A stretch of 64,000 bases of DNA, taken from positions 620,001 through 684,000 of the forward strand of contig BCHU01000013.1 in assembly GCA_001599715.1 (NCBI GenBank). Direction: 5' to 3'. A program made the translations under genes and the position numbers. This DNA is from Phaeotremella fagi. Its lineage: Eukaryota; Basidiomycota; Tremellomycetes; Tremellales; Phaeotremellaceae. Below the pieces are notes generated by a model. That model had not been told where the DNA came from and did not search any database. It saw only the letters and a list, made by a program, of their open reading frames with translations. Below are positions 1-64,000 of this stretch, one piece after another (position 1 is the stretch's first letter; every line of letters begins with the position of its first letter).

Positions 1-160
1 TAAGGTACTTTTGACCTCAACGACGATCAAAGGATTTCATCCAATGAGATGAAGTGAAGTTATGATGTGAGGTGAAAAACCATTGTCCGTCGTATCCCCG
101 ACGAGAAGCAAGTTGAAGTCGGATGTTGAAGTCAGAACCCAATCCAGTCCAATATCTCGA

Positions 161-2409
161 TTAACCAGTGCGAAACAATAAAGATTCAATTCCTGGTAAA
201 CCCAAACCGTTCGAATTATTATTTCTCAAACCGGTCGAACTCGATTCTCTCTCTCTTTCAATTTCTCTCTCTCTCTCCATCTCCCTTTCTCTATCCGTAT
301 CCCTATCCCTGTCGATCTGCATTTCATTCTCCCTAGATCGATATTCCGAATTGGGGTTGTTTACGTTGACAGTCGGATTACCAGGATACAGTTTCGGGGA
401 CGGTAACGCGATCATCTCTCTGTCATTGATTGGACCAGATAGAACTAGAGCTGCAAGTGACGGTGGTAGATGTCTAGAATTCTGATTAGATTCTGTATAT
501 TGATTATTGGTGTTCGTATTCGAATTTGCGATATTACTCTGAGACGGACTATCGATGTTTAAATTCACAACCGGCCTATCTGGTGACGAACTTCTAGAGA
601 TTCTTGAACGAGAGTGAGTGTTACGAGACGCAGTCGAACGAGGACTTTTCAGTTTCCTACCACGATCTGGTGATCTTGATTCGGTATAATGAGCAGCGGG
701 TGGTGCAGTTGGTGGTGGACTGATGGGAGCATTTCGATTGTTAGAAGAAGTGGAATAATTGGTTTGACGTGATGAGCTGCCAACGCCAGTGCCAGTTCCT
801 GATCCCGATCCAGTTCCAGAATGATAAGGATGATGACTATGGTGATGAGCCGAATGTTGCGATCGTCGATGTATCGTACCCATCCCAGGATCACTCATAA
901 CATTTCTACCCTGAACACTTGAATAATCTGAATCCTGATATCCTCTAGGTACTTCACTTGAAGCGTAATGATAATGATGTGGTTGTTGGTGTTGGTGTCC
1001 ATGTCCATGTCCATGCTGCTGTTGTTGATGAGGAAGTTGATATCCATGAGGTGGATAACGATGTGGTGAAGGATGATGTTGATTGTGATGTTGAAATGGA
1101 GTTGAGAAACTGTCGATCCCAGGTAAATCTCTATCTCTTGATGAAGCAGCTGATCGAACGGTATGAGGAGGTAAAGGTGGTGGAACGGCGTATGGCACGT
1201 GTCTCGAATCGGAAGCTGTACCAATGATGATTCTTTGATCAGAAAAAGTTCCTCGATGACCAGAAGCAGAAGAGGAAGAGGTAGAGGATGGAAACAAATG
1301 ATAAGGTGGACGTGAATAATGAAGGGGAGTATAAAACGAAGATTCACTAGATGAAGATGGATCTCCTCTCGAGATCGTCGTTACTCCCAAACTAGATGAA
1401 CTTCCCACTTGTGATGATGAAGGTATCGAAGACAAAGTCGCTCCTGCTCCACTAGACGATTCGCCCCAAACTTGTGAAGACGAAGCTTGTTCTTCTCCTT
1501 CCTGCGATAATCGTCGAGACCTAGGTGATAACAAGAGTTGATAATAATCAGCCGGATTCTCTCCTTCAGGAATTTCGCCGTACTGTAAAGTATGCCGTCG
1601 AAGTTTCTGACGTTGATTCTGTTGAAAAAGTCAATTGCAAGTTAAATAAACTCTGAAAGCTGAACACACCTGAAACCAGACTTGGACCTGTCGTTGTGTC
1701 AAACCAACTTCACCTCCTAGCCTTTCTCTCTGAGGACCACTTGGGAATTTCGTCTGCAAGTGTCAGAGTTGTCACCTATGCTCAGACTCACAACTTTCCA
1801 TAATTTAGCCAAAGCCAAAGACTGCGTCCTAGTCATCAAAGCTCTTGTTCTCCTTGGTTTCTGAGGATCCAAAGCTTCAGTTTCTTCGACCAAATCCTCT
1901 TCGATCTCTGAATCAGCGCTTTCCTCATTTGCTGATTCTTGAGATCTAGCTCTTGCCAATTTGTGCCTCGTTTCCGTCGTCAAATTCAATGGATAGCCTG
2001 AAGAAGATGTCGAAGCTGGTGGATGCGGAACACCTAAACCTCTTGATGCAGGCGGTGAAGGTGGTTTATAAGATTCTGAAGGTAAAGGTGGATTCGATTT
2101 CGGATTTGAAGACGACGAAGGTCGATTGTAACTTAATCGAGGTGGTGAAGGTACGGTCAACGATGGTGCTATCCGTTCAGATGACGATTGTCCCGCAAAC
2201 CATATTGGATGAGATTGAGGTGAATAATATCTACTTTCACCAACATAAGGTGTCACGCCAGGAGGTGGTATAGCTTCGTTCGGTGCTCGGGCAGTCTCTT
2301 TCGATTGTTGAACACCTAGATTACCAATTTTACGTGGTGACGAAGCACTAGGTGGTGGTGATGCCAATGAAGAATGACCACCATCTATATGATCGGAGCG
2401 AGATTCCAT
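161..2409 (-). CDS. Homeodomain transcription factor
   Basis: Three exons (2409-1792, 1753-1670, 1618-161) join in frame to give 719 residues. The homeodomain lies at about residues 186-243. Its recognition helix reads QRQVQVWFQNQRQK, with the invariant W, F, N and R of the third helix (W232, F233, N235, R237). Introns of 38 and 51 bases interrupt it, the second exactly between Gln50 and Asn51 of homeodomain numbering. The rest is low-complexity: Ser/Pro-rich, a His/Gln tract, and near the C terminus an alternating Arg/Glu stretch encoded by the CT-rich repeat near 240-310. The protein should act in the nucleus as a sequence-specific DNA-binding regulator; target genes cannot be read from the sequence. 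It is not a mating-type HD1/HD2 pair, because no divergent partner is present. I cannot name the ortholog. The start ATG at 2409 is the first in frame. Confidence 0.88.
240..312. repeat. CT-rich low-complexity tract
   Basis: A pyrimidine-rich run of CTCTCT and TCCCTATCC units on the + strand. On the minus strand it encodes the Arg/Glu/Asp-rich stretch near the C terminus of the homeodomain protein, so it is a coding microsatellite that may vary in length between strains. Confidence 0.8.
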
Positions 2410-5400
2410 TCTCTAAATACCACAAGGTTTTGAGATACAGATAGAAAATCTAGAGAGATGTCAGTCCTTCCCATTCAATTCGGCATCTGAAGATGGTGAT
2501 GGTTTGTTATGTTATTTAAAGAAAACTCTACCTACCCGTATTGGGGATCTCCGTCCGAAAACTATAAATTACCTGGACTGGATATTCGTCACAACGTAAA
2601 GGGAAACGAGTCGACTGTGGATTAAAGTGTAACAATAAAATGAAAGGATTAAAAATAAGTATCTAATCAAACATAACAAGATGAGTTGTTTTAATTAGAT
2701 GAACTAGAGATGCTCTGGAACTTAACTTACCAAAAGAAACAGGGAAGTAACCTAGTATTTTAGTAATAAACGAATTCGTTGGAATGGCGTCGTATGTATA
2801 ACTTTGTACCTCGGGGAATTCAGTTGAATGGAATCTACAGTACAGTACCTAAAATAAATGAGTTAGATCCAAATTGTCTCTAAATAAAGTATTGAAAGTG
2901 CCGAAGGGTTAAGATGCAATAGAGGCGTCTAGGGTATCAAGGGAAGAGAAAAAAACAAAAGAAAAAAAAACAGGGCAAGAGAAAAAAAAAAGGTTGTTGT
3001 GATACAATAAGGTTTTTACGAGTAAATGAGTTAAGTTGTGAATGTCCAGGCGAGAACGGGAGGGAACAAGGTACGAAGCTCGTGCTTTAATTAAGTACGA
3101 TTGAGACAACGTTGTTGTCATAGAAAGATCCATAAATCGAAGGGATTATCGGAAAATAACACAGGCGGAGGTGGAGCGATAAAGGTAGATAGGAAGAAAT
3201 GAATATGATAATGAGAGAATATGATGATCAGCCAAGACGCCAAGAAACGGGAACTATGAACAAAGATAGGTTTTAATTGTGTTGAGCAGCATGAGTCGAT
3301 GATGGAGCTTGAGATTTACGCTCTCGGAAGGGAAATAAACCTTCAGTCGATCCCTATAATTTCCTACGATACCTTAAAATCACGGCAATCTCAGGTATGA
3401 GTTGCGGTAACTTGAATCATCTTTATCTCTTTTGTTTCCTGTCTGTCTCCCTCAAATTTTCGTTCTCTTGTTGGATGTATCATGTTCCACTCTCCAACCT
3501 CGGTCATTTCTTCAAGTTGGAATTCCAAATTAAGCAACTAATCAGGCTGTATCGTATGAATCTTTGAATACTTTGAAAACGCCTCTTGTGCCTTCGATCC
3601 TATCGATCCTTGAATCCATGCCCTATCATCGGCAACGACCCCATCCCACCCCACTCCACAGCTCTGGATATAATCGGGCCGCACAAGGTCGAAGGCAGGA
3701 CGATTCATAAATAACCATAAGCCGAACAGACAAGATGAAAGATACGATGCAGCCACGCAGGGAACATGACAAGAGCAGAGAGACACGAGAGACGAGAGAC
3801 AGGAGACAGGATACGAGAAGGACTGAACTTACAGGAGATGACAAGGTATCACGCTGTCGTTCAGGAGCGATAACGATATCGTAACGATGAACACGGCGTT
3901 TATTTCGAGCACACAATCGAGATGGAGTGAGAGTCTGACGTAAAGAGAGCAAGTAACATGATCAGCGAAAAATGACGAGATCAGGACAGTATCTTCGTAA
4001 AAACTGTAACTTTAAGGCGAAAGTCACTCTCTCACTCACAGCGAATGTAGTCACCCAAGCTCGCCACAATAATACTGCGAGAATCCAAAATTTCTAATCG
4101 GACGTCTCTTTACCCCGTGTGGTTAAGATTAATTGATATTGAGTAATACGATTTTCAAATGTTGAAGTTTATTTAATCCGGGTGACGTGTGCTCTAACGT
4201 AAAAAGAAAAAACGAAAAACTGTGACGATCAGTATGAAAGAGAAACAGCAATTTGAGGATGAAATCAAAAAGTCTAAACGGACCACCATTATATCTCAAA
4301 CTAAGTTGAATCCCAAATCTCAAAGCCTCCATCTATCTCCGTTTGAAATCTCCTTTTTCCATCATTTTGTATCCTTGACACCTCCTTAGATTATTTAAGC
4401 GAGGTCTGACCCCGGGAGAAACAACAGAAACTCCATTCATTTCCCACTCTTGACTGGTGAAATCAAAGGAGCTTTGGTTGAAATCATGATCACATCTCAA
4501 CGAGCTCCAACAGATCTTGTTTGATGGTGTAGAATGAAAGGATACGATAACCAGGTAATGTGACTTACGATTTGGGTGTTGTGAGTGATTCCAACGACAA
4601 CGACAACTGTTGTTTCTCTGCCTGGCAGATCGATTTAATTTAAGATTATGATCTATCCGGATTGGCGTGAGAGAACTAGAATCTAATCAGTTACTGATGA
4701 ATAGGTGAGAGCTAAAAAAAACAAGAAAAGGAAGTGTTTAAAAACCTTTCAAAGGCTCACACAGAAGATTTAAATTATGAGAATGAAAGTGATCATGATG
4801 TAGATGAAGACGTCGTAAACGAATCACTGAAGAATATATCAAATGAAAAGATGAAATTAAATCTCCAAAAAAACGGTATAAAGGAAGGGCGTTGCTCATC
4901 CATCAAATTACAATTCAAAGGGGGGTACACGCCAAATGGCCCCTCAGATATTTTGGTTAATTATATTTAACTCCGTCACGTCGTCAAGTACATGAGAGTC
5001 AAGTACTATCTAGTGACAATGAATAATCGAGTTCTGAGTCCGATAGTTTTTCTTGCAAGAAAGAAGAACAAAAGGAATGGAGGAGAAAAGGGAGAGGAAA
5101 GATGAGCATATCTGGTGGTACTCACTATACTGATTGTACAGATACTTCCTCACACCACTCCGTCCTTTCTTTTTCCTTTCCCAATTGTCAAGATTGATTC
5201 GGTGGTAAAGTCTTTTCGGAAGATGAATAGGCCGTTTGATGCTACCGTTAATAAAGAATTTAATAATTCTTTGGAAGAAACAGAGGACAAACTAGAAGAG
5301 GAAATATGAATGGCATTCGATGAAAAATAATGTTTTACATCTATCTTACAATAATATTCTTTTGTTTTGTTTTGTTTTGATTTCCAATCCATTAAAAGTA

Positions 5401-6257
5401 ACTCAAATTTATCTGCAATTGATCCAATCAATCAATTTGACATCAATCAAATCAATCAATTCCGAGAAAGGAGGAGGAGATAACTTACAGGTCAGTAACT
5501 TAGGTTACCATTACTTTTACGAATCTTAATAAACCCTTACCTCGGACGATAACTTATACCACTTAATATGATCAAGACCGATGTCACCTGAGCCGAGTGA
5601 TTTTAACTTATCTCAGTATGTTATCTACGGCGAATGAATCAGGGCGGCGATGACTAACTACATCAATGGAGATCCCCTTGACGACGACTAGCGCCGAGAG
5701 TTGTTATTTAAGCGAGATTCGGTAAGAGTGGAGGAGGAAAACAAATGTACAATTAATTGCAACTTGTGTGGGTCTGATGGGGGCGCTTGATGAATGATGT
5801 GAAATGCGGAAAGGGTGAAGAAAGTTCATTAAAATGATCGTCACGATTCCTTTGGTTGTGAAGATAACGCGGCAAAGACGGCAAGGATGTATATGATGAT
5901 AATTATCTGTAAGGTACATGTCGAGATTATTCATATCTATCTCACTAGAGAGAGTAAGGGTACTACTGCTTGAAGGATAGGTAGAAAGAACGTCTCGTCA
6001 AAATGCTTCTAGTAGTATGCCACAACCTTGTGCCACAGCTCAGACGTAAAACAATTCATAAATTTATCTACATGCTACAAACAAATCTTGTCATTCGAAT
6101 CATCGTCTCCTAAAAGCATCCTCTGCGGGGGGATCATGATTAAATTTATTGGGGTATAAAGATGAGAGGGGGTATAATGATTGTCGTGTGAATGTGATGA
6201 TGAGGAAGAAAGACAAAACGAAAAAACAACTTTCCCTGGTTTACAATTACCTTGTAA
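2410..6257. other. Gene-poor region upstream of homeodomain gene
   Basis: About 3.8 kb with only short open frames, none with a recognisable domain or a convincing exon chain. It contains poly-A/T runs and a (TTTTG)n run near 5347-5368. Because it lies upstream of a transcription factor gene it may be a long promoter or 5' leader. One AT-rich plus-strand frame at 4734-4970 is charged and hydrophilic but matches nothing I know. An unannotated non-coding RNA cannot be excluded from sequence alone. Confidence 0.5.
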
Positions 6258-9200
6258 TCAAAAACTTTTCAATATCAGTTCAGTTTTATTGATCAACGAA
6301 GAAAGATGATCCAATCCTTCATTCCATTTGATCAAACTGGATCCCGACCCAAATCGGATTTCGGATTCAGAAGATGATTCCGATTCCAATTCAGATTCAG
6401 ATTTGGGGTCGTGTTCAACTTTAATCAATGGCTTCCTACTATTTCCAGTCCCTTTTGATGTTGGCTTTTTGTTGAATCTATCAAAACTCTTCTGAGCAAC
6501 TGATAAAGCTTTCTTGATTGTTTCCCTACGTCCCACACCCTTTTTCGTCGATGCTGAACTTGAGGTCAATGTTGAGTCGAATTTCGTCAAGTAATCAATC
6601 AAATCCTCATCTGCTGTTATTAGTTTCCTCTTAATTCCATGACCACCTAGCCGAGGACATGATAAAAAAGACACACCAGTTGGTTCCATACCCTTCCGAA
6701 CGTGGATATCAAGACAACTTGAATCCGCACAAACACCACCCATCACTTCAGCTGCACAAAGAACAGAGTCCGGCTGTTTACGTGTTCGATTGGTCAGTAT
6801 GATGGAAGCTAAGAAATTCCAATCCACATTCCCGTTATTAGTAGATCCATCTGGTGACAGAGTGGTTGCGGTAGTTTCTGTTGTATTCTTGATCAAAGTT
6901 GAATCGACATGCGGTAAAGTTGTCATCCTGATTTCGGTAGTTGTTAATCCAGGATATCGACTGAGAAGGGGTTTATAGAGACGGAAATTGGTTATCGTTT
7001 TCGGTTCTTCTGACTCCTAAATACAACATTGAATTGTTGTTGATTATATTGAATTCCCAACTCACTTCATGGATCGATGAGGCGCTGCTGAGAGGTAACG
7101 ATTCTTGGTCTTCCATTTTCGTGTCCTGATAAAACGCCAGGTAAGCCGAGATGAACAATACTATACCTTAGTGGGCGAGAAAATAACCCGTACCTCGGGT
7201 TCAACAACATCATCTAAAGATCAGTGATCATGACTTGAACTAAACTCACTGTTTTCGTTCGCTACAGTTACTTGATCAGGAATCAGCAGTACGATTTAGA
7301 GAAAGCACAAACCATCATCCTCTAATACCAGTCAACTCAGAGTTCATCGATCTCACCTACCCTCAATTGCCATAGGGGAACCCATCTCCACCTTGATATC
7401 TACACTTTCTAAAGAGTCAGATAAGAACCGCTGACAGTGACCCACCCTCCTCTTTCACCGCATTGACAGCGTCTTGAATAATATCAGTTGGAGTACTAGT
7501 TCCTGAACCACCGTTCGAATTGATATCCGAAGAAACACCAGAACCACCACCTCGAGCCAAAAGTTTAGCTTTCATTCGTTCGGCGATTTGTTCCTTCAGA
7601 CGTCTAATGGATTCCTCCTTCTCCGCCAATAACCTTTCTCGTTCAATAACGTCGACACCAGGTGGCGCTGATTGCCACCGACTCATCTCCGATGGACTAC
7701 CGCTATCACTCAATTCAGTGTCATCCTCTTCCTCCTCTTCCTCGTCATCCAACTCTAGTATTAATCGATTAGGACGTTGAGGAATCCCTCCGAAAAGTTT
7801 TTTCTTGGTCGGACCAAGCAAACGCGAAGCAACTGAAGTGGGTCGATTTTCTAGATCAGCAGCTGATGGACGTTTACTGGTTCGACTTCGAATATCTGGT
7901 AGTGATGAAAACCCAGGAGCGACGACTGTCTGAGGTACCGGTGGTGGGAGAGTTTTCGAGATGATGGGTGTATCTTCAATTTCACCTTCTTCAGTCTCAT
8001 CAATATCCATTGGAACTTCTATTAAATCCAACATCTCCCTTTCGAGATTCGCGACTTCGATTTCTATCATCTGTTGCTTCTCCTCGTCAAGCATAGCTTC
8101 CATCGAGGGAGGTGAATCGATGATATTTATATTGTTGTCTGAAATGACAACAGGTTTAATCTCCGTTTGAGCCCTCCTTTGTTTCATGCTCTCGAGAACT
8201 TTACGACGACTTTCGAGGAGAGCATTCTTGGTGGCTATCTCCGAGCTAGAGGGAGTTGGTGAATCGAGAGATTGTGTCGGTGTATTCAAGTTTTCAGGTT
8301 TCAGTGGTTGGAGTCGAGGTTTTTTCGATGCTGGAGGGAGGGAATCGACATCGTCGCCATAATACAGTAAAGATCTGGATTCACTACTTGGAGTGTCTCG
8401 ACTTCTCCGAGATGATAGAGAATCACTACGAGAAGGTAAAGGTGGTGGCGGTCTAGCGGGAAGAGTTGAGGCTGAAGGGATAGCATTGACACCTTGCGGC
8501 GTAGCCCTGTTGAGAGATGGTTTCCAGCTCTCGATAGGTCTAACGGAAGAAGTTGGTCTGTTGATAGCGAAGAGTGGAGTTGAATTCTGAGGCATCTTCG
8601 CCGGTACCCAACTTTGTTCAGGGATCATTTTATTCCCCCATCCACTTGATCCACTAGGTGGAGAAGCGACTGAAGGACTCATACGTTCAACCAATTTTTC
8701 TGTCGAACTTTCTGATGAAACACTAAGAGCTCTTCCACTTTTCGTTATTTCAATTTCGATTTCGATATCAGGTGAAGTTGATCTCGACTTGGTGTCAGCT
8801 ACTGTACTACCAGTATCAGGAACTTCAGAGTCCGCCCTAAGATCTTCCCTTGTTACGTGCCATAAAGCCTTCCTTCTTTCTTTAGCATCGATAATCTCTT
8901 GACACGCTTGTGTAACGTATTTCTCCGGTGCACCTCTTTTGATCAATGATTCGGGACTAAAACCTTCTGAAAGGATGTTACGGATGATGTCTAAATATTG
9001 GCGGACTTCACTTGGAGTCATTTCTACGAGATCAGCATTGAGCACTGGAATTGACTCACCTTTTGAATTCGGAGTGATTGGGGTAGTAGCGGAATGAGAA
9101 GTATCGACGTTACCTTTACTTCTTGAGATGGCTGAATCACCACCATTATTGTTTGATTGTCGACTACTTGAAGGCTGTTGATAAGAATTGTAAGTGTTCG

Positions 9201-9552
9201 AGACCACCTGGAGAACCTCATCTTCATCATCACTTATCTCCCCCTCTTCTTTGTCGACAACAACGATTGGTTTGGGTGGCAAAGAGTGCGATGGGATGAA
9301 AGGAAGTGCGGTTGATTGAGTCGATGGCTTGGAGTGGTTCTGGGTTTGAACGATATTTTCCTTTTGTTTCCCTTTACTCTTGCCACCTCTAGCACTTTCT
9401 AAAGCGGCTAGGCGTAATGCAGCGACGTCTCTTTTGTCGGTTCCATTTGACGTGATGGCTGTGACAGTTGAGTTTCGGTGATTAGGTAGTGATGGGGGAA
9501 ATGAGATTACTGGGTTGGGGTTGGCGTTCATGTTGGATGAAGCTGACCCCAT
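6258..9552 (-). CDS. Red1/ZFC3H1-like zinc-finger protein
   Basis: Seven exons (9552-7446, 7408-7361, 7321-7313, 7261-7250, 7213-7194, 7125-7066, 7016-6258) keep one frame and give 1004 residues. The C-terminal part holds a zf-C3H1 type finger of spacing C-x8-C-x4-C-x3-H (C839, C848, C853, H857). A short FRLYKPLLSRYP segment precedes it, like the F/Y-rich segment upstream of the finger in Red1 and ZFC3H1. The N-terminal two thirds is Ser/Pro-rich and disordered, with acidic patches and a coiled-coil-like segment ending ERMKAKLLA. In fission yeast, Red1 is the scaffold of the MTREC complex that feeds meiotic and cryptic transcripts to the nuclear exosome; ZFC3H1 does this in animal PAXT. Function here is inferred from the finger and layout. 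Two exons of 9 and 12 bases are needed to hold the frame, so that part of the model is less certain. Confidence 0.8.
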
Positions 9553-10088
9553 GTGTCATTAGTGAAAGGTTTCGTGTTGTTAGGTAGTGTTGGGAGGACG
9601 TGGATTGAAGTGAATAAACGTAGATTGGTGTGTACAAACAATGTAAATGAACTATGAGCGATCAATGCGATGGTTGTTTGAAGAGACAGATGGAAACACA
9701 AAGAGTCTTTGTTTCGTACGATATACACTGCTTTGTTGGTGCGATGGAATGGAACAGAATAAAGAGAGTACGTTGCTGTGCTGTACAATACACCGATGAC
9801 TATGACGATCGATGAAAGGAGATGTGGTATCTATGAGAAAAAGAAAAGATAAAGCATCAACAGACAATGAAAACAAAGGAGTGATCTGTCGTCCTATTGT
9901 TAGCGACTTTTTCGTGGCGGAATGGTCAAGCGCAGTTTAGAGAATAACATTCATGGAATAGTGGTATACATGACGAAAAAGCGGACTAAAGAACATATGG
10001 GGAGAACTAATAAACATTGAAGGAATGTGATGGACGATAGATAAGTCATAACACAGAGATCCAGACAATCCCTTACCCCTAAACTCCT
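9553..10088. other. Intergenic, promoter of Red1-like gene
   Basis: A 536-base gap between the start of the Red1-like gene and the stop of the first F-box-like gene, both on the minus strand. Only short frames are present and no motif stands out. Confidence 0.5.
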
Positions 10089-11153
10089 TCACTTCTCACC
10101 CAACCACTCTTGAACCTCGTCCTCATCAAATTCTCCCTCCCAATCATTTCTCTTCAAATAGTCACCAAAAGAACAGAAAGTAATCCTGTCCGATATTTTC
10201 GAAAAATGGTCTTCAACGTTCTGTGTAGTTGGATCACCCATTGGATTGTGAAGTATATAGTATCCAAATTTCAAATCCTCTAAAGCAGATGTGTGACTGC
10301 TTCGTTGTCGTTGAACGCCGTCCATCGTTCCTATATTACAGAGCGTATACTTGGTAGAAGTCTTGGGATTAAGCATCCTACAGATTACATCCATGTCGTT
10401 GAAGTCTGGTTGTCGTCCACGCCAGAAGGAACCGGGGATTGATTCAGCTGTTGGGTCTACCCAGTAGACAATGACAACCTCATCGACGTTTCGAGTTCTA
10501 CCGGTGCTGGGATCATATCGACGATAATATGGAAACCTGCCGAAGTCTTCGACAACGAGGATCAACTTTTTCAAATTTGGAGTGTTGATAATTTTGTCGG
10601 CATAACCCATTATCCTCATCGGAGGAAGACAATCCAGATTTCTGATAACAACCTTTTCACAATTTTGGGAAATGAGAAACGGGCACCTCCCTTTGGAAGG
10701 TCCTTGGTCGATCTCAAGACAGAGTGTCCCTTCTTTATGGTAGGACCTCATATTCATAGGCTTGACAAAAAGTCGAAAGACCTTCAAGTCGTCGAATGTG
10801 AGCGGTGAAAAGTGTTTGCATCTGTCACGTTTATGCCAGTAAACGTCAAGATACCTCACTCGTTTGAGGAGCTCATCACGAATGTTCTTGTTGAGGTGTG
10901 TGGTTCTGGTGAGTGGTAAGAAAGGGTGTCTGGATTTCATTTTAGAAGAGAAGAAGGTGGTGGTTCGATACAACAAGTCACAGGAAATACGGAAAAAGAG
11001 TTTGTTGACCCTTGAAGTTTTCGCTAACGTTGATTTATCAACATTTGAGAGGACGTTTGAAAGAAGACCTGAATGGAAGAATCGATATGAAGGTGATTGA
11101 TCACTTCCTCCATCTAACCTAGAGGCTTGAGTAGAAACGATTCTAGAAGTCAT
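10089..11153 (-). CDS. F-box-like protein, tandem copy 1
   Basis: A single-exon gene of 354 residues. Residues about 28-70 look like a divergent F-box: the segment LLSNVLSNVDKSTLAKTSRV is followed by a conserved LF..ISCDLLYR helix. The middle resembles an irregular leucine-rich region (LDVYWHKRD, then LKVFRLFV). The C terminus, FCSFGDYLKRNDWEGEFD, is shared almost word for word with the next two genes upstream. F-box proteins bring substrates to SCF ubiquitin ligases through Skp1; that role is inferred from weak similarity only. No intron is needed. The family is known to me only as hypothetical fungal proteins. Confidence 0.75.
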   Translation of the reverse strand: MTSRIVSTQASRLDGGSDQSPSYRFFHSGLLSNVLSNVDKSTLAKTSRVNKLFFRISCDLLYRTTTFFSSKMKSRHPFLPLTRTTHLNKNIRDELLKRVRYLDVYWHKRDRCKHFSPLTFDDLKVFRLFVKPMNMRSYHKEGTLCLEIDQGPSKGRCPFLISQNCEKVVIRNLDCLPPMRIMGYADKIINTPNLKKLILVVEDFGRFPYYRRYDPSTGRTRNVDEVVIVYWVDPTAESIPGSFWRGRQPDFNDMDVICRMLNPKTSTKYTLCNIGTMDGVQRQRSSHTSALEDLKFGYYILHNPMGDPTTQNVEDHFSKISDRITFCSFGDYLKRNDWEGEFDEDEVQEWLGEK

Positions 11154-11422
11154 CTTGGTTGTTGTTTACTGGGAAAATGATGGTAAAACGTTGAAATCTT
11201 TTCTGTGTTTCAACTTGTGTGTCCATCAATTCGGCGAGAGTGGCACAGATCACAACCATCCCGTTCCTACTGGAACTCCATACTGTATCTCTCATATATT
11301 GAGTCTTGCTACTTCACACAAATCAAGGTGTTTGCTGCTTTGTAGTTAAGAGCTTTGAAAAGACCAAAGTACAAAGTATACATAGACAAGATCATTTGCG
11401 TTACGATAACCAAACCACAAAT

Positions 11423-12556
11423 TCACCTCAGCCACGTTTCAACCTCATCTCTGTCAAACTCATCCTCCCAACCGTTCTTTCTCAGATATGAATTCAAAGT
11501 AAAGAAATCAACCTTCTCGACCAACGACCTCCAGAGCTCTGCTTTCTCACACCCACTTGCTCCACTCATACGGATCCTCAGTTTTTCCATGAAAACCGTT
11601 TCAGCGGATTGGAAATTCTTCGAAAAGGAGAAATCCTTGTCCAAATTCCCGAACCCACATAAAGTATATCGCGTCGTAGAATTAAAATCTATCAAATCGA
11701 CCAAAGTTTGAATTTTGGCAACTCTTTCGATTTTGTTACCCACCCTGGAATATGAAGGATCTGAGTAAACTCCACCATTAGGGTCGTGATATCGATGAAG
11801 CTCTAATTTAGATTTAGATAGCTTGTTTGGTTGCACCATACCAAAAATCAATACGATTTCTGGTAGATTCGGAAATTGAAACCCCTTTGATTTGTCAAAC
11901 TTGAAAGAATCATTAATGATAATGATTAATTTGTTTAGTGAGGGTCTTTTAAATAGTTGTTTCGATACACAATTTAACTGAAGATCTTGGAATGAATCTA
12001 CATTTTTGATCACCAGTGTTTGGATTCCAATACGGTTAAGAGATAAACAACCCTTTTTACATTCATCAAGATAAATCTTCTTCGATCTATTTTCTTCAGT
12101 GCTCATATTCAGTCTGACCACTTTCAAATTCTTCATTTTATGATATTGATCAAATTTCCAATCGCAACCACCTTTTCCCCAATGAAGATTCAAGACCCTG
12201 ACCTTCTGAAGTAAACCATTTCGAATCGTCATAGCATGGAAGTTGTTGGTATCTTTGATTTTTCTGAATGGATTACGAGTTTCGTCGACATCTTGTCGGA
12301 AAGTTATATGACTGAACAGATAATCTGTTGCGATGTCGTTGAATATTGAATGGACTAATGTTGTGCTGACGAGGGTGTTTTTATCAATTTGCGAGAGGAC
12401 GTATGGTAGTAGACCAGCGTTGATGAACCGATGTGACGCTGGTGCTGTGGAGTCGAAATTTGGGAGTAGAGATATTGGTACTCTTTGATTCTTCATCAAT
12501 GGAATTGAATGTTGAAATGGATGAATCCCCGTGTTGCAGGTGTGAGTAAAAAACAT
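11423..12556 (-). CDS. F-box-like protein, tandem copy 2
   Basis: A single-exon gene of up to 377 residues, paralogous to its neighbours on both sides. The F-box-like segment reads LLPYVLSQIDKNTLVSTTLV, and the C terminus LNSYLRKNGWEDEFDRDEV matches copies 1 and 3. A second in-frame ATG at 12496 (MKNQRVPIS) gives an N terminus closer in length to copy 1 and may be the true start. It lies 269 bases from copy 1 and 128 bases from copy 3 with the same orientation, as expected for unequal crossing-over. Divergence between copies is high, so the duplication is not recent. The SCF role is an inference. Confidence 0.75.
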   Translation of the reverse strand: MFFTHTCNTGIHPFQHSIPLMKNQRVPISLLPNFDSTAPASHRFINAGLLPYVLSQIDKNTLVSTTLVHSIFNDIATDYLFSHITFRQDVDETRNPFRKIKDTNNFHAMTIRNGLLQKVRVLNLHWGKGGCDWKFDQYHKMKNLKVVRLNMSTEENRSKKIYLDECKKGCLSLNRIGIQTLVIKNVDSFQDLQLNCVSKQLFKRPSLNKLIIIINDSFKFDKSKGFQFPNLPEIVLIFGMVQPNKLSKSKLELHRYHDPNGGVYSDPSYSRVGNKIERVAKIQTLVDLIDFNSTTRYTLCGFGNLDKDFSFSKNFQSAETVFMEKLRIRMSGASGCEKAELWRSLVEKVDFFTLNSYLRKNGWEDEFDRDEVETWLR

Positions 12557-12684
12557 TCACTGATACAGTTCCTTTGTCTTTCTGTACTCAAAGGACGCAG
12601 AACAGTGAACGGGCGCAGTCGGTTCCAAGACATATTCGTTACTATTCATGAAGAATTACAAGACATACTGTACAGATAATCATC

Positions 12685-13794
12685 CTATTCCAACCATTCC
12701 GCTACCTCTTCATACTCAAACTCATCATGCCAATCCTCCTTTTGCAAGTATTGACCAAAAGAAATAAAACTCAATTTGGCCATCATCCTAACCAAATCCT
12801 CATCCGCCATCTCTTTAGCCATTATTTCCGAATTCTCAGGGTTATCACGATTTCTAGCCCTTCGTTCCATCCAAAGCGATTCCTTCAAAGTTTCAATAGC
12901 ATCCAGCCAGATATCCGTATCACCCAATTTCTTATCGAGTAATTCGATATTACAAATAACGATTTTCTTAGCGGTGTAATGTGTAACAAGTTCTGAGATA
13001 TGATATAAAACGAGATGAATAATATCTTGGGTTTCATCAAATTTCGCACCATACTCTCTTGTCCAGAATAACCCTCTGGTCGCTGATCTCGGACCTTTCG
13101 CCCATAAAACCACCACGATTTCATCGACATTCTCCAAAGTTATACCGAAAGCTCTTGAGGGTATTCGATGTCTAAATGAATCCGGTCTGATAGTCATCAC
13201 CAATTTCTTCAAACTAGGTGGACCCATATCTTCATCATAAACACCGTTCAAACTTCTATTTCGTGGAGTGGTACAACCTTTGATAACGAGTTTTCGAAAG
13301 TCTAAACCTTTGACCAGAGAGCATTTGTCCTGAAGATGCCAAGCCCTACAGAAAGTTTCTGGCTGTGACAACCAAAGATTCAGTCGTAACGATCGTAACG
13401 TGGGGAATTTCAGAGGTTGTAGGTCGTAGAGGATGCATCCATCGTCGTGCCAGTGAAGATCGAGTGTTTTGACTTTATTCAAGAGTCGTTGTCGGAGTTT
13501 GAACCTTTCTCCAGCACCTTCAGTACCTTCCTCTTCTTCATCAATTATCTTGAATGGATTGACATATTCACGATCGTTAGGTCGTAAGATAACTCTATTG
13601 TATAGGACTGAAGTTGCTACCTCGTAAAACGTTGAATTGACGAACAAAGCGTTGGAAAGTGTTCCTTGATCTACAAATACCAGAATCGCTTGAAGGATGG
13701 TGGGATGTGTCAGTTGGGATGAGGTTGCATGAGCTGATACTGAATTTGGAGCTTCAAGATTGCTGATACTTGGAGACTTATCTTGGGTACCCAT
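12685..13794 (-). CDS. F-box-like protein, tandem copy 3
   Basis: A single-exon gene of 369 residues and the first of the three tandem genes in the direction of transcription. The F-box-like stretch is ILQAILVFVDQGTLSNALFV, then a helix around FYEVATSVLYNR. Short LRR-like strands follow (VKTLDLHWHDDG, LRSLRLNLW), and the family tail FISFGQYLQKEDWHDEFE closes the protein. All three copies keep a strand pattern of the type DEIVVVLW followed by a phrase on Asp/Ile-rich helices, so they share their full length rather than one domain. Function is inferred only from the F-box likeness; no substrate can be proposed. Confidence 0.75.
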   Translation of the reverse strand: MGTQDKSPSISNLEAPNSVSAHATSSQLTHPTILQAILVFVDQGTLSNALFVNSTFYEVATSVLYNRVILRPNDREYVNPFKIIDEEEEGTEGAGERFKLRQRLLNKVKTLDLHWHDDGCILYDLQPLKFPTLRSLRLNLWLSQPETFCRAWHLQDKCSLVKGLDFRKLVIKGCTTPRNRSLNGVYDEDMGPPSLKKLVMTIRPDSFRHRIPSRAFGITLENVDEIVVVLWAKGPRSATRGLFWTREYGAKFDETQDIIHLVLYHISELVTHYTAKKIVICNIELLDKKLGDTDIWLDAIETLKESLWMERRARNRDNPENSEIMAKEMADEDLVRMMAKLSFISFGQYLQKEDWHDEFEYEEVAEWLE

Positions 13795-14446
13795 AATTTA
13801 CGACAGGGAAAGTATAAAATGAAGTCGTAGTAAAAGCACGGAATGATTTTGGTCGGTGGCCAAATCCGAAACCAATTATGTAAAAGGACAGCTACTTACA
13901 TACGCACATTGACAACAAAGGGGGGAAACTCAACAATGAATCAATGCGAGATGGTAAGATCAGGAAGTTATTTGAGATATGAAGGCGTGAGGTGCTACTC
14001 CCACTCACCAATGTTCCTTGTTCTTCGTAAATCCATCCAAAAGCGCATTTGACTTTTTGGGGTTAGTCACCGTGGTAAAGAATCTCCCGAGGAGAATTCA
14101 TAAACCGCAAACCGCAACTGCATTGTCCCCCACCAACGGCGTTCAAGGGCGCAGCAACTTGGTAATGATCATATGACTTGGCTTGTAGCTTCCGCTTGGG
14201 ATGGTTACGACTAATGCATGCATAAGCACAAGAACTCAACTGAACTTGATCTACTTGGATTGTCTACGAATGCTGGTACCTTGACTTTGTTTCCGGTTAC
14301 TGACTCGCTTCGCTTCAGCTTCAGCTTCAATTTCGCAATAATTTTATTACTTGACTCGATATATGTATATGAATCCACCTGAAGGAATACTTTCTTCATT
14401 CCTTTCCCGCTTTCGTTAAATCATATACCAACAAATACACTATACA
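13795..14446. other. Divergent promoter region
   Basis: 652 bases between the third F-box-like gene (-) and the cyanamide-hydratase-type gene (+). No coding frame of note. It must carry both promoters. Confidence 0.5.
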
Positions 14447-15151
14447 ATGTCCCACACTCATGACTACGGTCTCAAAGCACTACCAGCAGCGGCGTCCGCT
14501 CTCGTCCCTTCCAACCCAAACCCATCAACAGTCTCCATCAAAAACCTCTCACCTCCTTCAACACCTCTCTCATCCAGAATCAAAGCATATGCAGAAACAG
14601 AACTGCCCCCAGACACTTTCAAACACAGTATGAGAGTCTACTCCTACGGTCTAGCGATCGCGCAACAATGTTTCCCAGAATGGAAAGTCGAGAACGAATT
14701 ACAAGAAACTTGGTTCGTAACTGCTATGCTTCATGATATCGGAACCACCGATAAAAATATTGCATCGACTAAATTGAGTTACGAATTTTTCGCTGGGGTG
14801 GTAGCGCTTGATTTACTTAAAGAACAGAAAACTCAAGCTGAATCTGTAGCTGAAGCTATTTTCAGACATCAGGATGTTCAGGATAAAGGGATGGTATCGC
14901 TTTTGAGTCAATTGATTCAACTTGGTACTTTGTTGGATAACATTGGGGCTGAAGTCCCTTCTAAATGGGTTACCAGAGGTACGATTGATGAAGTCAACAA
15001 AGCTTTCCCAAGAGAGGGTTGGAGTGGTTGTTTCAAGGGCACGGTTGTAAAGGAGAAGGAACTTAAACCTTACGCCATGGTCAGTAGAATCGAAGGTTTC
15101 GAGGAGAAGATCTATGCCAATGGAGTCACGGCTCTTAGCAAGGGGAACTGA
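14447..15151 (+). CDS. Cyanamide hydratase-type HD-domain enzyme
   Basis: A single-exon gene of 234 residues, the usual length of the fungal cyanamide hydratase / urea hydro-lyase family (Myrothecium Cah, yeast Ddi2/Ddi3). The HD metal site is visible: H60 in FKHSMRVY, the H96-D97 pair in MLHDIG, and a further His in IFRHQD. The family converts cyanamide to urea with a bound metal ion, in the cytoplasm. The C terminus (residues about 180-215) has the WVTRGTIDEVNKAFPREGW segment, which is highly typical of the family. The gene is divergent from the F-box-like cluster and convergent with a Myb-like gene. Such genes are scattered and often transferred between fungi, but no codon-use oddity is evident here. 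Confidence 0.88.
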   Translation: MSHTHDYGLKALPAAASALVPSNPNPSTVSIKNLSPPSTPLSSRIKAYAETELPPDTFKHSMRVYSYGLAIAQQCFPEWKVENELQETWFVTAMLHDIGTTDKNIASTKLSYEFFAGVVALDLLKEQKTQAESVAEAIFRHQDVQDKGMVSLLSQLIQLGTLLDNIGAEVPSKWVTRGTIDEVNKAFPREGWSGCFKGTVVKEKELKPYAMVSRIEGFEEKIYANGVTALSKGN

Positions 15152-15305
15152 GTGGTTCGTTCCGGTGAGCCAGTCATCACATATTTATCCATCATCTGAC
15201 TCCTACAGAAAAAACAGCTATCATTCGTATCAAAAATCACTTTCCAAGACCACTCTCGTCTTTGTATATCTATGGATGAATATATATCGAGTCATGACTA
15301 AACAA

Positions 15306-15768
15306 TTATTTATCACCAAGACCAGCGATAGCCTTTTGGACATGGGGTTGAACTCTAGCCCACTGTCGAGTTTTTAGCTACAGTGACGATTTTCATTCAA
15401 GAACGTTTAAGAACTAACCTTGTTCATACAAGCTTTGACATCTCTACCAGTAGCCTCAGCAATCTCATCCCATTTGACACCGGTCTAGATGACATGATAT
15501 TAGTCGAAAACCTTTCATAAATTGAGGAAACGCTCACTCTTTTAGGATTGATCATGTTGTAAAGAACGAGAAGGTCTTCACCAGACCAACCACCAATTTT
15601 CTTTGGTGATCCAGATTCAGATTTGGGTTTCTTGGCGTTCTTCTTTGGAGTGAACATCTCGTCATCGGATTCAGAGGAACGTTTGTTCTTCTTCGATTTC
15701 GGTGAGGTCTTTGGTTTTGGTTTGATTTCTTCTTGATATTCTGACGAATCGGAGGTAACAGAGGACAT
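15306..15768 (-). CDS. Small Myb/SANT-like protein A
   Basis: Three exons (15768-15538, 15484-15419, 15377-15306) give 122 residues. The first half is Lys/Ser-rich with likely nuclear localisation clusters (KKNKR, KKNAKKPK). The second half is a Myb/SANT-like fold starting GGWSGEDLLVLYNMI, with the three spaced tryptophans W, W (VKWDEIAEATGRD) and W (RQWARV). The start at 15768 is preferred over the in-frame ATG at 15801 because its context (ACAAAATG) is stronger. A nuclear DNA- or histone-tail-binding role is inferred. The adjacent divergent gene has the same plan and is probably a paralog. Confidence 0.78.
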
Positions 15769-16175
15769 TTTGTTTGGAATTGATGAGAAGTATTGATTCA
15801 ATTATATGATAGAAGGTGTTGAAAAAGATGGGAAGAGAGATAATTACATCCATCTGAGATTTATGTTACCGTCAACAGGGAGCATTGACCTCCTGATCAT
15901 GTCCTCATGACTCTTTTTCATCTTGACTACCATCTTTCACTAGATCCAAGCATTGATCCTCTCAATCAATCAGGTAAATCAGTTGGCATGGAGGTCCGGG
16001 GTCTGGAGCTGGCGATCGGTTGATGTTGATGGTAGCGAAGGAATAAATCCCTCACCCCAAACCTGTGCTCCCCCCGCAAGCAAGTATATAGAGATGACAA
16101 CGCTTCAGTAAAAGCAGGCTCCTTCCCATTTCCACGCCAAAAAAGAATCAAATCAAATAATCCAAGAAGAACATC
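15769..16175. promoter_or_regulatory. Shared promoter of two Myb-like genes
   Basis: A 407-base gap between two divergently transcribed genes of the same type. It has no coding frame of its own and probably serves both, which would allow joint control. Confidence 0.5.
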
Positions 16176-16792
16176 ATGTCCAATAACCACAACGATCCAA
16201 GAAATGCCACAAGAGAATTATCAATAATCTCAATCATCTCCCAATCACCATCATCAAACACAGCTTCAGCCTCAGGTTCAGAATACGCACCACCAACACC
16301 AGATCACACTCCAATCAAAAAACGAAAATTTGAGACCACCTCAGATTCTAACAACGAAGAAGAACGAGAATCAAAGCCCATCAAAAAATCAAAAGGTAAA
16401 GGTAAAGGTAAACCGGCAGGTCTCAAATCTACTAAAGATAGGAATGTCGGGTCATGGAAGAAGAAGGAGGTTAGAGAGTTATGGAATGCGATTGGGTTGA
16501 TTCCTGTAAGTTGCAGTATGGTCGTGTATTAGGTTTTGACGATGTCGGGACCTTTTCCAGATTAAAGTTAGATGGGAGGAGGTCGCTGCTAAAGTCGAAG
16601 GTCGTGATAAACTTGTATGTCAATGTTGAGATGGACATTCCGAGTTAAGCTGATTCAATCCCTACAGTCTTGTAGTAACAAAGTGAGTGATTTGGTACGA
16701 GTACTTTACCAGAAATTCATTTGACAAACTTTTAGTGGCGTTACGACCTTCTTCCAAAACTCGAAAAATTCATTGATAGCTTGGGAGAATAG
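16176..16792 (+). CDS. Small Myb/SANT-like protein B
   Basis: Four exons (16176-16505, 16561-16614, 16668-16682, 16736-16792) give 151 residues. The N-terminal two thirds is Ser/Thr- and Lys-rich with basic clusters (KKRKF, KKSKGKGKGK). The C-terminal Myb/SANT-like domain has its tryptophans at WKKKEVRELW, VRWEEVAAKV and KWRYDLLPKL. The third exon is only 15 bases long (SCSNK). The order basic tail then Myb-like domain, the intron cutting the domain, and the divergent arrangement all match protein A, so the two are likely an old head-to-head duplication. A nuclear role is inferred. Confidence 0.75.
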
Positions 16793-17492
16793 ACTCAAGG
16801 GGAAGCAGAGGAATTGATCGGTGCTTGATATATATCTTTGTAGACTTCTGTTGGAAGTTGAATCTGGGGTCGGAGGTTAAGAGGTGTAGTATAACGTAGC
16901 TGATGGGATGACTCGAGATATATATTGATCTTGTAAATACACCTAAATCAGAAATGAATGCTTTCAATGATTTATGAATCCATTTGATCGACATTTGTAT
17001 ACATATTTTACATCGTAAGCTCATCCCATATCATGTCATGTCATGTATGATGCTCTAAACTAAAATCAATACAAACAAACAAATGATTTACAAAGAAAGA
17101 GAACAACGGTCAACAAATGCTATAAGTGAAAAAAAAATGATGATTTGAATGGTGATATAAAATGATATGTTTTTGATTTTGTGTTTTCCTCTCGTTAAGT
17201 TAGTTCATCGTGTGTTGTTGTTGTTCTGACATGCTTTTTTTTTGTGATCTTGTCCCCTCCGGAATAAATGTGGTACAGAATGATTTGATTTTGATGAACA
17301 GATAGAGTAACGATGAAAATTGATAACATGTGTTGATGAATTTTGATAAACATACAAGAATGTGACATTTTCGATGAGTTGGTGGCTGTTATTGAAATGA
17401 ACAGATATATGATAGCCATTTGTTGTGTAGGTGTTACTTTATGATATAAGTGAAATGGTGGTGATTGAACCTAATTCGAGTAACCATGATCT
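16793..17492. other. Convergent 3' intergenic region
   Basis: 700 bases between the stops of Myb-like gene B (+) and the Ecl1-like gene (-). It has short frames only and holds a TCATG triplet repeat near 17034-17048. Nothing else is seen. Confidence 0.45.
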
Positions 17493-19646
17493 TCACACCC
17501 GACCCCTCTCTCTACCCCTGTTATCACTTCTTCCACGGGTACTAACCTCCCTCTCTCTACTTTCGCCATGTCTATCCCTTCGTCTACCTCTCTCACCCGA
17601 ATCAACATTAACTTCACCTCTCCCCCTCTCACCCGAACCAACGTATGGTTCACCTTCACTTTCATTTACCTGTTCAACCAAAGGTTTCCCCTTCCTACTT
17701 CTCCCTCGTCTTTCTCTTTGTTCATTCGATTTTCTTCCTCGATCACTCTCATCTTCACTACCATCAGCGTCGTAACCCCTTTGTTTGACCTTGATGTCGA
17801 TACCCTCTTCCTGTTCAGCTATCGAAGGTGATCTTGAAATATCAACCCTTTCTCGTTGTCTTTCATGTAAAGATTCTTCATGTGGTCGAACAACACTTTT
17901 CCCACCGATGATTAAAATGTCCATGGGTAAACTACGGACCATTTCACCAGGATGGACGACCTCGTCATCGGAATCATTGTCTAACTCGTCCAACGAATCC
18001 TGTAAAGCTGGTATATCGACCTTGGCAGCAGCTGGTAAAGGATACGTTCGAGGTAGATCAGGTGAAAAAATCATTGGTGACGGTGATGAGGTTGAGGGAG
18101 AGTCATGGACTTGAGCTTTGGCAGCTTTCGGTGATAAGGGTTCTGGTTCTTCACGAGATGTTGGTAAGAAGCCGTTGACGATACGGAACGGTGAAAACGA
18201 TCTAAACACTGCGAGAGAGTTCCATAGCGTGGTTCCTATAGGATGTTGTCTTGATATAGGAGGTGGAGAGTGGGGTCGTTTCGATATTATAGGCGAAACA
18301 AGACTGGATCGTCGATAAGACTTGACTGGAGCTGACGCTCGTCGATAAGATGATAAATTTTCTGATTGATCATCGTAAACATCGACATGTTCGATGTTAT
18401 CGGTAACAGAATATTCCACAGCTTCTGAGAACGAAACCGTCGACATCGTAGGCGTTGTACCACCGTAGAAACCAGATGATTGAGGAACGTCACTATCGAC
18501 AGATTGAGTTGTTCCAACAACAACCTCAACCCTTGATACAGCAGCTGGAGCTGGTACCGATTGAAGACCAAGACCAACAGCAGACGATGATGAAGTACGA
18601 CGAGGTGAGCGGGAACCAACAGTGACACCTTTAACGACCTTGACGATGTTGGAAAGACTGAGTGCGGACAAACTCGAACGTCCTCTGGGTGTAGTGCCCA
18701 AAGCTTCAGATTGAGAATCCCCATTCGGAGAAGGTAAAGGTTGACATTTCGATCTTCTCGGACCCATCTTTTCATCTTCCGCTTCACTCTCGTCACCAGG
18801 TTGACGTTCTTGAACGGCCGCTGCCCAACTCATGATGTCATCCCTACTTCTTGAAGACGACGATGCAGCGATCATTTCCGCAACTGGGCTACGTGAATGA
18901 TGCCTACCGATTCGAACCGTTTGAATTTGCTTATGCGTACCTAAAGATGTCGAACGTGAAGCGACACCTAATATCAAATCTGTCGATAATGAAGTTCGAT
19001 GTGATGGACGTGGAATGTTGAAACCGTTTTCTGAAGTCTTGACTGGTGAATGAGAATTGTAACCCATGTCAAGAACTTCCGCATCGCTACTTTCAGAAGT
19101 CGAGCAGATGGCTGATTCGTTAACGATGGGTGTGTTGTTACCAGTTGATTTGGTGAGTCTATCGAAACCTAATCGAGGTCGTACACCTAAAGTAGGTGAA
19201 GCAGTTGAAGTGAGAACGATTGGATTGGTTTTTCTAGCGAAAGCTGGGAAAACATCGATACGACTACCACCACTAGGGACCACAGCTTCAGAATACGCTC
19301 GTCTATTTCTGAAACCTATAGGTTGAGAGGGAGGGTTCGTAACCGATGCTGGTGGTGGGTGGTTCAAACCTAGACCAGATATTGGAGAGATTTGTTTGGG
19401 ACTGGTAGCTGTTTTAGGTCTGATATCGGTGAATGGGTCTAAAGCGATGAGATTAGGGGGGATAGGTGAAGTGAGAGGTATTTTGTTTTGTAAAGTTTTG
19501 ATAGGACTGGCATCTTTCTCTTCACATTCTTTGGAGCAGTAACCTCGAGCGTTTGACTGTGAACGTTAGGGAGGTAGAATTGGTGAGGAGGTTGGACTTA
19601 CAGTAGCCTGTTCACACGACAGACACCATCCGATGTCTAGCTCCAT
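17493..19646 (-). CDS. Ecl1-like zinc N-terminus, disordered protein
   Basis: Two exons (19646-19602 and 19556-17493) give 702 residues. The first 28 residues hold a small zinc-type site with four cysteines: W-C-L-S-C-E, then G-Y-C-S-K-E-C. This is the pattern of the fungal Ecl1 (extender of chronological lifespan) family, which starts with MDLD-like residues and two CxxC/CxxxC pairs. The remainder is Ser/Pro-rich and ends in a strongly charged Arg/Glu/Gly tail. Fission yeast Ecl1 proteins are short and act in starvation and lifespan responses; here the zinc module caps a long tail, as I believe is common in basidiomycetes. The assignment rests on the N terminus only. Confidence 0.68.
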
Positions 19647-22600
19647 GGTGAAGTTTGAAGGTGAACTAGGAGGTAGAGTTAGAGATTGTCTACGACGATG
19701 TTTGAAATAAGTTGCGATAGTGAGGATGTGGAAGGAGGGCAGCGATGATGACGAAGATCAACGCCCGCTACTACCGTCACTACAGGGCGTAGTTAAAGGT
19801 GATGATTGACAGGGTGAAAACAAAATGGACAATGGAGTCGAAAACGTAAGGCAGGGGGTTGTTTTTATATGATATCGAGTAAAGGGGTGTAATTGAAAGA
19901 AACGAGAAATAAATCAAAATAACAAATATCTTTTTGTTTGATTCTATCAATTACGAAGAGACTAAAAAAAGAGGGGGAGGATTGATAAATCGCACGCCAT
20001 TGTCCGAGTCATTTTTGGGGCGTATGGATTTGATTGATCAATCGGGGAAGTGATGAAAGAGGAAGGAGAGGAAGAGGAAGAGGGTTGGTGATTTGAATTT
20101 TAGCTTCAAACAGTGAAATAGAAAATAGAATTTTGATTGTTCACAATCGGAGGCTAATGGGTATCGGGTGGTGACGACAAACGAGGGCGTCATGGCCGTC
20201 CTATTCCCAATTCCCACTTGCACAGCCAAAGGCTATCTCCAACCCCAAGAAACTGAGAGACGAGCGGTAAAGGATGGGTAGATGTAGACGACGATCAATC
20301 TTTTTGATCAAAGGTAGTGATGGGAAAAGTATAAAAAGCTGCCTCGAAAAATGTACAACTCACAAATTGGTGATGTTCGGTGCTTTTAAATTTGATTGAT
20401 TGAAATTTTGGTAGCCAAGTTGCTGTTGATTGATGGACCCCTCCCTTTCCTTTTAATCAGACGACGCCTTTTCCAGTAGGTCGAACTCGAGGTATGGGTC
20501 AGGTCTAGGCTTTGAAGCACAATTCAAATGGTTGTATCCTTCCTCTTTGAGGATTTGACCGTAGCGTTGGTACTTGAAATCGGATCAAAGGTGAGATAAA
20601 AAAATTTGAGACACTTTGTATCGAGGTTGGTGGTTACTTCAAGTGAACCTCGTTACCTCGTGTTCAACTGTGACTTTTTTTCTTTTGTTCTAATTTCTGA
20701 AAGAGGTGAGATGGAGCGGACAGTCGGACCGATCATTCAAAGGATGTTGAATTAGAAGAATGGAAGAGTTGAATTAACGTTGTGAAGGAAGATCAATCAT
20801 CAGCACACATTCACATTCTGTCAAGGTAGCACAACAATCAAAGGACGATATCAATCCAATCCCATATCCCATATGCCTCCGACACAATAACGGTCATCGG
20901 TGGTAAAACACCTCCACCAAGTGACAACAACGCCATAAAGGATCTCTCACCAATTGGAAATTGTTAACCGAGTAATGGAAATGAATCATCGATAAGAGGA
21001 GTTGAGTTAAATGAAGGCCAAAGTGGGACGAGGACGGAGAGGTGGTCACAAACAAGGACACGATGTGGGAGATGATGAAACAACAGATACCTCCTTTCGC
21101 ATTTACGTGAGAAATCGTGGCGCAAGGAGTTGGTTGGAGTTGGATGAAATCATCTTCTATTCACACCATCATAGCCATCTATCCAAGATACCATCCACCA
21201 AAAGAAACTTGAAATAGTACTCACGAAATGGAACCCGGATTACCCCGATTATCCAAGAAATCCAAGAGTATTCAAAACCAAAGCCAAATAATCGTACTAC
21301 GAATCGACTGAAGAGTGTTGATGTTGTTGTATAAATCGATAACCTAAACCCTCAAACCAGAAACCTGTCGTTGTCGATGGAAATCAAAAAAGAGAATCTA
21401 GAGGATATTGAAGAAACGGTCCGGAAATCATTGATTCGATAGGTGTTCCATGATAATCCGATACACTTATAAGGCGAATAAATCTGAACTGAATTGAATG
21501 GATTGGGTAGAACCGAATATATCTCTTGGCTCAAACTTGAGCTTGGATTTGGGGGTTGTGGTTGGGGGTTGGCGTATATTGTTCGTTTACGATTAAATGT
21601 TAAAATTAAGCTCCAGGGGTAAAGGTTAACTAAGGTAGGTAGGTGTATGGAGTAAGTTTTATGACTATTCAAAGCGCAGCTTGAAAAAAGGGATATAGTG
21701 TTTGTTTGAATCGATGAGCAAAATGAAAGTGTTTTGAAGAGGAAAGTCGAGTGAACGCTGAATAAGAAAAAGAAATATCGATCGGTTGATATCGAATATT
21801 CGCTGAAAGAACGTTGAAGAATGATTTAACCCTCTCCGGCAGTCCGATATAAGCTGATATACCTGAGGGTGGGGTCCTTGGAGAAACCTGTTGGAGAAAT
21901 GCGGAGTACGAGTACGTTTTTCTTGGATGGATACCAAAAGGTGAAATCGTGAGGTATTTGTGAATAAATTCCCTTTCAGGTTGAGGATATGGTTATGAAA
22001 TGGCGTCGAGAGCGGCAAGGGAGTTTAAAATTCGGCCGTAAAAAAGAACTGTTGTCGTTTATGAGTGATTTTCGAAGAAGTTAAGCACAAGAATCACGAC
22101 AGAAATTAGATTGATGATGTTATGTTACTGACTCATAACCGAGTGTTGAAAATATGGATGATACGATTCGATGGATTGAGTTAGGTTACTGTTTTATTTG
22201 TATTGATTACGTGGTTTGGTGTGCTCTTTGAGACTGGCTTTTTGCCACTACGCGTCGGTTCGTTCGATGTAAACTTTGCAGGTGACTACTTGATGTGTAC
22301 AGATTTCTTTTTTCTTTGGGGATATGAAAATAGATTGTATAAACGATTCAGTCTCAAATATAGCTCAAAGTTTGATGAAAACAGTGTTCTACTCGTAGTT
22401 GAGAAAAACTACGACGAACTAAATGACGCGATGTCAACGAAGAAGTCAAATGATGATCAGTCTTCATTAATAAATCTCGTCAAAAGGCAAGTCGGCTGGT
22501 CAAAACCTGCTTGAGAAGTTTCTTGGGACGATCACCTCAGACTTCAAGCTTCAAGCTTTCGGACAATAACTTAACAGGTCCATAGCTTAATTCGCAAAGA

Positions 22601-23259
22601 AGCGACAATCCATCTCTTCTCGATTCTCTGAGACAATGTGGCGTCTTACCCTTCTTCTGGGCCCCTTCCACTTTAAGTAAGATTTCTTTTGCGGGGCAAA
22701 TCGGTGAAGTGTACGTAGTGTGACGAGCACGGTAACGTTGACCGTTGACGTTACCGTTAACGAGATCTTCCAATCGACTGGAATCTGAGGTTTTTGTTGA
22801 ATCTGCTGATTCATTTTCGATCTGGACTTGTGCTGTCAAGCTCTATACTTTTGTTCCCGATTCATTGGGGATAAGTCATAAGACATGTCTTGTCATGGAT
22901 TTTTCCTTTTCAATGGTACAGTTGTATGTATGTATTTGCCCTGATTCATCAACATCAACACAAACGTTCCAGGTATCCATATGGACCATTGGAATAAATG
23001 TTCTTCCGAATCTCTACTGTACGACGCTGGAATCAAAAGTAATGCATAGCTTTTTTCGAATATACAGTTTACTTCCTATCATACACGTTTGTCAACTCAA
23101 TTTATGGTACATACTTCATTCTGAAAATTATAGGTTAAAAGAAATTTGTTTCCGATCTCGTGTTGGAATAGAAACAATTTTTGAACTACTTATCAGCCCA
23201 AGCTGGAAGCCATCTACATAACTGGTCAATACGATGATCCAAACATCCAACGGGTCGAC
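19647..23259. other. Gene-poor region
   Basis: 3.6 kb between the start of the Ecl1-like gene and the stop of the fasciclin gene. Frames up to 158 codons occur (22745-23221 +) but have no start context, domain or exon chain that convinces me. A 103-codon plus-strand frame at 22203-22514 contains KFDENSVLLVVEKNYDEL, faintly like the entry of a BTB domain. A dyad centred near 22742 is listed separately. Confidence 0.45.
22730..22754. repeat. Inverted repeat (8-base arms)
   Basis: The arms GGTAACGT and ACGTTACC flank a 9-base centre that itself carries TTGAC-like elements. It lies in the gene-poor region, so no coding constraint explains it. It could be a binding site for a dimeric factor. Confidence 0.45.
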
Positions 23260-24999
23260 TTACTGTTCCCAATTCTCCCATGAATCTTGAGATGAGATAT
23301 CGACACCTTCATGATCATGATGATGAGGTGGGATCAAGAGTTTAGTTAGAACCTGTAATCCATCAGTTTTGGTTTTCGTCCAACCTGATAACTTACATGA
23401 GTTGCACCGTTTCGAGCTGGAACATCGATAACTTCAACAAGTTGATCATTAACTTTGATAGTGGTTTTCACGGCGCCTATGAAGGTTTTCAGTAAAAGTC
23501 CACAACAGTAACCAAATCTAGACACACCTTCAACAGGTAAAACTTTTGTTTTATCAATAACAACATGTAAAGTAGCGTTAGGTAAACCAGTACCAATATC
23601 CAACTCCTTATGGAAACTAGGATCATCACCCAAATTGAAATATTCAATACCCTCAATTTGATCGTTAAATCCAAACGCTCCTTTCTCGCCCTTCTCAGTA
23701 TAAAGCAACTCAGATAACAAAAGGGTGTGAGGAATGTAATGGTACGCCAGTAACTTTCTCAAAACACGCTCACCGAAAGGTGAGAACAAGTAGAATTTGA
23801 GTTTAGGTGGTAACAAACCAAAAGCTACGTTGTTGGGTGCGAAAATGGTTGATAAACCTTCACCGTGGAATTTGGGTTTACCAGGTGAAGAAGCGTTACG
23901 ATCGTATGACCATTGGACGAAATGACTAGCATGAACTTTTTGGATCGACGAGGTCAAAGTCGAGAACGTATCTGGGAACAAGAACAGTTCGTCCAGAATC
24001 GATCCAGGTGGGATGAGAGGATGATTGATGGTGTGTACATAACCGTTTCTCGCTTTTTTATCAGCGTTAACGACCTTAGCGTAGAAATTGAGTTTCAGAG
24101 CTATCATCTGCAGTTAGACATTTTCATGATATGGTGAATAAAAAACGTACCAGGTGGAATGAAGGTTTTGGTAACTTTGACTCGTCGATGTAATCCTCCA
24201 TAACTACCATCACCAGCTTTCAAAGCCGTAGCGAAAGTTGAATTTTGAGCCAGTTCAGCACCAGTGTAAGCCTTGGTGATACCGTGGTATTGAAGAATCT
24301 TGCCCGCAATCTTCTTGAAGGTTTCTTTACGTTTTTTCTTCTTGTCGTCATCGTCGTCGTCGCCGCCATCTTTCATGAGGGATGGTTTTTGATCGAGGAT
24401 GGAGACGAATGTTGAAAGAGAGGGATTAGCGAGGAGCTGGATGATTAGAAGGGATCAGTAACTATGCAATCATTTGGGAAGACGACTGACCTCTTTGATA
24501 TCCTCTTCGTCATCGCCGTGTTTGTGATGTGGGGGAGTAAGAGCTTCATTGTTAGGAGCCTATCGAGGTTAGTCAGAGTGCCTAAGATAATGTATAAAGG
24601 GGACATACGAAGAAAGTGATCTGTAAATCCTTATCATCAAGATATTTGATAGCCTTCTCTTCAAACTAAATCGAAAGCGAAGTAAGTACAATCTCCCAGA
24701 CTCTAAAAACATGAAGGAAGACCTACATTGAGGACTTTAACAAGCTTAGAGAAAGAATCGTCGTTCTGTAATTGTTGCCAAATAGTCAGTTCCTCGTCAC
24801 CGTTAACGTTGACGTGAACGTTATCGATGATTTCCTGAGCAGTTGACCAAGAAAATGAACCGATTGAATCGATGAATTTAGATTGAATCTTGGTCCATTG
24901 GGATAAAGACAATTCTGGGATCGTTTGGGATTTGGATTTGATGGTGGTGGGGACGGCTAGAGCTAGAGGGACGAGGGGAAGAAGATGGAGTAATCTCAT
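23260..24999 (-). CDS. Secreted fasciclin (FAS1) domain protein
   Basis: Six exons (24999-24727, 24665-24609, 24559-24491, 24436-24151, 24100-23397, 23352-23260) give 493 residues. A signal peptide is clear at residues 1-16 (LLHLLPLVPLALA). FAS1 motifs are seen twice: ITFFAPNNEAL with a GAEL/TFATALK segment, then TIFAPNNVAFGLLPPKL followed by LLAYHYIPH. The second repeat keeps the FAPxNxAF signature and the YHxx motif of FAS1 H1/H2. FAS1 proteins are cell-surface or matrix adhesion factors. There is no clear GPI-anchor tail; the C terminus is acidic, ending WENWEQ. The acceptor for exon 5 (24101) was chosen to hold the frame. Confidence 0.87.
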
Positions 25000-25503
25000 T
25001 TTTGGTTGTTGAGAAGTGTATGGGAATAAGATGGGATGTTAAATGTAATGAGGACTTGATGCCTTCCTCAAAGGTTCACGCTTACGAGTTGCTTTGTAGT
25101 ACTCTCACGTCACCACCAAGACAAGTTGCACCTGATCTCGGCCATCAAATATTGGCCATTAATTTGGTCAGATTTCAAGATTTTCCTTTTCCTAGAATTT
25201 CTTAAATTTCGTCATTCGATCTTACATCGCACGTTCATCCTCCTGGGCTCTGGGTATGAATTACAGCTTCGTCAGATACCTGGAAGTTGAAATTTGAAAA
25301 CACCATCATCCTTTCCTTCAAGTCGATTAATAGCGCAATAAGCGATGACGTCGTATCGCAGAAAGTCTAATCCCGCAATTCTCCGTGTGGTATGCAACTT
25401 TGCTAACTTCGCAATGCAACTTTGCTTCCAGAGCGAACGATAAAATTACATCAATCCCAGTATACCCCATACAACCCTAAACCCATCCCAGAAAGCAAAA
25501 GTT
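25000..25503. promoter_or_regulatory. Upstream region of fasciclin gene
   Basis: 504 bases between the fasciclin start and the stop of the fusion gene on the same strand. It contains a directly repeated 13-base word at 25392-25404 and 25414-25426, 22 bases apart (two helical turns). Confidence 0.45.
25392..25426. repeat. Direct repeat of 13 bases
   Basis: The word ATGCAACTTTGCT occurs at 25392-25404 and again at 25414-25426. The 22-base period places both copies on the same face of the helix, as in tandem factor sites. Confidence 0.6.
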
Positions 25504-28500
25504 TTAAGTGTAACACCAACCACCCAACTGACTGGCCCAATTCTCAAGTCCAAGTGTCCCCGCCTCCCTCAACCCAGATCTCTTAGGAACGACCAAAACC
25601 TCCTCATCACTCGATAACTTCAAATCAACCTCAGAAAGAGATTGGGTAGTTGATAAAATACCTAAACCTGGTCCACCGAGTGTCGTTAAATGAGGTTCGA
25701 AACCGTGATTCCTTAGGATCGATAATAGATTTTCAAGAGATTCATCTGGGAATTCTGTGAGGTGTTATCGTTAATGACAATCAGATTTGCGTTTGACTTG
25801 ACTTACCATCTGGAATCAAGGTTACTGCACATCCACCACCACCTGCACCAGTTAATTTTGTAGCTAGTCCAAATGGTTGTTCAGAGGTTGCCGCAACGAT
25901 CATTTCCAATGCTGGATGTGACACTCCAAGGGTAACCAAGTACCCGTGATTCTCGCGAATCAACGTCTAACGATTCATCAACCCAAACCCCAATCAAAAA
26001 ACTAAACACTTACCTCGAGACGAACAATCAACTGTTCCCTGTCCATCACCAAACCACCATCAAGGAGTTTGATCGATTCTTCACTGATCTTCTGAATAGA
26101 TTCCAAGATCGGATCTACCACACGTGGTTCTGCCAATTTCTTGGCTGAGACACCGGCAACTAACGATTTAGTGTCTCTGGGAACGAGAGTGTTGGTAAGA
26201 AGTAATCTGACTGAGGTGAATCTGTGGTGCAAGGGGAAATGATCAGTAACGATCACCCAAACAAACTCCAACTTACCCATGTAATCCCTCTAAACCGCCT
26301 TTCTTACCACCGACACTTCTGGTGAAAGCAACTCCACCACCCCTAACACTGACAGCGTTATCTATCCCACTCGGATTCCCATGTAAAACTTTCTCCGACA
26401 AGAAAGCCCATCCATCCACTAAATCAGTAAAGTCTTTCGACAATTTTGATTCTGATGATGGTGCCGAAGGTAATGTGATATGCTTATGAGCTAGTAACAG
26501 TGCCGATGCTAGACATGTCGAATAGGCAGCTGAGGAACCTAAACCAGCTGAAATTGGGAGATTGGAAGAAACTGTCAACGTGACACTTGGTCTAAAGTAG
26601 CGTGTCAATATCGTCCGTTTTAAACGAATCCACTTACGTGTCTAAAGCGTTCCCACCCATTATCATGGTAAGATACAAAAACGCTACTCCGGTAGCAACA
26701 GCGTTCTTCCCTAACGATCCGTTATCACCGATAACGAATTTCTCAATCCTAACCAATAGTTCAGGTATCAATTCCTTATCAGCGATGATTCTCGGTTGAT
26801 CAACCAATTCCCAAGGTAAATCGTCAATCAACCATTCCATTTCATAATTCAAATCCGGAGCTTCGATACCGATTCGACCGTCCATTCGAGGTGACAAGAC
26901 TCCGAAACATCGTAGATTAACCGAAGTGGCTATAGCGGTCTGCAAAAGAAAACAATCGTAAGAAAATAGATACAACTTTAATAGGATGCATTCAAAATGT
27001 AATGTTAAGATATGGATATGGTTATGGATATGAGTGATGGAAAGATTAGGCAGAATTGTCACGTACCACACCGTGAACTACTGCGTGTTCACCGAAAAGT
27101 ATAACCTTTCCAGGAGCGGAGACGACGATATCACCGTCGATAGTTTTCTTTTCGATGTCGGGTGTCGCATCACCAAGACCTAAACTGGCTTTAACACCTT
27201 GTACGAGGGAATCGATACCGGTTGTAGAGCCAGGTCGACGATAACCTTTAGCTCTTTCGAGGATCCAAAGTTCCTTGTCGGTTTCGTACAAAGCTTCAGC
27301 TTCTTTCGTTAACAATGGTGAATAAGTTAGATCTGGTGTGATAGCTCCGGATGAGATTAAAGCGTGTTCGAGATCATCGATCAAGTCTCTTGGATCTTCG
27401 ATACCGACGCAAAGTCGAATTAGATTTTCTGGTAAACCACGAGCTTCTCTAACTGCGGCAGAGATTGATGCGTGACTACACAAATTAGCTGAGAATCTGA
27501 TCTACAAGTGAGACAACCTACGACATCAAACATGGCATACTGATCAAACTGTTGACAGCACCGAAAGAAACCGAAATACCCCATAATCTGGCACCACCGA
27601 CGATCTTCTCACTGAGGAATTTATCACCTGTTTCGAAAGATAAAACAGCACCTGAACCAGTAGCTTGTTTGATATGAACATCTCTTAAAGGATGAGATTT
27701 AAGTCCAGGGTAATGAACCGCGAAACCAAGAGCGTCGAGATACGAAGCAACAATTCCAGCGGTACCCATCTGTCTGTCCATTCTAATCGACAGTGTTTTC
27801 AAACCTCTCATGAGAAGGAATGAATCGAATGGCGCTAAACCAGATCCGACTGAGTTGATGAGGAAAGCGATTTGTTTGACGATCTCTGGATCTGAGACTG
27901 CGATGATACCAGCCATAAGATCGTGATGACCTGAGAGGTATTTCGTTCCGGAATCATAAACGACATCTGCTCCCAGTTCAAGAGGCTTTTGAAGATAAGG
28001 AGACATCATTGTATTGTCCACAACGATGATAGCACCTGGTGCGGACGCTTTGACAGTTGCGGAGATAAGACTGATATCGGCGATTTTTAAGAGTGGGTTG
28101 GTGGGTGATTCGAGTAGCACCATTTTGACTCTACATTGTCAGTGCTGAGCCTGAATTCCAACTCACTTGTTACCTTTACCAAGATAGGGAAGGATATCCT
28201 CAACTCTAGTCGTATCTACATGTTTGACATCCACTCCACCATGACTTCCGATATAGGTCAATAATCGATTGGTACCACCATATAAATCATCACCAGCAAG
28301 AACCGTATCACCAGGTTTCAAAAGTCTAAGAATCATATCCAAACAAGTCATACCAGTAGACACAGCGAAGGCGTTGGTTGATCCATAAAGTCTAGCCAAG
28401 TGGGTTTCTGTTTTTATCAGTAGGCTTTCCCCCAGAGCACCAAAGAAAACATACCTAAACCACCTCTAGTAGGATTCCCACTTCTAGTGTAATCATAGGC

Positions 28501-28710
28501 ACCATCCATACCTTTAAACGTAGCAGTTTGATAAATTGGAGTGGATGATGCACCATATTGATCCTTTGTATCGACTGCAGCGCAGAGTGTTGAGAATCTC
28601 CATTTGGCTTGACGAGCGGCTTTTTGATCGAAATCTGATGAAGCTTTGGAGGGCAAGGAGTAGACTGATGTCGCAAGGGATGAGTCCCCAGGTGTTGATG
28701 GGGTTGTCAT
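25504..28710 (-). CDS. Cystathionine beta-lyase / mevalonate kinase fusion
   Basis: Nine exons (28710-28455, 28407-28167, 28130-27522, 27475-27067, 26939-26638, 26591-26277, 26221-26014, 25966-25807, 25754-25504) hold one frame and give 916 residues. Residues 1-412 are a complete cystathionine beta-lyase: YDYTRSGNPTR, GDDLYGGTNRLLTYIG, VLLESPTNPLL, and the PLP lysine K229 in SGTKYLSGHHD. Residues about 484-916 are a complete mevalonate kinase: SAPGKVILFGEHAVVHG, the second GHMP motif GLGSSAA, catalytic-type Asp in GIDNAVS, and KLTGAGGGGCAV. The 70-residue linker is coded in the same exon as both domain ends (27475-27067) and holds no Met, so the kinase has no start codon of its own. The lyase makes homocysteine from cystathionine in methionine synthesis; the kinase makes 5-phosphomevalonate for sterols. 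Joint function is inferred. Confidence 0.92.
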
Positions 28711-29056
28711 TGTTGTTAAGTGTTAAGATGATAGATTTAGGAAGGAGATTGAAATTTATTTATTTATTTATTTATTGTGGTTGGTGCTTATCGAACGAGT
28801 CGAAGATCAAATTGCGCCATAGGATTATGTTTACGTAAGATTTTGGCTTTACTTCACTTGATCAGAATCAAGTATCAGATTCAGCCCATATCGAGTACAC
28901 ATTTGACTATGCAACACGAATATGTTGAGAGTGACCATTACCATCCTTTCACCACGTCGTGCTGTTTTGTTGAAATAGCGAAAAAGCATCAAAAGAATGA
29001 AAAAGAATCCAGCGCTGGAAGTGGCGGAGGAGTTTCAAGCAGTGCTACATCAACGT
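28711..29056. promoter_or_regulatory. Promoter of the fusion gene
   Basis: A 346-base gap between the fusion gene start and the esterase stop. It includes a (TTTA)n run at about 28754-28776, a likely nucleosome-poor element 45-65 bases upstream of the ATG. Confidence 0.5.
28754..28776. repeat. (TTTA)n microsatellite
   Basis: Five to six TTTA units in a row, directly upstream of the fusion gene. Such A/T runs often exclude nucleosomes in fungal promoters. Confidence 0.8.
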
Positions 29057-30164
29057 CTACAACTCTGTATGAACACCCTGCGGTAAAACATGAGAACTAA
29101 AGAAATCCAATAAAAACTCCCCAGTAAAATTGAAATCAGTAGTTGCGTTTGGTTTAGCGACAGAATCCAATCCATCAACCGAAGGCCAAGCATGACCTAA
29201 ATTATCGATACTCAGAGCCCTAATTTCTTCCTTCCCATTCGACCAAATTTCCAAGGTAGTATGATTAAAAGGATAAACCACTTGGTCTGGCGCAGGTAAG
29301 CCCTCAATTCCATGATTATCATCACAACCATTCCGTTTCGCCCACTTAGCCCTCCAAATTCTGACATCAGGTTCAGGACCGAAACTACCTTCTTCAACTG
29401 TTCTCCCGTAAAACGGGGTGATGGGGTCGACGACCCCATGGCAATGGAAAATAGGGATTGGTCTGGATGGTTTGCAGCCTCCGAAAGCGTGGGTTCCGGG
29501 GTAGAGGGCTGGTGAAACTGGTGCGAACGCTGCGAAGAGTTTTGAGGTATCTCCTCGACAGGCAAGTAAGGCTGTGAATCCTCCTCCGTTGGATTTACCA
29601 CAGGCGTAGTACCTGTTTATATCTGTGTTGTAGCTATTTGAAACGTCTTTCAAGATATCTTTGACGAATTGGATCTTTACTCCAATCAGTACACTGATAA
29701 GATGAAGGCCTTTATCACACCTACATCGTCAACGGTTTGATTACCGTATGGAGCACCTTGCCATATCCTAGTCATGTTCCAATCAGTGTTGTTGACACCT
29801 TGGGGATAAGCAGTCAAATAAGGTAAACCATTGATTTTATAACCAGGAGTTGAAAGTTGAGTGATCCTCTGTTGTTTCAGTGAGGTCCCACCAGCTATAT
29901 CAGGTCAACAAACACATCATCAACATGGTATCACCTACCTCCATGAAAACTAAGTACTAAAGGATGCGAGACTGATTCATTGTATTCTTCGGGGACGTTT
30001 AGTAGGTATTCCCTTCCTGATGGGAGTTGACGATGGATCTGGCCCTTCAGCGGGGTGCTATTGATGGATATCTCTAAAGGTTTTTGAGCAGGTTGATCGA
30101 GGCCATGGACGATAGCTACCGATAGAAGTAAGAAAGATGATATCCTTCCTATCATTTTGGACAT
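29057..30164 (-). CDS. Secreted feruloyl/acetylxylan-type esterase
   Basis: Three exons (30164-29939, 29894-29725, 29674-29057) give 337 residues. A signal peptide is seen (MIGRISSFLLLSVAIVHG). The alpha/beta-hydrolase signs are HGAGGT (oxyanion turn), GKSNGGG with nucleophile S160, Asp in GVVDPITPFYG, and His in LGHAWP. This set fits the LpqC/PHB-depolymerase-like esterases of CE1, which remove ferulate or acetyl from plant polysaccharides. Exact substrate is not readable. The start at 30164 (MSKMIGR) is preferred over an upstream in-frame non-ATG frame. It is divergent from an RNase III-like gene. Confidence 0.85.
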
Positions 30165-30547
30165 GGTTTTGGATGTTGAATGGTGAGTTGCAGAAAGCCT
30201 TTGACGGCTCAATCCGATATGGTGGCAATTGGACCAGAACTAATCTACTAAGATCGAATTAATACCCATCAAAAAGTAGAGTACAAATCAAAAAATCACA
30301 TATAATAGGAGATCAGGTTATCAGTATCCTAGAACACTCTCTCCCTCCATAGTCTGCTTTGTAAAGAGTTGAAGCGGTTCTGAAGAAAGAAAAAGATTAA
30401 GTCCTTAAGTGGGGGGAGACAATAACGCTGCTTTCCCCGCATGATTTGTTTTGATTGATCTATGGCTTTTTGAGACCTCATCACTCAATATCGCATTACT
30501 TATATCTGTATTTACCAACCTCCTCTTCTGTAGAGGACTTCATCAAA
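30165..30547. promoter_or_regulatory. Divergent promoter
   Basis: 383 bases between the esterase gene (-) and the RNase III-like gene (+). No coding frame of note. Confidence 0.45.
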
Positions 30548-31813
30548 ATGGAAGATCCATCTTCTTCCTCGTCCTCATCTCGAGCAAGCTCTCTCTCACG
30601 TCCAACTAATTTACGTTTCCCTTTACCTCCAATTCCAAAACAGTCATCAAATCTACCCAACATCTCATCCAATGGTCTCAATCCCAACAAGAGAAAATTA
30701 TCTGAAGAGTATGACTCCAAGATCAGAAGTAATTCAACATCATCTACCACAATCAAGATCGAAGAAGACGACTTTGATCCCCCAAAACCGAAAGCTCCGA
30801 TAGCCATCCTCCCACTCCCACTCCCATCGAAACGACTCAAGAAGAAACCAACGTCGAAAGCGGTTCTGATTCCAGTCGAACAACTACCGGTCTTTGCTCT
30901 CCCACCACTACCTGTTATTGATGATCCCATTTTACTCAAACAAGTATTCACACATGACAGTTTATTCGAAAAAGTTAAAGGTCAATTCGAAGATCCGATC
31001 GACAATCCTGCTCAGCATTATGAGAAACTTGAACATGTTGGAGATAGTATTTTAGGGATGGTCGTTACGACTTGGCTTCATGAGATGCAACCTAGATTAA
31101 CGATTGGAACTGCGACGGTGAGTCATTACGAAGTAGTCTTTACTAATTGAACCCCAGTAGAAACTCAAATCACATCTAGTTTCAAACGCTACTCTCTCCC
31201 ATTTATCAGGTCTATACAACCTCCCTCAAAGACTTACAGGAGATCCACAACTCTTACCAGTTCTTCGTGCTCAAACCGATGTCCGAGCAGCTCTGATGGA
31301 AGCTTACATCGCTGCGTTATATTTCTCCTACCCTGCCGAAGAACGACGTACCAAAGCGTTCACAGCTGTTGACATCTGGTTAAGAGAGATGTACGAACCT
31401 CTTTACGATTTTTTCTACGAATACATGAAAAACGAATATCTACAACATCACAACGCAACAGGTGCATCTGACGGTGTCATCCTATCTGAACCCGAATTGT
31501 TACGTATCGATAACGCAGCTGTCGGTATGGCACCTCTCGTTCATTTATTCGCTACGACCAAGAACAGAACCATCTCCTGGGAAGATGAAAGATTTGAGAC
31601 TAATGTTGGGATATTGTGGAAGATGAGGTTGTTGATTGACGGGATCGAAATGGGGGAAGCTACTAGAGCTGTTAAAAAGACTGCTAAAAATGTTGCGGCT
31701 TGGTATGCGGCTCAAAAATTGGGTTTAGCTGTGAGTCTTTGTTTCCATTGAAAGATGTTGACTGATAAACTGTGATCCAGACAAATGATGTAGACCAACC
31801 GTCGTTGTATTGA
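30548..31813 (+). CDS. RNase III-like protein, catalytic Asp missing
   Basis: Three exons (30548-31117, 31161-31730, 31781-31813) give 390 residues. After a Ser/Pro-rich basic N terminus comes an RNase III domain: FTHDSL, then YEKLEHVGDSILG, the counterpart of the family signature LEFLGDAVL, with the Glu and Asp kept. The later motif, normally AD-x-x-EA-x-I, reads AALMEAYIAAL: Glu is kept but the metal-binding Asp is Ala. The C terminus (SWEDERFETNVGILWKMRLL, then KKTAKNVAAWYAAQKLG) fits a double-stranded RNA-binding domain. The order fits the Rnt1/Pac1 class of rRNA and snRNA processing enzymes, but the lost Asp suggests weak or no cleavage. The start (TCAAAATGG) has good context. Confidence 0.78.
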
Positions 31814-32145
31814 TCAGATCCATACGATTCAAAGCAGAACTCTCATTCGAATCATCATTTCTATTCATTTTCAGTTTACCACGCATTTCCATGTAGATAC
31901 CATGTCAAAGATTTGTATCGCCGTATTATCCCATAATCCATGATGTAGCCCTAGCTTCTATATCACCTGTTCCATACTTTATGAATTCCATTCAACGTCA
32001 CCGTTGTTGCAAACTTCGTCAGTGTCAACGACACGCAGGTTTACTTTGCCACTCAACCAAATCAATGTTGACGCATTCGTAATTTCAAGTACATCTACAA
32101 ATTTAGATATCTCTGGTCTTATAACCTTTACAACATTCATTCAAC
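31814..32145. other. Intergenic region
   Basis: 332 bases between two plus-strand genes; no coding frame seen. It carries the promoter of the PPPDE gene. Confidence 0.45.
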
Positions 32146-34291
32146 ATGTCAAAAGTCCAACTATACGTCTATGATCTATCAAGAGGGATGGCTAAATCCC
32201 TCTCCCTAGCTTTGACCGGCAAACAGATCGATGGTATTTGGTAGGTCTCTCCTTCATTTTCGTTTGACTCTCAGCTAATTAACACAACAGGCATACAAGT
32301 GTTGTAGTCTTTGGAAGGGAGATATTCTTTGGTCAAGGTATAATGGAAGCTGTACCAGGGACTACTCATGTAAGTTCTTATGCTAGAAACATAGCTCAAA
32401 GTTGATAGCACGGCGCACCAATGCAAATCATCGATTGTGGAAACACTGAAATTGATCCTGATACTTTCCAAGAATACATCACATCCTTACAAGACATGTA
32501 TACACCTTCCGCTTATCATCTCATCGAATTCAATTGTAATCATTTCACGGCTGATGTAGTTGGGTTTTTGACGGGTGCTGAGATACCTAGTTGGATCAGT
32601 GGTAAATATTTTGTTTGGTCATTCAAGACTGTAACTGACACACGATCTAGGTCTTCCTACTGAATTCCTGTCTACCCCATTCGGACAAGCTATGCGACCT
32701 CAGTAAGTTATTCACTCCTGCATAAGTCTCTTGTTGACCCGATATAGGATCGACGCAATGTTCCGAAGAACTGCACCCACTGAACATCCAATCTCCGGTG
32801 GTAATCTCCCAACTCCACCAGCATCTGGAACAGCGACCCCATCGTCTCTCGCCTCATCCATGCTCGGTGCAGTGGCAGCTCAAGCAACTGCTCCATCATC
32901 AGCTCCCTCCCATCCAGCCAAACCTACATCAGCAAATTCACCTCTAACCCTAGTATCTTCTATCTCAAATTTCAATTCGATTCTCAAATCCCATTCAGCC
33001 GTCGTTGCGAATTTCACAAATACACCTTCGTGTCCACCTTGTAGAGTGATCAAACCAATCTACGAAGGTATCGCTGCCGAATATTCTACAACATACGGTG
33101 CTAGAGGTGCTAGATTCGTTGAAGTCGAATTGGGGATTGGTGAAGGTAGAGAATTGGCTCAGAAACATGGCGTACACGCAACCCCTACGTTTATATTCTA
33201 CAAGGACGGAAAGAAGGTTGATGAACTGAAGGGAGCGGGGAAGAGGGAATTGGAAGGCAAGGTTGAATCGTTTTTGGAGGATTGTTATCCCAGACACCCG
33301 CATCGGAAATTATATCTACCTGCTACGGAATCCATCTCGATACAGGCAATCACTGCAAATCAAATACCAGCTTTCCCGGCTTTGTTAACGAAATTGAAAA
33401 GTTTCAACGGTGTGGACGAAACTTCTGTCAAAGTTCTTGAAACTCAAATCGTTCCACTTTTAGAAGGAAAGGTTACACCTTCGGATGAAGATTTGAAGAA
33501 ATTTGTAGAAACGTGGACAGCACATACGAATCAATTACTTGAATCTCTCAAACCAGCTGAGACTTTCCCAGTAATCGATTTATGGCGAGTTGGTCTTTTG
33601 AACCCACGTATATCAGCCGCTATCGCTCTCAGAATATCTTCGTCACAGACCGAACCTCTTGAATCGATACTGAAAACAACCACCCAAACTCTTTCAACCT
33701 TATCACCTGCCAACACTCCCAAACCTTTCCTTCTAACAGTTTTACGTCTTCTCACAAATCTAACCGCAAATCTACCTTTATCAAATTTGGTTCTTAGTCC
33801 CACTGGTAACAGTGCCATTTCAGAACTACAAAACAACCTGATATCAGTCGTCGTGGAATCTTTGTTTCATCCCGATAACGGAGTTAGGACAGCTGCTGGG
33901 TCGTTGAGTCTCAATCTGGCAAGTTGGAGACACAGATTGACGAAAGAATCGATTAATCTTGGTACGGCTAATGAAGATGAAGTTGAGGTTGAATGGGAAG
34001 TTGAGTTGGTCAGTGCGTTACTTGAAGGTATAGGAAGGGAGGAGGATGAAGATGTCGGTAGGTTTAGTGTTTATTCATTTTTGATGGGATTCAGCTGATT
34101 GACACGATGTAGCACATCGATTAATCGCTGCTTTGGCTTTACTTATTTACTTGTCACCAAGTTATACTTCCTCTCTGTTGGATCTGTTACATGTCCTGGA
34201 TGCTAGGTCAACTTTAACAAATAAAGCTAAAGGATACAAGAAGAAGGAGATCAAGAAATTGGCGGAGGAAGTGGCAGTTAAGTTGTGTTAA
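32146..34291 (+). CDS. PPPDE peptidase-thioredoxin-PUL protein
   Basis: Six exons (32146-32240, 32291-32369, 32409-32601, 32651-32702, 32748-34057, 34113-34291) give 635 residues. Residues 1-130 form a PPPDE (DeSI-like) cysteine peptidase with H33 (HTSVVVFG) and C101 in FNCNHFT. Residues about 205-310 are a thioredoxin domain with a CPPC site (C235, C238), the cis-Pro HATPTF, and IFYKDGKKVDE. From about 330 to the end lies a helical PUL domain, the module that binds Cdc48/p97. PPPDE enzymes remove ubiquitin or SUMO; with PUL, a link to Cdc48-dependent protein quality control is inferred. The active residues of both enzymatic domains are intact. Confidence 0.87.
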
Positions 34292-34827
34292 ACGGCTTTC
34301 CTTAGATACTTTTTTTAGATAGATACGCGTACCAAATGTGAATACTTTCATAGTCTCTTGTCTTTGTCGGGGAAAAAATTCATTTGACATTGCGAATCTC
34401 TAGCAATACCCAAAAACAGATTCAATGAGATTGCATGATAGGATACATATCAATACGATTATTTCTCCCAAACACCTATGACATGATCGATTTGATTTAA
34501 TGTATACAGTCTTCTATTCACTATTACTCCTTTTCCCGATAACAAATTAAAAGTGATTAGGTGGTAATTTGAATTTTCCGATACAAGACTCCTGATGATA
34601 TCGACTCGATATTCAACACACTCCTTTTGAGACTTCGGTCAACGGTCAGTGGAGCTGATATCAATGGAGAGCACCTTTCATCTGTTTGGAAGTCAGATTT
34701 TGACTTTTAAGAGATTTAATGTGGGACTTTGAAAGGCAATTTCTTTCTTTCTTTTCCCCCACTTCCACTCTTTTCTATCAGACCACGGTATACACATATA
34801 GAGCAGACAGTCTTATACAGCCCAATC
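34292..34827. promoter_or_regulatory. Upstream region of the four-gene array
   Basis: 536 bases between the PPPDE gene and the first array gene. No coding frame; it includes a pyrimidine-rich run (34738-34760) typical of a leader upstream of the ATG at 34828. Confidence 0.4.
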
Positions 34828-35549
34828 ATGCCCGAAACAGATTCAACTGTAAGTTCATTCCTCTAGTTCCAGATACATTGACGCTAGTATTGATACTGTA
34901 TTGGCTCACTTGGAAGACTCCAGAGAAATGCTCAATGTTCGCCACTCATTCTCGACTGATTGATTCAGCAGTCAGAACTTCAAAACTTACCGGAGGAAAG
35001 CATTTTCGAGCTCCCACCACATCATACGGGCCCCTGGGCTATACCAACCAATCCTTGTGGAATACCTATTTACCAGCCATAAATCGTCTATCTAACCACA
35101 TACTCGACACCGGTTGCAAAGATTGTTCGCCGTTAGAGAAGAAATATTCTGACACGTCCAATGGTTGGGAAAACATTTCTGCCATGAAAAAGTTCACCCT
35201 AAATACGAAAATTGTGAGTTGTTTTACGTATTCGTTAATTTTTCTCCAGCTGATACTTTCCCAGGTTGAGTGGCATAAAGATTACACCCTGAGAAATCGC
35301 GAGGCTGAGGCGTATTACTGTTGGCAGTGGGATGATGTAGTTAGATTGCTTGAGGATGAACAAGCTGAGGCGGAAAAGGAAAGCAGTGTTGATAAGTCGA
35401 CTTTTGGTGAGATCGCTGGATACAAAGACCAAGTCTATAAACTTTGGTCAAAAGCAAGAGAAGATCATTTAGTCAGTTGCAAGTATCACGATGAGAAGAT
35501 TACTTGGTATAATCTCACTCACAAGATTGATTGGGAAAACAAAATTTGA
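34828..35549 (+). CDS. Tandem small-protein family, copy A
   Basis: Three exons (34828-34848, 34917-35213, 35265-35549) give 200 residues. I do not recognise the family. Exon 1 encodes only MPETDST. Exon 2 has an aromatic-rich helix region (SYGPLGYTNQSLWNTYLPAI) then an H-x5-C-x2-C motif (HILDTGCKDC). Exon 3 has YYCWQWDD and a tail LWSKAREDHLVSCKYHDEK with H-x3-C-x2-H. These features recur in copies B-D. A zinc site made of the CxxC and C-x2-H pairs is possible but inferred. The acceptor of intron 1 (GGAAG before 34917) is not the usual CAG or TAG; it was chosen because others give stops, so the first junction is uncertain. Confidence 0.7.
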
Positions 35550-36379
35550 GAGTATTGTGGGAGGATAGTGATTTGTAGGGTTTGTCTAATATGTAAGGAT
35601 GAATGATGTAGTCGTGAGAGTACGAGTTGTCGCAGTTTCATTGGTGCAACGTTGATTGTGATACAGTAAAGTTGAGCAATAACAACTGAATTTTTAGACA
35701 TGTGTGCCCAATTAACCGTCTGGTTGTATAACAACCTTCACCCGACCATTTGAAATCACTCATTCGGTGACTCAAGTGAAACATACTGTAAGTGCTTTAG
35801 TGGTCTGAAAATATCATTTGCACGTCCTCATCTGCAGAAAATTACTCTCTGACTTTGACTGCGAGTCCCCCTCACTGTACCAGTAAGAGTACTGTACTTG
35901 TACATACAGTATTGTATATACACATGTACAGTAAAGTACTGTAGCCTGTAGTCAACCTTTTCGCCACATTGGCACAATACAGCTCTACTGTACTGGTACT
36001 GTACTTTACAGTACTCGAAACATCAACAGAGATTCCGGCGACGTTGATTGTGCAGAACTCATACCGGGATTATTATCTCTTTTCAAAGCTAATTCACAGT
36101 GGAGGTTTAACAAGTGGTTTTCAGTACATATTTGAAAATGTTAGATACTGATACTGTACACGTGATGTGCCACTCCCAGCATGGTAAAATTCCACAAAAT
36201 CACCTTTCATTCCTTCACAAAGGGTATGTAGAACTACCTGAATTGAGATCTCCTTTCAAAATAACATCAACTTATGGAAGGCGAGGCTGTATTATGTATA
36301 GAGGACTTTAGGTTGGAAACATTTCTTTTCTTTCCCTCACTTATAAGATATTTCGCCACTCGCAAACTTGAACAACATC
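35550..36379. other. Intergenic with TACTGTA-rich patch
   Basis: 830 bases between array copies A and B. From 35876 to 36015 the words TACTGTA, TACAGTA and GTAC recur many times. No gene relic was found by eye. Confidence 0.5.
35876..36015. repeat. Cluster of TACTGTA/TACAGTA words
   Basis: Repeated near-palindromic words (ACTGTAC, TACAGTA, GTACTGTA) fill about 140 bases, with both orientations present. The spacing is irregular, so it is not a simple tandem repeat. Related words also occur at 2838-2852 and near 12663, so they are not unique to the array. Confidence 0.6.
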
Positions 36380-37086
36380 ATGTCAACTTCTAATACATCT
36401 GTAAGTTTGTCGAGATTTCAGAGCTGACACGTGTCTGAAGTTGAATTCTAAATGCTCATTATACTCAACCCACAAACAGGTCTTGGAAGATGCCAAGAAA
36501 TCGTACTGGTACCCTTCAACATCAGTTAATGATTATTTATATCACGCTTACAAGAACTCTTTATTCAGAGCAACTCTTCCTACTTTACGTAAGATTGAAG
36601 ACCACGCCAAGGAAACTAGATGTGAGGATTGTGGAATTGCCTATTGTAATTTTACAATTACTAAAGTCACCTTTGATGAGTTGAAGGGAGAAGAGCAATA
36701 TACCGTACCACTGGAAACCGTTTTGGTAAGTATAAAACTAATTAATCAAATGTTGGAAAAGTGTTGAAAATATCATTTAGGCCGAGAATCTCCAAACCGT
36801 CAACGAGAAAGCCAATGCAGATTGCTTAAAACATATCAGAACCTGCTACGATTGGGGTTGGATTTCTGAAATCATCGATAAGGATGCTTCCGATTTTGAA
36901 AGAGTACTAGAAGAATCACCCGAACGAGAAAGCGAAATCGAAAGCAAACTTCTCAATCAATTTAGCAAGAATAGATTTGAGGCTTTCTCGTTTTGGTCAA
37001 AGGCTGCCCAAGACCATCCTCGCAACTGTTCCGATCACAAATCAAAGGTCGAAATGGAGAAACTCAGAAGAAGTATCAAATGGTAG
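36380..37086 (+). CDS. Tandem small-protein family, copy B
   Basis: Three exons (36380-36400, 36480-36725, 36781-37086) give 190 residues. Exon 1 encodes MSTSNTS. Exon 2 carries YLYHAYKNSLFRATLPTL and the H-x5-C-x2-C motif HAKETRCEDC. Exon 3 carries RTCYDWGWISEI, the family C-[YFW]-x-W motif, and FWSKAAQDHPRNCSDHKSK with H-x3-C-x2-H. Intron positions and phases (0 and 0) equal those of the other copies, which is good evidence for common descent. Function unknown; no signal peptide or membrane segment is seen. Confidence 0.8.
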
Positions 37087-37596
37087 TAGTCTTCAAAGAT
37101 GAATGGTCGGAGATTTTGAAGAAAGGAAAGGGTTCTGTAATAGTGTCGAGAATGCAATGATTTTTAACACATTCACAGTACAAGTACATTAGCAACCGCC
37201 ACACTGAGCACTGGCCGAGTTACATTCATACGTACTGAATGTCTTGTGTGCATGATCACGGCACAGCTGAAGACATTACCTTCAGGACTGAACGAGGCAC
37301 TATATGAAAAGAAAGTCAAATGATAGCCGAGTGCATAGTAACATTTCCGACATAGAGAAACAAATTGAACAGGGAGGACATGTAATTGAGTGCCACAACC
37401 TTTCACTTCCACTCAAGAATGGAAGGCAAGTCATTTCACTTTCAAAGATGATATCTGGGTCGATAACATGTTGGTGCAATGATAGATTACTTCTCCACAT
37501 TGAACGGATCTCTTTTGCAATTGTCAGAACAAAGTATCGCGACAATATTGACGTTGCCCTAGTAATTGTCGTCTTCTTAACTGTCTTTTTGCAAAC
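37087..37596. other. Intergenic between array copies B and C
   Basis: 510 bases. A plus-strand frame at 37304-37621 overlaps the start of copy C but shows none of the family motifs. Nothing else seen. Confidence 0.45.
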
Positions 37597-38307
37597 ATGT
37601 CAGAAACGGAGTCTTCAGTGAGTCAATTTATCCCCACCATGCTCCCCTTACCTCTTAACAATGGACTCACAGCAAAAAATTATCCGTTCAGAGTGTGATC
37701 AATTTACAGCTCTATTTCATTCTCTTTCCATTCCCAGACCGGACATTTCATCCCTTACCCTTGGACCGGTAGAATTCTATACAGTGTCTTTTAGCAATTG
37801 TTCATATCCTACTGTACATGATCTCAGTAAACACAACGAGAAGTGTGAAGGTTGTACAAGAAAAGTTCGGCTCATGTCTGAAGAATGTAGATCGTTGTTG
37901 AGAGAGTGGTCAAGATATAGAAATGATGAAGAAATCGATAGAGCAATGGTAAGTTTTGAATATGTACTTGTACTTCTTGCTTCACCATCTTACTTATACT
38001 ATTCCAGAAGGGGTATTTATATCGAGTCAACCAATACAAAACTAGCTTACATCAGATGAAAACCTGCTTCGAATGGGAAGAACTTGTTGAAGAGATCAAT
38101 AATGATTATGCCAAAATGACGAAAAAATATAAAGGTAAGACTTTGATGGATGTTTTTGGTTCTCAAATTAAAGTAATGGGATTTTGGAAGAGAGCTGCGG
38201 AACGTCATTTCACTAGTTGTTTGGATCATGATAAAAATGTAAAGATGGAGTCATTGTATCGATCTGTCAAGTTGGAAAATATTGTCTATGTAGAGGATCT
38301 CGAATGA
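37597..38307 (+). CDS. Tandem small-protein family, copy C
   Basis: Three exons (37597-37617, 37673-37948, 38008-38307) give 198 residues. Exon 1 encodes MSETESS. Exon 2, 92 codons as in copy D, holds LGPVEFYTVSFSNCSYPTV and HNEKCEGC (H-x3-C-x2-C), then a basic helix ending RAM. Exon 3 begins KGYLYRVNQYKTSLHQMK and includes KTCFEWEELVEEIN and FWKRAAERHFTSCLDHDKN (H-x3-C-x2-H). It is closest to copy D: identical exon-2 length, the same GPxEFY phrase and MKTCFEW. Function unknown. The residue pattern is consistent with a metal-binding or nucleic-acid-binding role, but this is only a guess. Confidence 0.8.
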
Positions 38308-38577
38308 ACAAGTTCTTGGCGAAGTGTATAAGGAAAGAAACCTTCTTTTATGAAAATTCAGGCCCAGACTTGAAGGAAACCCAAGTTCACCTCGTTGACC
38401 TCATGAATCAATACGAAACTCCTTTCATTTTCTTGAAAATAATTGATGAGACTAGAATATATATATTGAGATTATGGTATTGTCACAACTTTCATAATTT
38501 CTTTCAATCTAATTTGATAAGTAGTAACCTTAACATCATCACGTATCTTTCTTTTGGCGGATTTGGTATTCCTTCCA

Positions 38578-39300
38578 ATGTCAGACAACGAATCCACGGA
38601 AATTCCGTCAGAAAACGAATCCACAGTAAGTCCAAACTTTAGATAAAGAAACGTTTAGAGTGTAACGAAACTTGAACACGTAGCTAAGAGATTCCTACTC
38701 AAAATGCAAATCCATTACCCGAATACTCAATTCAATATCAAGAGTCACATCCAATCCTGAATCGCTGACAAGTGGACCAAAGGAATTCTATCAAGCGTCT
38801 CTTGATAGAACGATGTATAGTTCTGTGCATGAAGTTCAGGAACATACTTTGACTTGTATTAGGTGTCGAGAGAGAGTTCATGACATGTCCAGACAGGGTA
38901 GAGCTAACCTGGAAGTGTTGGGGAGTTATAAATGTTATGAAGATGTTCAAAGGTCTATGGTGAGTTCTTCAACACATCTTTGAATTGATGTAGAAACCCT
39001 GGTTACTGATTTTGTTTGTACCTTTCCATGAAGGAAATGTATGCTGCTCGTGCCAATCAAGAGGAATCCATTTCATATCAAATGAAAACCTGTTTTGAAT
39101 GGCATCAAGTTTTCGAATCGATAGCATATGATGTTTCTGCTATCAAGGATGAGTCATCTGATGCTATGAAAGTCATAAAATTCTGGTCGGAAGCTGCTGT
39201 GTATCACCTGTCTGGCTGTAAGGATCATGGCAAGAATGTAGAGATAGAAGGGTTAACTTATCGAACGAATATAATACAGGTAGATGAGCCACCGGAGTGA
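38578..39300 (+). CDS. Tandem small-protein family, copy D
   Basis: Three exons (38578-38625, 38684-38959, 39034-39300) give 196 residues. Exon 1 is longer than in its sisters: MSDNESTEIPSENEST contains the ESTE-IPSE unit twice, as if the short first exon had doubled. Exon 2 has SGPKEFYQASLDRTMYSSV and HTLTCIRC (H-x3-C-x2-C). Exon 3 has MKTCFEWHQVFESI and FWSEAAVYHLSGCKDHGKN (H-x3-C-x2-H). The 271-base spacer to copy C and high likeness suggest this pair arose by the latest duplication in the array. Function unknown. Confidence 0.8.
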
Positions 39301-39515
39301 TCTGTTTTTTTTGTAAAATAATGTACAAAGATGTCATGTTTGAACTTCTGAGTGATCAACAATATACGGTATACAGCACATGTACATATGTATGTAGTAG
39401 AAACGAAAGTAAAGAGTGATCTGTATAAATTGATTGTACGGATTATATAACGAAAAACGACAACAACACTGATTAAAAAGAATGGATTCAAATCCAAAAA
39501 GTCCATAGCCACGAC

Positions 39516-42500
39516 CTATTTCCTAGTCCACCACCAACCCTTCCTCTTCTTATCCCCAATCGTCCCACCCCTAGGAACATCCAACGAACCCCCCCGTACC
39601 AAATTCTCGTCCCGTCTCTCATCAACCACTTCCAATTCATCTCCACCTTTCCGTCGTTTCGTAAGTACCCTACTTCGTTTGGTGTCGTTGATACTGACGT
39701 TCGAAGATCTGTATGATTTGTTGATTGAGAGTCTGGATTTCGATCTGGTAGAGGGTGATACTTCATCTCGTCTTGTGGAAACAGTGGTAGAATTTCGTTT
39801 TACGTTTAATTGATCTGAGACAGTTGAGTTCGGTGCCGTATTTGTCATTGGATTGATCCTTGTTGGACGAATTGTGGCGTTGCCATCTCCATCTTCGTCA
39901 TCTGGGAGATGGGTTCGAGCAATGTTCGAGCTACCCATATCTTGACCTCTCCCTTGAATCGGCGTGACAGATCCATCCACTTGTCTACTGGAATCACCAG
40001 ATTTTCGATAGACGTTCTCGATCTTATCAAGATATTCCAAGACTTTTCGATGATCTTTATCACCGGACGAAGAGATGATGATCCGTCTCAAAGAATCCAA
40101 TCTCTTGACGATGGATTCGTCGTCATCAGCTCTCAACATCCCTTCAATATCCAGTGATTGACGTGCACTTTTGGACCGATTGGAATGACGAGAAGCGCGA
40201 TCGTAAGATATTGGTCGAGGTTTGTGGGTGAACGTATCTTGACTGTCTGTTGATTCAACTGGAGTCTCCACCCGCCTGTGAATGTCATAAGAATGATCGT
40301 TAGTCGATGGATTCGTCGCAGCTCCAGTATCTGAACCAGTCCCAGAAGCTAGAATCATCAAGGTATTCCCCCAATCCAAAGATTTCTGAGCCATTGTTTT
40401 CATAGCATCACTAATTTCTCTCATCGAACTCGAATGTTGAATGAGGGACGTGGCGTGGGTGGATAATAGATGAGAAGCAATTAGGAGAGACAGTTGTGAA
40501 TTCTGAGATGGTGAGCTGGTTTCTGGAAGTGTGGTCGGGATACTGTGGTTGTTACTACTAGTCGAAGCTGGATTTGGTTCTGTATCCTTTTGACTCGGTT
40601 TGTGGTCATTGGTACTCGGATCGTCGTCTGCATCCTCTAGTGCTCGAGAGATTGAAAGTGGGGTTTGGTTTCTTGGAGTCATTTGATGTGACGACGACCT
40701 TAGCGGACTTCTTAAACCCGCCTCATAAAATTCTTTTTCTACAGCTTCTGTCTCCTCCCTCCCCAAAGACAGAGGTGAATCTCGATGATCACCTTCCAGG
40801 ATACCAAGAGGCGTGAAGAAAACTTCTTGCCTGTCTTCATCCTCATCTCTCTCCCCCCTTTCGAATTGATTCTCCACATATAATTTCCGAGAGACACCTA
40901 AGCTCTTAGGAGATCCATTAGGCTTGGGTATACTGTGATCATGTATTGAAGGTGAAACTGGGTTATCGATTTTACTGCCAGATGTACCGTAAGTGGTATT
41001 GGTATGACGTGAACCTCCACTGACGAAGATATCAGATCCGTCATCTTTTATACCGAACGTTCCTGAGGTTCGAATAGCTGTTCGTGGAGTGTGAAGGGAT
41101 CTATGTTCGTCATATAGCAAATCTAGATCAGGTTGCGGTGAAGTTGTTCGACTTTTCGAGAAAGAGATAGAAGATCTTTTGGAAACTTTCGAATCACTTC
41201 TTTTAGGTTTGATCAGTTTCTTGCGGTTGACGTTATACGGTAAATCAAGATTATCGGTGGAAGTTGAAACATTTTGGGAACTGGTGGATTGTTGTGAGAT
41301 GGGTGAAATCCCTTTATCTTTATCTTCGTCCTTTGAGAAAAGTGAGAACAAGAAACTTGGCATATTCCTTTTCAATATCTTTTGTCTAGTCGATGAAGTA
41401 GAGATCATCGAAATGGATCGAGTTGTTCTGGTAGGAACGTCTCTTTTGGTGGGATTGAGGGAGCTTGAACGAAGAAGAGTATCTCCCTTTGCTGTACCCG
41501 TGGCAAACATCGTAGCTGGTCGAGGTTTGTCGGCTGGAGTGCTGACTTTCTATATTCAGGTTAATACTAAATCTTGTGACTTATAATTGTAACTCACTTC
41601 AACGTTGACTTCGGTAGATGAGTGAATTCGGGGATTGGGTGCACCACCTAGACCTAAATGGTTGGACTGAAAGTACAGTCAGTTGTTTTTCATCGTATAC
41701 TACTAGGACTCACTGAAAGATGAAGTTGATGATGATTCGAAAGTAACGGTACATTATGTAAAGTTGGATGATGAGGTTCCCAAGTCCAACTCTCTTTCTG
41801 TGACTTGGGAGTGATATAGATAGGACCAGACGCAGGACTCTGTGGAGACTAAGAAATCAGCACGTATCCAATGTATAGAATCCTACCTGAGAATCTGGAT
41901 TGAAAGATGAAGTAGGAGTGGAGATATTTGGAGTCGAAACGGATCCATGGAACGTCATGGGTCTTGTAGGTTTTGCATTGGGTGAGAAACGGACTAAACT
42001 GTTTCGTCTAGACGCTTGAGTTGGCGTATTAGATCTTGAACCTGGTGCTGATCTCGTTTCTCCAGGTAGAACGTTCTGGTGTAACGTCGGTAAAGAGAGA
42101 TGAGACATTACGAAAGATTGATTAGGATTTGGCTAGATTTGCGACATCAATCATGGTTTGGAAGCGGAGGTAAAGTATAGTACTTACCTCAACCTCGTCT
42201 CCAATCTCTTCTGCTCGATAACCACTGGTCGCATCAGGGAATGGACTACCATAAAAACTATTAGGTCGACTTCTGATTCCCGGTCGAAGCATTCCGTCTC
42301 CAGCTCCAACTCCAGCCATACCACTCTCCTCTTCAAGTTCAATCGGCGATTCAAAACCCTCCTCGTCATATTCTTGATATATGTTGTTGGTAGAATTCAA
42401 TAATGTATCTGTCAGGACTGAGGCGAAATGAGTTTTGATGGGTGAAGCATCGTTCGAAGGTGGTGTATGATTCGGTGAGGAGGGACGAGAATATCGTTGG

Positions 42501-43218
42501 TGGTATCTTCTTCTGGCTTCATCGCTGATTGGTCCGAATGGTGATGAAGGGTTCGGTGGCGTTGAACGTGTAGGAGTTGATTTCGGAGTAGGTCTACCGG
42601 GTATGAGAATAGGGGAAGTGGTGGTTGAACCCCGTTCACTGGTGGGCGAATAATCTGTATTTTCTATGCGTATTTTACTGGAATGTGTGTCCTGGCTTTG
42701 ATTACCTGGAAAAGGTCGAGAGAAAGATTTGGCAGATATCGAAGTATTTGGAGATGAAGGGAGGTTTGGAGAGTTAAGGGGTTTTGAAATCGGCCCAACA
42801 TCACGATTCTTCAAGGAAGTCGTCAATGCTGAAGGTGACGCTTGTGGTGCGTTGTCACGACGAAAGATGGGTACTGGAATTCTAGATGTTTTCGATGGTA
42901 CTCGCTGAAATACAATGTCAGTGTGTAACACAGTGAAATGAATCCCACACCTACCTTAACGGTACCCGTATCATCTCCGACCACATTCCCACCCACTTGC
43001 TGTGGAGTGATCGTTCCTCCGGAATCTCCAATCGTCTCTTGAGAATAAGTACTGACAGTATCACCATCCCCATCACCGTCGTCGTCATCATTATCTCCAA
43101 CATCATGTCGTTCGTTATCTGTATCTTCGAATGGAAGAGGGATAGTTCGATGGGAAGCAGGAGTGGTGAGTTCAGTAATCGGAGATAAAGGTCGCAAGGG
43201 ATCATGAGTGAGTGACAT
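39516..43218 (-). CDS. Large Ser/Pro-rich disordered protein
   Basis: Six exons (43218-42955, 42904-42188, 42132-41887, 41848-41714, 41666-41598, 41549-39516) give 1154 residues in one frame. I recognise no catalytic domain. The protein is rich in Ser, Thr, Pro and Arg, with many SP/TP sites that kinases could use (SPNTS, RSTPPNPSS, TPTQASRRN). An acidic N-terminal patch (DDDDGDGDGD) is followed by basic, proline-rich stretches. One ordered helical segment is likely around SLLIASHLLSTHATSLIQHS. The basic C-terminal end (KKRKGWWWTRK) is unusual: three tryptophans between basic residues, possibly a membrane- or lipid-binding tail. Function unknown; cytoskeletal or polarity roles are guesses I do not adopt. 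Confidence 0.72.
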
Positions 43219-44296
43219 GGTATTATAAGTTGATAGTATTATGTTAGAAAAGAATTGTGATTCAAGTGATTTGATTGAAATTTATCATCTTGACTACGTG
43301 ACTTCCCCTATTCTATTAATTGATTAATTGATTGATTGATTGGTGATAAGATCTCTTGAATGATTGTTGAAGTGTTTCAAAGTGCCGATGAGCACATGCC
43401 TCGTAATTAAGTAATTCCCTAACTAAGAGGTCAAAACGTATCTTCACGGTTCGCTATGTGTCTTCAGGTTCGGGGTCGGTAGCAACTTGTCAGAAGGAAG
43501 AAGGAGGAGGGAGTGGGGAGAGATGTACAAGAACTCGTACTGTAATCCGCAGATAGATGATGTTGTCCTCATTTTTCGACTCCTCCACAGTTAGTAGGAA
43601 TGATTGAAATTATCAGCAAAGTTTTCCTCTCTCAACTCTTATTGATTAGTCGAGTACTTCTACGATTACGCATGAGATGATTGCTGAATTATCACATTAG
43701 TCCAGTTATCTGACCTCCTTTGGTGTTTGTTTTTGTGTACTTGAACCGCTGCTCTGGACTGCCACATTGCTTTGACTGCTAGAGTGTCAAACAGAGTCGA
43801 ATGGAGGACGGTGAAGTCTAAACTTCAACGTTGTAGCAAGCACAATATTTAATCTGATGATATGAAGAAAGAGTAATATGTATTATGCTGTATGCATGGC
43901 ATCCGGAGAATAATATCAGCATATTGGGTTCCAGATATGCATGAATCAGAAATGGTAGCCAGAATGCCACTCGCAATATCACCGCGGGAATATAGATTGC
44001 ATCTACTTCCCTTTCTCACTCACTCTGCATGGTGCTGTAACCTGTAACTGTAACTGAACGCAAAAAGCAACAACAAAGACGTTAACCAACAATTAATATT
44101 AATATACATCAATTAATTCATACTTGGATACTTGTACATCCACACATCCATACAGAGGAGAAGGCTATATCACCAATACAATCTCCCCATTGGATCTCCA
44201 CTCATACCACTTACCGTACCAAACAACCCTTTCACCAACAATTGATCTAATCTTCAAGACGCGTTTGGTTTTCCTTAATTTATCTTTACCTCTACC
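43219..44296. promoter_or_regulatory. Divergent promoter region
   Basis: 1.08 kb between the large disordered protein (-) and the Snf2-type gene (+). It contains ATTGATTG repeats near 43320-43342 and repeated TGTAACTGTAACTG words near 44041-44055. No gene is seen. Confidence 0.5.
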
Positions 44297-47200
44297 ATGG
44301 CCGACAGTATAGTTGCCGCAACTCCACCAGCTCCTTCTCCATCCGTACAAACACCGACCAACCAAAATGCTGGTGGCCCTCCTACATCCGATGAACAGAA
44401 ATTGGAAGCTATCGCTGGTATGGATCCTCATAAAATAGCGAACATCAAAAGAAGACACATCGAATTACAAGCTGCTGGTCATACCAACGAAACTTCAGCC
44501 GAGTACGCAAAGTTATCAACGGTTCTGGATCTGTATACGAGGGGTAGAATCATGGCTGAACAGAAAGGTCAATCTACGAACGGTGGTGTTACCCAATCAA
44601 CTGGTACCAATGGGACACCAGTTCCAGCTGCTCCTTGTAAGTTGATGGTCAAGACTCTTCCTGACCGACTATAGCTCCTTCTACTCATGTATCAATGACA
44701 CCTGCTCAAATCGCACAATTACGGACGCAAGCTGCAGCCTATGGTCAACTCAGTCGTAATCAACCAGTCCCCTCGTTTCTCCAAAACGCAGCTCAAGGGA
44801 TTAACCCTCCTGGTATCGCTGATGAACCACCTGTTCCAAATCCTTTGGGCAACGATTCAACCGCAGTGATCACCGCCAAGACCATCGAAACTGTCGCTTC
44901 AGATAATCTCGAACAGAGCGCAGCCAAAGCTACCAACGGAGAGCTACCCTATGCCATGGAATTCGACTCATCATCCCTCATTTACCCATACAACGCCTAT
45001 ACTCACCCTTCACTCGTTGCTAATCGTCCGTTCCAAGATGAAATCGTCAATCCACTACACAAATTTCAACGTACAATGGTACCTTCAATGGCGCCTCGTG
45101 GATTAGATCCCTACGCGCTGATGGAAGAACGTAATCGATTCGTGGAAATGCGCATGAAATGGAGAATACGTGAATTAGAGGATGTAGATTCTACGATGGG
45201 TCTGGGAGAACAAGGAGCGAAGGATGTTTCTGGTGTCACTGACGCGAAGAATGAAAACGTCACTCAATTGGGTATTCAAGCTCGAATTGAACTTCTCAGT
45301 CTACGATTACTCGGAAAGCAACGATTGATACGAGAGGATCTAGTTCGGACCATGCACGGTGCTTCACAAGTCCCCGCTGATCGTAGTCAATTCCGTCGTT
45401 TCAGAACACACACTCTTCGTGATGCTCGAGCTACCGAAACTGCTGAACGACGTCAACGAACTGAAAGAGAACAGCGCGGTAAACAACGTCATCTCGCATA
45501 TATCACTTCGATATGCGATCACGGTCAAGCCATGATTCAAGCTGGATCCAGTAGTACCAGAGGATCAGGTGGTGACAAGATGAGACGATTAGGAAAGGCA
45601 ATGATGAAACTCCACAGCGACACCGAGAAAGAAGAACAACGTCGGGTAGAGCGATTAGCGAAGGAGCGTCTAAAGGCTTTGAAGAACGATGATGAAGACG
45701 CTTATCTCGCTCTTTTGGGTGAAGCCAAGGATTCACGTATCGGTCATCTCTTGAAACAAACCGATTCTTACCTCGAAACCCTTGCTGCTGCTGTTGTCGA
45801 ACAACAAAACGACGACGTACACAAAGACGCTGTTCAGTTTGAGTTACCATACGAGGTGGAAGAGGGTCCAGCCAGTGAAGCCATGTTCGGTGCTAGACGT
45901 CAAGATGGTGAGGAAGAAGGTGCCGAGAAGAAGGAGGGTAAAGTGGATTACTACGCTGTCGCTCATAGACTACAAGAGAAGGTCACTAAGCAATCGACAC
46001 TTTTGACCGGAGGTACTTTGAAAGACTACCAGATTAAAGGTTTACAGTGGATGATCAGTTTGTATAACAACAGGTTGAATGGTATTTTGGCTGATGAGAT
46101 GGTGAGTTTTAAATTGCATCAACGCTGATATCCAGGGTCTCGGTAAAACCATTCAAACAATCTCCCTCATCACCTATTTGATCGAAAAGAAGCGTCAACC
46201 AGGCCCTTTCCTTGTCATCGTCCCCTTGTCGACCTTGACCAATTGGACGATGGAATTCGTAAAATGGGCTCCTTCCGTCCGTACCCTCATTCTCAAAGGT
46301 TCCCCGTTAGCAAGAAAAGAGTTTTACCCTCGAATTCGAGCTATCGATTTCCAAGTTTGTCTTACCACTTATGAATACATCATCAAGGAACGTCCGATGT
46401 TGTCTAAAATCAAATGGGTCCATATGATCATCGACGAAGGTCATCGTATGAAGAATGTCAAGAGTAAATTGAGTCAAACGTTGAACGAATATTACTCTAC
46501 CAGACATCGTTTGATCTTGACGGGTACACCACTTCAGGTAGGTGAAGTTGTCGGAGATTAGCTGACACTTTTAGAACAATCTTCCCGAACTTTGGGCTTT
46601 ACTCAATTTCGTCTTGCCCAAGATTTTCAATTCGGTCAAAACCTTTGATGATTGGTTCAACGCACCATTCGCCAACACTGGTGGAGGAGAAAAGATGGAG
46701 ATGAACGAAGAAGAAGCTTTACTTGTTATCAAACGTTTGCACAAGGTTTTACGTCCTTTCCTTCTTCGTCGTTTGAAAAAAGATGTCGAATCTGAATTAC
46801 CCGACAAGGTTGAGAAAATCATTTACACCAAAATGTCAGCTCTTCAATGGAAACTATACGAAAGTGTCAAGAAATACAAGACTCTACCTACCGATCTCAG
46901 TGCCGCTAAACCTAAACGACAAAATCTCCAAAACGCTCTCATGCAACTTCGAAAAATCTGTAACCATCCTTTCGTTTTCAGAGAGGTCGATGAAGATTTC
47001 TCTGTCGGTAACAACATTGATGAACAGATTGTTCGAACTTCAGGAAAATTCGAATTACTCGATCGTATCTTACCGAAACTCTTTGCTACTGGTCATAAAT
47101 GTTTGATCTTCTTCCAGATGACTGAGATCATGACTATCATCGCTGATTACTTTGATTATCGTGGATGGAAATACTGTCGATTGGACGGTGGAACCAAAGC

Positions 47201-48823
47201 TGACGATCGTCAAACTCTTTTATCCACTTTCAACGATCCTAATTCACCATACCAAGTGTTTATCCTTTCAACGCGTGCTGGTGGTTTGGGTTTGAATCTT
47301 CAATCAGCAGACACGGTCATTATTTACGATACCGATTGGAATCCACACGCCGATCTTCAAGCTCAAGACCGTGCTCATCGTATCGGTCAGAAGAAGGAGG
47401 TTAGGGTGTTGAGATTGATTTCATCAGGAACAGTCGAGGAACTGGTTTTAGCCCGTGCTCAACGTAAATTAGAAATCGATGGGAAAGTTATTCAAGCTGG
47501 TAAATTCGATGAAGTAACCACTGGTGCGGAATACGAAGAATATCTAGCCAAAGCTTTTGAGAACAGCGGCGAGGATGATGTCGAAGAGACCAACGAGTTG
47601 GATGACGACGAATTGAACGAACTCCTCGCTCGTGGTGATCACGAACTAGAAATATTTGCTCGAATGGATAGAGAAAGGGTCGAAAATCAAACAGCAGATT
47701 GGAAAGCTCTTGGTAACGATACACCACTCCCTCCAACGCTCATGCAAGAATCTGAATTACCGCCATTCTATCGACGTGACATGGCTCAAGAAATGGCCGA
47801 ACAGGTAGTCAACGACGAAGACCAAGGTAGAGGTCGAAGAACCAAGGCTACGGTTCAGTATAACGACGGATTGACTGATGACCAATTCCTCAACGCTCTT
47901 GAAGATTCGGATGACGATGTTCTGGAAGCTGCTGAAAGGAAGAAATTGAGGATTGAAAGGAAAGCTGAAAGGAAGAGGGCGAATGAAATTTTAGCAGCTG
48001 CTGAAGCTGAAGGTAAACCGATTTCTTCTATCAAGGTTAAACAATTGAAAGAAGAGAGTTCGGAACCCAGTTCACCGGTTAAGAAGAAAAGAGGAAGACC
48101 ATGGGGGAAAAGTAGGGAAACTAGTATCCAAGATGAAGATGCTGGACCATCTGTGAGTCATGAGACTAAGCTTATACTGACCTCTACCAGAAACGTCGTA
48201 AAGTTGGAAACAACAGTAAAGACGAAGAAACAGCCATCATCAATAAACTCTACAACGCCGTCAACAGTCTAGTGACTGAAACTGGAGAAATGAGGAATCA
48301 ATATTTCACCAAACCAGTCGATAAAAAAATCTATCCAGATTACTACATGTTGATAGCGAAACCTATCGCCATGACTCAAATCAAAAGAAAAATCGGTACC
48401 CCGTCGTATTCTTTACCAGCTTTCAAAGCTGATATGCATTTACTTTGGGAGAACGCTCGGACGTATAACCAAGAAGGTAGTTGGGTTTACGAACAGGCTG
48501 ACGCTATGCAACGGTATTTCGATAGTATGTGGGAAGGCGAGGTTGGGATCACCAAAGATGAGGGTAACGATGATGAGAATGGGAATGGGGATAGTGGAGA
48601 GAGTAATGGAAACGGCAACGGTAACAGTAACGGTGACGATAACGTCACTTCAACAGCTGTCTCTGGGACTTCAACACCAATGTTCAAAACTTCTGTCGCT
48701 CCCAAGATCAAACTTAACATGAGTTCTTTGGGTAAGATCAACAAGAAAAGTAGATTAGCTAGTGAGAGTGAAGATTCTGAATCTGACAATGAAGATGAGG
48801 AGGGGGACGATGATGATTATTAG
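44297..48823 (+). CDS. Snf2/Sth1-type chromatin remodelling ATPase
   Basis: Five exons (44297-44636, 44675-46101, 46136-46537, 46575-48152, 48191-48823) give 1459 residues. Domains in order: QLQ ([18 protein letters not shown], about 120-155); HSA ([20 protein letters not shown], about 355-430); SNF2 helicase N half from about 555, with Walker A GLGKT at 590-594 and DEGH near 687; helicase C half about 880-1010 ([22 protein letters not shown]); a SnAC-like acidic region; an AT-hook-like KKRGRPWGK near 1226; and a bromodomain about 1265-1365 ([15 protein letters not shown]). This is the catalytic subunit of a SWI/SNF or RSC complex that slides and ejects nucleosomes. QLQ, HSA and the bromodomain together fit the Snf2/Sth1/Brg1 group; I cannot tell Snf2 from Sth1 by eye. 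Confidence 0.94.
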
Positions 48824-48955
48824 TTTAGAATTTGTAGAGATATGCTTTGGATTTTAAGGGGTTTTATTTTTCATGTAGAGATTGATTGTATCATGCATTG
48901 TTATTAGCTTTCCAAGAATTACATGTTCGTATTAATACAATTATCCTTCTACACA

Positions 48956-51900
48956 CTATCTAGATAAAGAGTTACCCTCCATTCGCCAAACTTTAACAAC
49001 CCCACTTCTATCAGCTGATACCACACAACTAGAGAATGGAGTTTCCACAACCCCAAGTGAACATATACTATCGTAATGAGGTCTGAGAGGTTGACGTTGA
49101 GTATTTGAATATCTCGAATCACCAATCGATTGTCGATGAGGTGTGGGAACAGTATAGAAATGAGTTGGAATCGATGAATTCGTTTGTCTGAATGGATCAG
49201 TCAAAAAGACAAGTATATGACTTACTTGAATGAAACATCTTTCTCCTTTTGGGATCCACAAATGATGAATCCTTCATTCGTCTTCGCTAAATCCCAATAC
49301 CTAACCACCCGATCTTCACCGGCACTGACCATCCAACCAGGTTGATTTGATGATAATGATTTAGCTTCGGGGACCGACATCAATACATTACCCCCGTCAT
49401 CTTCTTTACCTGGTAAACCAGAGAAACCTTGTCCAACGATGAGAGATAAGACTGAAGGGTTCGAGTTGACCTTGATGTCGACGTTTGATGTGTTTGAATT
49501 CATCGTTTTTATCGTGTTCGATGTAGTTGATGGATTGATCGTACGACCAGTTGCCATTTGAGCGATAATCTCTGTTTTACTGGGTATATCATCTGACAAT
49601 AATAAATCTTCAGATCCTGGTGTTTCTCTTGGTCGAGTGTTTCGAATTTCGTATATCTCCATTAATTTCGACGTCTCGATGTCGTAAACTTCAACAACAG
49701 GTGTCATTCCACCCTCCACCTCCTTGTCTTCCCGATTTAGACTGACCATCACCCATCTTCCTTTACCTTTACACGGATGGATTTGGCATGATGTGATACC
49801 ACCACTCGCCCTCCAGCTCTTCAACAGTAACCCAAATCTCAGATCCCATAAACTAAGTGTTCCATTTACGGTTCCTACAATAATCCAATCTGCAGCTGGA
49901 CACACTGCAGATACGAATCCCAATTCGACGGGATGTTGGAACCTCGTCGATATCTGCATGGTCCTGATGTCGACGAGAGCGATGACAGAAGTGGACGTTA
50001 ATATCAGAAGTGAAGAATCTGATTGTCAGCTAATTCTCACTCTAAACTCACTTTGTAAATGGGTGACAAAAGTCACGAAACCGTCTTTCGGATCAGCACG
50101 CCATGTCCTGACCACCTCTACTTTCCCATATTTGACCGCTGAGCTACCAGACGAAACATGAACTCGTAGTACATGCAATTGACCGTCCTCAGCTGCAGCA
50201 GCTAAACAATGGGTATTCTCAATCCGACACATGCATGTTACTGCAGCATCCATTCGATGTACTAATCTAGGTTTGGCCGAAACGCTCCTCTCAAGTCGTG
50301 CGGTGTCCCAGATAAGAATTTGACCGTCTTTAGAACAAGTTGCGAAAAACAGATTATCGGGTGACGGCACGATTGCTGTGACAGCTCCACTGTGTTGAGT
50401 CAAGTGAGCGATGAGAGTCACACCTTGAAGTGAAGTTGAGGGTTTGACTCGAGCACCTCGTTTTCGATGACTTGCAACCACACGAGGTCCAAAATCTATA
50501 AGTGGTTCCCGATAATTATCCAGATCCACTTGTTCCAGGAAAGCTCTGACACCTGGATCCTGTCCTTCATAAGAACTACTATAAGGAGTTGGTGTTCCTT
50601 TAGGTCCAGATAGCGCAGGTGAACTTCTACCAGATACACTATCGTCGTGAATGATCGTGGTACCAATAGCGTTCGTAATAACTGCTCCGATAGCGGGAGG
50701 AGCTTTAGAATCTGGTTTTCGTTTGCCTCCACGAGTGACGCCGGTGATATCGAGAGTTGAAGAGAAAGCCGATTCAGAAGGACTGGCGTCAGGTGGTGGC
50801 ATAGCTGGTTCAGCTGATTGTTTATCCGTGACACGAGTAGGAACGTCGATTGAAGCTAAACGCTTTCGAATCTCCTCTAAAGGCTTGTCTCCACCCCGAT
50901 TACTTCGACTAGCTAGAGATGTACGTCTACTTGACGACTCGGGATAATCTCGAAGTCGACGGATATCAAGTTTTGAGTCAACACCCACAGTACGGGGACT
51001 GATGAAGACTGTTTGCGGAGTTACACCGAGGTCAGTTAACGAGACTGATTGACCATTCGTGAGGCTACTTTCGGGAGTGTTGTTTTGTTCCGATGATTCT
51101 CGTCTGGATACATCAGCATCACCGAGCTACGTCGACTTACGCTTTATTAGCATAAGCTTGCTTCACTATAAACTCTTTCATCGCTACGATCTTCTTCTCG
51201 TCTTTTTGGGATATCCCTCTATCTTTGAGTTGTGATCTGTATGTCAGCCTCTGCAACTGTTCGATACTCACGTTTCATGAGGAGCGGTACCATTTGCACC
51301 TTTCGATAAAGTCGATTTCGTCGTTCCCTTTTGAGGTGGCAAATCCCAAAATCCAGGTGGAGAATTCTGCAAAGCCGCAAGTTTGGCTGCAACCAAAGTT
51401 GCACGAGAAAGCTAGGAGACTCAGCTACACAATGTAATTGTAACATACTGGTGGTAGAGCAGCTGAAATAATGGAGTCCTCATCCAACTCAACCACGTCA
51501 GAATGTAAGAGTGTTCGAAGGTTTGGGTAGAGGATACACCAGACATCTGAATTGGGAAGATTTCTTGCTGCTGCTGCGATGAACCCCGCTGAGCCTGTTG
51601 GTGATCAGTATACACTCCCTCTTTGATTAATCTTACCCTGCCGAATCCACACATTAGGATGACATATGAATCCTTTAACAGAAAAGAAAACGTCCCATAT
51701 TCGCATTCGTGGTAAAAGTCCCAGGGACGCCAAACTCGATAACGAACCAATCACTCTGGCTACCACAGCTTCTTCCGAATCTGACAACAATCAGCATCAT
51801 TCAAAACAAAAAGCTCACCTGCTAATGCCTGAAGCATCAATGGCAAAACGTATTCTTCAATAGATTTGATACCAATGAAAGCGCCCACTCCTATTATTCC

Positions 51901-54025
51901 ATCGAAGAACGCCAGTCGAAGAAGCCAATCTCTATCGTTCAGATAAGTCATGATATGACTTAAAACAGTCTCGTTCGATTTCTGTCGTCCAAAAAACAAA
52001 CACAAATCTGCGACGGATGATAACATTGCTCGTTTCACGTTGCTTGATGGATCAACAAGTAGAGTTGTAGCCTGCTCCTCGATGACGGATTGTATTTCAA
52101 GAAGCATTGAGTCGTAGTCGGGCTGTACGAGTTTCAGAGAGTGATATGGATCTTGGACATACCTCTATAACGTCAACCTCGTGAGAATTTGGTTTATTCG
52201 CATGACTCATCTCCAACATCTTCACCGCAGCGTCCGCCAGTCGTACCAAGCTTCGAGCATATGTCACTCGTACAAAAGAATCGGGATCAGTTGATAATTG
52301 ACGTAGCTGAGGTAGAAGGTATTCAGGAATAAAAGTCGAGTTCTGGAGAGTGATGCTGGAGACTGATTCGACCAGGATAACGAGCGTGCGACAAGCTTCC
52401 GCCCTTACAATTGCCACTTCATCGGATAAAAGCTCAACAACGAAAGGTACAATCCGGTCTACTCTATCCTCATCTGTGAGAAACGGTGCAAGGTTCAAGA
52501 ACAGTTGTAACCCGTGAAGGCGGGATGATGGCCATATAGCGTTTCGTATTGAGGAGGCCACGACGTTGAGTAAAAGAAGTGCAGGTCCGTCTGCGGCGAG
52601 ATTAGTATATCGCATTTATTCTACAACCCACTTTGATCATAAGATTTACTGTCCAGGTGGACCGATATCGAATCCCATTCATTAACGAGTCGATCGATTT
52701 TGTCGCCAGGTAGAGTAGCGGAACGTTGCAGAAATGAAGTGTCGGATGAATCTGATGATTCCGCTAGCGAGTTGCTGTAATCTCTAAGGAATGTGTAGAA
52801 ATACTCGGGAAAAATCGATCCCTGAAAGGTGGAAAGAAGTCGATCGAAACTTGGACGATTTTCTGGTTCACGGGATAGCATCTGGCTGATCATGGTCTGA
52901 AGGGATGTCAGTTGAATGCAGTTGCATATTGACTCTTACCTTGACCTCGACGTTTCCAATGTTATCCAAGATCCCATCCAATCCCAAACTTCCGTCACGA
53001 TAAGCATAAAGTTCACTCAAGTTGAACACGGTCCTTCCATCAGTCCACATTTCAGCCAAAACGCAACCAGCAGAGAAAACATCCATCTCCTCCTTCACTT
53101 TGCCATCTCTCAATCCCCAAGCTTCACCTGGTTGATCCCTTGCAGCAGCAGCGTTCTCCCGTTTCTGTTCGGCCAGTTTTGAATTCGTGTCGTAAAATCT
53201 TTCAGGAGCGATGTAACATGTCCGTCGTCCTGAAGTATCAAAGAAGAATGAAAAGTCTGAAGGATCGTCGAGCGGTAGATAGGTTGGTTTGAAGGCTGAA
53301 GAGAAATCTGTGAGAAGGACTGTGAGATCTGAAGTAATGAGGACATTCTCAGATTTGATGTCTCCATGTGCGACCTAAACGGTGTAAGATAAAAGTTGCT
53401 CAAACTTCCTTACCTTTCTCAATCTGGAATCTCTCAAGCATGTCAAAAGTTGAAATGCAATCCATTTTTTCTCTATGTCGGCCAAATAAGGTTGTGTACT
53501 GGGCTGATCAGTGCAGACCAAGATAACAAGCTTACCTAACTCGATCATATAGATTTGAGCCTGCCCACTGCCTAATCAAATATCCCGCCTTCTCAGTCTC
53601 AACAAAAGTCTGATAAGTACAAACACCAGGAAGATCACCTAGCGCATCTCTTTGAGCTACAGACAACGTTAGTCTTTCGTTTGCTTGGAGACGTAGAAGA
53701 CTTACCTTTCAATCGACGTTGGATAACTCTCAAGGACATTGACACATCTGGCTTGATGAATATCTTCAGAACCAACGGGCCGTAGGCATGTCTAGCGAGG
53801 ATTGTCTTCAAAAACCGTGAAGAGGACAAGCTAATCAGAATAGTTCAGATGTCAGCGATTCCAAGTTGATCATGCCTTGGACACAAACCTTTTATCGTAT
53901 GAAATATCATTTCCCAATTCAGCTACATACGAATCCAGTGCCGTTGAGCTAGAGATAACGTCAATTGCGATGACGACTTTTTAAGGTTTAACTTACGCTC
54001 TTGCCATTGAGGAAACGTTCCCCAT
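48956..54025 (-). CDS. VPS15: Vps15, regulatory kinase of PI3-kinase complexes
   Basis: A gene of about a dozen short-intron exons, spanning 5.07 kb and predicting about 1,400 residues, the size of yeast Vps15 (1454). It starts MGNVSSMA, with the N-myristoylation glycine. The kinase domain follows: HGDIKSENVL, the altered DFG (TDFSSAFKPTYLPLDDPSDF), and the very typical FFFDTSGRRTCYIAPERF. HEAT-like repeats lie at about 52600-51250 (for example FVVELLSDEVAIVRAEACRT). WD40 repeats occupy 50400-48956 (FFATCSKDGQILIWD, VSAGEDRVVRYWD, VVSADRSGVVKVW). Vps15 scaffolds Vps34 in autophagy and endosomal sorting complexes. The acceptor at the join before TQPYLADIEKKW was chosen by frame. Convergent with the Snf2-type gene (132 bases apart). 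Confidence 0.93.
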
Positions 54026-54320
54026 CTCGCATTTGCAAGAGTGTTGTTGGTATTGTTGATGTTATGATATGTTATTGTTCAATGAGGGAGATAGAGTGTA
54101 CCCAGCGATGAGTTCACATCAACAACATGGGGCCCCACAAATGGAGGTGCTACTCCAGCATATCCAGCCTTGTCTCTTCTTTACTCCTTTCATTGTACAT
54201 ATTGTCTATACTAATAATAAAGAAGGTAGCATGCTCAACTAAAGCCTAGTAAATCTACTCGACAGTGAACAAATCGCGAAGAAACACTTTTTAGAACCGC
54301 AGTGATCTCTCAAAACCACC

Positions 54321-56460
54321 ATGTCTCTATCACCAGGTCCTTCCTCTCGAACTCCGCTCCTTGCAGCTTCCCGCAATGCATCCCCTTTACCACCTCGAGA
54401 CAGGTCCACTTCAGTCAGACCATCAAGTCGTAGGAGGAGGAAACCAACACCCCCTGTAGTCCTTTTCCCAGCTCTACTCACAATAACTCTATTCCTATTG
54501 GTAGTATTTGCCGCATGGGATGTGTCTTCAGTTGGAAATTGTTATGTTGCTCCGCTCTGTCGAATACTTGGTGATGGGAAAGGTGGAATTGAAGATGTTT
54601 GGTGGAGGAATTCTGGGGCTCATGCACCGTTCAGAAGTCTGGGTACTGGTGGTGGAAAGAAAGGATTACCTCGGGGATGTATTGTGGATCAAGTAACCGT
54701 GGTAAATAAAATCAGCACGTTTGAGTTACATCTAATTATCTCATCAGCTTCATCGACACACAGCTCGCTTTCCTACCTCTTCATCTGGTCAGGCTATGAG
54801 AAATGCACTGAGTAAAATTGAAAACAGGACAATTTCCATTCCAAGGAGACATCCAGAATTTGTCTTTCTTTCCAAGTCAGATTTTACCTTGAAGGATTGG
54901 ATTTTTGACGCTCTGACAAATCAAGGACGTAAAGCGTGAGTGCCACATTGGTATTCCTCCTTGTGGTGAACTAAACAATATTACAGAGCATGGCGGTCAG
55001 GTCGAGAAATCAAAGCCGTCTATAAATCTGTTCTGGACGATGGTGAAGGAACATTCATGAGATCATCTGGGGGAGCTAGGGTGGTAGAGTCGGCCAAGTA
55101 TTGGAACCAAGTAGGTTTGACGATGTCACAATAGTTACTACCGCTTATAATTCATAGGGGTTCCTTGGAGAACCATTCAAGATTAAGAAGGTTGGGGACC
55201 TACCCAAAGTCGACTTGATCATTCCCGAAGGAGCTGTAAGTCAAACACACTCCCGGAGACAGACACTAACTCAAACCCAAAACAGACTGTGAATGATACA
55301 CTTTCCGTGAAAAACTGTCCTGAATTCAGCAATGCGTAAGATCATTCTGATATTCGTGACTGACACACCAACAGATACCCCTCCCCAGGTTCAACTGAAC
55401 GTGCACAACTTCTTCCACTCCTCGGACACACTGTTGACAGATTCAATGCGATTTTACGTCCCAACCCGCCATTAGATATTGAGGACATCATCAAGATCGC
55501 TGACATGTGTCCTTTTGATTCTCAGTCCGAAGGGGACGAATGGGCTGCTTGGAGTAGATGGTGTGGTGTGTTTAGTAGGGAAGAGTGGGAGCTTATAGGT
55601 TATATAAATGAAGTGGAACGCTACTATGAAGTAGGGGAAGGGAGTGTGAGTAGTCAACCAGACTATCAATTAAGTAGCTGATATCTCGCAGGTTTATGGC
55701 AAGACTTTGGGTGTAGGTGGTTGAGTTGAACCTAGGCATGGATACTAATACACTCTTTAGGCCGGCTTCGTGAACGAGTTGATAGCTAGACTCACGGATA
55801 CGGAACCCCAAGACTCGACTACGACTAACAGGACACTTGATTCTGATGAAAGGACGTTTCCCAGAGGAGGAAAGAGAGTCTTCGTCGTAAGTGCTCCGAC
55901 CCTCCAAGACGGATGATCGACACTGACCTCTAACAAGGATTTCACCCATGACAACGAGATCATCGAAATTCTAACCGCATTAGGAATGAGAAAGGTGAAG
56001 ACAGAACCTAAGGTCGCGTTATTTCAACTGACAATCACTTCACAGCAAAAACGACCACTTGCAACTGATCAAATACCAGCTAAAAGGACATACGGATTAT
56101 CAGAACTCATCCCATTCGGATCTCGGATCATTTTTGAAAGAGTCGCATGTGATTTGGGGGATTGGGAACCAGATCCCAATGAAGGTGATGGACGAGGTAG
56201 AGAAGATCGAGATAAAGATGGTAGAAAGGATTATCTCAGAGTTCTCATCAAGTACATTTTATTTTTATTTCGCTGCTGCTAAAATAACTAATTATTACAG
56301 TGACGCGGTGCATCATGTTGATCATCTCGCTTGTCAACAATCGAATTTCGCCGAACATGGAATGTGCGAGGTTGAGTCATTCATCGAAAGTCAATCGTTC
56401 TCGACTACGGATGTAGATTGGGGAATATGTTATAATTCTACAGTTGAGGTAGAAGGATGA
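54321..56460 (+). CDS. Membrane-anchored histidine acid phosphatase
   Basis: About eleven exons give roughly 560 residues. Exon 1 (54321-54701) encodes a basic N terminus ([10 protein letters not shown]), then one membrane segment ([21 protein letters not shown]), so the protein is likely a type II membrane protein or cleaved and secreted. The catalytic motif [14 protein letters not shown] opens exon 2: R130, H131 and R134 of the RH-x-x-R-x-P signature. The proton donor motif appears late as FTHDNEI (HD). Cysteines are spread as in fungal phytases and acid phosphatases. The family removes phosphate from phytate and other phosphomonoesters at low pH. The last exons end with [16 protein letters not shown] phytase is plausible but the substrate is not certain. 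Confidence 0.85.
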
Positions 56461-56620
56461 TCGTTGGCCGAAGACTGCCTATCTTGTATGTAATAGTGTT
56501 GACAAAGGACAAGATAAATGTATGCATGGTATTAACTTTTAGATGGTATAAGTGTGATTGGTAATTCCTTGTTTTGCTTCTGGTATGGGAGAGCACCGTC
56601 TTTGGATTTCAACCCAAGGT

Positions 56621-59600
56621 TCAGGTCGGATGCTGGATCTGCAACTCTTTGAGAGTCTTTTCAGCAATATCCAAGAATTCTTCCGGCATTCCTGCAAGAC
56701 GTGCAGCTTTCTGTCGAATTGATTAGATGTTGTACTGCCAACGAGGAGAGTCGACTCACAATAGCATGAGAATTGGTATTAATACCTGGTTTCAGGTGAT
56801 AAGAATATGAGAACGCTCCATCCTATCCACACAATTGATTGTCAGCAAGCTACCCAGCTGGCCGCAAGGATCACTCACAACTTCATCAACATCCGTACAA
56901 AAGAAATCAACGTGTTGCCGAGGATTCATAGTCCCGTAGCCCAACATCTTACCCAGCTCGTGATAATGAGTTGCGAACAATGTTCTACAATTAATTGTTT
57001 TCAGTAAATAGTCCAATGTAGCGTAGGCGATTGAGATTCCTGCGTTTAGAGTCGTTCCACGACCGATTTCGTCCATTATAACTAATGATTTATTGGTTGC
57101 GTGATTAAGAATAGCTGCAGTCCTGGTGAACGTGTTAGTGTGTGTTCCCTGTTATGTATAAAATTCAAACTCACTCCACCATCTCCAACATGAATGTACT
57201 TCTATCTCGAAAGAGATCATCTCGAGCACCGATTCTACTGAACACTTTATCTACTATTCCGATAGAAGCTGAATCAGCTGGAACAAATGATCCGGCTTGT
57301 GCTAAGATCGCTATAACAGCTGTTTGACGTAGTAAAGTACTTTTACCACCTTGGTTTGGTCCCGTGATGATATGCATCTTTGAATCGGTCGTCATCAATG
57401 TTGAATTCGGTGTAAAAGTTCTGGCTGATGAAAGAAGACTCGATTCGACAGCAGGATGACGACCATTGACAATGTTCAAGTCGGTTCTGTTTATGTTAGT
57501 TCAATTATGTCAACCCCACCGATAACACTTACGAATCATCTAATTTCGGTCGAACATAATCGAGATCCACAGCTGTCTGTGCAAAACCCAGACACAGATC
57601 CAACTCATCGACCATCTCTGCATTCCTCTGAATAGCCTCAGATCGATCGACCACCATCGTCCGCATCTCTCTGAAAGCTTTCACCTGAGCGTTCATCGCA
57701 ACCTCCTCAGCTTGCTCGATTTGAGCTCCAAGAACTGTCCAAGGCTGTTCCAGTTAGTCACGACTCGTTGGATCAGTACCTACGTTGTAAGCAAAGTTCT
57801 TGCTGTTCTTGCCTTCTCCTATACTATCGAACTTTCTTGATTTATCGACTCGGGCGAATTCAGTCTTCTTCCCAACTGATACGTGGAATCCGTATCGGGT
57901 TCCTTTTACCAATGAAAGAGATGTAGAATCTGCGATCAGTCACATATCAAGAAACCCTAGTCTTACTAAATTTCTTCTGTAATTCCGCTTCCATTTCCTT
58001 CTCTTCTAATTTGAGCTTAGCCATGCTATCATGAGCTTCTGTTAATTCCATGGAATAGCTATCATCGGTTGTCAGAAGTATGCAGAAACGTGTTGAAAAA
58101 TCCATACCTTGGTCTGATCCACCAACGAGCTTCATCTCTTTCCTGTTTAATTCTCGCGTTTTCCTCTTTACGAGTTTCGCTGCTACGTCTACCACCGGTC
58201 GCTACAATGGCGTCACCTGCAGCTTCTATCCCTTCGAGATCCTCATCTCCATCGTTAGAAGCTGGAGATTGAATGACCCGCGCCTCGTCAATTGCATTTT
58301 CAACGATTTCAGCGAGATCAATTAGAGGTTCAAAGGTTGTCATGAATGTTTCCAAGCGACCAATCCCTTCAATGGCAATCATATTGATTGACGTTGAAGA
58401 TCCCTCTTTTTCAATGACCATCTCCTGTCGAATTCGAGTAAGAAGATTCTCAACTGATCTGATCCATTTTGCAATTTCCCATATTTCCCTTTGTTCACCT
58501 CTTTTCCCTCGGAATCTCTGGATGATTCTCATGACATCAACGACATCTTTGATATGATCTCGTAAATCAATCCTCAAATCGCTCCTATCGACAAAAGCTT
58601 GGACTAATGAAAGTCTTTGGTTGATGGAAGTGACATCGGTGGATGGAGCTGTAAGGGTACGAATGAGAAGTCTATGTCCAGAAGGAGTCATGGTTCTAGA
58701 TAAAACCGAAAGAAGGGTACCTCGACTTGATAACGGTGAAGAACCTGGACCAAATCCTACGTTGTTACCCGTCACCAATCCACCTGGACGAAGGGTATGA
58801 CGGATTTCAAGAGCTTGTAGCGTTGCAGCGTCAATGTGCATCTGTTTAGAAATGAATTGACGATTGGGTTCTTGAAGTCCAGGCATTGCATCGCGAAGTG
58901 CATATTGCAAATGATGGCGTAATAGAGTGATTGCCATTCCTTCAAGATCTTGAGACAGTGAGGGTAACGCCGAGGGAAGTGCGATTTGAGAAGAAGCTGA
59001 ACCCTGCTGAGCGAAAGATACATGAACACCAAGAACCCTTATTAGCGTAAGGAGATCATCGATAGAGGAGACGGTACTTGATTTCGTTTCAACGTTCGAC
59101 TCCCATGCTTCCTTCAGTGAGCAATCAAGAACCACCTCTCGAGGAGCGATCCGAGCTAGTTCATCTTCCATTCGAGAAAGAGTCGTATCTTTCGAGAAGA
59201 ATTCCCCAGTTGAAACATCTGTGTAGGCCAAAGATATGGAATGGGAAGAATCGTCAGCCGCCGAATGCGAAAGCGCAATGGCGAGAAGATATCGACTTTC
59301 ATCACCGTTCAACCAAGTTTCGTCGAGCAAAGTTCCTGGTGTAACCACCCGACCAACTTTTCTCACAATCATGTCGTTATCAGTTGATTTTTGATCTTCG
59401 TCCGTATTCTCTCTCGTTTCGTCATGATATTCCTCAACCAAAACGACGGTATGCCCGAGATCTTGAACAAGGATTTTCAAGTACTTGTCAAGTTGAGTCA
59501 CTGGGAATCCAGAGAAAGGAAAGTTTCCTGTTTTGTATCGTTTGTATGCCAATTTTAAAGATAAGAGTGAAGATAGATGAATCGCTGGTTCGAAATACGA

Positions 59601-60104
59601 CTAGAGCAACATCAGTAAGCAGGAATTACAGCTGGCTTACCTCATAAAATTTTCCCACTTTTGTCAACACGATGGAATCAGGAAATCGCTTCCAATGAGC
59701 AAACACCAATTTGGCCAATTGTGAGTCTGGGACTGAACCCTCTCTGACGGCTAGTTGGAAATCTGACAAAGCAGCTTGATCCAAATCCCCTTCGTTTAAA
59801 TCGATCAATTCTGATGCTGAACCTATGGGAGATTGAATCAGTTTGCTTTCAATTTCCAGACGCTTAACTTACGGGTCTTGATTTTTTTCTTCTCTGGGTT
59901 ACGATCATCCCAAGTACCCAGCGACTTGACTCTGTTGCCATCATCTTGCAGCTTGTAACGAGGTAACTCTGTAAAGCTGATCACGGTTTTGGTCGATTTC
60001 TTTTTGGTAGCATTTGGAGGTGTAAATGTGAAGGTCCTGCGAGGGTCAAGGTAAGGTCTCAGTATTTTGGCTCCTTTTACAGCCTTGAGAGAGTTCAAGA
60101 TCAT
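56621..60104 (-). CDS. MSH1: Mitochondrial MutS homolog Msh1
   Basis: About ten exons from 60104 (ATG) to the stop at 56621. The N terminus ([20 protein letters not shown]) is basic and free of acids until residue 20, as in a mitochondrial presequence. The mismatch-contacting F-x-E motif is present in KVGKFYE, a trait of MutS, Msh1 and Msh6 but not Msh2/3. The ATPase end carries Walker A ([19 protein letters not shown]), FMLEMVE, Walker [10 protein letters not shown], and [13 protein letters not shown]. The C terminus is the helical dimer segment ending IQHPT. The order and lack of a long N-terminal Msh6 extension favour Msh1, the mitochondrial DNA repair protein. It shares a 200-base promoter with Arp5. 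Confidence 0.9.
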
Positions 60105-60304
60105 GATGAAAGATGAAGATAAAACATGATGTTGGTGTTGAGTTGAGAAGAGAGGATCAAAGCAAATGGTTTCAACATTTCACCTTTCCATTTTTAAGGC
60201 ACCAAAATCAAAATCAAGGAGTAAGTTACTAGCTTCTCGACCATTTCATTTCATCTATTCTATCTCATTCATCTCTTCTTAAATCAATATACACTCTATC
60301 TACC
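60105..60304. promoter_or_regulatory. Bidirectional promoter of MSH1 and ARP5
   Basis: A 200-base gap between two divergent start codons. Its AT-rich stretch near 60180-60260 is the only visible feature. Both genes act on DNA stability, but shared regulation is an inference. Confidence 0.55.
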
Positions 60305-63054
60305 ATGCAGGCTATCAATGCCATCGCCTCTTCTTCCTCCTCTTCGCCCCCTCCCATCAAAAAGAACATCATCTACATTCCAGAGAAAGACTTCGACGGC
60401 TCAGCTCAACAACCTTTCAACTATAATTCTGTAGCGTCATCAGATCCAGTCATTTGTATCGACAATGGTAAGCAACTCTTACCAAATTGCTGAGATAACA
60501 CTTATCCATCTCAGGATCCCACACTTTTCGAGCTGGATTCAGTAACATGAAATCACCTTATATTGATCGTGTCAATCTCATTGCGAGATATAAAGAACGA
60601 AAGTTGGGACGCAATATTATTCTTTTTGGGCAAGACATAGATGCAGACGCTAATTCTAGATCGAATGGCAGAACAATGTTTGATGGGGATATGTTAATTC
60701 ATGGAGATTTATTGGTTGGTATCAGACAAGTTTGAGTAAATCATTGCTGACCCTTTTATTAGGAATGTGCTCTGGATTACACTTTCCTCAAGCTTGGTAT
60801 CAATACATCTAGCATCGAACATCCAATAGTCATGACGGAGAAATTGGCTAATCCACTTTTTACTCGAGCTAGTAAGTAGCAGTATGGCATGGCAAGTTTG
60901 GTACTGAATCATCATCTTTAGTGACGAATGAATTACTGTTCGAACTTTACAACGTTCCTTCCGTGACATATGGTGTCGACTCTTTGTTTGCTTTTTCACG
61001 TCAAAAACACGCAGATGGGTTGGCCGTCAGTTTGGGGCACAACTCTAGTACTGTCATACCTGTTGTTGGTGGAAGAGGGATAATGAGCAGAGCCAAAAGG
61101 TACGTCAATGCATTCCTCTCCGCTAACGGAATTTCAGATTACCATGGGGAGGGTCTCAAGCTTCTGAGCTCATGCTCAAGCTCGCTCAATTGAAATATCC
61201 TTCTTTCCCACTGAAGGTCACTCCGACTCAAGCAACTGTATGTCTCTAATCTCTCAAAAAATTAATACTGACGAAATCAGTTTATGTACAGAGAAACTTG
61301 CTACTTTTCCACGGATTATGATTCTGAACTGCGATCACTCGGCGATCCTGTCAAGATGTCAGAAATGACTAAAGTGGTTCAATTCCCTTATACTCAACCA
61401 GTAAGCATAGCGGCTTTTGCTCTTCTTGGCTCATCATCAATTACAGGATGTTGTCGAGAAATCTGAAGCTGAACTCGCAGCAGCGGCTGAGAAACGACGG
61501 GAACACGGTAGGAAATTACAAGAAATGCAGGCCAAACAAAGGGCGGAGAAGGTGAGTACAGGTGAAAACTGTAAACTCATTATCAGCTTGCCGCTACGAT
61601 AGCAGAATTAGATGATTACAAAGGTCTTCTTCTTGAACGACCTACAATGAAGAAAGCAGACTTCCTCACCAAACTAGCTGAAACCACTGATTTCGAAACT
61701 GAAGCTGAATTAGAAGCATGGATCAAGAAGACTGAAACTGAAATTCGTCGAAAGCAAAGGAGAGATATGGGTGAAGAACCTGAGGCTGAGGAGGAGCCTT
61801 CATTCCCACTTGTTGATCGACCTGATTCGGAGTTGACTGAGGAGGAGATTAAGGAGAAGAGGCGACAGAGACTGATGAAATCTGGTTGGGAAGCTAGAGT
61901 TCGAGCTCGAGAGGAAAAGAAGAAGGAAAAAGAGAGATTGGTGAGTCGATGGGTTGACGAGTACTGATATCGGTAGGATGAAATACAGCGACGTGAAGAG
62001 GCGGAAAGAGCTACAGACATCGTAGGCTGGTCATCTAAACTTAGAGCAGAGCAGGAGGTGAGTCTTATGCCAAAGATCATTTCGTACACTAATCCTGCAG
62101 GCGGTCATTGTTCGCATGCGTGACAGGAAACGTCGCAGAGCTCAACTTGGAGACAGAAAGTCGGCTGCTGCTCAAAGTCGAATGAAATCTATCGCTTCTT
62201 TAGCCGCTGAAAATCCTCAGACCAAGAAAAAACGAAAGAATGAAGGAGGCAAGTATCGGTTTTATTCGTTTGAGACAATTCGCTGATCTAGTTTTAGAGA
62301 AGGACGATGGCTTTGGTCAGAATGACTCTGATTGGGCTGTATACCGCGAAATTGTAAGTAGTTTGCATTTATTGGCATCATGTTGACACTTTATTCAGGG
62401 AGGGGACGACGAATCAGAAGCTGAGGAGGACGATGTTGCGTTATTGCAGTCGATCGAATCGAGACTACTAGAACATGACCCGACTTTCACCAACGAGGAC
62501 ACCATGGAGGGGAAAGCAGCGTCAAAGAACGCACTCATTAACGCGTTCGTGAGAGGAGGTACCGAAGGTCGCTTTGATCCTGAAAATCTTGCTCAGAGCT
62601 ATCAACTTCATCTCAACGTTGAGCGTATCAGAGTTCCGGAGACTTGGTTCCAACCGTCGATGTTCGGTATTGATTCTGCTGGACTGGGTGAGATCTGTGG
62701 TTGGGTTTTGAACGGGTATGAAGAGGAAGAGAGAAAGAGGTTGATGCAGGTAGGTTAAAAGATGTAAACGGCGCTAACGTTTAGTGTATATTCCTCACTG
62801 GTGGATCCACACTTTTACCAGGTCTTCCAAGTAAGATGAGAAACGTCTTGACTCCAGTTTTGCCGTTCAAGGCGCCGTTGAAAATCGTTTCTTCCTTGGA
62901 TGGTGGTGATCCTCGATTAGAGGCTTGGAAGGGAATGGCAGAATGGAGTACTACCGAAGATGCCAAGGCTGCTAGAGTGACTAAAGCCGAGTACGAAGAA
63001 TTTGGTGGGGAATGGTTGAAGGAACATGCTTGGGGAAACGTGAAGCCTTTCTGA
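60305..63054 (+). CDS. ARP5: Actin-related protein Arp5 (INO80 complex)
   Basis: About thirteen exons give roughly 750 residues, the size of yeast Arp5 (755). The actin fold is seen at both ends: VICIDNGSHTFRAGFSN, TNELLFELYNVPSVTYGVD, GLAVSLGHNSSTVIPVV, and near the C terminus CIFLTGGSTLLPGL. Between them lies a long charged insert with the mark of Arp5, MRDRKRRRAQLGDRKSAAA, and coiled-coil stretches (EAELAAAAEKRREHGRK). Arp5 forms a module with Ies6 on the INO80 chromatin remodeller and couples ATP hydrolysis to nucleosome sliding. Divergent from MSH1. Several exons are short (one near 61600-61940 carries the Glu/Lys-rich insert); borders were set by frame and GT-AG only. Confidence 0.92.
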
Positions 63055-63843
63055 TGAGTGGTTTACTGGATAAGTACCGATCCAATCAATATGAATGCAG
63101 AAAGTGGTAAAGCGCGTCAATTCTTCGCGAACCGAATACGGAATCCTGACTCAAGGATGCATTACCAAACTTATCCTTAATCTGAGAATGTGTACTCTAC
63201 CTCCCAAAGACGTAAGTAAGATTTTAACGTCACATTGTTCTTCGATGTGAAGCCCTGATTAGTCATCTCCGAAGAGAGCTGTATATCACTGTTGACTGTG
63301 CGGACAGAAAGATATTGACATGGTCTGCACTTTTAATGCCTGTCTATGTATACATCGTTGCTCATGTATGGTAGCGACTCGACTCTTAATTAAATGGAAT
63401 ATGTGGTTGAGAATGCTCAATGAGCATCTACTTACTGAAGAAGCAAGCTACTTAATAAAGAAATGATAGACCTTCTGTTGACAAGTTCGGTAACACCGAA
63501 AAGTAAAAGAAGGTGCCTGGTTCCCTGGCCCTTGGTTCCCTAAATATGTTTATTTCTGAAATCTTATCCTTATTTTGACCATCGAATGAGACGAACCTAG
63601 TAACCGTTTCCTATTTTAGGATGTTCTCTTCATGAAGGAAAAGAATTCTTGGGAAATATCTCGTCAATAAGTAAAGTTACCACCACTCAGGATGTTTTGG
63701 CTTTTTGGCTGGCTGTGCTGTGGCATTCGTCAAAAGATGTCAACAAAGCCAACCTTCATTGTTCATCTTTCAGACATACATAAAACATTGAAGCCCACTC
63801 CCAATCAATCACTTTGTTCTCTAACTCACTCCAATTTCTCGAT
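63055..63843. other. Intergenic, promoter of secreted-protein gene
   Basis: 789 bases between ARP5 and the next gene. No coding frame is convincing. A repeated GTTCCCT word lies near 63520-63540. Confidence 0.45.
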
Positions 63844-64000
63844 ATGAAGCTTTTAAAACTTGCCTTAATATCGACCTTCGCACTAGCCTCACCCACTCCC
63901 GTCGAGATGGCCAAAAAATATTTCGCCTCCGGAAGTACAACTTGTTACTGGCAATGTCCATCTACCAATGATTCTGGTTCTGGCGCTTGGGATTTCTGGT
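63844..64000 (+). CDS. Small secreted cysteine-containing protein, partial
   Basis: The first 52 codons of a gene cut by the window end. A signal peptide is clear (MKLLKLALISTFALASPTPV), followed by a Thr/Ser-rich segment with two cysteines (TTCYWQCPST). The frame is open to the last base. I cannot name the family; small secreted proteins of this type are common in basidiomycete yeasts. The start at 63844 lies in a good context (GATATGAAG). Confidence 0.7.
   Translation, partial: MKLLKLALISTFALASPTPVEMAKKYFASGSTTCYWQCPSTNDSGSGAWDFW

What the first reader, a model, noticed from the sequence alone, without database searches (positions are those of the whole stretch)
25504..28710. In-frame fusion of cystathionine beta-lyase and mevalonate kinase
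Seen: nine exons keep one frame over 916 codons, and a single exon (27475-27067) codes for both the lyase C terminus and the first kinase motif with no stop between. There is no Met in the roughly 70-residue linker, so the kinase cannot start by itself there. Known: the two enzymes serve methionine and sterol synthesis and are separate in yeast. Inference: a bifunctional protein or a polyprotein cleaved later, which would tie homocysteine and mevalonate flux at a fixed ratio. I cannot recall this fusion being described.
Basis: partly seen in the sequence, partly recalled or inferred. Interest (0 to 1): 0.9.

Follow-up and report, generated by a model that had tools for sequence, protein, structure and literature searches.

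The report
Known two-enzyme fusion of basidiomycete fungi
One fungal gene really does encode two unrelated enzymes, one for making methionine and one for making sterols, but this joint gene was described in 2012 and is found widely among the mushroom, smut, rust and yeast-like relatives of this fungus.

Summary
The minus-strand gene 28710-25504 has nine exons, eight GT-AG introns and one 916-codon frame. Its N-terminal half passes the curated cut-off for cystathionine beta-lyase (CBL) and its C-terminal half that for mevalonate kinase (MVK). The junction lies inside exon 27475-27067, with no Met between residues 368 and 524. The other GHMP-kinase matches in the same genome are other enzymes, so no second MVK was found. 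The fusion was reported twice in 2012: "metC-MVK" in 12 basidiomycetes (PMC3342255) and STR3 orthologues with a C-terminal MVK domain (PMC3468542); PMC4129116 and PMC3720577 repeat it. Here named fused relatives span all three basidiomycete subphyla, the MVK halves of 26 form one clade (100/98), and the active-site residues checked in both halves are kept in 179-180 of 180 proteins. It is most likely a bifunctional enzyme: two working domains on one chain joined by a partly disordered tether. Why they are joined remains unknown.

The parts
25504..28710 (-). whole coding span of the CBL-MVK fusion gene, 9 exons, 916 aa
   Evidence: exon joining, frame, splice sites
27352..28590 (-). cystathionine beta-lyase part, residues 41-410 (exons 1-4 with introns between)
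   Evidence: TIGR01329 517.9 bits against a cut-off of 487.5; best solved relative 1ibj, Arabidopsis CBL
27941..27943 (-). codon of Lys229, the PLP lysine by alignment (the lysine's role is recalled)
   Evidence: alignment with 1ibj; K in 180 of 180 rows
27136..27351 (-). linker, residues 411-482: conserved GA(I/V) at its start, a proximal helical part, then a probably disordered tether
   Evidence: conservation; AlphaFold pLDDT of relative P0004 (67% identical over residues 300-700), block means 90-95 for residues 411-450 and 53-61 for 451-480
27067..27475 (-). exon 4, which encodes lyase C terminus, linker and first kinase motif without a stop
27070..27114 (-). first mevalonate kinase motif PGKVILFGEHAVVHG, residues 490-504
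   Evidence: alignment with human MVK 2r3v
25624..27135 (-). mevalonate kinase part, residues 483-877 (exons 4-9 with introns between)
   Evidence: TIGR00549 193.4 bits against a cut-off of 163.05; 2r3v and 1kvk

Best explanation
This is the basidiomycete counterpart of yeast Str3 (cystathionine beta-lyase) and Erg12 (mevalonate kinase) joined in one gene. It is translated as one chain of about 916 residues. The N-terminal PLP-dependent lyase cleaves cystathionine to homocysteine and the C-terminal GHMP kinase phosphorylates mevalonate. A short conserved extension of the lyase is followed by a probably disordered tether, so each domain can form its own oligomer. The fusion arose once before the living subphyla of Basidiomycota split and has been inherited vertically, probably because it is now the cell's only copy of both enzymes. 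Shown: gene structure, domain identity, kept active-site residues, no other MVK found in the genome, one clade in the sampled tree. Inferred: both activities, no cleavage, free tether, oligomers, timing of origin. Unknown: any selective benefit of the joining.
For: One 916-codon frame with clean splice sites. Both halves pass curated cut-offs. At the positions checked, 180 of 180 rows keep R76, Y128, D204, K229, S360 and R389 in the lyase and K492, E498, H499, S625, S626, E672 and S680 in the kinase; Y74, H676 and D683 are kept in 179 of 180. The other GHMP matches in the genome are best matched by thrB, mevDPdecarb, ERG8 and galactokinase models, and TIGR00549 and TIGR01329 score highest at this gene. 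Relatives of about 900 aa occur in named Tremellomycetes, Agaricomycetes, Dacrymycetes, Ustilaginomycotina and Pucciniomycotina (taxonomy recalled). 26 fused MVK halves form one side of a branch against 24 stand-alone MVKs (100/98; 100% of 200 bootstrap trees). The predicted structure of relative P0004 has two folded domains with a low-confidence stretch between, matching 1ibj and 2r3v. Prior reports: PMC3342255, PMC3468542.
Against: I saw no enzyme assay and no protein size for any fused protein, and no RNA-seq for this genome. In the six-frame genome search neither TIGR00549 nor TIGR01329 reached its cut-off anywhere, this gene included, because genes match exon by exon, so the test for a second copy rests on weaker exon matches. 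The linker is poorly conserved (median identity 0.21 against 0.69 for the lyase and 0.50 for the kinase), which would also suit a cleavage site. The model has pLDDT under 50 at residues 35-78 and 351-361 of the lyase part and pTM 0.55. The literature names two exceptions, Laccaria bicolor (PMC3342255) and Postia placenta (PMC3468542), which I did not re-examine.
Confidence: 0.86

Rival explanations
1. Polyprotein: one chain is made and then cut in the disordered tether, so that lyase and kinase work as separate proteins.
For: The tether around residues 451-480 has low predicted confidence, is poorly conserved and varies in length (40-111 residues for the 411-488 stretch).
Against: No search for protease sites was run, but the column-by-column listing shows no stretch of kept residues in the tether; besides the proximal GA(I/V), R449 is the one well-kept residue there (173 of 180). 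Disorder alone is usual for tethers.
Confidence: 0.08
2. Two products at RNA level: alternative promoters or polyadenylation around exon 4 and the 127-nt intron 4 give a lyase-only and a kinase-only message.
For: Intron 4 is the longest intron. 72 of 180 rows have a Met in the linker.
Against: In this gene there is no Met between residues 368 and 524, so a kinase-only product would lack its first motif. The apparent stand-alone kinases that I read do not look like intact separate enzymes: P0158 (Phaffia), P0121, P0124 and P0125 lack the first motif, and P0130 starts inside the lyase end.
Confidence: 0.04
3. One half is a catalytically dead passenger kept for folding or regulation.
For: Nothing found.
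Against: The active-site residues checked in both halves are kept in 179-180 of 180 rows, no other MVK was found, and the other PLP-family genes score below this one with the CBL model.
Confidence: 0.02

Closest known systems
metC-MVK fusion of Basidiomycota (Liu et al. 2012, PMC3342255; section 10 and passages read)
   Same: Same domain order, similar length (about 886 aa on average there, 916 here); there the only MVK homologue and the best hit for metC, as found here.
   Different: A different species; nothing of substance. Whether this gene has the paper's 16-aa insert was not tested.
Basidiomycete STR3 orthologues with a C-terminal mevalonate kinase domain (PMC3468542; passages read)
   Same: Same fusion; about 450 extra C-terminal residues similar to MVK; no stand-alone MVK found in basidiomycetes there.
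   Different: That paper names Postia placenta as an exception; the gene it deletes is the unfused STR3 of the ascomycete Magnaporthe oryzae.
Arabidopsis cystathionine beta-lyase (PDB 1ibj)
   Same: Best solved relative by sequence of residues 38-407 (E 1.4e-109); same PLP-lysine region and substrate-site residues.
   Different: Stand-alone enzyme (464-residue chain).
Human and rat mevalonate kinase (PDB 2r3v, 1kvk)
   Same: Best solved relatives by sequence of the kinase part (E 8.5e-69 and 5.2e-68); catalytic Lys, Ser, Glu and Asp positions kept.
   Different: Stand-alone enzymes of about 395 residues.

Membership tests
Basidiomycete CBL-MVK (metC-MVK) fusion | N-terminal CBL and C-terminal MVK in one open frame | tested here: met
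Basidiomycete CBL-MVK (metC-MVK) fusion | No other mevalonate kinase gene in the genome | tested here: met
   six-frame search of a 22.6 Mb assembly, exon by exon, so a diverged or missing copy is not excluded
Basidiomycete CBL-MVK (metC-MVK) fusion | Host is a basidiomycete | tested here: met
   Kinase half groups with a Kwoniella and a Cryptococcus row (91/93); best fused relatives are Kwoniella and Cryptococcus, 68% over residues 300-700
Basidiomycete CBL-MVK (metC-MVK) fusion | Single transcript and single polypeptide | not testable with these tools
   No RNA or protein data for this genome; a fused unigene is reported in Pleurocybella porrigens mycelia (PMC3720577, passages)
Cystathionine beta-lyase (TIGR01329) | Score over curated cut-off, PLP lysine and substrate-site residues present | tested here: met
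   517.9 against 487.5 bits; K229, R76, R389 kept in 180 and Y74 in 179 of 180 rows
Cystathionine beta-lyase (TIGR01329) | Cleaves cystathionine to homocysteine | not testable with these tools
   needs an assay or complementation
Mevalonate kinase (TIGR00549) | Score over curated cut-off and catalytic Lys/Ser/Glu/Asp present | tested here: met
   193.4 against 163.05 bits for the kinase half; K492, S626, E672 kept in 180 and D683 in 179 of 180 rows
Mevalonate kinase (TIGR00549) | Phosphorylates mevalonate with ATP | not testable with these tools
   needs an assay or complementation

The most novel reading that the evidence does not exclude
The joining is functional: in Basidiomycota the shared gene and chain tie methionine and sterol synthesis together, so that sterol control also sets lyase supply. 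PMC9810662 (passages) reports a mevalonate kinase gene, g3941, as an SREBP target that rises when SREBP is overexpressed in Ganoderma lingzhi. That paper does not mention cystathionine. If g3941 is the fused gene, as expected from G. lucidum where the fused gene is the only MVK homologue but not checked here, the sterol regulator also drives a methionine enzyme.
Probability: 0.15. Interest if true: 0.55.

Novelty: already known. Interest (0 to 1): 0.15.

Why it matters
As a report of a fusion it adds one more species to a published pattern. The open point is why basidiomycetes have kept two unrelated enzymes of essential pathways joined, apparently since before their subphyla split. The kept catalytic residues, and the lack of an intact named stand-alone basidiomycete copy among the hits listed, make a clean split-gene test worthwhile. 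It also matters for annotation: many of the relatives are named for the lyase alone, which hides the mevalonate kinase. PMC7396576 notes that mevalonate kinase was the only U. maydis pathway enzyme not predicted in KEGG (passages); that the naming is the cause is my guess.

Tried and rejected
A gene-model artefact (two genes merged by wrong splicing) was rejected, because the same fused order occurs in the relatives listed. A stand-alone basidiomycete MVK was sought with the kinase half alone (best 120 of 7778 hits listed). The named stand-alone hits that I saw were Mucoromycota, Ascomycota, other non-basidiomycete fungi and one animal, except Phaffia P0158: its 315 residues match an inner part of the fused Phaffia protein P0034, differ from it at the C-terminal end and lack the first kinase motif. 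Unnamed metagenome hits cannot be assigned to organisms; P0121, P0124 and P0125 lack the first motif and P0130 begins in the lyase end. I did not read the other short unnamed hits. The idea that the missing linker Met enforces the fusion was rejected as a general rule: 72 of 180 rows have one. The X. dendrorhous proteome paper (PMC3224108, passages) was looked at for the size of the MVK spot; the passages give none. Passages of PMC7396576, PMC8058980, PMC4393869 and PMC13412983 gave nothing on the fusion. Paper searches for functional work on it showed none in their listings; one search listed 20 of 27 papers and one search listed 20 of 108, and subscription journals are mostly not held. One search translated a stretch in the wrong frame and was not used. 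Laccaria bicolor and Postia placenta, the published exceptions, were not examined. The fold search was run in the PDB library only.

Full report
What is there. On the minus strand the gene runs from ATG at 28710 to the stop at 25504. Nine exons joined at GT-AG borders give 2751 nt, 916 codons and a stop, with introns of 36-127 nt. Pfam finds Cys_Met_Meta_PP at residues 48-408 (397.5 bits) and GHMP kinase N and C domains at 605-691 (32.3) and 776-838 (25.8). The curated equivalog models name the halves: TIGR01329 cystathionine beta-lyase, 517.9 bits against a cut-off of 487.5, and TIGR00549 mevalonate kinase, 193.4 against 163.05 (kinase half given alone). The best solved relatives by sequence are Arabidopsis cystathionine beta-lyase 1ibj and human and rat mevalonate kinases 2r3v and 1kvk.

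Is it the cell's only copy? The own genome (22.6 Mb, 24 contigs) was searched in six frames, exon by exon. GHMP-domain and TIGR00549 matches outside this gene lie at four places. Their exon translations match homoserine kinase (TIGR00191, 196.4 bits, over its cut-off), diphosphomevalonate decarboxylase (TIGR01240, 186.1, over its cut-off), phosphomevalonate kinase (TIGR01219, 162.7, partial, under its cut-off) and galactokinase (TIGR00131, 84.9, partial, under its cut-off) best. So no second mevalonate kinase was found, within the limits of an exon-wise search in which no place, this gene included, reached the TIGR00549 or TIGR01329 cut-off. The CBL model scores 375 bits in one piece of this gene and at most 102 in any other place listed. 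The other PLP-family places look like cystathionine gamma-synthase or gamma-lyase and O-acetylhomoserine sulfhydrylase relatives (partial exons, so these labels are approximate). A weak match on C3 at 454550 was not followed.

Relatives. Searching with residues 300-700 of the fusion gave 517 hits, of which the best 120 are listed; all 120 listed carry PF01053, and P0003 is the only one I saw without a precomputed GHMP domain. A second search from a Pucciniomycotina member (P0064, residues 360-600) gave 1113 hits, best 120 listed, adding Microbotryomycetes, Mixia and rusts (Puccinia, Melampsora, Phakopsora). The two lists hold 198 different proteins. Six of them, first met and all under 850 aa, were left out by my range of ids; of the other 192, 13 were dropped as shorter than 850 aa or holding X. 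With the query, 180 rows were aligned. The lyase part has median identity 0.69 to the query, the kinase part 0.50 and the linker 0.21. The active-site positions tested in both halves (roles recalled from the Arabidopsis lyase and mammalian kinases; positions mapped from the alignments) are kept in 179 or 180 of 180 rows. The literal string SAPGK is present in 178 of 180. That is the pattern of two enzymes both under selection.

Linker. The stretch equivalent to residues 411-488 is 40-111 residues long. It begins with a conserved GA(I/V) (A413 in 180 of 180) and has one well-kept arginine, R449 (173 of 180). At residues 420-446 the query and the first 20 rows, by their names Tremellales and Trichosporonales, have 26-30 residues; the other 159 rows have a median of 5 and a maximum of 45, 129 of them having 1-6. 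AlphaFold on the Kwoniella protein P0004 (67% identical to the query over residues 300-700; 74 rows, mean pLDDT 82.8, pTM 0.55) gives high confidence to residues 411-450, including two short helices, then low confidence to 451-480 and again a folded kinase; most of the first 78 residues and 351-361 of the lyase part are also of low confidence. I read this as a lyase with a small extra helical piece and a loose tether; the low pTM means that the relative placing of the domains is not known.

History. In a tree of 26 kinase halves from fused proteins (query plus 25 of the 192, chosen by hand for breadth) and 24 stand-alone kinases (chosen by hand from the 120 rows), the fused ones are one side of a branch (100/98; 100% of 200 bootstrap trees). 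Inside it the rusts, the other Pucciniomycotina, the Ustilaginomycotina and the Agaricomycotina each form a group (drawn from a midpoint root, and the two Pucciniomycotina groups are not each other's nearest kin there). A single origin in the stem of Basidiomycota and vertical descent is the simplest reading. In the kinase-half search the only named basidiomycete stand-alone protein that I saw among the 120 listed is a Phaffia fragment that lacks the first motif.

What is known. PMC3342255 (section 10 and passages) describes the fusion as metC-MVK in 12 basidiomycetes, not in L. bicolor, and notes that it is the only MVK homologue there. PMC3468542 (passages) reports it in all basidiomycetes examined except Postia placenta and finds no stand-alone MVK in them. 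PMC4129116 and PMC3720577 (passages) repeat it in Lignosus and in a Pleurocybella transcriptome. Two records in the protein database already bear the name 'cystathionine beta-lyase/mevalonate kinase' (P0044 and P0117). I saw no functional study of it in the listings of the held library (searches; two of these listings were capped).

Verdict. The interpretation as a bifunctional enzyme is likely. The fusion is already known and widespread in the phylum, so interest is low. The unanswered question is the benefit of the joining.

Noticed in passing
about 23346-24999 (-): The gene just downstream of the fusion, read on the same strand, has a fasciclin domain in its last long open frame (PF02469, 46.3 bits) and what looks by eye like a signal peptide at its presumed start; its exons were not joined.
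   Followed up: partly
about 29057-30239 (-): The gene just upstream on the same strand looks by eye like a secreted esterase or depolymerase; the 223-aa piece tested matches no Pfam family.
   Followed up: partly
30455-31150 (+): A divergent open frame whose end resembles the start of an RNase III domain by eye (HVGDSIL); no Pfam match on this piece alone.
   Followed up: partly
28754-28776: A short run of AAAT repeats just upstream of the start codon of the fusion gene, seen by eye.
   Followed up: no
residues 420-446 of the fusion (exon 4, about 27324-27244): The query and the 20 nearest rows (Tremellales and Trichosporonales by name) have 26-30 residues here, mostly ending like WILERAKG, where 129 of the other 159 rows have 1-6 residues.
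   Followed up: partly
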